A stretch of 64,000 nucleotides of DNA from Pseudomonas alkylphenolica. GTDB lineage: Bacteria > Pseudomonadota > Gammaproteobacteria > Pseudomonadales > Pseudomonadaceae. The notes under the pieces are model-generated. The model was given only the letters and a program-made list of their open reading frames with translations. It did not search any database and had not been told where the DNA came from. The stretch covers positions 1,667,501 to 1,731,500 of the forward strand of contig NZ_CP009048.1 in NCBI RefSeq assembly GCF_000746525.1, given 5' to 3'. Shown here one piece after another: positions 1 through 64,000 of the stretch (its first letter is position 1; every line of letters starts with the position of its first letter). The translations under genes and the position numbers were made by a program.

Positions 1-792
1 GCCGGCCCTTCCGTCACCCGCAGTTTTGCTCCGCGGGCCCAGGCGGCCGGTTGCGCTGTTATCGATCTGTCTGGAGGCTTGCCTGCCGAGCAGGCGCCAG
101 CGTTGGTGCCAGAAGCCAACGCTGCACGACTCGAAAACCTGCCCAAGCCGCTGCAGGTCAGCAGCCCAAGTGCCGCCGCAGTGGCATTGGCCGTTGCCCT
201 GGCTCCGCTCAAAGGACTGCTCGACATCGAGCGGGTCAATGTCACCGCCTGCCTGGCGGTCTCGGCCCAAGGCCGCGAAGCGGTCAATGAGCTGGCGCGG
301 CAGACCGCCGAACTGCTCAATGCACGTCCTCTGGAACCACGCTTCTTTGACCGGCAAATGGCCTTCAATCTGCTGGCCCAGGTGGGCGCCAACGATGCTG
401 AAGGTCATGGCTTGCTGGAGCGTCGTCTGGTTAGCGAATTGCGCGAGGTGCTGGATTTGCCGGCGCTGAAGATTTCCGTCAGCTGCATTCAAGTCCCGGT
501 GTTTTTCGGCGATAGCTACAGTGTATCGGTGCAAAGTCGTGAACCGATCGACCTCAAGGCAGTCAATGCTGCGTTGGAAGCGGCTGACAGCATCGAGCTG
601 GTCGAAGAGGGCGATTACCCGACCCCGGTCGGTGACGCAGTCGGCCAGGACGTGGTCTATGTTGGACGGGTGCGCGGTGGAATCGACGAAGCCGAGCAGC
701 TCAACCTCTGGTTGACCACCGACAACGTGCGCAAAGGCGCGGCCTTGAACGCCGTGCAGTTGGCGCAATTGTTGATAAAACATGTTGTGTAA
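1..792 (+). CDS. usg: Aspartate-semialdehyde dehydrogenase paralogue (Usg-like), 3' part
   Basis: The frame is open from base 1, so the start lies upstream of the window. The visible 263 residues are the C-terminal dimerisation/substrate domain of the aspartate-semialdehyde dehydrogenase family. In true Asd enzymes the catalytic cysteine sits in the missing N-terminal half and a catalytic histidine lies in a 'V-P-V-x-x-G-H' segment. Here the matching stretch reads QVPVFFGDSYS, with Asp in place of His. That fits the non-catalytic paralogue found beside fimV in pseudomonads (Usg/PA3116 type) rather than the biosynthetic Asd. A role in lysine/methionine/threonine synthesis should not be assumed. 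fimV follows 72 bp downstream on the same strand. Confidence 0.82.
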   Translation, partial: AGPSVTRSFAPRAQAAGCAVIDLSGGLPAEQAPALVPEANAARLENLPKPLQVSSPSAAAVALAVALAPLKGLLDIERVNVTACLAVSAQGREAVNELARQTAELLNARPLEPRFFDRQMAFNLLAQVGANDAEGHGLLERRLVSELREVLDLPALKISVSCIQVPVFFGDSYSVSVQSREPIDLKAVNAALEAADSIELVEEGDYPTPVGDAVGQDVVYVGRVRGGIDEAEQLNLWLTTDNVRKGAALNAVQLAQLLIKHVV

Positions 793-864
793 AAGATACT
801 TGCAGCTAATTTTTACCGAGATTTTGCTCGGTCGCCGGGGACGGTTCTTTCAAAGGAAGAGGTC

Positions 865-3573
865 ATGCTTCGAATTCGCAAACTGGTCTTAGCAATAGCC
901 GCGGCGTCGGCGCTGTCGTCCGGTATGGCGCATGCCCTCGGCTTGGGCGAACTGACCCTCAAGTCGGCGCAGAACCAGCCGCTGGATGCCGAAATCGAAC
1001 TGCTCGATGTACGCGATCTCACCGCCGCTGAAATGGCTCCGAGCCTGGCGCCAGCCGAAGAGTTCGCCAAGGCCGGGATCGAGCGTCCAGCCTACCTCAA
1101 CGACTTGACCTTCACGCCGGTGATCAATCCCAACGGCAAGAGCGTATTGCGGGTGACCTCCAGCCAGGCGCTGCCAGCGCCGATGGTCAAGTTCCTGGTT
1201 CAGGTGATGTGGCCGAGCGGGCGCCTGCTGCGCGATTACAGCGTGCTGGTCAACCAGGCTGCATTGCCGGGGGCCAAGCCTGAGTCGACGATCAGCCCGG
1301 CGGTCAGCGCACCGGCCAACTACACCACGGTGCGGCGTGACACGCTGTGGGAGATCGCCTCGAAAGCCCGTCAGGGCGGCTCGGTGCAGCAGACCATGCT
1401 GGCCATCCAGGCGTTGAACCCCGATGCCTTTATCAACGGCAATATCAACCTGCTGAAAACCGGTCAGGTCCTGCGCATGCCCGATCAGCAGCAGGTCATG
1501 AGCATTCCTCAGGGCGAGGCTGTTGCTGAGGTTGCCGCACAGTACGCCGCCTGGCGTGAAGGTCGGCGCCTGGGCCCACGTGCCCGGCAGCTGGACGCCA
1601 CTCGCCGCACCGGCACCGAGGCGGCGCCGGCGCGGATTGCCAATCAGGACAACCTGCGCCTGGTAGCACCTCGCAGCAAAACGGCTGCCGGAGATGGCAA
1701 AGCCGTCAGCGATAAACTCGCTGTTGCTGAGGAACGTCTCGATACCACGCGGCGTGACAATGCCGAATTGAAAAGTCGCATGAGCGATCTGCAGAGCCAG
1801 CTGGACAAGATGGAGCGCCTGATCGCACTGAAAAGCGATCAGTTGGCCAGGCTCGAAGCCCAGGGGGCTGCCGGTCAGGAGCCTGCGCCTGAAGCAGCTC
1901 AGCAGACGGCGATTTCCGCCGAGTTGCAGCCAGCGCCAAGCGAGCCGGTCACTACTCCGGCACCTGCAGCGGTCGATACTGCACCGCTCGACAGCCCGGC
2001 ACCTGCAGCCGAAGAGGCGAATGCCGGCAGTTCCAGCAAGATGCTCGACGACCTGCTCGGCAATCCTGTGTTGCTGGCGCTGATCGGTGCTTCCGCGTTG
2101 TTGGTGCTGCTTCTGTTGCTGTTGCTGCTGGCGCGCAAGCGCAAAGCCGATCAGGAAGCGGAAAAACACCTGCGCATGGCCCGGGCGCTGGCTGAAGAGG
2201 GTGAGCGCGGTCCAGACCTTGACCTGCCGCCAAGCAGCTTCGAAGGCCTGGAAGTGCCAGCGCCAAGCGTGACGCTGGCACCGGCGGTGGTGGCCGCCTC
2301 GGCTGCGGCGGCCAGTGCTGCTGAAGCGCCTGCCGTGGAAGCCAGGAAGGCTGAGGTCAAGCCGCTTGAGCAAGCGCCTGCCCAGCCGCAACCAATGGCT
2401 GCGCCGCTGGTTGCTCCGGCCGCCGATGCAGCGCCAGCGCCAAGTGGTGATGCGCTGCTCGACGAAGTGCAAGCGAGCATTGCCCGTGGTCGCCTGAACC
2501 ATGCTGCTGATCTGCTGGAGCCTGCAGTGGCTGCGGCGCCGGAGCGTAGTGATCTGCGTTTGAAGTTGATGGAAGTCTATGCACGTCAGGGCGACCGTGA
2601 CGCTTTTGTCGGTCATGAACGCCAGTTGATCGCTACCGGTCAGAATCATGCTGACGTCGAAGCCCTCAAGAGCCGTTTCCCGGCCATGGCGGCATTGGCT
2701 GCAGCCGGTGGCCTTGGTGCGGCAGCCCTGGCTGCCGAGCTGGACGCCCAGTACGTCCAGGCACTGTTGCAGGATGAGCCGCAGGCACAACCTGAAGTGC
2801 AACCAGAACCAGAACCAGAGCCTGCTTCGGTCGCCGAGTTGGAGCCTGAGCTGGAGTCGGCACTGGAGCCGCTGGCCGAGGATGACCTGGACAGCGCCTT
2901 CGACCTGAGTCTGGACGATGACCTGCAAGGTCTGGATCTGAACGAGCCGCTGCAGCTAGGCGAGTCTGCACCGGAAATTGAGGTAGCCGACTTTGCGCCC
3001 GAGCCTGTGTTCGAAGCGCCAGCTGCCGAGCCGGAACTTGAAGTGCCGGCCGAGCAGGCGCCTGTCACGCTCGACGACTTGTCTGATTTCGATCTCGATG
3101 TTACGGGCGATCACGCTGCCGTGCCGGCACTTGATGAACCCGTCGATATCGCTGCCGAACTGGCTGCCTTCGACGAGACCATGCCGGAATTCGACCCATT
3201 GAGCGAGCTGGAGCTGCCGGAAGATTTCGACCTGTCGCTGTCGCTGGATGACGAGTCCGATGCCGCCAAGAGCTTTGCTTCCGAGCTCGATGACGTCAAC
3301 GCCGAGCTCGACAAGTTGTCGCAAAGCCTGGAACAACCCTCGATCGAGCCGCACTTCACCGCGGAAGACGCCTTGAGCGACGATCTCGGTGATGACCTGG
3401 AGTTCGACTACCTGGGCGGCGCCGATGAGGCTGCGACCAAGCTCGACCTGGCGCGCGCCTACATCGACATGGGCGACCATGACGGTGCCCGCGACATTCT
3501 CGACGAAGTGCGCAAAGAGGGTAGCGATGCCCAGAAGCAGGAAGCCGAAGAGATGCTTTCGCGTCTGGTCTGA
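865..3573 (+). CDS. fimV: FimV, type IV pilus assembly and polarity hub protein
   Basis: 902 residues. It begins with a signal peptide (MLRIRKLVLAIAAASALSSG, cleaved after AHA) and the conserved FimV N-terminal domain starting LGLGELTLKSAQNQPLDAEI. A LysM-like peptidoglycan-binding segment spans about residues 153-205. A coiled-coil stretch lies at about 285-330, and a single leucine-rich membrane helix at about 400-425 is followed by ARKRK. The long cytoplasmic part is acidic and low in complexity. It ends in a TPR-like FimV C-terminal motif (ATKLDLARAYIDMGDHDGAR, about 855-902). FimV anchors polar assembly of type IV pili, twitching motility and cAMP signalling in Pseudomonas. An AGGAAGAGG-type ribosome site precedes the ATG. 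Domain order and neighbours make this call firm. Confidence 0.95.
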   Translation: MLRIRKLVLAIAAASALSSGMAHALGLGELTLKSAQNQPLDAEIELLDVRDLTAAEMAPSLAPAEEFAKAGIERPAYLNDLTFTPVINPNGKSVLRVTSSQALPAPMVKFLVQVMWPSGRLLRDYSVLVNQAALPGAKPESTISPAVSAPANYTTVRRDTLWEIASKARQGGSVQQTMLAIQALNPDAFINGNINLLKTGQVLRMPDQQQVMSIPQGEAVAEVAAQYAAWREGRRLGPRARQLDATRRTGTEAAPARIANQDNLRLVAPRSKTAAGDGKAVSDKLAVAEERLDTTRRDNAELKSRMSDLQSQLDKMERLIALKSDQLARLEAQGAAGQEPAPEAAQQTAISAELQPAPSEPVTTPAPAAVDTAPLDSPAPAAEEANAGSSSKMLDDLLGNPVLLALIGASALLVLLLLLLLLARKRKADQEAEKHLRMARALAEEGERGPDLDLPPSSFEGLEVPAPSVTLAPAVVAASAAAASAAEAPAVEARKAEVKPLEQAPAQPQPMAAPLVAPAADAAPAPSGDALLDEVQASIARGRLNHAADLLEPAVAAAPERSDLRLKLMEVYARQGDRDAFVGHERQLIATGQNHADVEALKSRFPAMAALAAAGGLGAAALAAELDAQYVQALLQDEPQAQPEVQPEPEPEPASVAELEPELESALEPLAEDDLDSAFDLSLDDDLQGLDLNEPLQLGESAPEIEVADFAPEPVFEAPAAEPELEVPAEQAPVTLDDLSDFDLDVTGDHAAVPALDEPVDIAAELAAFDETMPEFDPLSELELPEDFDLSLSLDDESDAAKSFASELDDVNAELDKLSQSLEQPSIEPHFTAEDALSDDLGDDLEFDYLGGADEAATKLDLARAYIDMGDHDGARDILDEVRKEGSDAQKQEAEEMLSRLV

Positions 3574-3593
3574 GTCCTGCCCTTGTACGTCCG

Positions 3594-3620
3594 ACGGCAG
3601 CCCTGGTGGCTGCCGTTGTC
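3594..3620 (+). terminator. Hairpin after fimV
   Basis: Nine-pair stem ACGGCAGCC / GGCTGCCGT with loop CTGGT, followed by a mixed TTGTCGTT tail. It sits 20 bp after the fimV stop codon. The stem is strong and the U-tract imperfect, so termination is likely but not certain. Confidence 0.55.
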
Positions 3621-3663
3621 GTTATAATTCCCGCCATCTGCTAAATCGACAGGCTGTATCTTC

Positions 3664-4539
3664 TTGGAAATCATTGATAACACGGTTGCCGAATCGGCGG
3701 CCGAAGGCTTCTTCCGCATCGCCCTGGGCGTCGAATACAAAGGCTCGCGCTACCGCGGATGGCAGCGTCAGGCCGATGGCGTGCCGAGTGTCCAGCAGAC
3801 GCTCGAAGAGGCATTGTCCAAAGTTGCCGATTCGCCCGTTACGCTGCTCTGTGCCGGGCGTACCGATGCCGGTGTGCATGCCTGCGGTCAGGTGGTGCAT
3901 TTCGATACCCAGGTGGTGCGCAGCATGAAAGCCTGGACCATGGGCGCCAACATCAACCTGCCGCACGACATCAGCGTGGCCTGGGCCAAGGAAATGCCGG
4001 CGCATTTTCATGCCCGCTTCAAAGCCATTGCCCGGCGCTATCGCTACGTGATCTACAACGATCAGATCCGCCCGGCGCACATGGGCCAGGAAGTTACCTG
4101 GAACCACCGGCCGCTGGATGTCGAACGCATGGCCCTGGCCGCCGAGTACCTGGTCGGCACTCATGACTTCAGCGCCTTCCGTGCCGGTCAGTGCCAGGCC
4201 AAGTCGCCAATCAAGAACATCCATCACCTGCGCGTGACCCGCCACGGCAAGATGATTGTCCTGGATATCCGTGCCAGCGCCTTCCTGCACCATATGGTGC
4301 GTAACATCGCTGGGGTACTGATGACCATCGGTGCTGGCGAGCGTCCGGTGGAGTGGGCCCGGGAAGTGCTGGAGAGTCGTGAGCGGCGTACAGGTGGCGT
4401 CACCGCCCATCCGTTCGGCTTGTACCTGGTGCAGGTGGAGTACCACGACGAGTTCGCCTTGCCTGAGCGTTACATCGGCCCACACTTTCTCACCGGTTAC
4501 GAGTCACTGGCGGCTGACGACCCACACGCCATTTGCTAA
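3664..4539 (+). CDS. truA: tRNA pseudouridine(38-40) synthase TruA
   Basis: 291 residues, somewhat longer than E. coli TruA. The enzyme isomerises uridines 38-40 in the anticodon arm of tRNAs. The signature [17 protein letters not shown] holds the catalytic aspartate (Asp68 counted from the TTG at 3664). Later family blocks include [17 protein letters not shown] and the C-terminal [17 protein letters not shown]. No ATG in this frame lies before the conserved [13 protein letters not shown] block, so the TTG start at 3664 is the best choice. The gene sits between fimV and trpF, as in other pseudomonads. Confidence 0.95.
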
Positions 4540-4577
4540 CATCCGGGACTTTCAAGATCAGCCGAGGTTCACAGCTC

Positions 4578-5198
4578 ATGAGCGCCGTTCGCAGCAAAAT
4601 CTGTGGGATTACCCGCATTGAGGACGCGTTGGCTGCGGCGGAGGCGGGCGCTGATGCCATTGGTCTGGTGTTCTATGCCAAGAGCCCGCGGGCGGTCGAT
4701 GTGCAGCAGGCACGGGCGATCATCGCCGCGTTGCCGCCATTCGTGACCACCGTGGGGCTGTTCGTCAATGCCAGCCGTTGCGAGCTGGGCGAGATCCTCG
4801 ATGCGGTACCGCTGGATCTGCTGCAGTTCCACGGCGATGAAACCCCGGCCGATTGCGCCGGTCATAACAGGCCATGGATCAAGGCCTTGCGGGTACGCCC
4901 GGGGGATGATCTGGCGGCAGCGTGCAAGCTGTACAGCGATGCCAGCGGGATTCTTCTCGACACTTATGTCGCCGGCGTGCCGGGAGGTACCGGTGAAGCA
5001 TTCGACTGGTCGCTGGTGCCGGAAAAACTGAGCAAGCCGATCATCCTGGCCGGTGGTCTGTCGCCGGATAACGTTGCAAGCGCCATCGCCCAGGTGCGGC
5101 CTTATGCCGTGGATGTCAGCGGCGGTGTCGAACAAGCCAAGGGCATCAAGGATGCCGCGCGGATCGAGGCCTTTATCAAGGCGGTCAAACAGGCGTGA
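4578..5198 (+). CDS. trpF: Phosphoribosylanthranilate isomerase TrpF
   Basis: 206 residues. TrpF converts N-(5'-phosphoribosyl)anthranilate to CdRP in tryptophan synthesis. The N-terminus [11 protein letters not shown] carries the catalytic cysteine. The later ILLDTY segment carries the catalytic aspartate, and GGLSPDNV plus AVDVSGGVE form the phosphate-binding loops of the TIM barrel. An open frame extends upstream to a TTG at 4533 inside truA, but the ATG at 4578, just before the conserved beta-1 strand and with GAGG upstream, is the better start. trpF is separate from other trp genes here, as is usual in Pseudomonas. Confidence 0.95.
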
Positions 5199-5305
5199 TG
5201 ACGTCTGTTGTTGTGGATGTGACGGCTGGCCGCGCGCCATCGTCCATAGCTTTCGCAGCCCGTTGCTGCCGGATCGCGCCCATGGGCCGGTCGAAATTAC
5301 CGGGT

Positions 5306-5324
5306 GACGCCACAGGCGTCGCTT
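5306..5324 (+). terminator. Possible weak terminator after trpF
   Basis: Six-pair stem GACGCC / GGCGTC with a three-base loop followed by GCTTTT, about 110 bp after the trpF stop. The rest of the 281-bp trpF-accD gap shows no ORF. It probably holds the accD promoter, but I could not place -35/-10 boxes with confidence. Confidence 0.35.
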
Positions 5325-5479
5325 TTACAGGTTGACGATGGAGCGGTATCGGGGCACCTCGCTGTACGCGGGGCGCCGGAGCCGGTCCATCATCGCGTCA
5401 TACATGAATTGAGCTCAAGGGCATACGCGCGAACCTGGCAGCCAAAGCCTGCCGGTCGTCGTTACTGGAGAAAGAAAGC

Positions 5480-6400
5480 ATGAGCAACTGGTTAGTAGAC
5501 AAACTGATCCCTTCGATCATGCGTTCCGAGGTGAAGAAAAGTTCGGTACCTGAAGGGTTGTGGCACAAATGCCCGTCCTGCGAAGCCGTGCTGTATCGTC
5601 CGGAGCTGGAAAAAACCCTGGATGTCTGCCCCAAGTGCAACCACCACATGCGCATTGGCGCACGTGCGCGCATTGACATCTTCCTGGATGCCGAAGGCCG
5701 CGCCGAGCTGGGGGCCGACCTGGAACCGGTCGACCGTCTGAAGTTCCGTGATGGCAAGAAGTACAAGGACCGCCTGACCGCTGCCCAGAAGCAGACCGGC
5801 GAAAAAGACGCCCTGATTTCCATGAGCGGCACCCTGCTGGGTATGCCGGTGGTGGTCAGCGCCTTCGAATTCTCGTTCATGGGCGGCTCGATGGGTGCCA
5901 TCGTCGGCGAGCGCTTCGTTCGCGCCGCCAACTACGCCCTGGAAAACCGCTGCCCGATGGTCTGCTTCTCGGCTTCCGGCGGTGCCCGCATGCAGGAAGC
6001 GCTGATCTCGCTGATGCAGATGGCCAAGACCTCGGCGGTACTGGCGCGTCTGCGCGAAGAAGGCATTCCGTTCATCTCGGTGCTGACCGACCCGGTCTAC
6101 GGCGGTGTCTCCGCGAGCCTGGCAATGCTTGGCGACGTAATCGTCGGTGAGCCAAAGGCTCTGATCGGCTTCGCAGGTCCTCGGGTGATCGAGCAAACCG
6201 TGCGCGAGAAGCTGCCGGAAGGCTTCCAGCGCAGCGAGTTCCTCCTGGAGCACGGTGCCATCGACATGATCATCCCGCGTCAGGAACTGCGTCATCGCCT
6301 GGGCAACCTGCTGGCACAGATGATGGGCCTGCCGACGCCGAAGTTCGTCGAGCCGGTCGTTGAGCCGATCGTCGTACCGCCGGCGCCTGCCACCGTATGA
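5480..6400 (+). CDS. accD: Acetyl-CoA carboxylase carboxyltransferase subunit beta AccD
   Basis: 306 residues. With AccA it transfers the carboxyl group from carboxybiotin to acetyl-CoA, giving malonyl-CoA for fatty acid synthesis. The N-terminal four-cysteine zinc ribbon is visible (Cys31, Cys34, Cys50, Cys53: CPSC...CPKC). The crotonase-like core includes [19 protein letters not shown] and [16 protein letters not shown], typical of the family. The last 25 residues are Pro/Val-rich and variable. The start has a good ribosome site (GGAGAAAG). The stop overlaps the folC start (ATGA), implying translational coupling. Confidence 0.97.
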
Positions 6401-7704
6401 CCCAACGTACCCTTGGCGACTGGCTCGCCTATCTCGAGCAGTTGCACCCCTCGGCCATCGACATGGGCCTGGCGCGTTCGCAACAGGTTGCGGCCAGGCT
6501 CGGGCTGGACAAGCCGGCGCCACGGGTAATTACCGTGACCGGTACCAATGGCAAGGGCTCGACCTGTGCCTTCGTGGCCGCCCTGTTGCGTGCCCAGGGG
6601 CTCAAGGTCGGGGTCTACAGTTCGCCGCACCTGCTGCGTTACAACGAGCGTGTGCAGATTGACGGCAAAGAAGCCGCCGATCAGCAACTGTGCGAGGCGT
6701 TTGCCGCCGTTGAAGCCGCTCGCGGTGAAACTTCCCTGACCTATTTCGAAGCCGGTACCCTGGCGGCGTTCTGGCTGTTCAAGCAGTCGGCGCTGGATGC
6801 CGTGGTGCTTGAAGTCGGTCTGGGTGGGCGCCTGGATACGGTCAATATTGTCGATGCCGATATGGCGCTGGTCACCAGCATCGGTGTTGATCATGCCGAT
6901 TACCTGGGCGATACCCGTGAGTCGGTGGCTTTCGAAAAGGCCGGTATCTTCCGTCAGGGCAAGCCTGCGCTGTGCGGTGACCTGAATCCGCCGCAACCGC
7001 TGCTGGACAAGGCCCGTGAGCTGGGTTGCCCGTTCTTCCTGCGCGGTCGTGATTTCGATCTGGCCAGCACCGATCGGTACTGGCAGTGGCGGGGCGTGGA
7101 TAGCCGCGGCCAGCAGGTCGAACTGCACAACCTGCCGCTGCTCGATCTGCCAATGGAAAACGCCGCATTGGCGCTGCAGGCTTATTTGCTGATGGATCTG
7201 CCTTGGGATACCGGGCAGATTGCCACGATCCTGCAGTCCACGCGGATGGTCGGTCGCCTGGATCGTCGGGCGTTTCGCTGGCAAGGCAAGGCGTTGACTA
7301 TCCTCATGGATGTCGGCCATAACCCGCACGCTGCCGAGTACCTGGCTCAGCGCCTGGCGGCACGGCCGGTAGCGGGCAAGCGCCTGGCGGTGTTCGGCCT
7401 GTTGGCCGACAAGGATCTGGCCGGGGTGGTGCAGCCGTTGCTGGGTGCGGTTCAGGATTGGGCGGTTGCGCCCCTGGATACTGCGCGCAGCCGTCCTGCA
7501 AGCGAGCTTGAAGCGGCGCTGGCGAACCTCGGTGCTGATGTGAAGTCTTATTCCAGCGTGGCAGCAGCCCTTGACGGGCAGTGCGCGCTGGCAACGGCGG
7601 ATGATGAAATCCTGCTGTTCGGATCGTTTTTCTGTGTCGGCGAAGCCTTGCAGTGGCTGGATCGGCAGGCCACGGAGGATGGGGCAAATGGCATTGCTGG
7701 ATAA
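6397..7704 (+). CDS. folC: Bifunctional folylpolyglutamate/dihydrofolate synthase FolC
   Basis: 435 residues. FolC adds glutamate to dihydropteroate and to folates. The ATP-binding loop GTNGKGST is at residues 49-56, followed by the [13 protein letters not shown] block that defines the Mur ligase-like folate enzymes. [13 protein letters not shown] and the central HNPHAAEYL element (after TILMDVG) complete the pattern. The start codon overlaps the accD stop by four bases. The last codons overlap the dedD start, so accD-folC-dedD behaves as one operon. Confidence 0.96.
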
Positions 7705-8365
7705 AGTGGTCAAACAACGGATGGTAGGTGCGCTGGTGCTGGTGGCACTGGCAGTGATCTTCCTGCCGATGCTGTTTTCCCGGGAAGACGAGATGCGTCA
7801 AGTACGCGTCGAGGCGCCTGAGGCCCCTGCAGCGCCGAGCATGCCGCAGGTGCAGGTCGAACCTGTGCCGGTGCCTGAACCTCAGGTATTGCCAGAAGAA
7901 AACCCGGTAATCGTCGACGAGTCCACCGCGCCAGTCCAGGCGCCAAGTACGCCGATTGCTCCCGCGCCCGTTGCGGTGCCAGTACCTGTTCCGGCTCCAG
8001 CGCCGGCACCCACCGTTGCCGCCAAGCCTGCAACTCCGCCGCCAGCGGCCAAGCCGCAAACCCAGCCAGCGCCTGCCGTCGCCAGCGCGACCAAGCCAGC
8101 GGCAGGCAAGATCGACGCCAATGGCCTGCCGGTCAGCTGGTCGGTGCAATTGGCCAGCCTGTCCAATCGGGCCGGTGCCGAGAACCTGCAGAAAACCCTG
8201 CGCAGCCAGGGCTACAACGCCTATATCCGCTCGGCCGGCGGCATGAACCGGGTGTATGTCGGGCCGTTGATCGAGCGCGCCGAGGCCGAACGCCTGCGTG
8301 ATGTGATCAGCCGCCAGCAGAAGCTCAACGGTATCGTCGTACGCTTCCAGCCTGAGCGCAGCTGA
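7688..8365 (+). CDS. dedD: SPOR-domain cell-division protein, DedD-like
   Basis: 225 residues. A short cytoplasmic N-terminus ([12 protein letters not shown]) is followed by one membrane helix (about 13-31). A long Pro/Ala/Val-rich periplasmic linker (about 45-140) leads to a C-terminal SPOR domain (about 145-225; SWSVQLASLSNRAGAENLQKT ... RVYVGPLIERAEAERL). SPOR domains bind denuded septal peptidoglycan, so a septal role is expected. The ATG at 7688 has GGAGGATGGGG upstream and lies within the 3' end of folC. The frame is open further upstream, but that part is folC sequence in another frame. Confidence 0.9.
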   Translation: MALLDKVVKQRMVGALVLVALAVIFLPMLFSREDEMRQVRVEAPEAPAAPSMPQVQVEPVPVPEPQVLPEENPVIVDESTAPVQAPSTPIAPAPVAVPVPVPAPAPAPTVAAKPATPPPAAKPQTQPAPAVASATKPAAGKIDANGLPVSWSVQLASLSNRAGAENLQKTLRSQGYNAYIRSAGGMNRVYVGPLIERAEAERLRDVISRQQKLNGIVVRFQPERS

Positions 8366-8373
8366 TTGATCGT

Positions 8374-8393
8374 CGCCCGGCCAGCGCCGGGCG
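8374..8393 (+). terminator. Hairpin after dedD
   Basis: Eight-pair GC stem CGCCCGGC / GCCGGGCG with loop CAGC, nine bases after the dedD stop. There is no U-tract. It may attenuate or protect the transcript rather than terminate by itself. Confidence 0.4.
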
Positions 8394-8405
8394 GTAAATC
8401 ACTGC

Positions 8406-8434
8406 TTACCGACAGCCCGCTGCTCTGGTAAAAT
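8406..8434 (+). promoter_or_regulatory. Predicted sigma70 promoter of cvpA-purF
   Basis: TTACCG, a 17-bp spacer ending TGG, then TAAAAT: a weak -35 box with an extended -10 (TGGTAAAAT). It lies about 30 bp before the cvpA start and after the dedD hairpin. Read from sequence pattern only. Confidence 0.55.
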
Positions 8435-8464
8435 GCGCCGCCTTATCCGTTTGCAGGCAACACT

Positions 8465-9019
8465 GTGGCATTTACCTGGGTCGACTGGGCGATTTTCGCG
8501 ATCATCGCCATTTCTTCGCTGATCAGTCTCAAGCGCGGCTTTGTCAAAGAAGCCTTGTCGCTGCTTACCTGGATCATTGCCGGCGCTGTGGCCTGGATGT
8601 TCGGTGGCTCGCTGTCGCAGTACCTGGAGTCTTACATCCAGACGCCTTCGGCCCGGGTCATTGCCGGATGTGCCATTCTTTTCGTCGCCACCCTGCTGGT
8701 GGGGGCCATGATCAATTTTCTCATTGGCGAGCTGATTCGCGTCACCGGGCTTTCCGGGACCGACCGCTTCCTGGGTATGGCCTTCGGTGCCGCCCGTGGA
8801 GCCTTGCTGGTGGTGGTGGCTGTCGGGCTGTTGAGCCTGGGGCCGGTACAACAGGATCAGTGGTGGCAGGAATCTCGCCTGATACCACAATTTCTATTGG
8901 TGGCTGACTGGTCGAAAAACCTCATTCTGGGGTTCACCAGCCAGTGGCTAGCCAGCGGGATCAGCGCACCGGCTGATCTCCCGTTCAAGGATCAGCTTCT
9001 GGGGCCCAAAACGCCTTGA
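8465..9019 (+). CDS. cvpA: CvpA family inner-membrane protein
   Basis: 184 residues, starting at GTG (the protein begins MAFTWVDWAIFAIIAISSL). Four hydrophobic segments are visible and no signal peptide. CvpA in E. coli is needed for colicin V production and affects envelope stress and purF expression in cis. Its biochemical role is not settled. The KRGFVKEALSLLTWI block after the first helix is typical of the family. purF follows 41 bp downstream, the classic cvpA-purF pair, probably read from the promoter just upstream. Confidence 0.92.
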   Translation: MAFTWVDWAIFAIIAISSLISLKRGFVKEALSLLTWIIAGAVAWMFGGSLSQYLESYIQTPSARVIAGCAILFVATLLVGAMINFLIGELIRVTGLSGTDRFLGMAFGAARGALLVVVAVGLLSLGPVQQDQWWQESRLIPQFLLVADWSKNLILGFTSQWLASGISAPADLPFKDQLLGPKTP

Positions 9020-9060
9020 GAGCTGCTCAGTCCAGTTTCATTAAGTAGGGGTTGCGTCGC

Positions 9061-10566
9061 ATGTGTGGCATCGTCGGTATCGTCGGTAAGTCGAACGTCA
9101 ATCAGGCGCTGTATGACGCGCTAACCGTCCTCCAGCACCGCGGCCAGGACGCTGCCGGTATTGTGACCAGCCATGATGGCCGGTTATTCCTGCGCAAGGA
9201 CAACGGTCTGGTCCGTGACGTGTTCCAGCAGCGCCATATGCAGCGCCTGGTCGGACACATGGGGATCGGCCATGTGCGTTACCCGACTGCGGGCAGCTCG
9301 ACCTCGGCCGAGGCTCAGCCGTTCTACGTCAACTCGCCATACGGCATCACCCTGGCGCACAACGGCAACCTGACCAACGTTGAACAGTTGGCCAAGGAGA
9401 TCTACGAGTCCGACCTGCGCCACGTCAACACCAGTTCCGACTCTGAAGTCCTGCTCAACGTCTTCGCCCACGAGCTGGCGGTGCGCGGCAAGCTGCAGCC
9501 GACCGAAGAAGACGTGTTCGCTGCGGTCACTGACGTGCACAACCGCTGTGTAGGCGGTTATGCGGTGGTGGCGATGATCACCGGCTACGGCATCGTTGGT
9601 TTCCGCGACCCTAACGGCATTCGTCCGATCGTCTTCGGCCAGCGTCATACCGACGAAGGCGTGGAGTACATGATCGCCTCCGAAAGCGTTTCCCTCGACG
9701 TCCTCGGCTTCACCCTGATCCGCGACCTGGCGCCGGGAGAAGCGGTGTACATCACCGAAGAAGGCAAGCTGCACACCCGTCAGTGCGCGACCAATCCGCA
9801 GCTGTCGCCGTGCATCTTCGAACACGTCTACCTGGCGCGCCCTGACTCGATCATCGACGGTGTCTCGGTCTACAAGGCGCGTCTGCGCATGGGCGAGAAG
9901 CTGGCCGAGAAGATCCTGCGCGAGCGTCCGGATCACGATATCGACGTGGTCATCCCGATTCCTGACACCAGCCGTACTGCCGCGCTGGAACTGGCCAACC
10001 ACTTGGGCGTCAAGTTCCGTGAAGGCTTCGTCAAGAACCGCTACATCGGCCGTACCTTCATCATGCCCGGCCAGGCCGCGCGCAAGAAGTCGGTGCGCCA
10101 GAAGCTCAACGCCATCGAGCTGGAATTCCGTGGCAAGAACGTGATGCTGGTGGATGACTCCATCGTGCGTGGCACCACCTGCAAGCAGATCATCCAGATG
10201 GCCCGCGAAGCCGGGGCGAAGAACGTCTACTTCTGCTCGGCAGCGCCGGCTGTGCGTTACCCTAACGTCTACGGCATCGATATGCCGAGCGCTCATGAAC
10301 TGATCGCCCACAACCGCAGCACTGAAGATGTCGCCGAGCTGATCGGTGCCGACTGGCTGGTCTACCAGGATCTGCCGGACCTGATCGAAGCGGTTGGCGG
10401 TGGCAAGATCAAGATCGAGCATTTCGACTGCGCGGTGTTCGACGGCAAGTACGTGACCGGCGACATCGACGAGGCCTACCTGGACAAGATCGAGCAGGCG
10501 CGCAACGACGCCTCCAAGGTCAAGAACCAGGCGGTCAGCGCGATCATCGACCTCTACAACAACTGA
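9061..10566 (+). CDS. purF: Amidophosphoribosyltransferase PurF
   Basis: 501 residues. PurF commits PRPP to purine synthesis by forming 5-phosphoribosylamine with glutamine-derived ammonia. The start at 9061 puts the nucleophilic cysteine directly after the initiator Met (MCGIVGIVG), as the class II glutaminase domain requires; there is no propeptide. An in-frame ATG nine bases upstream would not be expected to give an active N-terminus. The PRPP-binding loop [13 protein letters not shown] lies near residues 361-373. AGGGGT upstream is a good ribosome site. Confidence 0.97.
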
Positions 10567-10581
10567 GTTAGGAGCAGCGGC

Positions 10582-11793
10582 ATGACACAGGAATGGGATG
10601 CCGGGCGCCTGGACAGCGACCTCGAAGGGGTCGCTTTTGACACGCTGGCGGTACGCGCCGGCCAGCATCGCACGCCGGAAGGTGAGCACAGCGATCCGCT
10701 GTTCTTCACCTCCAGCTACGTGTTCCGGACAGCGGCCGACGCCGCTGCACGGTTCGCCGGCGAGGTTCCAGGCAACGTCTATTCACGCTACACCAACCCG
10801 ACCGTACGCGCGTTCGAAGAGCGCATTGCCGCCCTGGAAGGCGCTGAGCAGGCGGTGGCTACTTCCACCGGCATGTCGGCGATCCTCTCCACGGTAATGG
10901 CCCTGTGCAGCGCTGGTGACCACGTGCTGGTCTCCCAGAGCGTATTCGGTTCGACCATCAGCCTGTTCGAAAAGTACTTCAAGCGTTTCGGTGTGCAGGT
11001 CGACTACGTACCGCTGGTGGATCTCGCTGGCTGGGACGCGGCAATCAAGGCCAACACCAAGCTGCTGTTCGTCGAGTCGCCGTCCAACCCGTTGGCCGAG
11101 CTGGTGGATATCGCCGCACTGGCCGAGATTGCTCACGCCAAGGGCGCGCAGCTGGTGGTCGACAACTGTTTCAGTACGCCAGCCTTGCAGCAGCCGCTGA
11201 AGCTGGGCGCTGACATCGTCGTGCATTCGGCGACCAAGTTCATCGACGGCCAGGGTCGTTGCATGGGCGGTGTGGTTGCCGGGCGCAGCGAGCAGATGAA
11301 GGAAGTGGTGGGCTTTCTGCGCACCGCGGGGCCGTCGCTGAGCCCGTTCAACGCCTGGATCTTCCTCAAGGGCCTGGAAACCCTCAACCTGCGTATGCGT
11401 GCCCACTGTGCTAACGCGCAAGCCCTGGCCGAGTGGCTGGAGCAGCAGGACGGCATTGAAAAGGTCCACTACGCCGGGCTGCAGAGCCATCCACAGCACG
11501 AGCTGGCCAAGCAGCAGATGAGCGGCTTCGGTGCCGTGGTGAGTTTTGAGGTCAAGGGTGGCAAAGAGGGCGCCTGGCGCTTCATCGATGCCACGCGGCT
11601 GATCTCGATCACCGCCAACCTGGGCGACAGTAAGACCACCATCACCCATCCGGGCACCACGTCCCACGGCCGTCTGTCGCCGCAGGAACGTGAAGCCGCA
11701 GGCATTCGCGACAGCCTGATCCGGGGGGCCGTGGGCCTGGAAGATGTGACTGACCTCAAGGCCGACCTGGCCCGCGGTCTGGCGGCGCTGTGA
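10582..11793 (+). CDS. metZ: O-succinylhomoserine sulfhydrylase MetZ
   Basis: 403 residues, a Cys/Met-metabolism PLP enzyme of fold type I. MetZ makes homocysteine directly from O-succinylhomoserine and sulfide in Pseudomonas. The PLP lysine is Lys219 in [23 protein letters not shown] and SPSNPLAEL are further family blocks. The GGAG ribosome site lies 9 bp upstream. The position right after purF is the standard pseudomonad order. The stop overlaps the start of the following SDR gene. Confidence 0.95.
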
Positions 11794-12563
11794 TCGACTG
11801 GTCGGTGAGCGACAGCAGCCATAACGGCCGCGTCGCGCTGGTGACCGGTGCGGCACGAGGGATCGGCCTGGGCATCGCTGCCTGGCTGATCGCCGAGGGC
11901 TGGCAGGTGGTGCTTACTGACCTCGATCGGGTGCGCGGCGCCAAGGCGGCCAAGGTGCTGGGAGACAATGCCTGGTTCATCGGCATGGATGTAGCCGATG
12001 AAACCCAGGTCAAGACCGGGGTGGCCGAGGTGCTTGGCCAGTTTGGTCGTCTCGACGCGCTGGTGTGCAATGCGGCCATAGCCGATCCGCACAACACCAC
12101 CCTGGAAACCCTCAGCCTGGCTTACTGGAATCGCGTGCTGGCGGTCAACCTGGGTGGGCCGATGCTGCTGGCCAAGCACTGTGCGCCTTATCTGCGCGCT
12201 CACGGCGGGGCCATCGTCAACCTGGCGTCGACCCGCGCCGCTCAATCCGAACCCGATACAGAGGCCTATGCGGCCAGCAAGGGCGGCCTGTTGGCGCTCA
12301 CCCATGCGCTGGCCGTGAGTCTGGGGCCGGAGATCCGCGTCAATGCCGTGAGTCCTGGCTGGATCGACGCACGGGACCCGTCCCAGCGCCGCGCCGAGCC
12401 GCTGAGCGAAACCGATCATGCCCAGCATCCGGCGGGCAGGGTAGGGACGGTAGAAGACGTGGCCGCCATGGTTGCCTGGCTGCTGTCGCGCAATGCCGGC
12501 TTCGTCACTGGCCAGGAGTTCGTGGTCGACGGTGGCATGACCAAGAAGATGATCTACACGTAA
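11790..12563 (+). CDS. SDR family oxidoreductase
   Basis: 257 residues starting at GTG, whose last two bases form part of the metZ stop (GTGA overlap). It is a classical short-chain dehydrogenase: cofactor loop [10 protein letters not shown] (about 19-28), N-A-A-I segment after the fourth strand, and catalytic Tyr160/Lys164 in YAASK with the upstream serine in ASTRAA. The C-terminus [20 protein letters not shown] is family-typical. The substrate cannot be told from sequence. Coupling to metZ suggests co-expression but not necessarily a sulfur role. Confidence 0.88.
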
Positions 12564-12605
12564 CACTGCTTTTTGCCCTTTTTGAAAAAAACTTCAATGG
12601 GGGTA

Positions 12606-12634
12606 TTGACTTAGGTTCGATACCTGCGTAAATT
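12606..12634 (+). promoter_or_regulatory. Sigma70 promoter of the tRNA operon
   Basis: TTGACT, a 17-bp spacer, then TAAATT, 22 bp before the mature 5' end of tRNA-Val. A/T tracts at about 12570-12592 could act as an UP element. Good match to a stable-RNA promoter. Confidence 0.75.
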
Positions 12635-12656
12635 TCGCCACCTCAGCGAAGCACAC

Positions 12657-12732
12657 GGGTGATTAGCTCAGCCGGGAGAGCATCTGCCTTACAAGCAGAG
12701 GGTCGGCGGTTCGATCCCGTCATCACCCACCA
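12657..12732 (+). tRNA. tRNA-Val (anticodon UAC)
   Basis: 76 nt with encoded CCA. Acceptor stem GGGTGAT / ATCACCC, D arm with GCTC...GAGC, anticodon stem TCTGC / GCAGA closing the loop CTTACAA (anticodon TAC), and T loop TTCGATC. All arms pair. Confidence 0.97.
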
Positions 12733-12748
12733 CTTCTCAGTGTATCGC

Positions 12749-12825
12749 GCAGCGGTAGTTCAGTCGGTTAGAATACCGGCCTGTCACGCCGGGGGTCGCG
12801 GGTTCGAGTCCCGTCCGCTGCGCCA
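12749..12825 (+). tRNA. tRNA-Asp (anticodon GUC), copy 1
   Basis: 77 nt with encoded CCA. Acceptor stem GCAGCGG / CCGCTGC with discriminator G; anticodon stem GGCCT... CCGG around CTGTCAC (anticodon GTC); T loop TTCGAGT. It lies 16 bp after tRNA-Val. Confidence 0.97.
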
Positions 12826-12924
12826 ATTTTCTCCAGATCGGTTTAACGACCGGTTTGAGGTCGGAAGGCACCAAAGCCTTCAGGCCAGATCCCAGTTTCA
12901 AGCAGGTGAAAGCCTGTGCGATAC

Positions 12925-13001
12925 GCAGCGGTAGTTCAGTCGGTTAGAATACCGGCCTGTCACGCCGGGGGTCGCGGGTTCGAGTCCCGTCCGCTGCGCC
13001 A
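12925..13001 (+). tRNA. tRNA-Asp (anticodon GUC), copy 2
   Basis: 77 nt, apparently identical to the copy at 12749-12825, separated by a 99-bp spacer with no recognisable feature. It is the last gene of the tRNA operon; the terminator begins 16 bp downstream. Confidence 0.97.
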
Positions 13002-13017
13002 TATTGAAGTCTCAAAG

Positions 13018-13043
13018 AAAGCGACCCAAGGGTCGCTTTTTTT
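13018..13043 (+). terminator. Rho-independent terminator of the tRNA operon
   Basis: AAAGCGACCC / GGGTCGCTTT stem with an AA centre, followed by a run of seven T. A textbook intrinsic terminator. Confidence 0.92.
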
Positions 13044-13087
13044 GTGCCTGTCGTTTGCTCCCGCTATTGCAATTATGTTGAATGGCG

Positions 13088-13174
13088 GTGGGAGCGGGCT
13101 TGCTGTGGGAGCGGGCTTGCCCCGCGATGCGATGTGACTGACAGCCCGCAATCGCGGGGCAAGCCCGCTCCCAC
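13088..13174. repeat. REP cluster (truncated copy plus inverted pair)
   Basis: A partial REP core (GTGGGAGCGGGCTTGC) is followed directly by a full one (GTGGGAGCGGGCTTGCCCCGCGAT). After a 22-bp spacer comes the inverted full copy. It lies between the tRNA terminator and the DUF2242 lipoprotein gene. The arrangement suggests nested copying or slippage of REP units. Confidence 0.9.
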
Positions 13175-13248
13175 CGATGAATTTGCGGTTTCAGTGATCC
13201 GCCGATGTGTTGCACAATAGGCACCGATCGTTTTACTCAGGATTTGCA

Positions 13249-14127
13249 ATGTCAAAGTCAACCGTCTTCAGTGCGCTCGGGCTGGCCCTGGTGCTGGCGG
13301 GTGTTTCCGGCTGTTCTTCGAAGAAAGCTGCCATCTACGAACACGAGAATTTCGACGACTCGGGTACCTATTCGCGCAGCTTCCCGGTCAGCGAAGCCAG
13401 TACCTGTGAAGCGGCCCGGCGTGCCTTGCTCAGCCAGGGTTACATCATCACCAGCAGTGATGCCGGACAGGTCAATGGCAACAAAAGCTTTCAGCAGACC
13501 GGCGATTCGCACCTGCAGATCAGCTTCAACGTGGTCTGTGCCCGCGACAGCGGCGACGAGCAGCGCTCGACCATGTTTGCCAACGCCTTGCAGGACCGTT
13601 ACGCGCTGAAAAAATCCAATACCTCGGCCAGCGTCGGTGTGGGCGTGTTGGGTTCGCTGTCGATGCCGATTGGCTCCACCGACGATTCGATGGTCAAGGT
13701 GGCCAGCGAGACGGTGACCTCGGCCAAGTTCTACGAGCGTTACTTCGCCCTGGTCGAAAGCTTCCTGCCCAAGGAGCAAAAGAAAAAGGCTTCGCTGAAA
13801 AAGCCGGAAGCGACGCCTGCGCCAGCGTTGGGGATTCCCGAAAGTACTCCGGTGTCGGCACCTGCTGCCCTGGCTCCGGCCGAAGCAGCTGCGCCTGCGC
13901 CAGCACCTGCGGCGATTGAGCCGGCTCCGGCGCCAGCCCAGCAGGTACCGGTTGTCGAAGCCGCATCGGCGCCTGTGGTCGACGACAGCAAGGGTTCCAA
14001 GCCAGTGCCGCCACCGGCCGAGGCGGCGCCGATCAATGCCGAGCAGCCTGCGCCTGCAGCCGCTGAACCGGTATCGAGCGTGGCACCGGCAGCACCTGTC
14101 AGCGGCCCTGAGCAGGCGCCGCAGTAA
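13249..14127 (+). CDS. Putative lipoprotein, DUF2242-like
   Basis: 292 residues. The start at 13249 gives a lipoprotein signal peptide with lipobox V-S-G-C (Cys22). Ser at +2 suggests sorting to the outer membrane. Residues about 30-185 form a compact domain (YEHENFDDSGTYSRSFPVSE, then a CEAARRALLSQGYIITSSD block) that I associate with DUF2242. The last ~100 residues are a Pro/Ala/Glu-rich tail that may span the periplasm or peptidoglycan. Function is unknown. The frame is open upstream to a TTG at 13207, but that start would add residues before the signal peptide. The gene stands alone after the tRNA operon. Confidence 0.8.
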   Translation: MSKSTVFSALGLALVLAGVSGCSSKKAAIYEHENFDDSGTYSRSFPVSEASTCEAARRALLSQGYIITSSDAGQVNGNKSFQQTGDSHLQISFNVVCARDSGDEQRSTMFANALQDRYALKKSNTSASVGVGVLGSLSMPIGSTDDSMVKVASETVTSAKFYERYFALVESFLPKEQKKKASLKKPEATPAPALGIPESTPVSAPAALAPAEAAAPAPAPAAIEPAPAPAQQVPVVEAASAPVVDDSKGSKPVPPPAEAAPINAEQPAPAAAEPVSSVAPAAPVSGPEQAPQ

Positions 14128-14253
14128 GGGCGGATAATTTTTCCAACTGCTGCTACGTTGTTTTGATAAGCGTCATTGTCATTTTTCTTTCATCGCGGCA
14201 CTTTAGGCTCGATGACGAATCAATGAAATGAATGAGAAACGACGGAGCAGACG

Positions 14254-14340
14254 ATGGACGACTATCAAGAAGAACTACTCGAATACCGCGCCTTTGAGCT
14301 CGATCCACCAGAGCCTGCCGAAGACGCCACCGAGCTGTAG
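14254..14340 (+). CDS. 28-residue acidic peptide, hypothetical
   Basis: A small frame starting MDDYQEELLEYRAFELDPPE and ending DATEL, with GGAG six bases upstream of the ATG. The peptide is strongly acidic (about a third Asp/Glu) with no hydrophobic segment. It ends two bases before the convergent stop of the AraC-type gene, so it fills the space between two 3' ends exactly. The good ribosome site and clean amphipathic N-terminus favour a real gene. I do not recognise a function. Confidence 0.5.
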   Translation: MDDYQEELLEYRAFELDPPEPAEDATEL

Positions 14341-14342
14341 TT

Positions 14343-15383
14343 TCAGCCGGTACGCCGCTGGCTGCGGCGAAACTCGCCCGGGGTCATGCTGTTCCAGCGC
14401 TTGAACGCGCGCTGAAAGGCCTCGGCCGAAGCAAACCCGAGCAGATAGGCGATCTCGCCAAAGGCCAGTTCCGTATCACGGATATAGGCCATGGCCAGGT
14501 CGCGGCGGGTATCGTTGAGGATGGCGCGAAACTGCGTGCCTTCCTCGGCCAGCTTGCGCCGCAAGGTCCAGGTCGGCAGTTGCAGGTGCCGCGCCACTTC
14601 CTCCAGATCCGGTTCCCGGCCGCCATTGAGCAGCGGTCCGAGCAAATGGGCGATGCGTTCGCCCAGGCTGCGGATTCGCGTGCGTTGTTCAAGTTCCGCC
14701 TCACATAACTTCAACAGATGCTGCCAGGTACTGGGGCAGTGCGCCGGGTTGCGCAGGGCAAGGCTTGCCTGGCTCAGGCGTAACTGGTTGGTCTGCGCGC
14801 CAAACTGCACCGGGGTGCTGCACAGCGCCTGGTAGTGGGCGGCATAGGCGGGGGCCTCGAACTCGATCTCCATCCGTTCCGCCATCAGCTTCACGCCGGC
14901 CAGGCTCGACAACTGCGCGAGCCAGCCGGACAGCAGCGAATCGACCACGAAACGGTTGTAGGCGTTATAGGGGCTGATCGAGTAGAAGCGCAGCCAGGCG
15001 CCGCCGCTGTCGGCGTGGAAGTTCGAATGGCCACGGTAGTTGGCGGCGTACAACGGCTCGAAGCGCAGCAAGGTGCGCGCTGCTTCGCCGACAGTGGGCG
15101 CCTGGGCCGCAGTGACGCCGGCCAGGCCTGCCTGGCTGAGGCGGCTGATGCAACCCATGTGCAGACCCAGGGCCGGGTCAGCGGTCAGTTCGATGGCGGC
15201 ATGGCCCAGGTGCATGTAACGCGGGATGGACAAGCGCGCACCCGCTTCGGCCAGGCGTGCAGCGTCCAGGCCGTAGCGCTCCAGCAGCGCTGTAGGCTCG
15301 ATCCCGCGTTGCTGCAGGATTTCACTCAGGGGCTGGATAAAACCGACTGAGAGATCACCCAGACGCATCCGCGGACGGTTCAT
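14343..15383 (-). CDS. AraC family transcriptional regulator
   Basis: 346 residues. The N-terminal ~200 residues match the arabinose-binding-like AraC sensor type (LSIPRYMHLGHAAIELTADP). The C-terminus holds two helix-turn-helix motifs (LEEVARHLQLPTWTLRRKL and FGEIAYLLGFASAEAFQRAF) and ends MTPGEFRRSQ, the usual AraC ending. It lies seven bases downstream of the nitrilase-like gene on the same strand, so the two are probably co-transcribed. The regulator may control that gene or the divergent fadH. The effector is unknown. Confidence 0.88.
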   Translation of the reverse strand: MNRPRMRLGDLSVGFIQPLSEILQQRGIEPTALLERYGLDAARLAEAGARLSIPRYMHLGHAAIELTADPALGLHMGCISRLSQAGLAGVTAAQAPTVGEAARTLLRFEPLYAANYRGHSNFHADSGGAWLRFYSISPYNAYNRFVVDSLLSGWLAQLSSLAGVKLMAERMEIEFEAPAYAAHYQALCSTPVQFGAQTNQLRLSQASLALRNPAHCPSTWQHLLKLCEAELEQRTRIRSLGERIAHLLGPLLNGGREPDLEEVARHLQLPTWTLRRKLAEEGTQFRAILNDTRRDLAMAYIRDTELAFGEIAYLLGFASAEAFQRAFKRWNSMTPGEFRRSQRRTG

Positions 15384-15390
15384 GGCTGAC

Positions 15391-16512
15391 CTACAGCCAC
15401 AGGTTCAGCAGACGCGCACCTGAAGTGCGGTTGCCGTTCAGGTTGAGGCCGGCGCGGTTGGCAAAGCCCTGGCCATCGGCGACCACATCCCAGAAACGCC
15501 CGCGCAGGAATACGCTCATGCTGCTCATGCCGCCGGGGTTGGCCTTCAGGGTCAGTTGTTGCCAAGCCTGGGCTTCACTGACTTCGCCGGGCTTGAACGG
15601 CAATGAAGCCGCCAGCGGTTGATGGCGGTTGCCACGCCAGGGTGCATTCCAGCTGTCTTTACCACCTAGAAACGCCGGGTTGGCGATGAACTGCGCCGAC
15701 TGGTTAGCCAGTTGTTGCTGATTGCTCGGGTACCAGCTGTCGCTGCCGATCAGCACGCCCAGGCGTCCGGCCGGGGTCTGCAGGACTTGCGGCGGCTGGT
15801 CGATGCCGCTGTCGATGTAGCGGCGTACTTCACTGTCCGGGTGTTGCTGGCGTTGGGGCTGGCCGAGCACCGAGCCGTCGCCGGTAAACACCAGGCTGCT
15901 GTTGTACAGGGCGCCGGAGCCGACTTTCAGGGTGCCACGCTCGACATAGGGCGAGGGCAGGACAATCGAGCCCGCCACCAGGGTCACGCCGAATTCCCTG
16001 GCCAGGCCGCCGAACAGTTGCTGGTAGTCGCTGGCCATCTGCTGCGCCTTCATGCGCAGGTGGGCATCGGTGCGACGGTCATCACCTTCGGCACCGAGCA
16101 TGGCCAGACCGTAGCTGATCGGGTTGCTCAGCTCCAGCCATTGCCAGGCTTCGCGGCGCTGGGTGACCTGGTACAGCTCGTTTTTTTCGCCCCGGGCCCA
16201 CAGCCAGGTACCGATATGCTCAGGCAGGATGACAATGGTCCGGGCATTGATCAGGCCCAGGTTGCGCGCCTGCTGCAGATAGGCGGCCAGCTTGCGGTGC
16301 AGGCGTTGCAGGTTCTGGTAGTCACTGGGATACAGCTGCGGCTCGACCCCCAGCAGGTTGCCATGGTCGGCGGGAACGCCTTCGTTCAGCGCCAGTTCGA
16401 CGCGCAAGTCCGACAGGTAATGCCCGCTCGGTCGTTGCTCGGTCCAGAATCCGTAGCCGCAGAGGGCGGCAATGACAACCAGCGCCAGGGCGCTCAACAG
16501 AAGTTTTCGCAT
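15391..16512 (-). CDS. Nitrilase-superfamily-like membrane-anchored protein, catalytic residues degenerate
   Basis: 373 residues from the ATG at 16512. An alternative TTG start would add seven residues. An N-terminal helix (LLLSALALVVIAALCGYGFW) anchors or exports it. The rest follows the carbon-nitrogen hydrolase plan: ARTIVILPEHIGTW carries the expected glutamate, and a GVLIGSDSWYPS block stands where the catalytic 'I-C-x-D' should be. Here the cysteine position is Gly. The usual lysine after the 'D-G' turn (GDGSVLGQPQRQQ) is also not evident. It may be a non-catalytic nitrilase fold or use other residues. It is upstream of, and likely co-transcribed with, the AraC gene. Confidence 0.65.
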   Translation of the reverse strand: MRKLLLSALALVVIAALCGYGFWTEQRPSGHYLSDLRVELALNEGVPADHGNLLGVEPQLYPSDYQNLQRLHRKLAAYLQQARNLGLINARTIVILPEHIGTWLWARGEKNELYQVTQRREAWQWLELSNPISYGLAMLGAEGDDRRTDAHLRMKAQQMASDYQQLFGGLAREFGVTLVAGSIVLPSPYVERGTLKVGSGALYNSSLVFTGDGSVLGQPQRQQHPDSEVRRYIDSGIDQPPQVLQTPAGRLGVLIGSDSWYPSNQQQLANQSAQFIANPAFLGGKDSWNAPWRGNRHQPLAASLPFKPGEVSEAQAWQQLTLKANPGGMSSMSVFLRGRFWDVVADGQGFANRAGLNLNGNRTSGARLLNLWL

Positions 16513-16638
16513 GAAACAGCACAGCGCCAGCAAGGGAGTCAGCGCTAAGGGTAGACCTCGGGTGCACTAGGATCAATAACTTGTCACTTTCGGTCATTGA
16601 GCCATCGCGGCTGGCTCTTTAATGTCAGCCACAGATAA

Positions 16639-18741
<2,103 letters not shown>

Positions 18742-18748
18742 GTGCTTT

Positions 18749-18780
18749 GCGCGGCGGGGTGTCTGTCCCGCCGCGCTGTT
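18749..18780 (+). terminator. Terminator-like hairpin after fadH
   Basis: Ten-pair stem GCGCGGCGGG / CCCGCCGCGC with an eight-base loop, followed by TGTT. A second hairpin (CTGCCGC / GCGGCAG, 18784-18803) lies just upstream of the next gene and could overlap its leader. Confidence 0.6.
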
Positions 18781-18813
18781 AAACTGCCGCTTCCCTGCGG
18801 CAGTGATCTGTAC

Positions 18814-19710
18814 ATGACCGGTTTTGACACGCTTCCCAACGCCCCCCTGCAGCGCCTGGAACTGAGCTGGCTGCGTCCGTTCGGCGTCGAGCTGGCGGTG
18901 CTGCGCCTGGACCTGATCGACCCGCTGATCAGCGGCAACAAGTGGTTCAAGCTGCTTGAGCACCTGCGTCTGGCCAGGCAAGCACAAGCCCCTGGCATCA
19001 TCAGCCTGGGCGGTGCGCATTCCAATCACCTGCACGCCTTGGCCGCAGCGGGCAAGCGCTTCGACTTTGCCACGGCAGGCCTGTTGCGTGGTCATTTTCA
19101 GGACACCGCCACCGTTCGCGACCTGCAAGCCTTCGGTATGCACCTGCACTGGTTGGGTTACGCCGGCTATCGGGCGCGGCATCAGCCGGACTTCTGGCAA
19201 CCCTGGCAGGCGCAATACCCGGGCTGGCACTGCGTGCCCGAAGGCGGTGGCGGTCCGCTGGGCGTCAAAGGCTGTGCGTTGATCGTCGAGCAGGCCCAGG
19301 CACAGTTGGCGAGCCTGGGTTGGGCGGACTACGACGCTTGGTGGTTGGCGGCGGGAACCGGCACCACGTTGGCGGGGCTGGTATTGGCTGAAGGCGCTGC
19401 TCATCAGGTCCATGGCGCTTTGGCGGTACCGCTGGACCATGGCGTACCCGCGCAGGTCCGGGCCTTGGCCGGGGACAGTGGATACCATCTGTACGAGGCC
19501 AGTCGCGGCGGCTTTGCCAAGGTTGATGAAGCGTTGCTGGCGTTTATCAATGCCTGCGAGGCTGAGTCCGGTGTGCCGCTGGAGCCGCTGTACACTGGCA
19601 AGGCGCTGCTGGCGCTGCGCGAGCAGGTTGAGGCCGGTGCTTTTGCCCCCGGCACACGCTTGATCTTTCTGCACAGCGGCGGCCTCCAGGGCCGCCGCGG
19701 TTTTGCCTAG
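18814..19710 (+). CDS. PLP-dependent D-cysteine desulfhydrase / ACC-deaminase-like protein
   Basis: 298 residues of the tryptophan-synthase-beta-like PLP fold (type II). The PLP lysine is Lys43 in LISGNKWFKL. The phosphate/substrate loop GGAHSNHLHALAA follows, as in D-cysteine desulfhydrase and ACC deaminase. Family members release ammonia from D-cysteine or ACC; which substrate applies is not clear from sequence. I chose the ATG at 18814; the frame is open back to the fadH stop, but that stretch is the terminator region. Its stop codon overlaps the stop of the convergent cytochrome b561 gene. Confidence 0.82.
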   Translation: MTGFDTLPNAPLQRLELSWLRPFGVELAVLRLDLIDPLISGNKWFKLLEHLRLARQAQAPGIISLGGAHSNHLHALAAAGKRFDFATAGLLRGHFQDTATVRDLQAFGMHLHWLGYAGYRARHQPDFWQPWQAQYPGWHCVPEGGGGPLGVKGCALIVEQAQAQLASLGWADYDAWWLAAGTGTTLAGLVLAEGAAHQVHGALAVPLDHGVPAQVRALAGDSGYHLYEASRGGFAKVDEALLAFINACEAESGVPLEPLYTGKALLALREQVEAGAFAPGTRLIFLHSGGLQGRRGFA

Positions 19711-20261
19711 TTGCTACGCGGCAGCATGCGCACCAGGGTGTTATCACGCTGAACATAGTGATGGTAGAGCCCGGCCAGGGCATGCAGGCCGATCAGCCAG
19801 TAACCCCAGCTGCCGATGCGCTCGTGCCAGCCCTTGATGAACTTGGCCATGTCCGGATCCGGGGCGATCAGGGCTGGCAGTTCGAAGCCATAGAACGGAA
19901 TCGGTTTGTTGGCCGCGCTGAGAATCAGCCAGCCGGCAATCGGCAGGCCGATCATCAACAGATACAGGGCCAGGTGCATCAGGTGCGCAAGGCCGGTCTG
20001 CCAGGCTGGAGGGGCAGGGACGATGGGCGGCGTCGGGCGGCTCAGGCGCAGGGCCAGGCGTAGCCAGACCAGCACGAACACTGTCAGGCCGAGCATGAAG
20101 TGCAGATCTTTCATCAGGTTGCGCTCGACGCTGTCCTTGGGGAACAGGCCGCGCAGTTCGATCAGGGCATACACCGCCGCCAACAGCACCAGCATCAACC
20201 AGTGCAAGGTAATCGACAGGCCGCCATAGCGAGCCGGGGGAGTCTTCAGGGTCATGGACAT
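19707..20261 (-). CDS. Cytochrome b561 family membrane protein
   Basis: 184 residues with four membrane helices. Histidines for two b hemes are visible in LHWLML (helix 1), DLHFMLGL (helix 2), LMHLALYLLMIG (helix 3) and LIGLHALAGLYHHY (helix 4). Such proteins move electrons across the inner membrane, for example from quinol to a periplasmic acceptor or superoxide. The partner is unknown. It is divergent from arsB and convergent with the desulfhydrase-like gene, sharing overlapping stops. Confidence 0.92.
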   Translation of the reverse strand: MSMTLKTPPARYGGLSITLHWLMLVLLAAVYALIELRGLFPKDSVERNLMKDLHFMLGLTVFVLVWLRLALRLSRPTPPIVPAPPAWQTGLAHLMHLALYLLMIGLPIAGWLILSAANKPIPFYGFELPALIAPDPDMAKFIKGWHERIGSWGYWLIGLHALAGLYHHYVQRDNTLVRMLPRSN

Positions 20262-20427
20262 TCCTCGTGATCAGGTCTGGATCCGCGCTCTTCTGGCGCA
20301 GTGACATCACTGTAATCGCTGGACAGCCGATTACTCGCTTATTGCAACAAAAAATTGCCAACACCGCATTGATCTGTCGCTAGAATTCGCCGCTTCGCCC
20401 ACTTATTTCGTTTTCAAGGCCTGTGTA

Positions 20428-21714
20428 ATGTTGATGGCGTCGCTGATTTTCCTCCTGACCATTACTCTGGTGATCTGGCAGCCCCGCGGGCTGGGGGTTG
20501 GCTGGAGTGCTACTGGCGGTGCGGTGCTGGCATTGCTCAGCGGAGTGGTGCAGTGGGGTGATATTCCGGTGGTCTGGCAGATCATCTGGAACGCCACCGG
20601 CACCTTCATTGCCCTGATCATCATCAGCCTGTTGCTCGATGCCGCCGGTTTCTTCGCCTGGGCGGCGCTGCATGTGGCGCGCTGGGGGCGCGGCAGCGGG
20701 CGCCGGTTGTTCTGTTACATCGTGCTGCTCGGGGCGCTGGTTTCGGCGCTGTTCGCCAATGACGGCGCGGCCCTGATCCTCACACCGATTGTGGTGGCCA
20801 TGCTCCTGGCCTTGCGCTTCAGCCCGGCGGCGACCCTGGCGTTTGTCATGGCCGCAGGTTTCATCGCCGACACTGCAAGCTTGCCGCTGGTAGTGTCGAA
20901 CCTGGTCAACATCGTCTCGGCCGACTTCTTCGGCATCGGTTTCAACCGCTATGCCGCGGTGATGCTGCCGGTCAACCTGGTCAGCGTGGCGGCGACCCTG
21001 GCGGTGCTGCTGTGGTATTTCCGCCGCGACATCCCGGCCGACTACGACCCGCTGCAACTGGACCGCCCGCGTAGCGTGGTGCAGGACCCGGCGACCTTCG
21101 TTGCCGGCTGGCTGGTACTGGTGATCCTGCTGGTTGGCTGCTTCGCTCTGGAGCCGCTGGGTATCCCCATCAGTGCGATCTCGGCGGTGTGTGCCGCCGT
21201 ATTGCTGCTGGTGGCCGCACGTGGGCACAAGATATCCACACGCAAAGTGCTCAAAGAGGCGCCCTGGCACATCGTGGTGTTCTCCTTGGGCATGTACCTG
21301 GTGGTCTACGGCTTGCGCAACGCGGGATTGACCGATTACCTGGCCGGCTGGCTCGATGATTTCGCAGCAGGCGGGGTGTGGGGCGCCGCCATGGGTACGG
21401 GGTTGCTGGCGGCGTTGCTGTCTTCAGTCATGAACAACTTGCCGACGGTACTGATTGGCGCCTTGTCGATCGATGCCAGCGCGGCCAGCGGGGTGGTCAA
21501 GGAAGCAATGATCTACGCCAACGTGATCGGCAGCGACCTGGGGCCGAAAATCACCCCGATCGGCAGCCTGGCCACCTTGCTGTGGCTGCATGTGCTGGAG
21601 CGCAAGGGGGTGAAGATTGGCTGGGGCTACTACTTCAAGGTCGGGATTGTGCTGACCGTGCCGGTGTTGCTGCTGACTCTGGCGGCGTTGGCGCTGCGTT
21701 TGAGCTTGGGGTAG
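20428..21714 (+). CDS. arsB: Arsenite efflux membrane protein ArsB
   Basis: 428 residues, close to the usual ArsB length, with about twelve hydrophobic segments. Long stretches match ArsB as I know it: [88 protein letters not shown] and [20 protein letters not shown]. ArsB exports arsenite or antimonite, alone with the proton gradient or with ArsA. Unusually, no arsR, arsC or arsH lies beside it. Expression control is therefore not evident; the 166-bp upstream gap shows no clear ArsR dyad. Confidence 0.93.
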
Positions 21715-21724
21715 TGGCGGATTC

Positions 21725-21792
21725 GATCGCGGGGCAAGCCCGCTCCCACCGGTGCACTGCAGAGCCGGTGGGAGCGGGCTTGCCCCGCGATC
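21725..21792. repeat. REP inverted pair between arsB and the DUF1853 gene
   Basis: Two 28-base arms (GATCGCGGGGCAAGCCCGCT...) in perfect inverted orientation around a 12-bp loop. The right arm overlaps the stop codon of the DUF1853 gene. It separates two convergent genes and could fold into a strong cruciform or bidirectional terminator-like RNA hairpin. Confidence 0.93.
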
Positions 21793-22741
21793 AACTACAG
21801 TCACCCGGCAGGTTTGGCCACACATCGGACACCAGAAACACCCGCTGCGCTTCCTCCCAATTCCCGTCCACACCTTCCACCAACCGCACCAGCAACTGTG
21901 CTGGCGCCAGTGGATCAAGCGCCTGCAGCCAGGCGCTCAAGCGTTCCTGACTCCAGCACTCCTCAGCCTCACACCGTGCCGGTGCCAGCCAGGCCTGCCG
22001 TGGCAACGGTTGCCAGCAGTCATGGCCGTGCCCGACAAAGGCTGGCCAGTCGCGCTGATGCAACCACTGCCCACGCAGGTGCTGCGGGTGTGAGCCCGTA
22101 GGTGAATCGGCATGCCCGGGCCAAGGATAGAACAGGTAACCGGCGAGCCAGAGCTGGGCGCTGAACTGCTCGATATCCAGTGCCGCCAGGGCTTCGCGGC
22201 TTTCAGCCCGGGCGGAAATCGGCAACTGGTGATCGGCCAGGTGCGCAAGCTTGCGGTCCAGGCGGTCGTGGCAGCCCGGGCCCAGCCAGTGAGCCGGGTC
22301 CTTGCCATCGCCGCCCGGTGGCCCCAGGTAGAGCTTGATGGCCAGCTCCTGGTGATGCACGCCTTCAGCATCGCGCAGCAGGATATCCAGCTCGCCCAGG
22401 GTGTGGCCGCCCGTGCGGATCGGCAGATTGGCGGCCAGCAACTCCACGCCAGGCGCCTGCTGCAGGGCAAACTGCCAGAGACGTTCGTAGTACAGGCCCA
22501 GGCGCCGGGTCGCGGTCTGCGCGAGCCAGTGATCCAGCGCACGGCTGTCGCTGTCCAGGGCACACAGCCATTGCTGCAGCTGTTCGGGGTGCGCAATCCA
22601 GTCACTGGCAGCCAGCGGATGACGCTGGGGCCAGGGCGTGTCGCGCAGCATCGGCGGCGCGAGGATGACCCAGGCCAGGTCGCGCACCTGAGGCTGGCGC
22701 AACTGGCGGGGCAGGTCGATCAGGCCGGGAAAAGGGTTCAT
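21791..22741 (-). CDS. DUF1853 family protein
   Basis: 316 residues, no signal peptide or membrane helix. The blocks [28 protein letters not shown] and [14 protein letters not shown]...[11 protein letters not shown] recall DUF1853. The E-L-D-x-L ... E-x-A-I-K spacing resembles the D-(E)xK core of PD-(D/E)XK nuclease folds, but that is inference. It is divergent from nadK with a 135-bp gap, and its stop codon lies in the REP arm. Confidence 0.78.
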
Positions 22742-22876
22742 CCAGCGAGCATAGCCGCTAAGCCCCCGGCCTTGGCGATTTTCTCCAGTGTTTGCCGCTA
22801 CCCGGCGCTTTCGCCCATAATCGACTCTTTGGCGAGTCCCGCCTCTTTACCCGCTGTAGCGCCTAGCAGGAGCCCC

Positions 22877-23767
22877 ATGGAGCAATTTCGCAATATCGGT
22901 ATCATCGGCCGCCTCGGTAGCTCGCAGGTGCTCGATACTATTCGCCGACTGAAAAAATTCCTGCTGGAACGGCATCTGCACGTCATCCTCGAAGACACGA
23001 TCGCTGAAGTCCTGCCCGGCCACGGCCTGCAGACCTCTTCGCGCAAGCTGCTGGGTGAGGTCTGTGACCTGGTCATCGTCGTTGGCGGCGATGGCAGCCT
23101 GCTCGGCGCCGCACGGGCCCTGGCCAAGCACAACACACCGGTGCTGGGCATCAACCGTGGCAGCCTGGGCTTTCTCACCGATATCCGCCCGGACGAGCTG
23201 GAAGTAAAGGTCGCCGAGGTGCTCGACGGCCACTATCTGGTGGAAAACCGCTTCCTGCTCCAGGCCGAAGTACGCCGGCATGCCGAAGCCATCGGCCAGG
23301 GCGACGCGCTCAACGACGTGGTGCTGCACCCGGGCAAGTCGACGCGGATGATCGAATTCGAGATCTACATCGATGGCCAGTTCGTCTGCAGCCAGAAGGC
23401 CGACGGCCTGATCGTCGCCACTCCGACCGGTTCGACCGCCTACGCGCTGTCGGCGGGCGGGCCGATCATGCACCCGAAACTCGATGCCATCGTGATTGTG
23501 CCGATGTACCCGCACACCCTGTCCGGGCGGCCGATTGTGGTCGACGGCAACAGTGAGCTGAAGATCGTGGTCTCCAAGGACCTGCAGATCTACCCGCAGA
23601 TTTCCTGTGACGGTCAGAACCACTTCACCTGCGCTCCCGGCGACACCATCACGGTGAACAAGAAGTCGCAGAAACTGCGCCTGATCCACCCGCTGGATCA
23701 CAATTATTACGAGGTCTGCCGGACCAAACTCGGTTGGGGCAGCCGCCTGGGTGGTGGAGGCGAGTGA
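22877..23767 (+). CDS. nadK: NAD kinase NadK
   Basis: 296 residues. It phosphorylates NAD to NADP using ATP (or polyphosphate). The GGDG motif is at residues 70-73 (VVGGDGSLLGAAR), followed by NRGSLGFLTDI. The conserved TPTGSTAYALSAGGPI and C-terminal blocks are present. An open frame extends far upstream, but the ATG at 22877 with AGGAG before it begins the family N-terminus (FRNIGIIGR). It starts a + strand set whose members overlap: nadK, metallophosphoesterase, rhomboid protease. Confidence 0.96.
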   Translation: MEQFRNIGIIGRLGSSQVLDTIRRLKKFLLERHLHVILEDTIAEVLPGHGLQTSSRKLLGEVCDLVIVVGGDGSLLGAARALAKHNTPVLGINRGSLGFLTDIRPDELEVKVAEVLDGHYLVENRFLLQAEVRRHAEAIGQGDALNDVVLHPGKSTRMIEFEIYIDGQFVCSQKADGLIVATPTGSTAYALSAGGPIMHPKLDAIVIVPMYPHTLSGRPIVVDGNSELKIVVSKDLQIYPQISCDGQNHFTCAPGDTITVNKKSQKLRLIHPLDHNYYEVCRTKLGWGSRLGGGGE

Positions 23768-24738
23768 TGCTCGATCCAGCCCGTAGTTACGACCTGATTG
23801 GTGACGTGCACGGCTGTGCGCACACCCTCGAACGCCTGCTCGATACCCTCGGCTACAAACGCCAGGGCGGGGTCTGGCGCCATGCCCAGCGCCAGGCGCT
23901 GTTCCTTGGCGACATCATCGACCGCGGCCCGCGGATTCGCGAGGCGCTGCACATCGTCCACGACATGGTCGATGCCGGCCAGGCCCGCTGCATCATGGGC
24001 AATCATGAGTACAACGCTCTGGGCTGGAACACCCCGGCCTTGCCCGAGACGGGCAAGCAGTTCGTGCGCGAGCACAACCCGCGCCACGGTCGGCTGATCT
24101 ACGAAACCCTGACCCAGTTCGAGCAGCATCCGGGGGACTGGCATGACTTCCTCGAATGGTTCTACGAGTTGCCGCTGTTTCTCGACGCCGGGCGCTTCCG
24201 CCTGGTCCACGCCTGCTGGGACCATCGGCTGATCGATGCACTGCGCCAGCAGCACCCCGACGGCTGCATCGATGAGCATTTCATCCAGGCCTCAGGGGTG
24301 TCCGACAGTTTTGCCGCGACGGTCTGCAACCGATTGCTGCGCGGCACCGACATGCGCCTGCCGGACGGTCTGACCCTGACCGGCGGCGACGGCCTGACTC
24401 GTGCCTTCTTCCGCACCAAGTTCTGGGAAGAGGACCCGCAGACCTACGGCGATATTGTCTTCCAGCCCGACGCCTTGCCCGAAAAAGTCGCCAGTACGCC
24501 ATTGAGCCACAGTCAGAAGAATGCCTTGCTGCGTTACGGCGAAGACGAACCGATGCTGTTCGTCGGCCACTACTGGCGCAGCGGCAAACCGGCACCGATC
24601 CGTTCCAACCTGGCCTGCCTGGATTACAGTGCGGTGCTGTACGGCAAACTGGTCGCATACCGTCTCGATGATGAAACCCGGATCGACCCGCGCAAATTCG
24701 TCTGGGTTGATGTCGACCGGCCGGAGGCCAGCCAATGA
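23767..24738 (+). CDS. Metallophosphoesterase
   Basis: 323 residues of the calcineurin-like phosphoesterase fold. Metal-binding motifs are clear: YDLIGDVHG, GDIIDRGP and CIMGNHEYN, with later histidines (VHACWDH, FVGHYW). The pattern resembles PrpA/ApaH-type enzymes acting on phosphoproteins or dinucleoside polyphosphates. The substrate is not fixed by sequence. The start overlaps the nadK stop by one base (TGATG) and the stop overlaps the rhomboid start, so expression should be coupled to nadK. Confidence 0.88.
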   Translation: MLDPARSYDLIGDVHGCAHTLERLLDTLGYKRQGGVWRHAQRQALFLGDIIDRGPRIREALHIVHDMVDAGQARCIMGNHEYNALGWNTPALPETGKQFVREHNPRHGRLIYETLTQFEQHPGDWHDFLEWFYELPLFLDAGRFRLVHACWDHRLIDALRQQHPDGCIDEHFIQASGVSDSFAATVCNRLLRGTDMRLPDGLTLTGGDGLTRAFFRTKFWEEDPQTYGDIVFQPDALPEKVASTPLSHSQKNALLRYGEDEPMLFVGHYWRSGKPAPIRSNLACLDYSAVLYGKLVAYRLDDETRIDPRKFVWVDVDRPEASQ

Positions 24739-25607
24739 CTGCAGTGGTGGTGTTACGCATGCCTTTGAACGCCGACCTCAGCGGCTTTGTCGGCCTGCTG
24801 CGGCGTTTGCAGGTGCCGCACCGGGTCAGCGAGGAGGGCGGTGACCAAGTGCTGTGGGTGGCGGAAAACCTCGCTGAGGATGTGCGCGAGCTGTACCAGC
24901 GCTTTCCCGAGGGCGATGCCGATTTCCAGCTGCCTGCCGAGGCCGCCCTGAAGCCGCCTGCGCGGCCGGGCCTCGCCGAACAGTTGCGCGCCAGCAAGGC
25001 CACGGCAGTGGTGTTGTTGCTGTGCCTGATCGTCGCCGGCCTGACCGGCCTTGGCGACAACTTTGCCACCCTGAGCTGGCTGACCTTTCTCGATTTTCGC
25101 GTACAGGGCGACTACCTGTACTTCACGCCGCTGGCCGCGAGCCTGGCCGACGGCCAATGGTGGCGTCTGTTCACGCCGATGCTGGTGCATTTCGGCATCC
25201 TCCACCTGGCCATGAACGCCCTGTGGTACTGGGAACTGGGCCGGCGTATCGAGCTGCGCCAGGGGCCCTGGTCGCTGCTCAGCCTGACCTTGCTGTTCAG
25301 CCTGGTATCCAATGCCGCGCAGTACCTGTTCGGCGGGCCGAGCCTGTTCGGTGGCCTGTCGGGGGTGCTCTACGGCTTGCTCGGGCACATCTGGCTGTAC
25401 CAGTGGCTGGCGCCGAACCCGGTCTATCGCATGCCGCGTGGGGTCCTGGTAATGATGCTGGTCTGGCTGTTGCTGTGCCTGTCCGGACTGGTCAGCCTGC
25501 TGGGCTTCGGTCAGATCGCCAACGCCGCCCACGTCGGCGGGTTGTTGGTCGGTTGCCTCAGCGGGCTCTTGGGCGGGGCGCTGGCCCGGCGTAAACTTAC
25601 GGCTTGA
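24735..25607 (+). CDS. Rhomboid family intramembrane serine protease (GlpG-like)
   Basis: 290 residues. A soluble N-terminal domain of about 90 residues resembles the GlpG cytoplasmic domain (LRMPLNADLSGFVGLLRR). Six membrane helices follow. Catalytic Ser209 lies in the loop GGLSGVLYG, and His266 in NAAHVGGLLVG. A HFGILHLAMNALWYWELG block matches the rhomboid oxyanion region. It cleaves membrane proteins within or near the membrane; the substrate is unknown. It overlaps the preceding gene by four bases. Confidence 0.93.
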   Translation: MTAVVVLRMPLNADLSGFVGLLRRLQVPHRVSEEGGDQVLWVAENLAEDVRELYQRFPEGDADFQLPAEAALKPPARPGLAEQLRASKATAVVLLLCLIVAGLTGLGDNFATLSWLTFLDFRVQGDYLYFTPLAASLADGQWWRLFTPMLVHFGILHLAMNALWYWELGRRIELRQGPWSLLSLTLLFSLVSNAAQYLFGGPSLFGGLSGVLYGLLGHIWLYQWLAPNPVYRMPRGVLVMMLVWLLLCLSGLVSLLGFGQIANAAHVGGLLVGCLSGLLGGALARRKLTA

Positions 25608-25620
25608 TTTGGGAGACGCT

Positions 25621-25881
25621 ATGTCCACTTTTGCGCAAATGATCGAGAACATCACCCCGGAAATCTACGAGAGCCTGAAACTGGCCGTGGAACTGGGTAA
25701 ATGGGCGGATGGGCGCAAGCTCACCACCGAGCAGAAAGAGCTGTCGCTGCAGGCGGTGATCGCCTGGGAGATGCAGAACCTGCCGGAAGAGCAGCGTACC
25801 GGTTACATGGGCCCGCAAGAATGCAGCTCGAAGTCGGCACCGGTCGCCAATATCCTGTTCAAGTCGGACGCGATCCATTGA
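25621..25881 (+). CDS. DUF1315 family protein (YeaC-like)
   Basis: 86 residues, soluble. The family pattern is evident: FAQMIENITPEIYESLKLAVELGKW, then a basic helix and NLPEEQRTGYMGPQ. Function unknown. A GGGAGA ribosome site precedes the ATG. The stop overlaps the TTG start of the next gene (TTGA), suggesting coupling to the DUF2797 protein. Confidence 0.85.
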   Translation: MSTFAQMIENITPEIYESLKLAVELGKWADGRKLTTEQKELSLQAVIAWEMQNLPEEQRTGYMGPQECSSKSAPVANILFKSDAIH

Positions 25882-26708
25882 TCGAACTTGGCCGCGGCTC
25901 CATCAGTAAAATGTCGGCGCGTCTCGACGCGCCTGTGGTGCAGTACGCTTTTCGCCTGGGCGAGCAGGAAGTGCCGGTCAATCCGCTGATCGGCAAGACC
26001 CTGCGCCTGGAATATCTCGGTGCCATCCATTGCAGTCACTGCGGTCGCAAGACCAAGACCAGCTTCAGCCAGGGCTACTGCTACCCGTGCATGACCAAGC
26101 TGGCCCAGTGCGATGTGTGCATCATGGCTCCGGAAAAATGCCACTACGACCAGGGCACCTGCCGTGAACCGTCCTGGGGCGAGCAGTTCTGCATGACCGA
26201 TCATGTGGTGTACCTGGCCAACTCCTCGGGCATCAAGGTCGGCATCACCCGCGCCAGCCAGCTGCCCACCCGCTGGCTTGACCAGGGCGCCAGCCAGGCC
26301 TTGCCGATCGTGCGGGTCGCCACCCGCCAGCAGTCGGGGCTGGTCGAAGACCTGTTCCGCAGCCAGGTGGCCGACCGTACCAACTGGCGGGCGCTGCTCA
26401 AGGGCGATGCCGAGGCGGTCGACCTAGTGGCGGTGCGCGATCAGCTGTTCGACAGTTGTGCCGAGGGCTTCAGTGCCTTGCAGACGCGCTTCGGCCTACA
26501 AGCCATCCAGCCGCTGAGCGATGCCGAAGTCCTGGAAATCCGCTACCCGGTCGAGGCCTACCCGAGCAAGATCGTCAGCTTCAACCTGGACAAGAACCCG
26601 GTGGCCGAAGGCACGCTGCTGGGCATCAAGGGCCAGTACCTGATCTTCGATACCGGTGTGATCAATATTCGCAAGTACACGGCGTACCAGCTCGCCGTGC
26701 ATCAGTAA
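25878..26708 (+). CDS. DUF2797 family protein with zinc-binding and GIY-YIG-like segments
   Basis: 276 residues from the TTG at 25878; an internal ATG at 25911 (MSARLDAP) is a possible start. The N-terminal part is cysteine-rich (CSHCGRKTK, CYPCMTKLAQCDVC, then single Cys in EKCHYD and TCREPS), suggesting one or two zinc sites. The middle reads VVYLANSSGIKVGITRASQL followed by TRWLDQGA, which looks like the strand-loop-strand and catalytic Arg of GIY-YIG nucleases. That resemblance is my inference. Function unknown. It is coupled to the DUF1315 gene and precedes pepN by 13 bp. Confidence 0.82.
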   Translation: MIELGRGSISKMSARLDAPVVQYAFRLGEQEVPVNPLIGKTLRLEYLGAIHCSHCGRKTKTSFSQGYCYPCMTKLAQCDVCIMAPEKCHYDQGTCREPSWGEQFCMTDHVVYLANSSGIKVGITRASQLPTRWLDQGASQALPIVRVATRQQSGLVEDLFRSQVADRTNWRALLKGDAEAVDLVAVRDQLFDSCAEGFSALQTRFGLQAIQPLSDAEVLEIRYPVEAYPSKIVSFNLDKNPVAEGTLLGIKGQYLIFDTGVINIRKYTAYQLAVHQ

Positions 26709-26721
26709 AAAGGACCGCCAC

Positions 26722-29379
26722 ATGCGTACCGAACAGCCGCAAGTGATCTACCTCAAGGACTATCAGGCGCCCGAGTACCTGATCGACGAGACGCACCTGA
26801 CCTTCGAACTGTTCGAGGACCACAGCCTGGTCCACGCGCAGCTGGTCATGCGCCGCAACCCCGCCCGTGGCGCCGGCCTGCCGCCGCTGGTCCTCGATGG
26901 CCAGCAGCTGGAGCTGCTCAGCGTCGCTCTGGATGATCAGGCCCTGAGTGCTGGCGACTACCAGCTCGACGACAGTCACCTGACCGTGCAGCCCAAGGCC
27001 GCGACCTTCACCCTCGACACCAGCGTGAAGATCCACCCGGAAAGCAACACCGCGCTGGAAGGCCTGTACAAGTCCGGCAGCATGTTCTGCACCCAATGCG
27101 AGGCCGAGGGTTTCCGCAAGATCACCTATTACCTCGACCGCCCGGACGTGATGAGCAAATTCACCACCACGGTGATCGCCGAACAGCATCGCTATCCGGT
27201 GTTGCTGTCCAACGGCAACCCGGTCGGCACCGGGCCGCAGGACGATGGTCGGCACTGGGCGACCTGGGAAGACCCGTTCATGAAACCGGCCTACCTGTTT
27301 GCCCTGGTGGCCGGTGACCTGTGGTGTGTCGAAGACAAGTTCACCCGTCAGTCGGGCCGTGACGTGACCCTGCGCATCTATGTCGAGCCGGAAAACATCG
27401 ACAAATGCCAGCACGCCATGACCAGCCTGAAGAAGTCCATGCGCTGGGACGAAGAGGTCTATGGCCGCGAGTACGACCTGGACATCTTCATGATCGTCGC
27501 GGTCAACGACTTCAACATGGGCGCCATGGAAAACAAGGGCCTGAACATCTTCAACTCCAGTTGCGTGCTGGCCCGCGCCGAAACCGCGACCGATGCCGCG
27601 CACCAGCGGGTCGAGGCGGTGGTGGCCCACGAATACTTCCACAACTGGTCGGGCAACCGCGTGACCTGCCGCGACTGGTTCCAGCTGTCGCTCAAGGAAG
27701 GCTTCACGGTATTCCGCGATTCGGAATTCAGTGCCGACATGAACTCGCGCACGGTCAAGCGTATCGAGGACGTGGCCTACCTGCGCACCCACCAGTTCGC
27801 CGAAGACGCCGGCCCTATGGCCCACGCCGTGCGCCCGGACAGCTTCATCGAGATCTCCAACTTCTACACCCTGACCGTCTACGAGAAGGGCTCGGAAGTG
27901 GTGCGCATGGTGCGTACCTTGCTGGGGGCCGAAGGTTTCCGCAAAGGCAGCGACCTGTACTTCGAGCGCCATGACGGCCAGGCCGTGACCTGCGACGACT
28001 TCATCAAGGCCATGGAAGATGCCAACGGCGTCGACCTGACCCAGTTCAAGCGCTGGTACAGCCAGGCCGGTACCCCGCGTCTGGCGGTCAGCGAGCATTA
28101 CGACAGCGCTGCGCAGACCTACAGCCTGACCTTCCGTCAGAGCTACCCGGCGACCCCGGACAAGGTCGAGAAGAAGCCGTTCGTGATCCCGGTCGAACTC
28201 GGCCTGCTCGATGCCCAGGGCAACGATATCGCCCTGCGCCTGCAAGGTGAAGCCGCGGCTGCTGGCACCTCGCGCGTACTGTCGGTGACCGAGGCCGAGC
28301 AGACCTTCACCTTCGTCGACGTCGCCGCCAAGCCGCTGCCATCGCTGTTGCGCGGCTTCAGTGCGCCGGTAAAGTTGAGCTTCCCTTACGATCGCGACCA
28401 GCTGATGTTCCTCATGCAGCATGACAGCGACGGCTTCAACCGTTGGGAAGCCGGCCAGCAATTGTCGGTGCAGGTACTGCAGGAGCTGATCGCTCAGCAT
28501 CAGCAGGGTAATGCGCTGGTGCTCGACCAGCGTCTGGTCACGGCGTTGGGCACAGTACTGGCCAACGAGCAGCTGGACCAGGCCATGGTCGCCGAGATGC
28601 TCTCGCTGCCAAGCGAGGCCTACCTCACCGAAATCAGCGAAGTGGCGGATGTCGATGCCATTCACGCGGCCCGTGAGTTTGCCCGCAAGCAGATCGCTGA
28701 TCAGCTGTTCGACGCCTTGAATGCACGTTACCAGGCCAACCGCGGCCTCTCGCGGACAACCGAATACGTCGCCGCAGCGGAACACTTCGCTCGTCGCAGC
28801 CTGCAGAACATTGCCCTGTCGTACCTGATGCTCAGTGGTAAGCCTGAAGTACTGGCTGCGACCCAGGAGCAGTTCGACGCCTGTGACAACATGACCGAGC
28901 GTCTTACTGCGCTGGCCGTGCTGGTCAACTCGCCGTTCGAGGCCGAGCGGGGCAAGGCGCTGGAAGTCTTTGCGGAAAACTTCAAGGACAACCCGCTGGT
29001 CATGGACCAATGGTTCAGCGTACAGGCGGCCAGCACCCTGCCGGGAGGCCTGGCACGGGTCAAGGCGCTGATGCAGCATCCGGCGTTCACGATGAAGAAC
29101 CCGAACAAGGTGCGTGCCCTGATCGGTGCCTTTGCCGGGCAGAACCTGGTCAACTTCCATGCGGCCGATGGCTCTGGCTATCGCTTCCTGGCGGACCTGG
29201 TGATCGAGCTCAACGCCCTCAACCCGCAGATCGCCTCGCGCCAGCTGGCGCCGCTGACCCGCTGGCGCAAGTACGATGCGGCGCGTCAGGCACTGATGAA
29301 GGCCGAACTGGAGCGCATTCTGGCCTCCGGTTCGCTGTCCAGCGATGTGTACGAAGTCGTGAGCAAGAGCCTGGCTTGA
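26722..29379 (+). CDS. pepN: Aminopeptidase N PepN
   Basis: 885 residues, an M1 family zinc aminopeptidase in the cytoplasm. The substrate-binding GAMEN motif is at residues 267-271. The zinc site HEYFH-X18-E is formed by His303, His307 and Glu326, with Glu304 as general base. The C-terminal ~400 residues form the alpha-solenoid cap. PepN removes N-terminal residues in peptide turnover. The ribosome site AAAGGA precedes the ATG. The gene ends 7 bp before a REP pair. Confidence 0.97.
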   Translation: MRTEQPQVIYLKDYQAPEYLIDETHLTFELFEDHSLVHAQLVMRRNPARGAGLPPLVLDGQQLELLSVALDDQALSAGDYQLDDSHLTVQPKAATFTLDTSVKIHPESNTALEGLYKSGSMFCTQCEAEGFRKITYYLDRPDVMSKFTTTVIAEQHRYPVLLSNGNPVGTGPQDDGRHWATWEDPFMKPAYLFALVAGDLWCVEDKFTRQSGRDVTLRIYVEPENIDKCQHAMTSLKKSMRWDEEVYGREYDLDIFMIVAVNDFNMGAMENKGLNIFNSSCVLARAETATDAAHQRVEAVVAHEYFHNWSGNRVTCRDWFQLSLKEGFTVFRDSEFSADMNSRTVKRIEDVAYLRTHQFAEDAGPMAHAVRPDSFIEISNFYTLTVYEKGSEVVRMVRTLLGAEGFRKGSDLYFERHDGQAVTCDDFIKAMEDANGVDLTQFKRWYSQAGTPRLAVSEHYDSAAQTYSLTFRQSYPATPDKVEKKPFVIPVELGLLDAQGNDIALRLQGEAAAAGTSRVLSVTEAEQTFTFVDVAAKPLPSLLRGFSAPVKLSFPYDRDQLMFLMQHDSDGFNRWEAGQQLSVQVLQELIAQHQQGNALVLDQRLVTALGTVLANEQLDQAMVAEMLSLPSEAYLTEISEVADVDAIHAAREFARKQIADQLFDALNARYQANRGLSRTTEYVAAAEHFARRSLQNIALSYLMLSGKPEVLAATQEQFDACDNMTERLTALAVLVNSPFEAERGKALEVFAENFKDNPLVMDQWFSVQAASTLPGGLARVKALMQHPAFTMKNPNKVRALIGAFAGQNLVNFHAADGSGYRFLADLVIELNALNPQIASRQLAPLTRWRKYDAARQALMKAELERILASGSLSSDVYEVVSKSLA

Positions 29380-29386
29380 CGGCCTG

Positions 29387-29450
29387 ATCGCGGGACAAGC
29401 CCGCTCCCACAGGTGTAGCTGAACCTGTGGGAGCGGGCTTGTCCCGCGAT
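29387..29450. repeat. REP inverted pair after pepN
   Basis: Two 28-base arms (ATCGCGGGACAAGCCCGCTC...) around an 8-bp loop, perfect inverted repeat. Both arms carry the GGGACAAG variant instead of GGGGCAAG, so the paired arms have stayed matched. The remaining 158 bp before the next gene hold no ORF I can support. Confidence 0.93.
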
Positions 29451-29608
29451 GTTTTTCCCCGCTTAACAAAAGATAACGTCCCGTTCGTTGTCAGCCCTTC
29501 GCAAACCCCGATAGGATGGCTTTCAGCTTTTGCGGGGCTCTGGAACACGGTTTCCACCAGCACCCGCAAATAGATTGACCCAAATAACAATAATCGGGGG
29601 ACAGATCT

Positions 29609-30655
29609 ATGACCGAGCCGTACATGGCAGGTCCCGGTTGCGCAGCGCGCGCACGACCAGGGGTATTGGCCGCCAGCGCAGTGCTGGTGTTGGCAATGGG
29701 GCTGTGGGCCAGCACGGTCGAGGCGGCAACGTCTGAAGCGCCGGTTTACTCCACCGAATCGGCCAGAGCCGAAAAAAGCCTGTTGCTCGACGTGACCCGT
29801 GCAGGTGCACGACTGGTCGCTGTTGGCGATCGCGGTCATATCCTCTTCTCCGATGACCAGGGCAAGTCCTGGACCCAATCCAAGGTGCCGACCCGGCAAC
29901 TGCTCACGGCAGTATATTTTGTCGATGACAAGCACGGCTGGGCGGTCGGTCATGACGCACAGATTCTCGTCAGCACTGATGGCGGTGTGACCTGGACCAA
30001 GCAATTCGAAGACCTGCAACGCGAAGCGCCGCTGCTGGATGTCTGGTTCAAGGACGCCGAGCACGGCTTTGCCGTGGGCGCCTACGGTGCATTGCTGGAA
30101 ACCACCGACGGTGGCAAGCAGTGGAGCGACGTTGCCGAGCGCCTGGACAACGAAGACCAGTTCCACCTCAATGGCATCGCGCAGGTGAAGGACGCCGGCC
30201 TGTTCATCGTCGGCGAGCAGGGCAGCATGTTCCGCTCCAGCGACGACGGCCAGACCTGGCAGAAGCTCGAAGGCCCTTACCAGGGTTCGCTGTTCGGCGT
30301 GATCGGCACTGCCCAGCCACGCACACTGCTGGCTTATGGATTGCGCGGCAACCTCTACCGCTCCACGGATTTCGGTGACAGCTGGCAGCAGATCGAACTG
30401 AAAGCTGCCCGCGGCACCCTCGAATTTGGCCTGGCAAGCGCTACGCTTCTCGATGATGGCAGCCTGGTGTTGGTCGGCAATGGTGGCAGCGTCCTGCGCA
30501 GCAGTGACGACGGTCAGACGTTCAGCGTTTACAACCGCGCGGATCGCATCGCCCTGGCGGGCGTCAGCGGTAGAAACGGTGAAGGCCTGGTGCTGGTTGG
30601 CCAGGGTGGCGTGCACCTGGCCTCGGCCCAGGGTGCCGAAGGAGTGCAGCCATGA
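29609..30655 (+). CDS. YCF48-like beta-propeller protein coupled to an RND transporter
   Basis: 348 residues. The N-terminal hydrophobic stretch (VLAASAVLVLAMGLWASTVEA) is a signal peptide or anchor. The body carries at least five Asp-box repeats (SDDQGKSW, STDGGVTW, TTDGGKQW, SSDDGQTW, STDFGDSW, SSDDGQTF), typical of YCF48/BNR beta-propellers. It is therefore probably a periplasmic propeller. Its stop overlaps the start of the RND gene by four bases. In many pseudomonads this pair follows DUF1329 and DUF1302 genes; neither is present here. Role unknown, possibly an accessory or assembly factor for the transporter. Confidence 0.85.
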   Translation: MTEPYMAGPGCAARARPGVLAASAVLVLAMGLWASTVEAATSEAPVYSTESARAEKSLLLDVTRAGARLVAVGDRGHILFSDDQGKSWTQSKVPTRQLLTAVYFVDDKHGWAVGHDAQILVSTDGGVTWTKQFEDLQREAPLLDVWFKDAEHGFAVGAYGALLETTDGGKQWSDVAERLDNEDQFHLNGIAQVKDAGLFIVGEQGSMFRSSDDGQTWQKLEGPYQGSLFGVIGTAQPRTLLAYGLRGNLYRSTDFGDSWQQIELKAARGTLEFGLASATLLDDGSLVLVGNGGSVLRSSDDGQTFSVYNRADRIALAGVSGRNGEGLVLVGQGGVHLASAQGAEGVQP

Positions 30656-33057
30656 GCCAGCAGGAGCAGTTCAACATGAATCAGCAGCAACACCATCAGG
30701 ACAAGGCGACGCTGCTTGAACGCCTGATCTTCAACAACCGTCCGGTGGTGATCCTCATCTGCCTGTTGGTCAGTGTGTTCCTGTTCTGGCAGGCCACGCA
30801 GATCCGTCCTTCGACCAGCTTCGAGAAGATGATTCCGCTTGAGCACCCCTTCATCGAGAAGATGCTCGAACACCGCAACGACCTGGCCAACCTCGGCAAT
30901 ACCGTGCGTATCTCGGTGGAGGCCACCGATGGCGATATCTTCAGCAAGGACTACATGGAGACCTTGCGCCAGATTCACGACGAGGTCTTCTACATTCCCG
31001 GTGTCGACCGCTCCGGGCTCAAGTCGCTGTGGAGTCCCAGCGTACGCTGGACCGAGGTAACCGAAGAGGGCTTCGCCGGTGGTGAAGTCATCCCCAATAC
31101 CTACGACGGCTCGGCCGACAGCCTCGATCAACTGCGCAACAACGTGCTCAAGTCCGGACAGGTCGGGCGGCTGGTGGGTAACAACTTCAAGTCGAGCATC
31201 ATTGACGTGCCGCTGCTGGAGTCCTACCCGGATCCACAGGACCAGAGCAAGCTGATCAAGCTCGACTACCAGCAGTTCTCCCATCAACTGGAAGAAAAGA
31301 TCCGCGACAAGTTCCAGGCGCAGAACCCCCATGTGAAAGTGCACATTGTTGGTTTTGCCAAGAAAGTCGGTGACCTGATCGACGGTCTGGTCATGGTGGC
31401 GATGTTCTTCGGCATCGCCCTGGTGATCACCTGGATCCTGCTGTACTGGTTCACCTGGTGTATCCGCAGCACCATCGCCGTGCTGATCACCACCCTGGTG
31501 GCAGTGGTCTGGCAACTGGGACTGATGCACGCGGTAGGCTTCGGGCTCGATCCGTATTCGATGCTGGTGCCGTTCCTGATCTTCGCCATCGGTATCTCCC
31601 ACGGCGTGCAGAAGATCAACGGTATCGCCCTGCAATCGAGCGAGGCCGAGAACGCCCTGACCGCTGCCCGGCGTACCTTCCGCCAGTTGTTCCTGCCGGG
31701 GATGATTGCGATTCTGGCCGACGCCGTGGGCTTCATCACCTTGCTGATCATCGACATCGGTGTGATCCGCGAGCTGGCCATCGGTGCCTCGATCGGCGTG
31801 GCGGTGATCGTGTTCACCAACCTGATCCTGTTGCCGGTAGCGATTTCCTATGTCGGCATCAGCAAGAAGGCCATCGAGCGCAGCAAGAAAGACGCGACCC
31901 GCGAGCATCCGTTCTGGCGCTTGCTGTCGAACTTCGCCAGCGCCAAGGTTGCGCCGGTGTCCATCGTCCTGGCCTTGCTGGCCTTCGGCGGCGGCCTCTG
32001 GTACAGCCAGAACCTGAAGATCGGCGACCTCGACCAGGGCGCGCCGGAACTGCGTCCGGATTCGCGCTACAACAAGGACAACAGCTTCATCATCAATAAC
32101 TACTCGACCAGCTCCGACGTGCTGGTGGTGATGGTCAAGACCCCGACCGAGGGTTGCTCGATCTACTCGACCATGGCGCCGATCGATGAGCTGATGTGGA
32201 AGATGGAGAACACCCCGGGCGTGCAGTCGGCGATTTCCCTGGTCACTGTGTCCAAGCAAATGATCAAGGGCATGAACGAAGGCAACCTGAAATGGGAAAG
32301 CCTGTCGCGTAACCCGGATGTGCTCAACAGCTCGATCTCCCGCGCCGACGGCCTGTACAACGCTGACTGCTCGCTGGCGCCGGTGCTGGTGTTCCTCAAC
32401 GACCACAAGGCCGAGACCCTCGATCGTGCGGTCAAGGCGGTGCAGGAGTTTGCCGATACCCACAACAAGGAAGGCCTGGAGTTCCTCCTGGCGGCGGGTA
32501 ACGCCGGTATCGAAGCGGCCACCAACGAAGTGATCAAGTCGGCCGAGCTGACCATCCTGATCCTGGTGTACATCTGTGTGGCGGTGATGTGCATGATCAC
32601 CTTCCGCTCCTTTGCCGCGACCCTGTGCATTGTCCTGCCGCTGGTGCTGACCTCGGTGCTCGGCAACGCGTTGATGGCGTTCATGGGCATCGGCGTCAAG
32701 GTCGCGACCTTGCCGGTGGTGGCGCTGGGTGTCGGTATCGGTGTCGACTACGGCATCTACATCTACAGCCGCCTGGAAAGTTTCCTGCGTGCCGGGCTGC
32801 CGTTGCAGGAGGCTTACTACCAGACCCTCAAGTCCACCGGTAAAGCGGTGCTGTTCACCGGTCTTTGCCTGGCCATCGGTGTGTGCACCTGGATCTTCTC
32901 GGCGATCAAGTTCCAGGCGGACATGGGCCTGATGCTGACCTTCATGCTGCTGTGGAACATGTTCGGTGCACTGTGGCTGCTGCCAGCACTGGCGCGGTTC
33001 CTGATCAAGCCGGAGAAAATGGCGGGCAAGGCGGGGGGATCGATTTTCGCGCATTGA
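30652..33057 (+). CDS. RND/MMPL family transporter
   Basis: 801 residues with a short hydrophilic Gln-rich N-terminus and about twelve membrane helices in two repeated halves. Each half has a large periplasmic loop and a sterol-sensing-like bundle (LMHAVGFGLDPYSMLVPFLIF and LPVVALGVGIGVDYGIYIYS). This is the MMPL/hydrophobe-exporter type of RND protein, not the AcrB type, and no membrane-fusion or outer-membrane partner is adjacent. Substrate could be a lipid or hydrophobic compound; sequence alone does not say. It is translationally coupled to the YCF48-like gene and is followed by a REP pair. Confidence 0.88.
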   Translation: MSQQEQFNMNQQQHHQDKATLLERLIFNNRPVVILICLLVSVFLFWQATQIRPSTSFEKMIPLEHPFIEKMLEHRNDLANLGNTVRISVEATDGDIFSKDYMETLRQIHDEVFYIPGVDRSGLKSLWSPSVRWTEVTEEGFAGGEVIPNTYDGSADSLDQLRNNVLKSGQVGRLVGNNFKSSIIDVPLLESYPDPQDQSKLIKLDYQQFSHQLEEKIRDKFQAQNPHVKVHIVGFAKKVGDLIDGLVMVAMFFGIALVITWILLYWFTWCIRSTIAVLITTLVAVVWQLGLMHAVGFGLDPYSMLVPFLIFAIGISHGVQKINGIALQSSEAENALTAARRTFRQLFLPGMIAILADAVGFITLLIIDIGVIRELAIGASIGVAVIVFTNLILLPVAISYVGISKKAIERSKKDATREHPFWRLLSNFASAKVAPVSIVLALLAFGGGLWYSQNLKIGDLDQGAPELRPDSRYNKDNSFIINNYSTSSDVLVVMVKTPTEGCSIYSTMAPIDELMWKMENTPGVQSAISLVTVSKQMIKGMNEGNLKWESLSRNPDVLNSSISRADGLYNADCSLAPVLVFLNDHKAETLDRAVKAVQEFADTHNKEGLEFLLAAGNAGIEAATNEVIKSAELTILILVYICVAVMCMITFRSFAATLCIVLPLVLTSVLGNALMAFMGIGVKVATLPVVALGVGIGVDYGIYIYSRLESFLRAGLPLQEAYYQTLKSTGKAVLFTGLCLAIGVCTWIFSAIKFQADMGLMLTFMLLWNMFGALWLLPALARFLIKPEKMAGKAGGSIFAH

Positions 33058-33065
33058 TGAAACCC

Positions 33066-33131
33066 CATCGCGGGGCAAGCCCGCTCCCACAGGTCTGGTG
33101 ATACCTGTGGGAGCGGGCTTGCCCCGCGATG
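33066..33131. repeat. REP inverted pair after the RND gene
   Basis: Two 29-base arms (CATCGCGGGGCAAGCCCGCT...) around an 8-bp loop (CTGGTGAT), nine bases after the RND stop codon. Perfect inverted repeat. Confidence 0.93.
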
Positions 33132-33172
33132 CTTTCAGGTATCATAAGTTTTTTTCTGACGATACTCTCCTG

Positions 33173-33463
33173 ATGACAACCCTTTCCCAAGTCCTGCAGT
33201 CCTGCGACATGCTCCTGATTGACGGCCTGCACGCCTTCGACTTCACCTTCGACGATACCGGTCTGCACATCGAATGCATGGATGGCCGGGCCCTGAAGAA
33301 GTGGTCCTTCACCCCCGAGCAGATCGCTGCCGCCCGCGCAGACGGCGGCGATTGGCTGATCGCTGCCGACAGCACCGAGCATCGACTAGTCTGTATGAGT
33401 GCCTTTCGCGCCCCGGACGAGGATGACGATGAAACGCCAGCTGAAGACCCTGCTGATCGCTAG
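33173..33463 (+). CDS. Small conserved protein, DUF5629-like
   Basis: 96 residues, soluble and acidic at the C-terminus (PDEDDDETPAEDPADR). The core MTTLSQVLQSCDMLLIDGLH...ALKKWSFTPEQIAAA resembles the Pseudomonas DUF5629 family as I recall it. Function unknown. I chose the ATG at 33173; the open frame further upstream runs through the REP. The last ~35 bases overlap the start of the lactonase gene in another frame. Confidence 0.72.
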   Translation: MTTLSQVLQSCDMLLIDGLHAFDFTFDDTGLHIECMDGRALKKWSFTPEQIAAARADGGDWLIAADSTEHRLVCMSAFRAPDEDDDETPAEDPADR

Positions 33464-34568
33464 TGCCATGAGTGTGTTCGCCACCGCCCACGGTGCGCAG
33501 TTGCTGGTGGGCAGTTACACCGATGGTGCCAGTGAAGGGCTCTACCGTTACGCGTTCAACAGTGACAGCGGTCAGATCGATGCCAAGCCATTGCAGGTGC
33601 TCAAGAGTGAAAACCCTTCCTGGCTGACCCTGTCGATCGACAATCGCCTGCTGTTCGCGGTCAACGAGAACGGGGCAGGCAAAGGTCAGGCCAGCAGTTT
33701 TTCCGTCAGTGCCAAAGACGGCAGCCTCAAAGCCCTCAACCAGGTCAGTAGTGCCGGCGACGAGCCGACCCATGCCAGCCTCAGCCATGACCAGCGCTAC
33801 CTGTTCGTGGCCAACTACGGTGTGCAGCCGACCCCTGGCGGCAGCCTCAGCGTGTTGCCGGTGGCCAAGGACGGCAAGCTGTCTGGCTCGGTGCAGCAGG
33901 ACCAGCACAAGGCCAGCGGCGCCAACCCGCAGCGCCAGGCCGGCCCGCATGTGCATTCGGTGGTGTCCTCGCCTGATGGGCATTTCGTGTTTGCCAGCGA
34001 CCTGGGCGCCGACAAGGTGTTCATCTACCGCTATGACGGTGCCAGCCCGAAGAAACCGCTGAGCCCGGCCGACCCGCCAGCGATCGATCTGCCGCCGGGC
34101 AGCGGGCCGCGCCATCTGCTGTTCAGCAGCGATGGCAAGCAGGCCTACCTGACCCTGGAGATGAGCGCGCAAGTGGTGGTCTTCGCCCATCAGGACGGCA
34201 AGCTGGAGGAGCTTCAGCGCCTGCCGCTGACCGAGCAGAACGATGCCTCGGCCAAGGCCGCAGGCGCCTTGCACCTGTCGGCTGACGGGCGTTTTCTGTA
34301 TGTCAGCAACCGTGGCACGGCCAACGAGTTGCTGGTGTTTGCCGTGGATGAAGACAGCGGCAAGTTGATGCAGGTGCAGCGCCGCAGTGTCGAGGGTGAT
34401 CACCCGCGGGAATTCACCATCGATCCGTCTGGCAAGTTCCTGCTGGTGGCCAACCAGAAAAGCAACGAGATCGTGGTGATCCGCCGCGATCCACGCAGCG
34501 GCATGCTTGGTGAAACGCTGCAGAAGCTGTCTCAGGATGCGCCGTCGGACCTCAAGTTTATCGACTGA
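33429..34568 (+). CDS. Periplasmic lactonase family beta-propeller protein
   Basis: 379 residues from the ATG at 33429 (an ATG at 33423 is equally possible). A signal peptide (MKRQLKTLLIASAMSVFATA, cleaved before AQ) points to the periplasm. The body is a seven-bladed propeller of the YbhE/6-phosphogluconolactonase-like family: LLVGSYTDGASEGLYRY, VNENGAGKGQ, GPHVHSVVSSPDG, GSGPRHLLFSSDGK and VSNRGTANELLVF. The export signal argues against a cytosolic 6-phosphogluconolactonase role. It probably opens a sugar lactone or related ester outside the cytoplasm. The start lies inside the preceding DUF5629 gene. Confidence 0.85.
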   Translation: MKRQLKTLLIASAMSVFATAHGAQLLVGSYTDGASEGLYRYAFNSDSGQIDAKPLQVLKSENPSWLTLSIDNRLLFAVNENGAGKGQASSFSVSAKDGSLKALNQVSSAGDEPTHASLSHDQRYLFVANYGVQPTPGGSLSVLPVAKDGKLSGSVQQDQHKASGANPQRQAGPHVHSVVSSPDGHFVFASDLGADKVFIYRYDGASPKKPLSPADPPAIDLPPGSGPRHLLFSSDGKQAYLTLEMSAQVVVFAHQDGKLEELQRLPLTEQNDASAKAAGALHLSADGRFLYVSNRGTANELLVFAVDEDSGKLMQVQRRSVEGDHPREFTIDPSGKFLLVANQKSNEIVVIRRDPRSGMLGETLQKLSQDAPSDLKFID

Positions 34569-34689
34569 CTATCAACCGCCTTGATAATGGCTACTGCTGC
34601 AATGAATTTCTGTGCGCCGCGCCAGCGGCGTAAGTTTGGACCACGGCCTGCAACGGCCACTTCAAACCACAGACTTCGAGGTCAGCGCC

Positions 34690-34869
34690 ATGAACTTCAA
34701 TCTTTTCCCGGTCATCGCCGCTTCTGCCATTTCTGCTTCGGTTGCCCTGCCTGCTCATGCTCAGGTTGAAATCAGCGAGCGTAAATCCTCCACCCTCAGC
34801 TACACCCAGAAATACCTGCAACAAAGCGCCAACTTCTATGCCGCGCTGGACCACAAGTCGCAGCACTGA
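34690..34869 (+). CDS. Small secreted protein, hypothetical
   Basis: 59 residues. A clear signal peptide (MNFNLFPVIAASAISASVAL, cleavage after AHA) leaves a mature peptide of about 35 residues, QVEISERKSSTLSYTQKYLQ followed by QSANFYAALDHKSQH. There is no cysteine or second hydrophobic segment. A CGAGG sequence 8-12 bp upstream is a modest ribosome site. The 121-bp gap before it contains a short hairpin (GCCGC / GCGGC) and no other ORF. I do not recognise the family. Confidence 0.6.
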   Translation: MNFNLFPVIAASAISASVALPAHAQVEISERKSSTLSYTQKYLQQSANFYAALDHKSQH

Positions 34870-34956
34870 AGCGTGTAAATATTCTGGTAATAGCACATCG
34901 CCATGTGATTGAATTTGACGCTAATTTATTGACGTTTGTCCTCAGGGGATAAAGAC

Positions 34957-35019
34957 ATGAAATGGCGAATCCTGGCGGTGTTGCTGTTCCTCTATTCTTC
35001 GCCAATCCTGGCATTGTGA
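34957..35019 (+). pseudogene. Signal-peptide-only frame cut off at a REP element
   Basis: A 20-codon frame MKWRILAVLLFLYSSPILAL with AGGGGAT 11 bp upstream. It reads as a complete signal peptide with a cleavage-like end but stops at a TGA whose last bases begin the REP sequence. The upstream region is AT-rich and promoter-like. It may be the remnant of a secreted-protein gene truncated by REP insertion, or a genuine tiny hydrophobic peptide. I favour the remnant. Confidence 0.4.
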
Positions 35020-35053
35020 TCGCGGGGCTGTGGGAGCGGGCTTGCCCCGCGAT
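35018..35053. repeat. Partial REP unit
   Basis: A short left piece (GATCGCGGGG) is joined to a full unit (CTGTGGGAGCGGGCTTGCCC...GAT). The left arm of the usual pair is mostly deleted. It lies directly against the 20-codon frame at 34957-35019 and eight bases from the end of the GST gene. Confidence 0.85.
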
Positions 35054-35060
35054 ACGGGCG

Positions 35061-35654
35061 TCAGCGCGCCATGATCGCCTTGAACAACGCCGACTCCAGC
35101 CAACCCTGCAACCACCCGCGCAGGTGCGGGTAGGGCGCGCTGGCGAACCAGTCCGGTTCGACCCCGGCAAACTGGCGCATCAACGGCAGCAAGGCAGCAT
35201 CGGCCAGGCTCGGGTGGTCGGCGAACAGATACGCCCGTTGCGCCAGCCTTCCATCCAGTTCGGCCAACCAGACTTCAGCTTGCGCCCGGTAGTACTCACG
35301 TGAGTGCTCCGGGTAGCGCTCGGCGTATTTGTACAGGTTGACCTGGACCTTGAAATCCCGGTCATTGCGCGCGATCAGCGCATCGGTCGCTTGCGCCGCC
35401 TCGGGGTCGGCACGCAGCAGCCAGTCCTGCGGATCATGCCGGGCCAGGGCCCAGCGCATGATATCCAGGCTTTCATCCAGCACCTGCTCATCCGCGCTCA
35501 GTACCGGTACCGTGCCTTTGGGCGAAAGCGCGAGCAGCTCGGCCGGCTTGGCCTTGAGGCTGACTTCGCGGATCTCCACCGGACATTCGCTATAGTGCAG
35601 GGCCAGTCGTGCGCGCATGGCCCAGGGGCAGCGGCGGAACGAATAGAGAATCAT
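35061..35654 (-). CDS. Glutathione S-transferase family protein
   Basis: 197 residues. The N-terminal thioredoxin-like domain starts ILYSFRRCPWAMRARLAL with the active-site-like CPW (Cys9), then KGTVPVL with the cis-proline and DESLDIM for glutathione gamma-Glu binding. The helical C-terminal domain includes LFADHPSLADAALLPLMRQF. The CPW motif is like omega-class or glutaredoxin-like GSTs. Its start overlaps the sbcC stop by four bases, so it is the last gene of the sbcDC transcript. The substrate is unknown. Confidence 0.9.
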   Translation of the reverse strand: MILYSFRRCPWAMRARLALHYSECPVEIREVSLKAKPAELLALSPKGTVPVLSADEQVLDESLDIMRWALARHDPQDWLLRADPEAAQATDALIARNDRDFKVQVNLYKYAERYPEHSREYYRAQAEVWLAELDGRLAQRAYLFADHPSLADAALLPLMRQFAGVEPDWFASAPYPHLRGWLQGWLESALFKAIMAR

Positions 35655-38600
35655 CCGCTGACCTCCACCGTACTCAAACCATTGCCCTGACGGCGCACCT
35701 GGATCTGCACCGGGATGCGCTCGTGCATTTCCTGCACATGGGAAATCACCGCGACCTTGCGGCCCTGGGCCTGCAGGCCATCAAGGGCGTCCATGGCCAG
35801 TTGCAGCGACTCCGGATCGAGGCTGCCGAAGCCTTCGTCGATAAACAGCGATTCGATGCGCAAGGTGCTCGAAGCCATCGACGCCAGGCCCAACGCCAGG
35901 GCCAGCGACACCAGGAAGGTCTCGCCACCGGACAATGAGTGCACCGAGCGCAGCTCGTCGCCCATCTCTGTATCCAGCACCAGCAGACCCAGCAGGCTGC
36001 CACCGCGCTTGAGGCGATAGCGCCGGGCCAGCTGGCGCAGCTGGGCATTGGCGTGATGCACCAGCAAGTCGAGGTTGTAGCCCTGGGCGATCTTGCGGAA
36101 GGTGTCACCGGTGGCCGAGCCGATCAGGGCATTGAGCCGCGCCCAGCGTTGCCATTCACCGTAGGCCTGGGCAATTTGCTCGGCCAGGGCCTGGTTGGCC
36201 TGTTGACGGCGCTGGTCGTCAGCCTGTTCGGCACGCAGTTCGGCGCAGGCCTGTTCGCTGGCCGACAGTTGTTCCTGCAAGGTTTGCAGTGCTTGCTCCA
36301 GCGCCTCGGCGGGCACCTCCAGGCTGGCCAGGGCCTGATGTTGCTCCAGGCGCTGTTGGCGTTCCTTGAGCAGAATATGCGCTTGCTCCAGGGCTTTCTC
36401 GCTGTCCTGCAGGCGCTGACGTAACTGACTGACGGCGCTGTCGTCCAGGGCCAGCAATTGTTCCAGGCCGCTGTCATCCAGTTCAGGATGCCCCTGGCGC
36501 CATTGCTCGATCTGGCCGCGTACCTCGGCGTGTTCCTGTTCCAGGGCGCTCAAACGCTCGCCCTTGGCCTTGAGTTCGGCTGCCAGTTCAATCAGGCGTG
36601 CCTGGGTGTCCTGCAATTGCTGGGCTGCTTGCGCCTGTTGCTGGCGAGCCTGCTCTACCGCCTGCTCCAGGTGGTGCTGCCATTGCTCGGCGCCAGGTTG
36701 CCCGGCGAGCAGGCTGGTGAGGCTGGCCTGGCTCTGTTGCTGTTGGCGTTCAAGCTCGGCGAACTGCACCTGCAGCTCCTGCTGCTTTTGTGCCCGCGTC
36801 TGTTGCTGGAGCTGAGCCTTGTCCAGGGTCTGCTGGCGTTCGCTGTGCTCGAGCTGCTCATCTTTTTGCCGTTGCAGCAGGTCCAGGCGCTGTGCCAGTT
36901 GCTGGTCCAGACGCAGGAAGGTTGCAGCCGGCTCACGGCGCAGTTCATCGAGGGTGTCGGCGGGCAGCAACGTGGCGAAGCTCGCCAGCTCCTGCTCCAG
37001 ACGCTCTTGATCGGCGCCTAGGGCTTGCTGTTGTTGCTGCAGATGCTGGCTGGCCTGCTGGCTGGCTTCGCTTGCGGCTTGCAGTTGCTGCTGCAGGCGG
37101 GCGGCGTCTTTTTGCAGGGTCAGCAGGGCGTTCTGGCGCTGTTCGTCGCGGTTGATGTCATCGTTCAGGCGGCGGGCCTGCAGCTCCAGCCAGGCCGTGC
37201 GCTGGCTGACTTCCTGGTCGGACAGCGCCGGGTAGAGCAGGTGTGCCTGCAGGCTCGGCGCCAGGCCTTGCAGTTGCTCGGACAGTTGCTCCTGCTGGTG
37301 CAGGTATTCCTTGATCTGACCGTTGACGCCGCCCAGTTGCGTGCGCAGTTCGTCGAGCTTCTTTTTCAGCTCATCGACTGCCTGCTGGGCGTTGTGTTCT
37401 TCATCCTGGTCATGCCGCCCGAGGCTCTGCAGCAGGGCTTCGGGCTGATGGTAGGGATGTTCCTGGCTGCCACACACCGGGCAGGGCTGGTCATCCTGAA
37501 GTTGTGCGCGCAGCTCTTCGACACTCTGGCTACGGGCCAGGCGCTGGCGTTCGAGCAACTGGCGGGTGACATTGAGCGCTTGTTCGGCGGCGGTCAGCTG
37601 GTTCTTGCCGTTGAGGCCTTCGCTGATCAGCTGTTCTCGCTGCTTGAGGGCGATTTTCTGGCGTTCGCGCAGGGCACTCAGGCGTTGCTCCAGTTCTTGC
37701 TGCTGGCTCCACAGCCGGTTGAGCTCTTCCACTTGGCGCTGCTGCTGGCGATTTTTCTGCAGCAGCTCGCCAAGTAGGCCGATCTGCTCGGCCAGGGCTT
37801 CGGGTTCAGCCTGGGCTTCATGGTAGAGCAGGGCGATGGCGGCGCGCTGTTGCTCGAGGGCGGCGCTTGCCTGCTCGGCACGGGTTTGCAGGCCGGGCAG
37901 TTCGGCGCGCCCCTGATTGAGGCGGTTACCCAGTTGCATCAGCTGTTGCAGGCGATCGCGGTAGGCATTCCAGGCTTCGCTCAGGCCGGTCAGGGATGCA
38001 CTCTGGGCCAGCTGTTGGCTGATCTGATCGAGGCGTTCTGCACTCAGGCGCTGCTGCTCAGCCAGATTGAGCAACTGCTGCTGGCCTTCGCTGCAGGCTT
38101 GCTCGGCCTGCTGTTTAAGCGCCAGGCAGTTGCCCAGCTCTTGTGACAGGCGGGCGACGCTGTTCTGCTCGGCAAAGGCCTGGCGCAGCAAAGGCGCGCT
38201 GTCGCTTTGTTCGGCCAGGGCCTGGTTCAATGCCTGCTGGGCGTTGTGCTGTAGGTCGTGCAGCTGTTGCTGGCGCGTGTGCAGTTCGTCGTGTTGTTGG
38301 CGCAAGGCGCTGATGCTGGCGGCCAAGGGTGAAAGCTGGCTGCTCAGTGCCTGCTGACGGGCAAATTGATGACGTTGCGGGGCCAGTTGCTCAAGGCGTA
38401 CCAGGTTCAGGCGTTCGCCTTGCAGGCTGTCGCTGTGCTGCTGGGCGCTGAGCAGTTGCTCGTTGCTGCTGTGTACCTGATTTTGCAGCTGCTGCAGCTC
38501 GGTCAGCCAGGTGCGTTGCAGTTCGAGCTGACGCAGTTGCGCCTGCTCGCCCTTGAGGCGCTCCAGCGCCTGAGCATAACGTTGGTCGAGGTCGGTGCGG

Positions 38601-39298
38601 GCTTCAGGCGTCATCGGCATGACGCCGGCAGCCTGGTCTTCAAGGGCCTTGTGGACTTCTTCGGCTTCTTTGCTCTTGCTGTAGGCGCGACGCCCCAACT
38701 GGCTGTAGATCGCCGTATTGGTGAGTTTTTCCAGCAGCTCGCTGCGGTCTTTGTCGTCGGCCTTGAGGAAGGCGCTGAACTCGCTCTGGGCCAGCATCAC
38801 GGCGCGGGTGAACTGCTCGAAGTTCAGCCCCAGGCGGGCTTCGATCAGTTGCTTGTATTCACCTTTGCTCTGGTTGCTCAGCAGTTGGTCGCTGTCCAGG
38901 TCGTGCAGGCTCTGGCGGCTGCCTTGCAGCTTGCCGTTGGCTTTGTCGCGGGCGCGGTTGGCTTCCCAGCGTGCGCGATAACGACGGCCATCGACACCGA
39001 CGAAGTCGACTTCGGCAAAACCGCTGCCGGTGCCGCGGCGTAGCAAGGTGCGCGGGTCGCTGGTGAGGATGTCGCTGTCGACTTCCGGCAGCTTGGTTTC
39101 GCGGCCGATGTTGCTCAGTCGCGGCACCGCGCCGAACAGGGCCAGGCACAGGGCATCGAGCAGCGTGCTTTTGCCGGCGCCGGTAGGGCCGGTGATGGCG
39201 AACAGGCCAGCGCTGGCCAAGGGCTCGGCAGTGAAGTCGATTTCAAACGGGCCAGCCAGGGATGCCAGGTTTTTCAGGCGGATGGCGAGAATCTTCAT
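35651..39298 (-). CDS. sbcC: Exonuclease subunit SbcC
   Basis: 1215 residues. With SbcD it forms a Rad50-Mre11-type nuclease that opens DNA hairpins and protein-blocked ends. The Walker A loop GPTGAGKST is at residues 37-45. Very long Gln/Glu/Leu-rich coiled coils flank the zinc hook CPVC (Cys606, Cys609). The C-terminal ABC signature LSGGETFLVSLALAL and Walker B SLFIDEGFGSLD follow. The length is somewhat above E. coli SbcC. It overlaps sbcD upstream and the GST gene downstream by four bases each. SbcDC cuts palindromes, relevant in a window rich in REP inverted pairs. Confidence 0.96.
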   Translation of the reverse strand: MKILAIRLKNLASLAGPFEIDFTAEPLASAGLFAITGPTGAGKSTLLDALCLALFGAVPRLSNIGRETKLPEVDSDILTSDPRTLLRRGTGSGFAEVDFVGVDGRRYRARWEANRARDKANGKLQGSRQSLHDLDSDQLLSNQSKGEYKQLIEARLGLNFEQFTRAVMLAQSEFSAFLKADDKDRSELLEKLTNTAIYSQLGRRAYSKSKEAEEVHKALEDQAAGVMPMTPEARTDLDQRYAQALERLKGEQAQLRQLELQRTWLTELQQLQNQVHSSNEQLLSAQQHSDSLQGERLNLVRLEQLAPQRHQFARQQALSSQLSPLAASISALRQQHDELHTRQQQLHDLQHNAQQALNQALAEQSDSAPLLRQAFAEQNSVARLSQELGNCLALKQQAEQACSEGQQQLLNLAEQQRLSAERLDQISQQLAQSASLTGLSEAWNAYRDRLQQLMQLGNRLNQGRAELPGLQTRAEQASAALEQQRAAIALLYHEAQAEPEALAEQIGLLGELLQKNRQQQRQVEELNRLWSQQQELEQRLSALRERQKIALKQREQLISEGLNGKNQLTAAEQALNVTRQLLERQRLARSQSVEELRAQLQDDQPCPVCGSQEHPYHQPEALLQSLGRHDQDEEHNAQQAVDELKKKLDELRTQLGGVNGQIKEYLHQQEQLSEQLQGLAPSLQAHLLYPALSDQEVSQRTAWLELQARRLNDDINRDEQRQNALLTLQKDAARLQQQLQAASEASQQASQHLQQQQQALGADQERLEQELASFATLLPADTLDELRREPAATFLRLDQQLAQRLDLLQRQKDEQLEHSERQQTLDKAQLQQQTRAQKQQELQVQFAELERQQQQSQASLTSLLAGQPGAEQWQHHLEQAVEQARQQQAQAAQQLQDTQARLIELAAELKAKGERLSALEQEHAEVRGQIEQWRQGHPELDDSGLEQLLALDDSAVSQLRQRLQDSEKALEQAHILLKERQQRLEQHQALASLEVPAEALEQALQTLQEQLSASEQACAELRAEQADDQRRQQANQALAEQIAQAYGEWQRWARLNALIGSATGDTFRKIAQGYNLDLLVHHANAQLRQLARRYRLKRGGSLLGLLVLDTEMGDELRSVHSLSGGETFLVSLALALGLASMASSTLRIESLFIDEGFGSLDPESLQLAMDALDGLQAQGRKVAVISHVQEMHERIPVQIQVRRQGNGLSTVEVSG

Positions 39299-40536
39299 GG
39301 CTGCTCCTCTTGCTGTTGAACGTCCTGCAGCAACAGGGCGAAGTCGGCCAGGGTCTGTTCGTCCACGGCGTTGCCATAGGCCTGGGCCCAGGCGCGGCTG
39401 AACAGTTCCTGTGGCGTCATCTGGCCCAGCTCCACCAGGGCGGCGTCATCCAGCGCTTCACCTTCGCGGTTACCCGCATATTCGGCGCCAATGCGTACCA
39501 GGCGCACGGCCTTGCCGTGCAGGGCGCTTTCCAGTTGCTGGCGCAGGTCCGGTTGCGGCTCGTCGAGGCGCACGCGTACTTCCAGCCAGGGTTGGCGCTG
39601 CGGGTCATCGAGCAGGTCGACTACTGGCAGCTCGGCCAGTTGCTCAAGAATCTCCGCCAGCGGCGCCGGACCGAGGCGCTGCAGGTGCACGGCGCGGGGG
39701 ATCAGACGCGTTTCGACACTGGCCAGTTGGCTGCCATCGAGTTCGATTTCGAGAATCTGGTGCTGATAACCAATTTCCGAGAACGACAGTGGAATCGGCG
39801 AGCCGCTGTAGCGGATGCGTTCCTCGCGGTTGACCCGCTGCGGTTTGTGCAGGTGGCCCAGGGCGACGTAGCTGATGTCCTTGCTGAACAGGCTGGCGGG
39901 CAGGGCTTCGGCGTTGCCGATGATCAGGCTGCGCTCGGAGTCTTCCGAGACCGAGCCGCCGGCCATGTGCGCATGGCTGACGGCGATCAGCGCCTGGCCA
40001 GGCTTGCGTCGTTCCAGCGCGGCTTCGATCAGGCGCTCGTGCACCTGGCCGATACCGCGCAGGTAGTCATCGCCCAGGTGCGCGCCGGTCACTTCGGCCG
40101 GCCGCAGGAAGGGCAGGGCCAGGCACCAGGCCGCGACTTTGCCGCGGGCGTTGGTCAGGGGAATCAGCAGGCGATCGCTGTCGAGGACGCCGTCATCGAG
40201 CCATTGCACCCGGCCCAGGGCATGGGTGCGCAGGCGCCGCATCAACGGCGCTGGCAGTTCGATGCGCGAGCCCGAGTCGTGGTTGCCGGCAATCATCACG
40301 ATGTTCAGTTTTGGCTGTTGCTCGTGGGCCTGGACGATAAAGTCGTAGAGCCGCTCCTGGGCTTTGACCGGTGGGTTGACCGTGTCGAAGATGTCGCCGG
40401 CAATCAGCAGCGCATCAGGTTGGCGCAGCTTGAGCTGGCCGAGCAGCCAGTCAAGGAAACAGGCGTGTTCGAAGTCGCGTTCCTGGCCATGCAGGGTTTG
40501 TCCCAGGTGCCAGTCGGAGGTGTGAAACAGACGCAT
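39295..40536 (-). CDS. sbcD: Exonuclease subunit SbcD
   Basis: 413 residues, the Mre11-type nuclease partner of SbcC. Metal-binding phosphoesterase motifs are visible: LFHTSDWHLGQTLHG, LLIAGDIFDTVNPP, VMIAGNHDSGSR, and VSHAHMAGG and YVALGHLHKPQ further on. The C-terminal capping domain is present. Its stop overlaps the sbcC start. The BatD gene ends only 51 bp upstream with no terminator visible, so sbcDC could be read through from the MoxR/Bat operon. Confidence 0.96.
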   Translation of the reverse strand: MRLFHTSDWHLGQTLHGQERDFEHACFLDWLLGQLKLRQPDALLIAGDIFDTVNPPVKAQERLYDFIVQAHEQQPKLNIVMIAGNHDSGSRIELPAPLMRRLRTHALGRVQWLDDGVLDSDRLLIPLTNARGKVAAWCLALPFLRPAEVTGAHLGDDYLRGIGQVHERLIEAALERRKPGQALIAVSHAHMAGGSVSEDSERSLIIGNAEALPASLFSKDISYVALGHLHKPQRVNREERIRYSGSPIPLSFSEIGYQHQILEIELDGSQLASVETRLIPRAVHLQRLGPAPLAEILEQLAELPVVDLLDDPQRQPWLEVRVRLDEPQPDLRQQLESALHGKAVRLVRIGAEYAGNREGEALDDAALVELGQMTPQELFSRAWAQAYGNAVDEQTLADFALLLQDVQQQEEQP

Positions 40537-40587
40537 GAAGGGTTCCGCAGATTACCGGCGCAACGCGTTGAGCGTCACGCCTTGGGG

Positions 40588-42216
40588 TTATTTGGGGTAC
40601 AAGGGCGGCAGGCTGCCGTTTTCGCTGGCCGTTGGCTGGAGCTGTTCAGCCGCGGGAATGGTGCCGATGGCACGCCACAGTTCCTCACCTTGCCAATACT
40701 GCCCGCTTTCGCTGTAGAGGGCACCGTTGAGACCATCCAGGGCGTCGGACAGCGGCACGAAGCGCGCGGCCATTTCCGCCAGGGTTTCCGGCTGTTGCCG
40801 GGCCCAGGCGTCCAGCGCCTGGCGGGTGGCCTGCGGGTCGTTGGCCTGGCACGCGCGCTTGAGATCGTCGAGCAGGGTGCGTGGGCTCGGTCCGCTCTGG
40901 GCGGCACGCAGCACCGCCGGTTGCGAACGGGCACGCCACCACAGGGCGAAGCCGAGCAGGGTGGTCAGGGCCAGCAACGCGGTACTCAGTTGCCAGGGCC
41001 AGAGCGGCCGGGTGGTGACACTGACCGGGTCGATATTGGCCGGTTTGTCGGCGCTCAGGGCCGGGTTGTCCTCGATCTGCAGGCTGCGCGCCGGCAGGCT
41101 GCTGTGCTCCAGGTGGTCTTCACGGGTGTTCCACCAGAACACCTCCTGAGCGGGCAGTTCCAGGTTGCCGCTGTGGGTCGGAACCAAGGCTTCGCGTTCC
41201 TCGCGAATGCCGAGCAAGCCCCGGTCATTGACCTGGTTGCGCAGTTGCGGCTGGTCCGGATAGCGGCGCAGGCCGGTGACTTCGGTGGCCGGCAACGGTG
41301 GCAGCTGGGCACTGGAGAGGCCTTCGGCCTGCACCGTCACGGTCCGGGTCAGGGAGTCGCCGATCTGGGTCGGCTGTTGCGCCGGGTCGGGGCTCCAGTG
41401 TTCCTCCAGGCTCAGGTTGCTGGTCGGCAGCCAGGGGGCATCGGCCGGATAGTCGGCGGGGATCGGGTTGACCGTCAGCACCAGCGGCGTGGAGTCGACA
41501 CGTACCTGTTTGCCGGCCCTGGGGGCATTGAGTTCTTGCTCGGCATCATTCTGTGCAGCCGTGGCGCTGAACGCCAGCGCCGGGATGTTGAGGTCGCCGC
41601 TTTGCTGCGGGTAGATCGCATAGCGCATTTCGATCACCCCGTGGCGCACACCGTCGATATCTTTCTCGAAGGTACGCGATTCACCCAGCGGCTCGACCTT
41701 GGCATTGTCGATCTGCAGCGGGCTCAGGCTGCTGTCATCGTACAGCGGCACCGAGTGATAGATGCTCAGGGTCAGTACCGCCTGGGCCTGCACGTAGACT
41801 TCGGGTTGATCGAGGCTGGCATCGATGAACACCGGACCGTGATTCTCGCTGCTGGCTTGCTGCGTGAGGATTTGCAGGCTGATCGGCTCGCTACGCAGCT
41901 CGCCCAGTTGCAGGGCCGGAATTTCCACACTGCCGCTCTGGCGCGGCAGCAGGGTGATGATCCAGCGGGTGCCGGCAGCGTTCTGGTCGTCGAGGCTGTT
42001 CAGGCTGTTGACCTGGCGGGTGTCACGGACTTCGAAATTGGCGTCCAGCGGGCTCAGGTCCGGTTTGCCGAACTGAGTTACGTCGCGGGTCTGCAAGGTC
42101 AGCTCAAGGGTTTCGCCTGCGTTGAGGCGTGCGCGATCGACGCTGGCGAGCAGCGACGCGGCCTGCACCTGCAGGCAGAGTAAGAGGCCGAGTACAAAGA
42201 CGCAGACGCGACTCAT
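40588..42216 (-). CDS. batD: BatD family protein
   Basis: 542 residues. A signal peptide (MSRVCVFVLGLLLCLQVQA) precedes a large periplasmic region of Ig-like strands typical of BatD (RARLNAGETLELTLQT; GTRWIITLLPRQSGSVEIPA; MRYAIYPQQSGDLNIPALAF). One membrane helix near residues 405-425 (WQLSTALLALTTLLGFALWW) leads to a cytoplasmic tail. BatD belongs to the Bat operon once linked to aerotolerance, with MoxR and VWA partners that may act as a membrane chaperone or assembly system. It overlaps the BatB-type gene by four bases. Confidence 0.87.
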   Translation of the reverse strand: MSRVCVFVLGLLLCLQVQAASLLASVDRARLNAGETLELTLQTRDVTQFGKPDLSPLDANFEVRDTRQVNSLNSLDDQNAAGTRWIITLLPRQSGSVEIPALQLGELRSEPISLQILTQQASSENHGPVFIDASLDQPEVYVQAQAVLTLSIYHSVPLYDDSSLSPLQIDNAKVEPLGESRTFEKDIDGVRHGVIEMRYAIYPQQSGDLNIPALAFSATAAQNDAEQELNAPRAGKQVRVDSTPLVLTVNPIPADYPADAPWLPTSNLSLEEHWSPDPAQQPTQIGDSLTRTVTVQAEGLSSAQLPPLPATEVTGLRRYPDQPQLRNQVNDRGLLGIREEREALVPTHSGNLELPAQEVFWWNTREDHLEHSSLPARSLQIEDNPALSADKPANIDPVSVTTRPLWPWQLSTALLALTTLLGFALWWRARSQPAVLRAAQSGPSPRTLLDDLKRACQANDPQATRQALDAWARQQPETLAEMAARFVPLSDALDGLNGALYSESGQYWQGEELWRAIGTIPAAEQLQPTASENGSLPPLYPK

Positions 42217-43931
42217 CGATGGGGTTCCTGATGTTGTTGCTGTTCGTACCAGAATTTACGCCGAAGCAGTTCGGCCGGGTTGTCCGGGATCTGCCGCAGC
42301 CATTGTTCCAGCGCCTGGCGCTGTTCGGCATCCAGGGTGCTGTCTAGCGGACGCTGGGGTGGCCGGGTGGTTTCTTCATCATCGCCGTTGTTGGCCAGGG
42401 TTTGTGCCTGCTCACTGCTGTTGCTGTCGTCCTTGTGGGCGTCGCTGGGCTGTTGTGCAGGCTTTTCGCTGGCCGGATCCTGACTGTTCTGGGCACTGCT
42501 GTTGCTGTCAGTCTGGGCGTTGGCGTCGCTCTGCTGATTTTGCTCGGGCGGTTGCTCGGGCTGTTCGGCCTGACGTTGTTGCAGCAGTTGTTCGACCAGC
42601 GCCTTGTTGTTCAAGGCAGGCTGCAATTCCGGCTGGCGCTCCAGCGCCTGTTCATAGGCATCCAGCGCCGCTTCAAGTTCCCCGCTACGTGCCAAGGCGT
42701 TGCCGCGATTGTAGTGGTCTGCAGCGCTGTTGCCCTGGGCGAACAGGCGCGCGGCAGCCTCGTAGTCGCCGGCTTCATAGAGCGCCAGGCCTTTCCATTG
42801 GCGATCCTGGAAGTGCTCGGCGGCTTCATTCGGACGCTGTTGCTCGAGTAATCGCTGGCCTTGCTGGTCGGGACGCAGCCACAGGTCATTGAACTCGAAG
42901 GCGTAGCTCGGTTGCGGCAACACCAGCAGCAGCGGCAGGCAGAACAGCCAGCCACGGCGGCCGGCGCAGGCTGCCAATAGCAGCAGAGGCAACAGCAGCC
43001 AGTAGCCCTGGTCGGCCCAACTGTCCAACTGCAGGGTCTGACCGTTGTCGCGCAGGCTTTGCGGGTTCTCGAACAGACGCAGACCGCGCAGATCGAGGTC
43101 GTCGATACGGGCGTTGCGATAACGCCCGCCGGTGCTGCTGATAAATGCTCTAAGGCTGGCGCTGTCCAGACGTGGCAGAAGGATACCGCCCTGATCGTCC
43201 TTGAGGAATTCACCATTAGCTTGCCTGACCGGAGCGCCTTGTGCCGAACCGATCCCCAGCATCAGCAGGCTCGGGCCCTGGCGCCCCAGGGCTTGCTTGA
43301 TGGCTTCGCGTTCCTGCGGGCTCAAGGACGAGCCCACCAGCAGCAAGCGACCCTGGCCCAGGCCGGCCTGGGCGAGCAAGGCCAGGCCCTTGCGCACGGC
43401 GAGGTCGGCGCGCTGGCCGGTCTGCGGCATGATCGACGGGTCGAGGGCTTCAAGCAGGTTGCGGCTGGTGGCCAGGTCGTCCGACAGCGGCACCAGGGTA
43501 TGGGCGCTACCGGCATAGACGATGATGGCGGTCTGGCTGTCGCGGCGGTGTTCGAGCAGGTCGAGAATCTTGCGCCGCGCCTGCTCCAGGCGGGTCGGTG
43601 CGACATCCTCGGCGAGCATCTGCGGGGTCAGCTCGAGCAGGATTACCAGCGGGTCGGCAGGGCGCTGGCGGGTTTCTTCCAGACGTTGCCAACTGGGACC
43701 GACCAGCGCCAGTACGCTGAGCAGCCAGGCCAGACCCAGAGCAATCCACGGCAGTTTGCTGTCGCGGCCATTGCCACCGCCCAGCAGTACGGCATGGAAG
43801 CTGGGCGGCAGGATCATTTGCCAGCGTCCGGCGCGTTTTTGCCGGTGCCAGAGCTTCCACAGCAACCAGGCGAGCAGGGGTAAAACGATCAGCCAGGCCG
43901 GGCGCAGCCATTGAGGCCATAGAGCCATCAT
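42213..43931 (-). CDS. VWA and TPR domain membrane protein, BatB/BatC-like
   Basis: 572 residues from the ATG at 43931, which overlaps the BatA stop. Two membrane helices near the N-terminus are followed by a von Willebrand A domain (about 80-280), a third helix pair, and then TPR repeats (LYEAGDYEAAARLFAQGNSA; DHYNRGNALARSGELEAALD). A long Gln/Ser/Asn-rich tail and a final basic segment end the protein. The MIDAS signature DxSxS is absent: the place reads ILLELTPQM. Metal binding by this VWA domain is therefore doubtful. It combines the roles split between BatB and BatC elsewhere. Confidence 0.87.
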   Translation of the reverse strand: MMALWPQWLRPAWLIVLPLLAWLLWKLWHRQKRAGRWQMILPPSFHAVLLGGGNGRDSKLPWIALGLAWLLSVLALVGPSWQRLEETRQRPADPLVILLELTPQMLAEDVAPTRLEQARRKILDLLEHRRDSQTAIIVYAGSAHTLVPLSDDLATSRNLLEALDPSIMPQTGQRADLAVRKGLALLAQAGLGQGRLLLVGSSLSPQEREAIKQALGRQGPSLLMLGIGSAQGAPVRQANGEFLKDDQGGILLPRLDSASLRAFISSTGGRYRNARIDDLDLRGLRLFENPQSLRDNGQTLQLDSWADQGYWLLLPLLLLAACAGRRGWLFCLPLLLVLPQPSYAFEFNDLWLRPDQQGQRLLEQQRPNEAAEHFQDRQWKGLALYEAGDYEAAARLFAQGNSAADHYNRGNALARSGELEAALDAYEQALERQPELQPALNNKALVEQLLQQRQAEQPEQPPEQNQQSDANAQTDSNSSAQNSQDPASEKPAQQPSDAHKDDSNSSEQAQTLANNGDDEETTRPPQRPLDSTLDAEQRQALEQWLRQIPDNPAELLRRKFWYEQQQHQEPHR

Positions 43932-45004
43932 CGGCGTCTCCTCAGGCGCAGGCGCTTGAGCCGCTCGCGCCACTGCGCATGTGGAACAAGAAAGCTAGGT
44001 CGGCGCAGCAGACGTTGCAGGCGGTTGTCCGGCCATTGTTCCTGGATCACCAGCAGTACGCTGAGCAGCAAGGCCAGCGCCAGCGGCCAGCTGTACAAGG
44101 CTTCGGCCGTACGCGCCTGGGTCGGTTGCTGGGCCACCGGTTCCAGACGGTCCAGGGCATCATCGATATCCCGTAGCTCTTCGCCGTCACGGGCGCGGAA
44201 ATAGGTGCCGCCGGTCAGCCCGGCAATTTCCTTGAGGGAGGCTTCGTCCAGATCCAGGCTCGGATTGAGCCCAAGCAAGCCGGCAGTGCCGGTTTCTTCC
44301 GGGTCGGCGCCGATGCCGATGGTGTAGATCCGTACGTTTTCCTGGGCGGCCAGGCGGGCGGCGGTCAATGGGTGGATCTGTCCGCCATTGTTGGCGCCGT
44401 CAGTGACCAACACCAGTACCCGGCTCTGCGCCGGGCGCTGGCGCAGGCGCTTGAGTGCCAGGCCAATGGCATCGCCGATGGCGGTGTTCTTGCCGGCAAT
44501 GCCGATCTGCGCTTCGTCGAGGAAGGTGCGTACGGTACGCCGGTCGAAGGTCAGCGGTGCTTGCAGGTAGGCCTGGCTGCCGAACAGGATCAGGCCGACA
44601 CGGTCACCCTGGCGGGCTTCAAGGAAGTCGCCGAGCAGAGTCTTGACCAAGGTCAGACGGCTGACCTCTTCGTCCTGCCAGTGCATGTCGGGAAAGTCCA
44701 TGGAGCCGGAGACATCCACCGCCACCAGCAGGTCGCGGCCGCTGGCGGACACCGGCACCGGCTCGCCCAGCCACTGCGGGCGGGCGGCGGCCAGCAGCAG
44801 TAACAGCCAGACCACGACAAAGGGGGCCTGCTGGCGCCAGGTTGGCAGGTTCAGACGCGCACGACGCCCGGCCAGGCCTTCGAGTTCATTGAGAAAGCTG
44901 ACTTTGAGTACTGGTTCGCCACTGTCGGCGCCAGGCAGCAGCAAGCGCGCCAGCCAGGGCAGCGGCAACAGCAGGAACACCCACGGCCAGGCCAGTTCAA
45001 ACAT
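43928..45004 (-). CDS. VWA domain membrane protein, BatA-like
   Basis: 358 residues. Two N-terminal helices and one near the C-terminus (PLALALLLSVLLVIQEQW) frame a VWA domain with an intact MIDAS (LLVAVDVSGSMDFPDM) and a later LVLVTDGANNGG. It belongs to the BatA group of the MoxR/Bat locus. The intact MIDAS here contrasts with the degenerate one in the next gene. The stop overlaps the BatB-type start (ATGA), and the start overlaps the DUF4381 gene by eight bases. Confidence 0.9.
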   Translation of the reverse strand: MFELAWPWVFLLLPLPWLARLLLPGADSGEPVLKVSFLNELEGLAGRRARLNLPTWRQQAPFVVVWLLLLLAAARPQWLGEPVPVSASGRDLLVAVDVSGSMDFPDMHWQDEEVSRLTLVKTLLGDFLEARQGDRVGLILFGSQAYLQAPLTFDRRTVRTFLDEAQIGIAGKNTAIGDAIGLALKRLRQRPAQSRVLVLVTDGANNGGQIHPLTAARLAAQENVRIYTIGIGADPEETGTAGLLGLNPSLDLDEASLKEIAGLTGGTYFRARDGEELRDIDDALDRLEPVAQQPTQARTAEALYSWPLALALLLSVLLVIQEQWPDNRLQRLLRRPSFLVPHAQWRERLKRLRLRRRR

Positions 45005-45491
45005 GTTTACGGATCCAGGTTTCGACCGCTTGATTGAGCCCGGCGATGGCCTTGTCGTCGAGCTTGCATTCGGGTTTGTAGGCGCCTTCGACCAAGACCA
45101 TCCAGCGGGTCAGGCCGGCGGCCGGGCAGCGGTTGTCGAGAAAGGCCAGCCACTGCCGGCCATTGAGGGTATGGCTGTGGCTGCCGGGGTAGTGGTTGCG
45201 GCACAGGCGTTTGAGCAGTGCGTTGATCTGCTGCAACCAGGCGCCGGCCGGTTCTCCGTCATAGGGTTTGGGCAGGCGCGCGAGTTCCGCCAGCGCTTCG
45301 ATCCGGATCGGGTCGAGGGGTAGTTCGGCGCGCACGATGGGCTTTTTGCCCGGGCGCCAGTGGCGCAGGCGCCACACGCCCCAACCCAGCAGCGGTAGCA
45401 GGGCAAGCAACAGCCACCAGCCCGGTGCCAGTGGCCACCAGCTGATCGGCGCCGGGCTGATCAGTGGCTGAAGTTGCTCCAGCGGGTTCAC
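44997..45491 (-). CDS. DUF4381 family membrane protein
   Basis: 164 residues. One strong membrane helix near the N-terminus (WWPLAPGWWLLLALLPLLGW) is followed by a basic cytoplasmic region with NGRQWLAFLDNRCPA. This is the small protein usually found between DUF58 and VWA genes in MoxR loci. Function unknown; presumably a membrane component of the complex. It overlaps both neighbours, so stoichiometric translation is likely. Confidence 0.85.
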   Translation of the reverse strand: MNPLEQLQPLISPAPISWWPLAPGWWLLLALLPLLGWGVWRLRHWRPGKKPIVRAELPLDPIRIEALAELARLPKPYDGEPAGAWLQQINALLKRLCRNHYPGSHSHTLNGRQWLAFLDNRCPAAGLTRWMVLVEGAYKPECKLDDKAIAGLNQAVETWIRKHV

Positions 45492-46432
45492 TGGGCTTTC
45501 CCCGGTCGTTGCGCATTGAGGTACTCGCGCAGTTGTTCGATCATTTCGCTTTGCGTGCTCAGGGGCATCAGCACCACCCGCAGCTTCTGTGCCAGCAGTT
45601 CCCAGCGCTCGATACGCGCTTCGCTCTGTTGACGGTAGCTGCGGCGCAGGGTTGGGTCGAGGGTGTCGAGCTCCAGTTGCGCGCCGTGCTGGGCAAAGCG
45701 CAGCAGGCCGGCGGCGGGCAGGGCGTGGTCGAGCGGGTCGGACAGCGGCAGCAGGAGCAGGTCGCAGTGGCGCGACAGCAGGCTCAGTTGCTGTTCCACC
45801 GCCGGGCTCAAGGCACGCTCGTCGCAGATGATGATCGCCAGGCTGCCCGGGCGCAGCACTTCACGGGCGCGGCGCAGGGCAAGTCCGAGGCTGTCGGCCT
45901 GGGGCTTGGCTTCGGTATGCAGCGACTGGTTGACCCGGGCCAGGCGGTTGAGCAATTGCAGCAGGCTCTGCTTGCTGCGCCGCGGTTTGATTTCGTAGTG
46001 CTCGTTGTCGCCGAACACCAGGCCGCCGATGCGGTCGTTGTGGCCCAGGGCGGCCCAGCCGATCAGCGCCGCGGCCTGGGCGGCGAGCACCGATTTGAAC
46101 ATCAGTCCCGAGCCGAAGAACAGGCGCTGGCTTTGTTCGACGAGAATGTAGATCGGCCGCTCGCGCTCCTCATGGAAGAGTTTGGTATGCGGTTCCTGGG
46201 TGCGTGCGGTCACGCGCCAGTCGATGTTGCGCACATCGTCACCGGCCTGGTACACCCGCACCTGGTCGAAGTCGACCCCGCGGCCACGCAGCTTCGAGTG
46301 GTGCAGCCCCACCAGCGGGCTGCGCTGGCCGGGCCGGGAGAACAATTGCACTTCGCGCACACGATGACGCATCTCGATCAGCTCGGCGAGGCTGATACGG
46401 ATTCCGGGCGCGGCCAGCAGGCGATCGGGCAT
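45488..46432 (-). CDS. DUF58 domain protein of the MoxR locus
   Basis: 314 residues, soluble. The DUF58 signature VRVYQAGDDVRNIDWRVTAR is followed by HTKLFHEERERPIYILVE, leading into a VWA-like fold. Such proteins always pair with MoxR ATPases and are thought to be clients or adaptors. It starts four bases after the moxR stop and overlaps the DUF4381 gene by four. Confidence 0.9.
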   Translation of the reverse strand: MPDRLLAAPGIRISLAELIEMRHRVREVQLFSRPGQRSPLVGLHHSKLRGRGVDFDQVRVYQAGDDVRNIDWRVTARTQEPHTKLFHEERERPIYILVEQSQRLFFGSGLMFKSVLAAQAAALIGWAALGHNDRIGGLVFGDNEHYEIKPRRSKQSLLQLLNRLARVNQSLHTEAKPQADSLGLALRRAREVLRPGSLAIIICDERALSPAVEQQLSLLSRHCDLLLLPLSDPLDHALPAAGLLRFAQHGAQLELDTLDPTLRRSYRQQSEARIERWELLAQKLRVVLMPLSTQSEMIEQLREYLNAQRPGKAQ

Positions 46433-46436
46433 GGCG

Positions 46437-47396
<960 letters not shown>

Positions 47397-47524
47397 CGTT
47401 GAAGGTTCCTGGACAAAAGCCTGGGCGTGCGGCGTGAAAGCGCCCGGGCGGGGGCTGTTACTTTAATCTATCCGGGCCTCAGGCTACTAATGGCGGCAGG
47501 TAATTTTGTGCAATTCGAAAACGT

Positions 47525-47570
47525 ATCGCGGGGCAAGCCCGCTCCTACCGACTGGGGTAGGGACGGGCTC
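47525..47570. repeat. Single REP unit with decayed partner
   Basis: A full unit (ATCGCGGGGCAAGCCCGCTC..) followed by a mutated inverted arm (GGTAGGGACGGGCTC). It lies between the end of the CdsA-like gene and the start of moxR. No ORF is supported in the rest of this 172-bp gap. Confidence 0.8.
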
Positions 47571-48501
47571 AGGTCCACCAGTAACGCACCAGATGAAAGA
47601 AGATCGGCGCGGCAAAGCACACCGAGTCCAGGCGGTCGAGCATGCCGCCGTGGCCTTCGATCATGTGCCCCCAGTCCTTGACCCCACGGTCGCGTTTGAT
47701 CGCTGACATGACAATGCCACCGGCAAAGCCCAGCAGGTTGATCAGCAGCGCGATCAGGAACGACTGCCAGAGGTTGAACGGGGTGATCCACCACAGCGCG
47801 GCGCCGATCAGCGACGCCAGTAACAGGCCGCCGACAAAGCCTTCGACGGTTTTCGACGGTGACAGGTTGGGGGCGATCTTGTGTTTGCCGAACAACTTAC
47901 CGCAGACGTACTGCAGCACATCGGACAGTTGCACGACGATCACCAGGTAAGCGATCAGCAGCAGATTGCGGCCCTCGTAGCCGGCGATGTCCAGGGTTAG
48001 CAGGGCCGGCACGAACGATATGCAGTACACCGCGATCATCAGGCCCCACTGGACTTTGGAGGCGCGCTCGAGAAAGTGCGCGCTGTCACCACCCAGGGAC
48101 GCGAGGATCGGCAGCAGCAAGAACACGTAGACCGGGATGAAAATCGAGAACAACCCATACCAGTCGGCGTAAATCAGCAGGTATTGCAGCGGCAGCGCCA
48201 GATAGAACGCTGCCACCAGGGCCGGATAGTCGCTGCGCCGGGTCGGGGTCAGGGTGAGGAATTCACGCAAGGCATAGAACGATACGGCGTAGAACAGCAG
48301 GATCACTGCACCGTTGCCCAGCCAGAAGGCGATGCCGATGACCAGCACCATCACCCACCAGGCATTGATCCGCGCATTGAGGTTGTCGATCACGGCATTG
48401 GCGCTGCCAGCGGTTCGCCATTTGAGGATCAAGCCGATCAGCGAGGCCGACAGCAGCAGCGCGCCGATGCCGGCAAATAACGTCAGGGTCTGGTTATCCA
48501 T
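47569..48501 (-). CDS. CdsA-like phosphatidate cytidylyltransferase (YnbB type)
   Basis: 310 residues with about eight membrane helices. The C-terminal signature is that of CDP-diacylglycerol synthases: LSPSKTVEGFVGGLLLASL and later SAIKRDRGVKDWGHMIEGHGGMLDRLDSV, with conserved Asp residues for metal-CTP binding. The housekeeping CdsA of Pseudomonas normally lies with dxr and uppS, so this is a second copy. It is the last of six tightly spaced lipid genes and starts two bases after the acyltransferase stop. The order and partners match E. coli YnbB. It should supply a CDP-activated lipid to the phosphatidyltransferase at the head of the cluster. Confidence 0.88.
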   Translation of the reverse strand: MDNQTLTLFAGIGALLLSASLIGLILKWRTAGSANAVIDNLNARINAWWVMVLVIGIAFWLGNGAVILLFYAVSFYALREFLTLTPTRRSDYPALVAAFYLALPLQYLLIYADWYGLFSIFIPVYVFLLLPILASLGGDSAHFLERASKVQWGLMIAVYCISFVPALLTLDIAGYEGRNLLLIAYLVIVVQLSDVLQYVCGKLFGKHKIAPNLSPSKTVEGFVGGLLLASLIGAALWWITPFNLWQSFLIALLINLLGFAGGIVMSAIKRDRGVKDWGHMIEGHGGMLDRLDSVCFAAPIFFHLVRYWWT

Positions 48502-48503
48502 GT

Positions 48504-49124
48504 TCAGCAAGGCTCCGGGGCCAGGTCCAGCAACGCGGCACGGCTACGTTGTAGAAATTGTGTTTTGCTCTCACCGTCTTCGAGCTGCAGTGGTGCGCCG
48601 AAGCTGGTGGTGCAGAGCAACGGCAACGGCAGTACACGGCCCTTGGGCATGACCCGGTTGAGATTGGCGATCCACACCGGCACCAGTTGTACCTGCGGGT
48701 AGGCTGTGGCCAGGTGAAAGAGTCCGCTTTTGAACGGCAGCAGGCCTTCTTCCTGATTACGCGTGCCTTCGGGGAAGATGATCAGTGAGTCGCCACCGTC
48801 CAGGGCATCGAGCATGGGTTGCAGGGGATTGGCTTGTGGGTCGTGGCGCTCACGGTCGATCAGCACGCCATTGAACACCTGATTGATCACGTAGCGGCGC
48901 AGTGCAGAGGTTTGCCAGTAATCAGCCCCTGCTACCGGCCGAGTGGTTTTGCGCAATGCCGGTGGCAGCGAGGCCCATAACAGCACAAAGTCGCCATGGC
49001 TGCTGTGATTGGCAAAGTAGATGCGCTGTACAGGCTCGGGCCCGCAGCCCAGCCACAGGCTGCGGGCACCGGTGATTGAGCGTGCGGCTGAGGTGATGAG
49101 GTGCGCGACCAAAGGTTCGAGCAT
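48504..49124 (-). CDS. PlsC-type lysophospholipid acyltransferase
   Basis: 206 residues. The catalytic HxxxxD is present in NHSSHGDFVLLW. The later blocks INQVFNGVLIDRE and IIFPEGTRNQ complete the 1-acylglycerol-3-phosphate acyltransferase pattern. It has only a short hydrophobic region, so it is probably peripheral in the inner membrane. Housekeeping PlsC is expected elsewhere; this copy lies inside the lipid cluster and likely makes the acylated acceptor used by the adjacent CdsA-like enzyme. It is 9 bp downstream of an unknown membrane protein gene. Confidence 0.9.
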   Translation of the reverse strand: MLEPLVAHLITSAARSITGARSLWLGCGPEPVQRIYFANHSSHGDFVLLWASLPPALRKTTRPVAGADYWQTSALRRYVINQVFNGVLIDRERHDPQANPLQPMLDALDGGDSLIIFPEGTRNQEEGLLPFKSGLFHLATAYPQVQLVPVWIANLNRVMPKGRVLPLPLLCTTSFGAPLQLEDGESKTQFLQRSRAALLDLAPEPC

Positions 49125-49133
49125 AGGGATTCC

Positions 49134-49589
49134 TTATCCGGCTGTGGTCCACCAGGGGCTGGCCAGCAGGCAGCCCAGGGCCAGGAGTAGTTGCGCTGCG
49201 AGCGCGAGCGCTTGACGGCGTAGCAGCGCCAAAGCGCCGCGACTGCGCTCAGGCCAGGGTCGGCCGCCGCGTTCGGCAGCTTGCAGGCCAAGTGAGGCCA
49301 GGGCCTGATCCAGCGCTTGGGTATTGTCGTCCAGCGCTGACGGGTTATCGGCCAGCCGTTGGAACAGATCGGCATCGAAGGCCACCCTCAGCGCCCAGTA
49401 TTTTTGCATTGCCCCCAGCATCAGCAACCCGCAGCCGACCGCCAGGGCCCAGGGGTTGAACGTGGCCAGCCACCAAGGGCCGAGCCCGAGCAATACGCCC
49501 AGCAATGCCAGCCCGGTGGATAACTGGTCCAGGCTGCGTCCGCGACGCAGCAGGCTGGCGACACAATACAGTTGCATTTCAGTAGCCAT
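49134..49589 (-). CDS. Unknown membrane protein of the lipid cluster
   Basis: 151 residues. Two adjoining hydrophobic segments (LSTGLALLGVLLGLGPWWLA and WALAVGCGLLMLGAM) and one near the C-terminus (LALAAQLLLALGCLLASPWW) suggest three membrane helices. A soluble loop between them contains ADLFQRLADNPSALDDNTQAL. The start overlaps the end of the PAP2/phosphatase gene by 11 bases, so the gene is embedded in the operon. I do not recognise a family. Its fixed place between two lipid enzymes suggests a partner role, which is inference. Confidence 0.75.
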   Translation of the reverse strand: MATEMQLYCVASLLRRGRSLDQLSTGLALLGVLLGLGPWWLATFNPWALAVGCGLLMLGAMQKYWALRVAFDADLFQRLADNPSALDDNTQALDQALASLGLQAAERGGRPWPERSRGALALLRRQALALAAQLLLALGCLLASPWWTTAG

Positions 49590-50934
49590 ACACCCTCGAC
49601 TGATTTTCGCTCAACGGCGCCAGGGCCTGACGGTGCGCAGCGTGCAGGACCACCCGCGGGCGTGCCTGGCGAAGCAGTTCGAGGGCGGCGTCAACGCTGC
49701 TGGCGCGGCCACTGTGCAGCAACCAGGCGGCCACTGCCGTTGCACTGCGGGAGTAGCCCAGGGCGCAGCAGACCAGCACCGGGCCGTGCTGGCGCAGGCG
49801 TTCCAGCGCTTCGGCCAGCTCAAGGCATTGCGCTGTCGTGGGGGCTGTCAGATCGAGCACCGGCACTGCCTGATAGGCCGCGGTGCCAGGGTCAAGGGGC
49901 AGCTCGGCGCACAGGTCGAGCGCGGCGTTGAACGGGCTGTGGCGTAATTGCGTGGCGGTAGGGATACGTCCTAGCCAGACGTCATCGATTACCTGGTCCG
50001 GCTGCGGGTGTTTCCGCGTCCACAGCCGTGAGTTGATCCAGGCGGCGGCCAGATACGGCGCCAGCAACCAGCAGGCGGCAGCGCTCAAGCGCCCGTCGGT
50101 GCCTTTCTGGAAACCGTCGGCATCGAACAGCGCGTAGTTCAGCGCCACCAGCAGCAGTGCCACCGCAGGCCAGAGCAACCACAACCCGCCACCGCCCAGG
50201 GCGAAGGCAGGAATGGCAAACAGCGCGGCGCCAAGTGTGTAGCCAACTGCCAACTGCCAGCGTTTGCGATCGCCTGTCAGCTGTAGCCGTTGCAGCATGC
50301 CGGGGCGCTCCAGTGGCCACAGCCAGACACAGAGCCAGCCGGCCAGGGCGCCGGTGGGCACATCGATGAAGTGATGCTGCCAGGTGGTCAGTACCGACAC
50401 GCCGATCAAGGCAAACCAGCCATGCACCAGCCAGCGCCACAGGCCCCGGCAATGCTGCGCGTAGCACACCCACAGCACCACCAGCAGGGCGATGTGCAAT
50501 GAGGGGGCCTGGTTGAACGGCTTGTCGAAACCGGCAAGAACGGCAAACAGCCAGCCGAACACGCCGTCCAGCTCGGGACGCTCGAAAGTGAAGCGCAACG
50601 GCCAGAGCAGGAAGCAACTGACGGCAATCAGCTGGGCAGTGAGCAGACGCAGGGCATGACGCTTGAGGGCCTGGCGGCTGCGCGGCAGCAACAGGGAAAA
50701 GCCGTACAGCAGGTCGATGGACCAGTAGGGCACGATGGTCCACGGCCAGAACGGCATATGCTGTTCCCAGGCAAACACCAGGCTGCCGACATCATCGCGC
50801 TGGGCGGTGACCCAGGTGGCGAAGCCGTACGTGCTGAAAAACAACGGCGCCAAAAGCAGCAGCCAGAGCACGGCGGGTTTCAGCAGGCCAGGTTCGCGCG
50901 CGGTCAGCGGGGCGGCGGCGCTCAGGCTCATCAT
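49579..50934 (-). CDS. PAP2 / dual-specificity phosphatase fusion (YnbD type)
   Basis: 451 residues from the ATG at 50934, which overlaps the upstream stop (ATGA). The N-terminal ~290 residues carry multiple membrane helices with a PAP2-like core: LRFTFERPEL, then FNQAPSLHIALL, then TTWQHHFIDVPTGALAG. The PSLH...HHFxD form is closer to inositol-phosphorylceramide-synthase-like PAP2_3 proteins than to the usual PSGH. The C-terminal ~150 residues form a cysteine phosphatase with CALGYSR (the C-x5-R loop), like dual-specificity or PTPMT1-type enzymes. The fusion could exchange and then dephosphorylate a lipid head group. It matches the plan of E. coli YnbD. Confidence 0.88.
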   Translation of the reverse strand: MMSLSAAAPLTAREPGLLKPAVLWLLLLAPLFFSTYGFATWVTAQRDDVGSLVFAWEQHMPFWPWTIVPYWSIDLLYGFSLLLPRSRQALKRHALRLLTAQLIAVSCFLLWPLRFTFERPELDGVFGWLFAVLAGFDKPFNQAPSLHIALLVVLWVCYAQHCRGLWRWLVHGWFALIGVSVLTTWQHHFIDVPTGALAGWLCVWLWPLERPGMLQRLQLTGDRKRWQLAVGYTLGAALFAIPAFALGGGGLWLLWPAVALLLVALNYALFDADGFQKGTDGRLSAAACWLLAPYLAAAWINSRLWTRKHPQPDQVIDDVWLGRIPTATQLRHSPFNAALDLCAELPLDPGTAAYQAVPVLDLTAPTTAQCLELAEALERLRQHGPVLVCCALGYSRSATAVAAWLLHSGRASSVDAALELLRQARPRVVLHAAHRQALAPLSENQSRVYGY

Positions 50935-52688
50935 TGCACCCGCTGGGCGAGCGATACGCTGAAAATCCCCCATTGGTCGATGCGCTGGGTCACTTTGCGA
51001 AAGCCGGCCGCCTCCACCAACTGGTCCATCTCGGCCTGGCTGCGGCGGCGCATCACCCAGGCCTGGCCTGCGCGGTGGCTGGTCAGGGCGCGGGCGATCA
51101 GCTCCAGCTGCGGGTGCCAGGGTTGCCCGGTGTAGACCAGATAACCTCCAGGTTCGATGGCATCGGCCAGCCCGGCCAGGGAGCGGCCGACCATCTGATT
51201 GTCGGCAAACAGTTCATAGAGCCCGGAGACCACCGCCAGGCTCGGTTTTGGCGACAGCGCAGCCAGGTCCTGGCCGTCGAAGGCATCGCCTTTGACGAAT
51301 CGGGCGATGTCGCCAAGGCCTTTTTCAGCGATCAGCGCGCTGCCATCGCGCACGTTGATGTCGCTGTAGTCACGCAGCAGGATCGACTCCGGCAACGGGC
51401 TCATGCCTTGCACGGCCTCAAGGATATAGCGCCCATGGCCTGCCGCGATGTCGACGATGCGCACGGGCTGCTGCTGGTCGCGTAACCCGGTGATCGCCAG
51501 ACGCAACAGCTCTTCGACGTGCAGCTTGCGTTGGCGGATGCCTCGCCAGCCGATGGAGTCGAGGTAATTGCGATCGATCAACCGGCCAATCGGCGAAAGC
51601 CCGGTGGCGCGGTTGCGGTACACGTAATCGAGGGTACTGCCCGAGTCGAAACCGGTGTCGAAGCCAAGCTTTACCCCGGCCGACAGTTTGCTACCCAGGC
51701 CGAGGCTGGCCCTCGTCATGCGCCAATACAGGTCGCGCAGGGAGTTGCGTGGCAGCGCGGTGGCCAGCGACTCGGCCTCGGCACAGGTGGCGCCGAGGCG
51801 GTCGGCATCCAGCAATGACGGGCGGTTCAAGGGGCTGGCGAAATTCTGCAGGATAAAGCGACGCATGCGGGCGATGACCGGGGCGCGATCTTTTTCCCCC
51901 AGGGTGTCGTGGAAGAACCCCGGCAGAATGTGCTTTTCCTTGTGCACGCTGCCCAGGCGCTCGAAAAACTGCTCCTGGGGTTTGCGATGCACCACGAAGT
52001 CGGCGCCGGAGATCAGCAACTGGGTCGGTACCCCGATCGCCTGAGCATCGGCGACCACGCGTTCGCCGGCTTCGTAGAGGCCCAGCAGCACATTGACCGA
52101 AATGCTTTTAGTGATCAAAGGGTCCTGGTCGTAGGACGCTACGCGCTGCGGATCGTGAGTGAGAAAGCGCGCCTTGACGTAGCTGTCGACGAAAAAGTTG
52201 CCGCGCAGCTTACGCAGCAAGGCCAGCCCCGGCCGGGCCAGGGGCACGTAAAGTTTGACTTTGAACGCTGGAGACGCGAGCACCAGTGCGCGGATGCGCG
52301 GGGCATAGTCGTGAACCCAGGTGGCAACGATCACCGCGCCTACGCTTTGGGCAATTACGGCGATGTTTTCTTCGGCGATGCCATGGGCCTGAGCCAGGTG
52401 CTCGCAGAAGGTCTGCACGTCCCGGGCGCTGGTGGCAAAGCTTGGGCTGTCGCCGCGGGCGCCGGGTGACTGGCCGTGGCCACGGGCATCCCAGGCGAAG
52501 AAGTCGGTGTCTGCCAGGTCCAGTTCATCCACCAGGTGGGCAATGCGCCCGGAGTGTTCGTGACCCCGGTGAAACAGCAGCACGGCCTTGCGCGGCTCGC
52601 CCGGCGTGGCGTTGCTGGCTGGCCAGTGGCGATAGAACAGCGCTACGCCGTCATGGGTGGTGAAGGTCTGATCCTGAGCATCGCGCAT
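50931..52688 (-). CDS. Alpha/beta hydrolase - class I methyltransferase fusion (YnbC type)
   Basis: 585 residues. The first ~300 are a monoacylglycerol-lipase-like alpha/beta hydrolase: VLLFHRGHEHSGR (oxyanion), FFAWDARGHGQS, nucleophile in IAQSVGAV, Asp in LLISGADFVV, His in LPGFFHDTLG. The nucleophile elbow is A-Q-S-V-G rather than G-x-S-x-G. The last ~250 hold a Rossmann methyltransferase with the SAM loop VDIAAGHGRYILEAV. Together they could deacylate and methylate a lipid. No membrane helix is present. It is coupled to the YnbD-type gene and lies 10 bp after the phosphatidyltransferase gene. Confidence 0.9.
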   Translation of the reverse strand: MRDAQDQTFTTHDGVALFYRHWPASNATPGEPRKAVLLFHRGHEHSGRIAHLVDELDLADTDFFAWDARGHGQSPGARGDSPSFATSARDVQTFCEHLAQAHGIAEENIAVIAQSVGAVIVATWVHDYAPRIRALVLASPAFKVKLYVPLARPGLALLRKLRGNFFVDSYVKARFLTHDPQRVASYDQDPLITKSISVNVLLGLYEAGERVVADAQAIGVPTQLLISGADFVVHRKPQEQFFERLGSVHKEKHILPGFFHDTLGEKDRAPVIARMRRFILQNFASPLNRPSLLDADRLGATCAEAESLATALPRNSLRDLYWRMTRASLGLGSKLSAGVKLGFDTGFDSGSTLDYVYRNRATGLSPIGRLIDRNYLDSIGWRGIRQRKLHVEELLRLAITGLRDQQQPVRIVDIAAGHGRYILEAVQGMSPLPESILLRDYSDINVRDGSALIAEKGLGDIARFVKGDAFDGQDLAALSPKPSLAVVSGLYELFADNQMVGRSLAGLADAIEPGGYLVYTGQPWHPQLELIARALTSHRAGQAWVMRRRSQAEMDQLVEAAGFRKVTQRIDQWGIFSVSLAQRVQ

Positions 52689-52698
52689 TGCAACTTCC

Positions 52699-53322
52699 TT
52701 ATGCTGATGGGGCGTTTTCCTTTACTTCTTTGAGTCCCTGGCGCACCCGGTTGATCAGGGTATATACCAACAACCCGGCAATCACCGCGAACACTGCATT
52801 GATCCAGACGGCGCTGAGCCAACCCAGGGCGATCGCAATGGCCAAGGCGCCGAGCACGAAGGCGCGGTCACTTTTGCCCATCGGCCCGTCATAGCGGCGT
52901 GAGGCGCCGACCATTGGCCCGAGCACGCCAGTGTACTCGCTGAACACCGCCAATAGCGCAACCAGCACCACAGCAAATGCGCTGACGCCTGGAACCAGTG
53001 CGAAAGGCAGGATCAGCGCACTGTCGGCAACGATGTCGCACAGTTCGTTGAGGTAGGCCCCCAAGTGCGATTGCTGGCCGAACTCTCTGGCCAGCATACC
53101 GTCAATGGCGTTGAGGGCCATGCGCAGGATCATCCATAACGGAATCAGGATGAACAGCCAGGCATGCTGCGCAAACAGGGCGATCAGGCAGCCAAGCAGT
53201 ACCGAGCAGGCACCCGCCAGCAAGGTGATCTGATTGGCGGTGACGCTGCGCGCGTGCAGGCGTTTGACCAGCGGTCGCAGGAGGTTCTGGAAGGCAGGTT
53301 TGAGTTGGTAGATGGACACCAT
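52699..53322 (-). CDS. CDP-alcohol phosphatidyltransferase family protein (YnbA type), altered motif
   Basis: 207 residues from the ATG at 53322 (an upstream in-frame extension lacks a better start). Six or so membrane helices. The family motif D-x2-DG-x2-AR-x8-G-x3-D-x3-D appears here as NAIDGMLAREFGQQSHLG followed by AYLNELCD: the first and third Asp are Asn, while the second and fourth remain. These Asp bind the metal and CDP substrate in known members. The protein may use an altered metal site or have changed chemistry. It heads the six-gene lipid cluster and is preceded by a 325-bp gap with a REP pair. Confidence 0.87.
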   Translation of the reverse strand: MVSIYQLKPAFQNLLRPLVKRLHARSVTANQITLLAGACSVLLGCLIALFAQHAWLFILIPLWMILRMALNAIDGMLAREFGQQSHLGAYLNELCDIVADSALILPFALVPGVSAFAVVLVALLAVFSEYTGVLGPMVGASRRYDGPMGKSDRAFVLGALAIAIALGWLSAVWINAVFAVIAGLLVYTLINRVRQGLKEVKENAPSA

Positions 53323-53449
53323 CGGAGCAGGTCTCGACCGGGCAGGGAACAGGTTTAGGTCAGGATGGCGCCGGGCAAAGGCGCGGAGCGCCATCAGCGG
53401 CTGCAGCGTTATGCAGAAGCAACTGTAGAGGAAATCCTGGCAGTGCTGC

Positions 53450-53573
53450 TAATGCTGTTCACTTAGGTGGGAGCGAGCTTGCCTCGCGATTGCGATTTGC
53501 CTGACAAAACGCAATCGCGGGGCAAGCCCGCTCCCACCGGGCTTGTCCCGCTTCCCTTAAGTGAACAGCATTA
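53450..53573. repeat. 16-bp inverted repeat enclosing a REP pair
   Basis: TAATGCTGTTCACTTA at 53450-53465 and its exact reverse complement at 53558-53573. They enclose a REP pair (see 53467-53537). No ORF is evident between. The whole forms a large potential stem around the REP hairpin. The surrounding gap 53323-53647 holds no gene I can support. Confidence 0.85.
53467..53537. repeat. REP inverted pair upstream of the lipid cluster
   Basis: Left unit GTGGGAGCGAGCTTGCCTCG.. (with A and T variants) and right inverted unit ending ..CAAGCCCGCTCCCAC, separated by 23 bp. The left arm has drifted from the right, unlike the perfect pairs after pepN and the RND gene. Confidence 0.9.
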
Positions 53574-53647
53574 CGCCAGTGCTACAGGTTGCGACGTGGG
53601 CGGGGCCCGCGTAGGCCGAAGACTACGCGGGTGAGTGAGGCGATGTT

Positions 53648-54976
53648 TCAGTTCTTGAAGCTGGAATGCTTGTGCCCTTGGTCACACAGGGCAAACACCA
53701 CCACCAGCACCGCCGCCACCGCCAGGATCACCGCCACGCCATCGGTGGAGTGGGTCGCGGAGCTGGCCACCAGGGCCAGGCCGCCCAATGGTGCCAGGCC
53801 ACCGGCGACGGCCGTACCGATCTCGCGGCCGGTACCGAAGCCCGAGGAACGGGTCTGGGTCGGGAACTGGCGGCTGAGGAACGAGCCCTGAGGGGCGAAC
53901 ATCATCGGTGCGAGGATGCCGGTACCGATGGCGATCGCCAGGTAGATCATCGTCGGCTCGCCGGTGTTGAGCAGGGCCAGGAACGGATAGGCGAACAGCA
54001 CCGAGAAAACCCCGCCGAGCATCAGCACGGTCTTGCTGCTCCACTTGTCGCACAGCCAGCCGAAGAACGGCACGGCGATAATCGCCACCAGGCTGGCGAT
54101 GGTCACCGACAGCGAAGTGACATGCGCTTCAACGCCTTTGTATTGGGTCAGGTAGGCCAGCGAGAAAGTCTTGAAGATGTAGCTCAGGGCGTTGTAGCCG
54201 ATGGCGACGAAGAACACCACGGCCAGACCCTTGAGGTCGTTCTTGAACAGCAGCTTGAGTGGCGACACCTGCGCTTTGCGCTGAGTTTTGTCGAGCTCTT
54301 TGAAGTCCGGGGTTTCCGGAATGCTTCTGCGCACCCACAGGCCGACGGCGACCAGCACGATGCTGCAGATGAACGGGATGCGCCAGCCACCGGAGAGCAG
54401 GAACTCGTTGCCGTTCATGGTCAGCAGGTACACGGTCAGCGACGACAGCAACAGGCCCAGGTTCAGCCCCAGTGCCGGCCAGGCACCCTGGCTGCCGCGC
54501 TTGCCTTCACTGGCGTGCTCATAGGATGTGACCGCCGCGGCAGAGAGCTCGGCGCCGGCCCCCAGCCCCTGAATCACCCGGACCAGAACGAGGATGATCG
54601 GCGCCCAGATGCCGATCGAGGCATAGCTGGGGATCAGGCCGATCAGGGTGGTGCAGACACCCATCAGGCAGAAGGTGATGACCAGCACCTGCTTGCGTCC
54701 GAAACGGTCACCCAGGTAACCGAAGAGGATGCCGCCGAAAGGCCGGGCGATAAAGCCGATGGCAAAAGTGGAAAAGGCCAGCAGCGAGGCCACGGCCGGA
54801 TTGCTCGGGTCGAAAAACACCTTGGAGAAGACAATCGCCGCCATGGTGGCGTACAGGTAGAAGTCATACCACTCCAGCATCGAGCCGAAGATGGTGGCCG
54901 CCGCGACCTTGCGCAGGCGCTTTTTATTTTGTTCCGGGGTTTCTGTCGCGGCCGCAGCCGTCTCGTGTACCGACAT
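53648..54976 (-). CDS. MFS transporter, metabolite:H+ symporter type
   Basis: 442 residues with twelve membrane helices. The N-terminal block ATIFGSMLEWYDFYLYATMA and RPFGGILFGYLGDRFGRKQ mark the MHS (metabolite:H+ symporter) family. Substrates in the family are organic acids, such as shikimate or alpha-ketoglutarate. It starts 45 bp downstream of the lhgO stop with no terminator visible, so it is probably in the lhgO transcript. A 2-hydroxyglutarate or other C5 dicarboxylate substrate is plausible from context only. Confidence 0.87.
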   Translation of the reverse strand: MSVHETAAAATETPEQNKKRLRKVAAATIFGSMLEWYDFYLYATMAAIVFSKVFFDPSNPAVASLLAFSTFAIGFIARPFGGILFGYLGDRFGRKQVLVITFCLMGVCTTLIGLIPSYASIGIWAPIILVLVRVIQGLGAGAELSAAAVTSYEHASEGKRGSQGAWPALGLNLGLLLSSLTVYLLTMNGNEFLLSGGWRIPFICSIVLVAVGLWVRRSIPETPDFKELDKTQRKAQVSPLKLLFKNDLKGLAVVFFVAIGYNALSYIFKTFSLAYLTQYKGVEAHVTSLSVTIASLVAIIAVPFFGWLCDKWSSKTVLMLGGVFSVLFAYPFLALLNTGEPTMIYLAIAIGTGILAPMMFAPQGSFLSRQFPTQTRSSGFGTGREIGTAVAGGLAPLGGLALVASSATHSTDGVAVILAVAAVLVVVFALCDQGHKHSSFKN

Positions 54977-55021
54977 CTGAGGTTTCCTTTTGTCTTTGTA
55001 GTTATGGTGTTCAGCAGGGTT

Positions 55022-56215
55022 TCAGCGGGTCTTGAAGATCCTGTCGGCGATCATCTGGCCGATCGGGATCGCCGAGGTGGCGGCCGGCGACGGGGCATTG
55101 CAGACATGCACCATGCGCGGCGTCTCGGCGAACAGGAAGTCGTGGACCAGGGTGCCGTCGCGCATCACCGCCTGGGCGCGGATCCCGGCTTCATAGGGCA
55201 GTAGGTCTTCGATGTTCAGCGATGGGCAGTACTTGCGGCATTGCTCCAGGTAGCCGCCCTTGAACAGCGAGTTCTTCATTTCGGTGGTGCCCGAGCCGAG
55301 GTTGGCCCAGATGGTTTTCCAGAAGCCGGGGAAGCGTGCGTATTCGGCAACGTCGCGCCAGTTCACCGAGAACTTCTTGTAGTTCTCCCGGCCCAGGCCC
55401 AGCACGGCGTTGGGCCCGACGGTGACGCTGCCGTCGATCATCCGTGTCAGGTGCACGCCGAGAAACGGCAGTTCCGGGTCGGGGATCGGGTAGATCAGGT
55501 GGTTGACGATGTCGTTCTTGCTGGCCGGCAGGCGGAAGTATTCACCGCGGAAAGGAATGATCTGGTGGTCGATCTTGACCCCGGCCATTGCCGCCAGGCG
55601 ATCCGACTGCAGACCGGCACAGGCCACCAGCTGACGGGCCTGCCAGACTTTGTCATCACTGCTGATGGTGACGCTGTCGCCGCTCTCGACGATCGCGCGC
55701 ACGGTGGTCGACAAGTGCACTTCGCCACCCGCGGCCTGGATCACCCGGGCCATGGCCTGGCACACCTGCTTGTAATCGACGATGCCGGTGGCATCGAGAA
55801 ACAGCCCGCCGAGGCCGACGATGTTCGGCTCGCGGCGTTGCAGTTCAGTGCCATCGAGGCGTTCGACTTTCAGGCCATTTTGCTGTGAACGCTCGTACAG
55901 GGCCTGCATGCGCTGGACTTCCAGCGGGGTAGAGGCCACCAGCAGTTTGCCGCAGACATCGAACTTGATCTTGTGCTCGGTGCAGAACGCTTTGGTTGCC
56001 TCGGCGCCGCGCTTGCACAGATCGGCCTTGAGGCTGCCCGGGGCGTAATAGATCCCCGCATGGATGACGCCACTGTTGTGACCGGTCTGGTGCCTGGCCA
56101 GGCTCGCTTCCTTCTCCAGGATCAGCAGCGAAGCGCCTGGCTGGCGTTCGAGGAGCGCCATGGCGGTGGCGAGGCCGACGATGCCGCCGCCGATGATGCA
56201 GTAGTCGTAAATCAT
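55022..56215 (-). CDS. lhgO: L-2-hydroxyglutarate oxidase/dehydrogenase LhgO
   Basis: 397 residues. A DAO-type flavoprotein with N-terminal FAD loop YCIIGGGIVGLATAMALLE. The region HQTGHNSGVIHAGIYYAPGSLK is characteristic of L-2-hydroxyglutarate oxidoreductases. YLEQCRKYCPSLNIEDLLPY and the C-terminal VHVCNAPSPAATSAIPIGQMI support it. It oxidises L-2-hydroxyglutarate to 2-oxoglutarate and passes electrons to the membrane quinone pool. The gene has its own predicted promoter with an operator in the spacer, downstream of the lhgR terminator. Confidence 0.93.
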   Translation of the reverse strand: MIYDYCIIGGGIVGLATAMALLERQPGASLLILEKEASLARHQTGHNSGVIHAGIYYAPGSLKADLCKRGAEATKAFCTEHKIKFDVCGKLLVASTPLEVQRMQALYERSQQNGLKVERLDGTELQRREPNIVGLGGLFLDATGIVDYKQVCQAMARVIQAAGGEVHLSTTVRAIVESGDSVTISSDDKVWQARQLVACAGLQSDRLAAMAGVKIDHQIIPFRGEYFRLPASKNDIVNHLIYPIPDPELPFLGVHLTRMIDGSVTVGPNAVLGLGRENYKKFSVNWRDVAEYARFPGFWKTIWANLGSGTTEMKNSLFKGGYLEQCRKYCPSLNIEDLLPYEAGIRAQAVMRDGTLVHDFLFAETPRMVHVCNAPSPAATSAIPIGQMIADRIFKTR

Positions 56216-56254
56216 GCAGGTGTCACCTTGGCTTGTTCTTGTCAGAGAGTCTGC

Positions 56255-56283
56255 TTATCAGGTTGTCAGACTAAGTCGGTCAA
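56255..56283 (-). promoter_or_regulatory. Predicted lhgO promoter containing an LhgR-type operator
   Basis: On the minus strand, TTGACC (56283-56278), a 17-bp spacer, and TGATAA (56260-56255). The motif TCAGGTTGTCAGAC (+ strand 56258-56271) lies in the spacer and recurs exactly before lhgR. A partial TTGTCAGA copy is at 56239-56246. Confidence 0.6.
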
Positions 56284-56310
56284 ACAAAAGGGCGCTATGC
56301 ACCAGCGCCC
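56281..56310 (-). terminator. Intrinsic terminator of lhgR
   Basis: On the minus strand, GGGCGCT / AGCGCCC stem with a seven-base loop followed by TTTTGTTTG, 24 bp after the lhgR stop. It separates lhgR from lhgO, and its T-tract abuts the lhgO -35 box. Confidence 0.85.
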
Positions 56311-56333
56311 GCTATTCATGGCAGTTCAAGGGT

Positions 56334-57044
56334 TCAATCGATGCTTGGCAATTCCAGTTTCAGGCGTTTGGCCGAGGCGCGCAGGTGGGCTTCGGCGCAG
56401 GCTGCCGCCACATGACGGTCGCCATCGGCGATGGCCTGGTACAGCGCCTGGTGCTCGCGGTTGGCATCCGCCGAACCACCCACCGAGTGGGCGGCCGAGT
56501 TTTCCCAGGCGGTTTTGCGGGCGGCGGCCAGCTGGCCACGGAGAAAGTCGTGGAAGGCCACGAAGTAATCGTTTTTGCTGGCGTCGGCGATGGCGCGATG
56601 AAACTCGACGTCAGCGGCTGCCGCTGCGGCAAAGTCGCTGCGCTTGTCGAGCATCTCCTGCAGGGCCTTGTTCATCCGCGCAAGGTCGGCAGCATCGCGG
56701 CGCTGGGCGGCAACCGAGGCCGCCTGGGTTTCGATCCACAGGCGCACTTCGAACATCTGCACCAGATCCGGGCGTCGACCCTGTCCAGACGGGAAGCGAA
56801 ACACTGTACCGGTCGGGGTTTGCGAAATGTACGAACCCAGGCCGCGACGGGCGATCAATACACCATCGGCCTTGAGCTGGGCCACCGCCTCGCGCACTAC
56901 CGAGCGGCTGACGTTCAGCTGTTCGGCCAGTTGCTGTTCGGTGGGCAGGCGCGATTCGGCCGCCAGGCGCCCGGAATCGATCTCTGCACGGATGGCACCG
57001 ACGACGCGTTCAACCAGCGTATCGGGGCGCTGAAGCTCAAGCAT
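56334..57044 (-). CDS. lhgR: FadR-subfamily GntR regulator, LhgR-like
   Basis: 236 residues from the ATG at 57044. The frame is open to a TTG at 57077, but that TTG falls inside the operator palindrome. The winged helix-turn-helix reads LPTEQQLAEQLNVSRSVVREAVAQL with wing GVLIARRGLGSYIS. The C-terminal FCD domain has the metal/ligand residues (DVEFHRAIADAS, HEH-like HQALYQAI). A regulator of lhgO called LhgR, responding to L-2-hydroxyglutarate, is known from P. putida. Gene order and family match, so I use the symbol with moderate confidence. Likely autoregulated. Confidence 0.8.
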   Translation of the reverse strand: MLELQRPDTLVERVVGAIRAEIDSGRLAAESRLPTEQQLAEQLNVSRSVVREAVAQLKADGVLIARRGLGSYISQTPTGTVFRFPSGQGRRPDLVQMFEVRLWIETQAASVAAQRRDAADLARMNKALQEMLDKRSDFAAAAAADVEFHRAIADASKNDYFVAFHDFLRGQLAAARKTAWENSAAHSVGGSADANREHQALYQAIADGDRHVAAACAEAHLRASAKRLKLELPSID

Positions 57045-57061
57045 GGGGTATTGCTCATTAG

Positions 57062-57108
57062 TCAGGTTGTCAGACAATGCCTTCGAGTGGGTTTCTTGTC
57101 AAGAAACC
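57062..57108 (-). promoter_or_regulatory. Predicted lhgR promoter and operator, with 19-bp palindrome
   Basis: On the minus strand a perfect -35 TTGACA (57102-57097), 17-bp spacer, and CATTGT at -10 (57079-57074). The palindrome TTGTCAGACAA (57067-57077) overlaps the -10. The 14-mer TCAGGTTGTCAGAC (57062-57075) is identical to that at lhgO. A separate 19-bp perfect palindrome GGTTTCTTGTCAAGAAACC (57090-57108) covers the -35. Confidence 0.6.
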
Positions 57109-57118
57109 GCAGTCGCGA

Positions 57119-57472
57119 TTACAGCTCGCTGATGTAGGTGCCGGTGCCCTTGAGGATGTTCTGCAAGGTCTCTTCAACCTCGGCCAGATCAGTGCCGTCG
57201 CTGCTCAGGGTGATTTCCAGGTGATCATCGCCACCGAGGGCGTCGGCATCCAGAGGTGCAACCTCAATCAGCAATCGGGTTTTGCCCAGGGTGACCTTCA
57301 AGCCTTCGACCGGGGCGTAATGGTCGTCGAGGGTGATGTCCACAAGGTCTTCGTCCGGATAGCGGGTCATGAGGAACAGCTGGCCCTTGTCGCTGTGGCA
57401 GCACAAGGTGGCCATGTTGTCTTCTTCATCATCGCAAGGGGTGGCGAAGAGCAGGGCGGTGGTCAGTTGCAT
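57119..57472 (-). CDS. Small conserved protein, function unknown
   Basis: 117 residues, soluble. Segments CCHSDKGQLFLMTRYPDED and KVTLGKTRLLIEVAPLDADA suggest a small beta-rich fold. An internal ATG at 57415 with GAAGAAG before it (MATLCCHSDK...) would give 98 residues. No signal peptide, no recognised family. It lies upstream of lhgR on the same strand with no good terminator between, and divergent from gdhB. Confidence 0.68.
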   Translation of the reverse strand: MQLTTALLFATPCDDEEDNMATLCCHSDKGQLFLMTRYPDEDLVDITLDDHYAPVEGLKVTLGKTRLLIEVAPLDADALGGDDHLEITLSSDGTDLAEVEETLQNILKGTGTYISEL

Positions 57473-57558
57473 GAGTGGCTCGATAAATAAGTTGAAACAC
57501 GATTCTGCCAGTCTTCGGCTCCCGGATAAACGTGGACCTGCACCTCAATGACCGAATA

Positions 57559-57574
57559 TGTCGCAGCACCGCAA
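57559..57574 (+). promoter_or_regulatory. Candidate ArgR half-site upstream of gdhB
   Basis: TGTCGC, eight bases, AA. This is the published form of the P. aeruginosa ArgR half-site, and gdhB of that species is arginine-inducible. Only one clear half-site is visible; a second, weaker TGTCGA lies about 50 bp downstream. Confidence 0.4.
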
Positions 57575-57685
57575 GCAGGGGCGGGCGGGCACTCGTTAAG
57601 CTGCGCTGTCGATGGTCACCCGTAAAGACACAGCTCTGCCTGGAGCAGTCGTTTTTGCAGATGCCCATCCGTGGAACAGCTGCAT

Positions 57686-57701
57686 GTGACTTGTGAGTCA
57701 C
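57686..57701. promoter_or_regulatory. 16-bp dyad upstream of gdhB
   Basis: GTGACT TGTG AGTCAC: two six-base arms in perfect inverted orientation, about 120 bp before the start codon. It looks like a dimeric regulator site. The protein is unknown. Confidence 0.4.
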
Positions 57702-57821
57702 GATTTACACCTGTTCTGATGGTTTTTCCGTCCTCCTGCTACGGGTTGGCTATCGTTGATCCGTAGATGGCGGACGCGCGCGACGCTTCACTCCATAACA
57801 AAGCCCAGCGGAGTACCACAG

Positions 57822-60800
57822 ATGGCGTTTTTCACCGCAGCCAGCAAAGCCGACTTCCAGCACCAACTGCAAGCGGCCCTGGCGCAGCACATCAGCGAAC
57901 AGGCACTGCCACAAGTGGCGATGTTCGCCGAACAGTTCTTCGGCATCATTTCTCTAGACGAACTCACCCAGCGCCGCCTGTCGGACCTGGCCGGTTGCAC
58001 CCTGTCGGCCTGGCGCATCATCGAACGTTTCGACCCAGCGCACCCTCAGGTTCACGTCTACAACCCCGATTACGAGCGTCATGGCTGGCAGTCGACCCAC
58101 ACCGCGGTCGAAGTCCTGCACCATGATCTGCCTTTCCTGGTCGACTCGGTACGCACCGAGCTCAACCGCCGCGGCTACAGCATCCATACCCTGCAGACCA
58201 CCGTACTGAGCGTGCGTCGCGGGGCCAAGGGCGAGCTGCTGGAAGTCCTGCCCAAGGGCACTCAGGGCGAGGGCGTTTCGCAAGAGTCACTGATGTACCT
58301 GGAGATCGACCGCTGCGCCAACGCCGCCGAGCTCAACGTGCTGAGCCGCGAGCTGGAGCAAGTGCTGGCCGAAGTACGCGTTGCAGTGGCCGATTTCGAG
58401 CCGATGAAAGCCAAACTGCGGGAACTGCTGGCGCTGGTCGAGCAAACCGCCTATGCCCCGGCCCAGGCCGAGAAGGCCGAGGTCAAGGACTTCCTGGAAT
58501 GGCTGGTGGGCAACCACTTCACTTTCCTTGGTTATGAAGAATTCGTGGTCCGCGCCGATGCCCAGGGTGGTCAACTGGCGTATGACGAGCAGTCGTTCCT
58601 CGGCCTGACCCGCCTGTTGCGCGCGGGTCTCACCGCCGAAGACCTGCGTATCGAAGACTACGCGGTCAACTACCTCAACGAGCCGCTGCTGCTGTCCTTC
58701 GCCAAGGCCGCTTACCCGAGCCGTGTGCACCGTCCGGCCTACCCGGATTACGTCTCGATCCGCCAGCTGGATGCCGACGGCAAGGTCATCAAGGAATGCC
58801 GCTTCATGGGCCTGTACACCTCTTCGGTGTATGGCGAGAGCGTGCGCAACATCCCCTATATCCGTGGCAAGGTCGCCGAAGTCGAGCGCCGCTCGCACTT
58901 CGACCCCAAAGCCCACCTGGGTAAAGAGCTGGCCCAGGTACTGGAAGTACTGCCGCGAGATGATCTGTTCCAGACGCCGGTGGATGAGATGTTCAGCACC
59001 GTGATGTCGATCGTGCAGATCCAGGAGCGCAACAAGATCCGCGTATTCCTGCGCAAGGATCCGTACGGCCGCTTCTGCTACTGCCTGGCCTATGTGCCGC
59101 GCGATATCTACTCCACCGAAGTGCGGCAGAAGATTCAGCAGGTGCTGATGGAGCGCCTGAAGGCCAGCGATTGCGAGTTCTGGACCTTCTTCTCCGAGTC
59201 GGTGCTGGCGCGTGTGCAGCTGATCCTGCGCGTCGATCCGAAAAACCGCATCGACATCGACCCGCAACAGCTGGAAAACGAAGTCATCCAGGCCTGCCGT
59301 TCGTGGCAGGACGACTACGCCAGCCTGACCGTCGAAAGCTTCGGCGAAGCCCAGGGCACCAACGTCCTGGCCGACTTCCCGAAAGGCTTCCCGGCCGGCT
59401 ACCGCGAGCGCTTCGCCGCCCATTCGGCGGTGGTCGACATGCAGCACCTGCTGACCCTGTCCGAGCGCAAGCCGCTGGTGATGAGTTTCTACCAGCCGCT
59501 GACCCAGCTCGGTGAGCGCCAGCTGCACTGCAAGCTGTACCACGCCGATACCCCGCTGGCACTGTCGGACGTGCTGCCGATTCTGGAAAACCTCGGCCTG
59601 CGTGTGCTCGGCGAGTTCCCGTATCACCTGCGTCACGCCAGTGGCCGCGAGTTCTGGATTCACGACTTCGCCTTCACCTACAGCGAAGGCCTGGACCTGG
59701 ATATCCAGCAACTTAACGACACCCTGCAAGACGCCTTTGTCCACATCGTCAGGGGCGATGCGGAAAACGACGCCTTCAACCGCCTGGTACTGACCGCCGG
59801 CCTGCCGTGGCGCGACGTTGCGCTGCTGCGTGCCTATGCCCGCTACCTCAAGCAGATCCGCCTGGGCTTCGACCTGGGGTACATCGCCAGCACCCTGAAC
59901 AACCACACCGACATCGCCCGCGAGTTGACCCGGTTGTTCAAGACCCGCTTCTACCTGGCGCGCAAGCTCACCAGCGAAGACCTGGACGACAAGCAGCAAC
60001 GTCTGGAGCAGGCCATTCTGACGGCTCTGGACGACGTCCAGGTGCTCAACGAAGACCGCATCCTGCGTCGCTACCTGGACCTGATCAAGGCTACCCTGCG
60101 CACCAACTTCTACCAGACCGACGCCCACGGCCAGGTCAAGTCGTACTTCAGCTTCAAGTTCAATCCCAAGCTGATCCCCGAGCTGCCCAAGCCGGTGCCG
60201 AAGTTCGAGATTTTCGTTTACTCGCCGCGCGTCGAAGGCGTGCACCTGCGCTTCGGTAACGTCGCCCGTGGTGGTCTGCGCTGGTCGGACCGTGAGGAAG
60301 ACTTCCGTACCGAAGTGCTGGGCCTGGTAAAAGCCCAGCAGGTGAAGAACTCGGTGATCGTGCCGGTCGGGGCCAAGGGCGGCTTCCTGCCGCGCCGCCT
60401 GCCGCTGGGCGGTAGCCGTGACGATATCCAGGCTGAAGGCATCGCCTGCTACCGGATCTTCATTTCCGGGCTGCTGGACATCACCGACAACCTCAAGGAC
60501 GGCGCCCTGGTGCCGCCGGCCAATGTCGTGCGTCACGACGATGACGACCCGTACCTGGTGGTGGCGGCCGACAAGGGCACCGCAACCTTCTCCGACATCG
60601 CCAACGGCATTGCCATCGATTACGGCTTCTGGCTCGGCGATGCCTTCGCTTCCGGTGGTTCGGCCGGTTACGACCACAAGAAAATGGGTATCACTGCCCG
60701 TGGCGCCTGGGTTGGCGTGCAGCGTCACTTCCGTGAACGCGGCATCAACGTCCAGGAAGACCCGATCACCGTGGTCGGTGTCGGTGACATGGCCGGTGAC

Positions 60801-62687
60801 GTGTTCGGCAACGGCCTGCTGATGTCCGAGAAGCTGCAGCTGGTGGCTGCGTTCAACCACCTGCACATCTTCATCGACCCGAATCCGGAGCCAGCCAGCA
60901 GCTTTGCCGAGCGCAAGCGTCTGTTCGACCTGCCGCGTTCGGCCTGGAGCGACTACGACACCAGCATCATGTCCGAAGGTGGCGGGATCTTCCCGCGCAG
61001 CGCGAAAAGCATTGCGATCACCCCGCAGATGAAAGAGCGCTTTGCTATCGAAGCCGACAAGCTGACCCCGACCGAGCTGCTCAATGCCTTGCTCAAGGCA
61101 CCGGTTGATCTGCTGTGGAACGGCGGTATCGGTACCTACGTCAAGTCCAGCGAAGAAAGCCACGCCGATGTTGGCGACAAGGCTAACGATGCCCTGCGTG
61201 TCGACGGCAACGAGCTGCGCTGCAAAGTGGTGGGCGAGGGCGGTAACCTCGGCATGACCCAGCTGGGGCGGGTCGAGTTCGGCCTCAATGGTGGTGCCAC
61301 CAACACCGACTTTATCGACAACGCTGGTGGCGTGGACTGCTCCGACCACGAGGTCAACATCAAGATCCTGCTCAACGAAGTGGTGCAGGCTGGCGACATG
61401 ACCGAGAAGCAGCGTAACCAGCTGCTGGGCAGCATGACCGATGAAGTGGCCGGTCTGGTGCTGGGCAACAACTACAAGCAGACCCAGGCGCTGTCCCTGG
61501 CCGCTCGTCGGGCCAAGGAGCGCATCGCCGAATACAAGCGGCTGATGGCCGACCTGGAAAGCCGTGGCAAGCTGGACCGGGCTATCGAGTTCCTGCCCAC
61601 CGAAGAACAGCTGGCCGAGCGCCTGGCTGCTGGACAGGGCCTGACCCGCGCCGAACTGTCGGTGCTGATCTCCTACAGCAAGATCGACCTCAAGGAACAG
61701 CTGCTCAAGTCGCTGGTGCCGGATGACGACTACCTGACGCGCGACATGGAAACCGCGTTCCCACCGTCACTGGTGAGCAAGTTCGCCGAGGCCATGCGTC
61801 GCCATCGCCTGAAGCGCGAAATCGTCAGCACCCAGATCGCCAACGATCTGGTCAACAACATGGGCATCACCTTCGTTCAGCGTCTGAAGGAGTCCACCGG
61901 CATGAGCCCGGCGAACGTTGCCGGTGCTTACGTGATCGTGCGGGATATCTTCCACCTGCCGCACTGGTTTCGTCAGATCGAGGCGCTGGACTACCAGGTG
62001 CCTGCGGAAATCCAGCTGACCCTGATGGACGAGCTGATGCGTCTGGGCCGTCGGGCAACCCGCTGGTTCCTGCGTAGCCGTCGCAACGAGCAGGACGCCG
62101 GGCGCGATGTCGCGCATTTCGGGCCGAAGATCGCCGCGTTGGGTCTGAAGCTTGATGAGCTGCTGGAAGGGCCGACCCGTGAGCGCTGGATGACTCGTTA
62201 CCAGGGCTTCGTCGAAGCCGGTGTGCCGGAGCTGCTGGCGCGTATGGTTGCCGGTACCACGCACCTGTACACCCTGTTGCCGATTATCGAAGCGTCCGAC
62301 GTCACCGGCCAGGATCCGGCTGAAGTGGCCAAGGCCTTCTTCGCGGTGGGCAGCGCGCTGGATCTGACCTGGTACCTGCAGGAAATCAGCAACCTGTCGG
62401 TGGAAAACAACTGGCAGGCCCTGGCCCGCGAGTCGTTCCGCGATGATATCGACCTGCAGCAGCGCGCGATCACCATCTCGGTCCTGCAGATGGCCGATGC
62501 GCCGCAAGACATGGATGCCCGCGTGACGCTGTGGCTGGATCAGCACCGCGTGATGGTCAACCGCTGGCGCGCCATGCTGGACGAGCTGCGTGCCGCAACC
62601 GGTACCGATTACGCCATGTACGCGGTAGCCAACCGCGAGCTGGTGGATCTGGCCATGAGCGGGCAGGCGGCGGTGGTGCCGTCCTGA
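57822..62687 (+). CDS. gdhB: NAD-specific glutamate dehydrogenase GdhB (large type)
   Basis: 1621 residues, the length of the ~180-kDa bacterial NAD-GDHs. It converts glutamate to 2-oxoglutarate and ammonia, feeding amino acid catabolism. The N-terminal ~700 residues are regulatory (ACT-like). The catalytic core holds the substrate lysine region VARGGLRWSDREEDFRTE and VIVPVGAKGGF. The NAD fold contains TVVGVGDMAGDVFGNG (as ITVVGVGDMAGDVFGN). I chose the ATG at 57822 with GCGGAG upstream rather than the in-frame upstream ATT-ATG at 57756. A 349-bp leader with an ArgR-like half-site precedes it. Confidence 0.96.
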   Translation: MAFFTAASKADFQHQLQAALAQHISEQALPQVAMFAEQFFGIISLDELTQRRLSDLAGCTLSAWRIIERFDPAHPQVHVYNPDYERHGWQSTHTAVEVLHHDLPFLVDSVRTELNRRGYSIHTLQTTVLSVRRGAKGELLEVLPKGTQGEGVSQESLMYLEIDRCANAAELNVLSRELEQVLAEVRVAVADFEPMKAKLRELLALVEQTAYAPAQAEKAEVKDFLEWLVGNHFTFLGYEEFVVRADAQGGQLAYDEQSFLGLTRLLRAGLTAEDLRIEDYAVNYLNEPLLLSFAKAAYPSRVHRPAYPDYVSIRQLDADGKVIKECRFMGLYTSSVYGESVRNIPYIRGKVAEVERRSHFDPKAHLGKELAQVLEVLPRDDLFQTPVDEMFSTVMSIVQIQERNKIRVFLRKDPYGRFCYCLAYVPRDIYSTEVRQKIQQVLMERLKASDCEFWTFFSESVLARVQLILRVDPKNRIDIDPQQLENEVIQACRSWQDDYASLTVESFGEAQGTNVLADFPKGFPAGYRERFAAHSAVVDMQHLLTLSERKPLVMSFYQPLTQLGERQLHCKLYHADTPLALSDVLPILENLGLRVLGEFPYHLRHASGREFWIHDFAFTYSEGLDLDIQQLNDTLQDAFVHIVRGDAENDAFNRLVLTAGLPWRDVALLRAYARYLKQIRLGFDLGYIASTLNNHTDIARELTRLFKTRFYLARKLTSEDLDDKQQRLEQAILTALDDVQVLNEDRILRRYLDLIKATLRTNFYQTDAHGQVKSYFSFKFNPKLIPELPKPVPKFEIFVYSPRVEGVHLRFGNVARGGLRWSDREEDFRTEVLGLVKAQQVKNSVIVPVGAKGGFLPRRLPLGGSRDDIQAEGIACYRIFISGLLDITDNLKDGALVPPANVVRHDDDDPYLVVAADKGTATFSDIANGIAIDYGFWLGDAFASGGSAGYDHKKMGITARGAWVGVQRHFRERGINVQEDPITVVGVGDMAGDVFGNGLLMSEKLQLVAAFNHLHIFIDPNPEPASSFAERKRLFDLPRSAWSDYDTSIMSEGGGIFPRSAKSIAITPQMKERFAIEADKLTPTELLNALLKAPVDLLWNGGIGTYVKSSEESHADVGDKANDALRVDGNELRCKVVGEGGNLGMTQLGRVEFGLNGGATNTDFIDNAGGVDCSDHEVNIKILLNEVVQAGDMTEKQRNQLLGSMTDEVAGLVLGNNYKQTQALSLAARRAKERIAEYKRLMADLESRGKLDRAIEFLPTEEQLAERLAAGQGLTRAELSVLISYSKIDLKEQLLKSLVPDDDYLTRDMETAFPPSLVSKFAEAMRRHRLKREIVSTQIANDLVNNMGITFVQRLKESTGMSPANVAGAYVIVRDIFHLPHWFRQIEALDYQVPAEIQLTLMDELMRLGRRATRWFLRSRRNEQDAGRDVAHFGPKIAALGLKLDELLEGPTRERWMTRYQGFVEAGVPELLARMVAGTTHLYTLLPIIEASDVTGQDPAEVAKAFFAVGSALDLTWYLQEISNLSVENNWQALARESFRDDIDLQQRAITISVLQMADAPQDMDARVTLWLDQHRVMVNRWRAMLDELRAATGTDYAMYAVANRELVDLAMSGQAAVVPS

Positions 62688-62702
62688 GTCTGAGCTGAAA
62701 TG

Positions 62703-62732
62703 AAAAGCCCCGGCAATTGCCGGGGCTTTTTT
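62703..62732 (+). terminator. Rho-independent terminator of gdhB
   Basis: AAAAGCCCCGGC / GCCGGGGCTTTT stem with AATT loop and six T, 15 bp after the gdhB stop. Strong. Confidence 0.93.
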
Positions 62733-62743
62733 GTGGGAGCACA

Positions 62744-62812
62744 GTGGGAGCGGGCTTGCCCCGCGAGGCGATGTAACTGACAACCCCAATCGCGGGGCAA
62801 GCCCGCTCCCAC
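62744..62812. repeat. REP inverted pair between gdhB and ppsR
   Basis: GTGGGAGCGGGCTTGCCCCG.. and its inverted copy ending ..CCCGCTCCCAC. A truncated GTGGGAGCACA fragment lies just before (62733-62743), and a further CTCCCACCG fragment near 62842 may be another remnant. Confidence 0.9.
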
Positions 62813-62855
62813 CGTTTGGCCGCTAGCCAATCAAGGCAATTGCTCCCACCGCGTG

Positions 62856-63674
62856 TTACTTGAAGCGTCGCTCCACACCTTTCTCCACAAGAATCTTCGC
62901 CGCTATCTCTTCCACCGAGAAATGCGTGGAGTTGATGTGGGCAATGTTCTCGCGGCGGAACAGGTTCTCGACTTCGCGCACTTCGAATTCGCACTGGGCG
63001 AAGCTGGCATAGCGGCTGTTGGGCTTGCGCTCATGACGAATGGCGGTCAGCCGGTCCGGGTCGATGGTCAGGCCGAACAGCTTGTGCTGGTGGTTTTTCA
63101 AGGCCTGCGGCAGTTGCAGGCGTTCCATGTCGTCTTCAGTCAGCGGGTAGTTGGCCGCGCGGATGCCGAATTGCATGGCCATGTACAGACAGGTCGGGGT
63201 TTTGCCGCAGCGCGAGACGCCCACCAGGATCAGGTCAGCCTTGTCGTAGTAGTGAGTACGGGCGCCGTCATCATTGTCCAGGGCAAAGTTGACTGCCTCG
63301 ATGCGCTCCATGTAGTTGGAGTTGCCGCCGATGGAGTGGGATTTACCCACTGAATAGGACGAATGCGCTGTCAGTTCCTGCTCCAGCGGGGCCAGGAAGG
63401 TCGAGAAAATGTCGATCATGAAGCCATTGGAGGTGGCCAGGACTTCGCGGATATCCTGATTGACGATGGTGTCAAAGATGATCGGACGGACACCGTCCTT
63501 TTCTGCGGCGCTATTGATTTGCTGTACCATGGCCCGCGCTTTTTCCACACTGTCGATGTACGGACGGGTGAATTTATTGAACGGTATGGTATCGAATTGC
63601 GCCAGAAGACTCTGTCCCAGCGTCTCGGCAGTGATACCGGTGCCGTCGGAAATAAAGAAAGCAGATCGTTTCAT
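62856..63674 (-). CDS. ppsR: Phosphoenolpyruvate synthase regulatory protein PpsR
   Basis: 272 residues from the ATG at 63674 (family N-terminus [20 protein letters not shown]). It is a bifunctional kinase/pyrophosphorylase that inactivates and reactivates PEP synthase by phosphorylation on threonine. The P-loop GVSRCGKT lies about two thirds in, followed by [19 protein letters not shown]. It is divergent from its target ppsA, a common arrangement. Its promoter lies in the 176-bp shared gap. Confidence 0.94.
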
Positions 63675-63688
63675 TTGCGCCTTGGGCC

Positions 63689-63717
63689 TTAAGCTGGTGA
63701 GAATTCTTGGATATGAT
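63689..63717 (+). promoter_or_regulatory. Candidate sigma70 promoter of ppsA
   Basis: TTAAGC, a 17-bp spacer, and TATGAT. The expected start site (about 63724) falls within the dyads described next. Confidence 0.45.
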
Positions 63718-63720
63718 AGG

Positions 63721-63746
63721 TTCGGTTTACCGAACATCGTGTTCGG
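63721..63746. promoter_or_regulatory. Two overlapping dyads between ppsR and ppsA
   Basis: TTCGGT TT ACCGAA (63721-63734) and CCGAACA TCG TGTTCGG (63730-63746) share the ACCGAAC centre. They overlap the predicted ppsA start site. This looks like a repressor/operator region or two competing sites. The regulator is not known. Confidence 0.5.
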
Positions 63747-63850
63747 CATTCTCACTTATTTTCCGGGTCCAGGCCACAAGCGCCCGGCCAAGCCAGAGCT
63801 GGCAGGCGGGCGACCTGAGCTTTTCCAACACAGTTAGTGGAGAGATCACC

Positions 63851-64000
63851 TTGGTAGAGTACGTAGTTTCCCTCGATAAGCTCGGCGTCCATGATGTAGA
63901 GCATGTGGGGGGCAAGAACGCATCCCTCGGCGAGATGATCAGTAACCTCGCGGGCGCCGGTGTATCGGTCCCCGGCGGCTTTGCCACTACGGCTCAGGCG
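63851..64000 (+). CDS. ppsA: Phosphoenolpyruvate synthase PpsA, 5' part
   Basis: The first 50 codons from a TTG start at 63851 with GGAG 9-12 bp upstream. They read [20 protein letters not shown], then [20 protein letters not shown], then GGFATTAQA, the PEP-synthase N-terminal ATP-grasp-like domain. The enzyme makes PEP from pyruvate with ATP. The gene continues past the window. Divergent ppsR is its regulator. Confidence 0.93.

Follow-up and report, generated by a model that had tools for sequence, protein, structure and literature searches.

A six-gene cluster of Pseudomonas alkylphenolica, ortholog of arc1A-F and relative of E. coli ynbABCD, with a possible non-standard phospholipid as its product

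The question raised by this locus is what a tight cluster of six genes, among them genes for CDP-alcohol phosphatidyltransferase-like, PlsC-type and CdsA-like proteins, might make and what its product might do. The window is the whole stretch of 64,000 nucleotides of P. alkylphenolica DNA that was analysed. At 47569-53322 on its minus strand lie six intact, closely packed open frames, whose domains were assigned by Pfam and NCBIfam profiles. Identities are to P. aeruginosa PA7.

52699..53322, minus strand: YnbA/Arc1A ortholog, CDP-alcohol phosphatidyltransferase-like membrane protein (PF01066, E 5e-7; 65.5% identity)
50931..52688, minus strand: YnbC/Arc1B ortholog, hydrolase-methyltransferase fusion (PF12146 4e-72, PF12147 5e-155; 80.7% identity)
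49579..50973, minus strand: YnbD/Arc1C ortholog, PAP2-DSP fusion (DSPc 1e-11; PAP2_3 5e-4, which falls below the Pfam cut-off; 64.7% identity)
49134..49589, minus strand: Arc1D ortholog, small protein of 151 aa (54.4% identity)
48504..49124, minus strand: Arc1E ortholog, PlsC-type acyltransferase (PF01553 3.5e-19; 70.4% identity)
47569..48510, minus strand: YnbB/Arc1F ortholog, CdsA-like cytidylyltransferase (PF01148 7e-73; 84.8% identity)

Adjacent frames are separated by gaps of 9-10 bp or overlap by 7-43 bp; the 43-bp overlap rests on the start of the PAP2-DSP gene, which is uncertain, and the true overlap may be shorter. YnbB starts either with TTG at 48510 or with an ATG a few codons on. 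Frames, spacing and Pfam domains confirm the preliminary description of six genes of these types in one tight minus-strand unit.

Judged by sequence, the cluster is the gene-for-gene ortholog, in this Pseudomonas, of arc1A-F (PA2541-PA2536, antagonism resistance cluster 1): each of its six genes has a counterpart in P. aeruginosa PA7 with 54-85% identity, and the order is the same. Seven of the eight parts of the published PA2541/PA2536 deletion primers fit the PA7 locus with no more than one mismatch, at the points where its YnbA and YnbB genes start and end. The cluster had been described as having no known product; a name and a phenotype do exist, but the available parts of the papers concerned (PMC8926400, PMC12663445) assign no product either. 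According to those parts, a P. aeruginosa PA2541 deletion survives less well against the B. thailandensis T6SS, a further deletion within the same operon adds no defect to that loss, and the arc1 defect is rescued by no single B. thailandensis effector mutation (PMC8926400). Mutation of arc1A raises sensitivity to V. cholerae carrying TseL and to A. baylyi carrying only Tle1 (available part of PMC12663445), and arc1 is under Gac/Rsm control (PMC8926400, PMC12663445, parts available). The defence phenotype and this control are established in P. aeruginosa and are putative for the cluster here. The window genome is also without a DUF2339 (Arc3A) protein, which means that it has no equivalent of the partner system (arc3A) investigated in P. 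aeruginosa. PADLOC anti-phage models gave only weak methyltransferase matches, from YnbC, the best at 1e-5.

With starts placed by a simple rule, 55 of 79 named loci carry an RsmA-type GGA at -22 to -6 relative to the start of arc1A; by the same rule it is absent near the YnbA start in the window and in three named loci (L013, L014, L015). Because it is absent here, Gac/Rsm control of the window cluster is unproven. A promoter scan of 47300-53700 returned 0 promoters, and terminator-like sites in this interval number 6 against 5.2 expected.

The proposed kinship of four of the proteins with E. coli ynbABCD is borne out: the K-12 proteins share 38-58% identity with their window counterparts, including the same fusions and the same Asn/Asn motif (see below). 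The K-12 order is, however, A-B-C-D, with neither an acyltransferase nor a small protein adjoining, and the E. coli set resembles a pared-down or different form of the six-gene cluster. Of 5426 complete E. coli genomes, 4242 contain the ynb genes with a cover of at least 80%. Among the literature matches listed, none links ynb with arc1.

The six-gene arrangement exceeds chance, since 77 of the 80 named Pseudomonas loci carry these genes with identical order and strand. Three loci (L027, L039, L057) stop at a contig edge, and in one of the 77 (L058) YnbC is broken into two frames. The cluster is not universal within its genus: PF12147 is present in 9 of the 11 listed genomes of the window's genus and absent from G451 and G521. 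Outside the genus, all six genes are found together, in varied order, in 18 of 28 fetched loci, each from a different genome. Non-genus genomes with a strong PF12147 match number 31, and all of them but G326, G561 and G652 are represented. The acyltransferase is present in 20 of these 28 loci, as is the small Arc1D-type protein, and the YnbA-YnbB pair is mostly adjoined by a PlsC-like gene. YnbA, YnbB and the acyltransferase form a core triad, and the earlier view of the acyltransferase and the small protein as additions to a ynb core does not hold.

Among 274 genomes, YnbA is found in 17, YnbB in 18 and both in 16, an almost perfect co-occurrence; the Fisher test on it takes no account of genome relatedness, the YnbB threshold was chosen post hoc, after the YnbB profile search results had been viewed, and nine of the 16 genomes had contributed rows to the YnbB profile and five to the YnbA profile. 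Both genomes with YnbB but without YnbA (G002, G107) have weaker YnbB scores, and in G002 the transferase adjoining the YnbB-type gene keeps four aspartates. The sole genome with YnbA but without YnbB (G110) carries a 76-codon remnant. Where YnbB does not adjoin YnbA or YnbC, it is encoded elsewhere in the genome (7 of 7). Co-occurrence of the families had been predicted and set as a refuting test; the Pseudomonas, non-genus and 274-genome surveys agree and do not refute it. No recurrent seventh gene that could supply a head group was found across 29 neighbourhoods, where one neighbour cluster recurred in as many as three loci, those of close relatives, and Pfam scans of selected neighbour genes gave unrelated single genes. 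The downstream moxR-DUF58-VWA genes were rejected as members of the unit, being found in just 2 of 80 named loci.

The YnbA motif is N-x-x-D-G-x-x-A-R ... G-x-x-x-N-E-x-x-D, in which N71 and N92 replace D1 and D3. In an alignment of 108 rows, Asn is found at D1 in 107 (the other has a gap) and at D3 in all 108. Across 14 genomes, both positions are Asn in 11 of 11 YnbA-type proteins, a count that spans YnbA plus its sister clade, vs 0 of 41 other PF01066 proteins. YnbA shares with the class I CDP-alcohol phosphotransferases (PgsA, PssA, PIP synthase, MtPgsA1) a PF01066 match above the cut-off and the retained D2 and D4, and it aligns full-length to the MtPgsA1 profile (E 8e-10); without D1 and D3, however, it departs from their motif D1xxD2GxxAR...GxxxD3xxxD4. 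On its sequence, we do not file YnbA as an ordinary member of this class, although it may act like one. In M. jannaschii PSS, changing motif aspartates to Ser or Asn lowered activity or eliminated it (available part of PMC8633023), and YnbA may, by analogy, be weak or inactive as an ordinary CDP-alcohol transferase. The head-group transfer proposed earlier is less secure than it looks, as YnbA is without two of the four motif aspartates.

The window genome also encodes PgsA-like and PssA-like proteins, each with all four aspartates, and in a PF01066 tree built with the motif columns retained YnbA is placed in a clade apart from PgsA. The invariant R153 and R192 of YnbA align with R155 and R195 of M. 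tuberculosis PgsA1, which bind the phosphate of inositol-phosphate according to the part of the source available. No description of the Asn/Asn motif is found among the literature matches listed or in the available parts of three structural papers; as far as the literature was searched, this replacement in YnbA and its sister clade is new.

Concerning the other proteins, YnbB has the Pfam CTP_transf_1 domain and the conserved C-terminal catalytic part in common with CdsA, but its profile gives E values of ~1e-115 or better, vs ~1e-30 for a second, CdsA-like match in the same genomes; by these profiles, YnbB is a family separate from CdsA. The hydrolase domain of YnbC is of the monoacylglycerol-lipase type (S115, D230 and H260 conserved) and groups with monoacylglycerol lipases (7p0y, E 1.7e-26). 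Its second domain is class I methyltransferase-like (PF12147), and a search for solved relatives of this half gave no useful close one. YnbD joins a membrane domain of the PAP2 superfamily to a cysteine phosphatase (DSP) domain with conserved C403 and R409; the literature matches listed for the rhodanese-phosphatase superfamily have no bearing on this cluster. The Arc1E ortholog has conserved H40/D45 and F-P-E-G-T-R. The Arc1D ortholog contains two hydrophobic stretches and four residues (D72, D94, R110, R115) that do not vary across 23 relatives, and has no match in Pfam or NCBIfam.

Our main reading, to which we give slightly less than even odds (about 0.48), is that the cluster works as an inducible, self-contained assembly line whose product, a non-standard phospholipid, protects the membrane against the phospholipase effectors of rivals or aids its recovery. 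The PlsC-like enzyme would produce a diacyl glycerol-phosphate, YnbB would activate it with CTP, and YnbA would then link this CTP-activated lipid with a small phosphorylated alcohol. Removal of the extra phosphate would fall to the phosphatase domain of YnbD, YnbC and the PAP2 domain would trim or modify the product, and the resulting lipid would let the membrane resist or recover from injected phospholipase effectors. We infer every reaction, the head group and the action of the product on membrane resistance. A dedicated line is suggested because YnbA and YnbB occur together in the 274 genomes and YnbB, when not adjoining, is encoded elsewhere. A phosphorylated acceptor is suggested because R153 and R192 align with phosphate-binding arginines and a DSP phosphatase follows. 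The phosphatase step would not be universal, since five genomes with YnbA (G239, G555, G695, G696, G032) are without detectable YnbD.

As before, a new or modified phospholipid is the best guess for the product, which is probably neither phosphatidylglycerol (PG) nor phosphatidylinositol. A non-standard lipid is suggested because E. coli YnbB could not stand in for a deleted cdsA (data not shown in the paper; available part of PMC6362211), E. coli YnbD did not complement PGP-phosphatase loss (available part of PMC7413402), and the window genome has no match to inositol-phosphate synthase (PF07994); both complementation failures concern E. coli proteins, each tested alone. The same failures count against a spare PG line, in which the PlsC-like, CdsA-like and PgsA-like proteins and the phosphatase would remake PG lost to lipases. 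Four genes do resemble PG-synthesis enzymes (available part of PMC8926400), and the two phosphate-binding arginines of YnbA would fit glycerol-3-phosphate as well; YnbA is not PgsA, however, the four-aspartate PgsA-like and PssA-like proteins being separate and in another clade, and the hydrolase-methyltransferase is left without explanation. We consider this reading distinctly unlikely. A phosphatidylinositol pathway as in Bacteroides or mycobacteria is hardly credible and was rejected: the top YnbA profiles are archaetidylinositol-phosphate synthase (3e-19) and phosphatidylinositol-phosphate synthase (6e-11), but both fall below the cut-off, PF07994 is unmatched in the E. coli control too, and YnbA has no equivalent of R94, which is essential for inositol-phosphate in PgsA1 (position 97 of YnbA, aligned to it, is hydrophobic, not basic).

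In a salvage or detoxification route, the hydrolase domain of YnbC would clear toxic lysolipids, its methyltransferase domain would cap the acid set free or some other product, and ordinary lipids would be rebuilt by the PlsC- and CdsA-like enzymes. The lipase-type placement and conserved triad of YnbC fit this, as does the protection that Arc1A gives against lipases releasing lysolipids and fatty acids, in the part of the source available. However, 8 of the 13 genomes that match YnbA strongly have no YnbC, which is hence not core, the substrate of the methyltransferase is a guess without a close solved relative, and plain detoxification offers no role for the CDP-alcohol transferase-like protein; we find this reading unlikely. 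It is very improbable that the cluster, through YnbB as its key enzyme, offers a second way to make the glycolipid MPIase or some similar sugar-diphospho-lipid. In the available part of PMC6362211, overexpressed YnbB raises MPIase about as CdsA does, but ynbB loss hardly alters it; no glycosyltransferase recurs in the 29 clustered neighbourhoods, and YnbA, YnbC and YnbD get no role.

A bolder form of the assembly-line reading, which we hold to be doubtful, is that YnbA-type proteins form a catalytic class of their own among the CDP-alcohol phosphotransferases, with an Asn/Asn metal site suited to a CDP-lipid that only YnbB makes. The sister clades, YnbA and the CNLLDGMVAVEGG type, would share this lipid supply, and arc1 would build a lipase-tolerant lipid on demand, as a form of bacterial immunity.

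Close-range bacterial competitors suffer injected lipases, and how their membranes survive these is little understood. Joining ynb to arc1 makes the question of the arc1 product testable in harmless laboratory E. coli. If the Asn/Asn enzymes work, they would broaden the rules that hold for a large family of enzymes in which four aspartates count as essential.

The cluster comprises six intact minus-strand genes encoding the domains named in the preliminary description, which bears out the single unit proposed there; its host genome is complete (5.76 Mb). The cluster and its flanks are as follows:

47569-53322, minus strand: YnbA (CDP-alcohol phosphatidyltransferase-like, PF01066), YnbC (hydrolase fused to a PF12147 methyltransferase-like domain), YnbD (PAP2-DSP fusion), a small protein, a PlsC-type acyltransferase and YnbB (CdsA-like)
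43928-47396, minus strand, downstream of the cluster: MoxR ATPase, DUF58-like, small and VWA-like genes
53469-53535, upstream of the cluster: a pair of Pseudomonas REP-like sequences
47526-47546, downstream of the cluster: one REP-like sequence

The window holds 14 REP-like matches with up to 3 mismatches (0.02 expected). Among the 80 named Pseudomonas loci compared, the MoxR/DUF58-like/VWA-like set is common to L013 and L014 only. The P. aeruginosa arc2 cluster, which contains MoxR and VWA genes, is a possible relative of this set.

Based on sequence comparison, the cluster is identified as arc1A-F, the name given to PA2541-PA2536 in PMC8926400, whose available text notes a likeness to phospholipid genes for five of the six; the single-gene names Arc1A to Arc1F are assigned here by the gene order in that paper. 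Eight gene-specific primer parts published there were compared with the P. aeruginosa PA7 locus (L091): seven align at the beginnings and ends of its YnbA and YnbB genes with at most one mismatch, and only the PA2536 downstream primer has no match. The window and PA7 proteins are 65.5, 80.7, 64.7, 54.4, 70.4 and 84.8% identical in gene order 1-6. Domain-profile searches gave no family match for the small protein (Arc1D).

Concerning the phenotype, the portions of PMC8926400 available report that deletion of PA2541 lowers survival under attack by the T6SS of B. thailandensis, a defect partly reversed by complementation, and that a second deletion within the operon has no added effect. Survival of heat, peroxide, salt and detergent is unaltered there, and no single toxin mutation in the attacker rescues the defect. 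In the accessible part of a CRISPRi study (PMC12663445), arc1A mutants show heightened sensitivity to V. cholerae with TseL and to an A. baylyi strain whose sole lipase effector is Tle1, and the role of arc1A is termed auxiliary to arc3A. Although the window's genome has arc1, a search of it gave no DUF2339 protein (the Arc3A family), and its defence setting is therefore not the same as in P. aeruginosa. In the consulted part of PMC2246019, transposon disruption of PA2537, called a 'probable acyltransferase' there, lowers survival in mouse airways. Basal arc1 expression is described as very low, with induction via Gac/Rsm (PMC8926400, same portions), and PA2541 is cited among the targets of RsmA, with a single site close to the Shine-Dalgarno sequence (PMC4066749, in part). 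Of 79 named loci, 55 have a GGA close to the start of arc1A; the window has none, so Gac/Rsm control is without sequence support there. The portions of the arc1 literature examined contain no statement of the product.

The closest loci to the window's YnbC, the best 80 of 556 relative-encoding stretches, are all from named Pseudomonas (top match 96% identical) and are uninformative on other genera. The six genes keep their order and strand in 77 of these 80; the remaining 3 are cut by contig edges. Outside the genus, 28 YnbC-anchored loci contain YnbA (27), YnbB (22), YnbD (22), the acyltransferase (20) and the small protein (20). The co-occurrence of the six families, put forward earlier as a check, is seen in the 18 of 28 that hold the complete set. 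Gene order and strand differ among the 28, a pattern that favours a functional link over the inheritance of one operon from a recent common ancestor. YnbC is broken into two separate frames in L058 (10001-11755) and L149 (9218-10987, with a stop inside PF12147). In L137 (10208-12358) alone, a 717-aa WG-repeat protein lies between YnbC and YnbD, and L126 has a PLDc_2 (phospholipase D-like) gene at 11514-13130, immediately upstream of YnbA in the same orientation.

PF12147 is patchy: any match is found in 8 of 274 class genomes (5 strong, the window's own among them) and in 27 of 398 phylum genomes, and it is found on 30 plasmid records as well, with many Shinella replicons among them. The E. 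coli ynbABCD set is present in 4242 of 5426 complete E. coli genomes (80% cover or more). By profile search of the 274 genomes, YnbA is found in 17, YnbB in 18 and both in 16 (Fisher 8e-23, kinship ignored), and PF12147 is absent from 8 of the 13 with a strong YnbA match. In 10 of 11 loci taken around such YnbA-type genes, YnbB and an acyltransferase adjoin. Where YnbB does not adjoin YnbA or YnbC, it lies elsewhere in the genome (7/7), next to an acyltransferase in 5 of the 7. YnbD was found in 5 of 10 genomes queried (3 adjoining the cluster; 2, G149 and G698, elsewhere) and not found in the other 5. Because of this co-occurrence, this adjacency and the YnbD and PF12147 counts, the core is YnbA, YnbB and the acyltransferase, and YnbC, YnbD and the small protein form a second layer.

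The cluster had also been read as a pathway of acylation, activation, head-group transfer, exchange or dephosphorylation, and deacylation or methylation leading to a new or modified phospholipid. This holds in part: the families co-occur and the substrate-phosphate arginines are kept, but we infer all of its reactions from sequence, and the YnbA motif is atypical. The YnbA profile and MtPgsA1 align over their whole length. R155 and R195 of MtPgsA1, which hold the substrate phosphate, are kept in YnbA as R153 and R192, and its R94, needed for inositol phosphate, is replaced by a hydrophobic residue. These residues would fit a phosphorylated alcohol that is not inositol phosphate as the substrate, with a phosphatase acting next; the DSP domain of YnbD would take that step. 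For the PAP2 domain of YnbD, weak matches are seen to PAP2 in 16 of 20 members and to PAP2_3 in 14, and the hydrolase half of YnbC groups with monoacylglycerol lipases. The absence of YnbD from some YnbA-bearing genomes counts against the pathway, and the E. coli evidence is mostly negative: in the parts of the two papers available, YnbB does not replace CdsA, and its overexpression gives more MPIase (PMC6362211), and YnbD replaces neither the PGP nor the C55-PP phosphatase (PMC7413402).

CDP-alcohol phosphotransferases carry the motif D1xxD2GxxAR...GxxxD3xxxD4; in MtPgsA1, D1 and D2 are ligands of one metal, D3 contacts that metal and a second one, and D4 is presumed to act as the base (PMC6506517, in part). 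The YnbA alignment has 108 rows, 80 of them from the window or named Pseudomonas. Asn replaces D1 in 107 rows, the other having a gap there, and replaces D3 in all 108; D2 and D4 are retained, and no row departs from E93 or D100. As a control, every PF01066 match in 14 genomes was read, 52 in all: Asn/Asn is found in 11/11 YnbA-type or sister-clade proteins and four Asp in the other 41/41, including the L192 transferase. In a tree built with the motif columns kept in, and with some long branches meeting, the Asn/Asn proteins group together (99/96), divided into YnbA proper and the sister clade. The five sister-clade members (L179, L180, L181, L184, L189) have the motif CN-L-x-DGMVAxEGG ... N-[ED]-x-P-DR, and a PlsC-like acyltransferase and YnbB adjoin in 5/5; G308 contains both clades. 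In M. jannaschii PSS, mutation of any motif aspartate to Ser or Asn cut or abolished activity and some mutants had altered metal dependence (PMC8633023, as far as its available text goes). The invariance of the Asn/Asn proteins, together with the phenotype of arc1A mutants, speaks against decay. The catalytic motif at the heart of the locus is unusual and, as far as found in the literature searched, undescribed; the Asn/Asn proteins either rely on another arrangement of metal or substrate or have ceased to be ordinary transferases.
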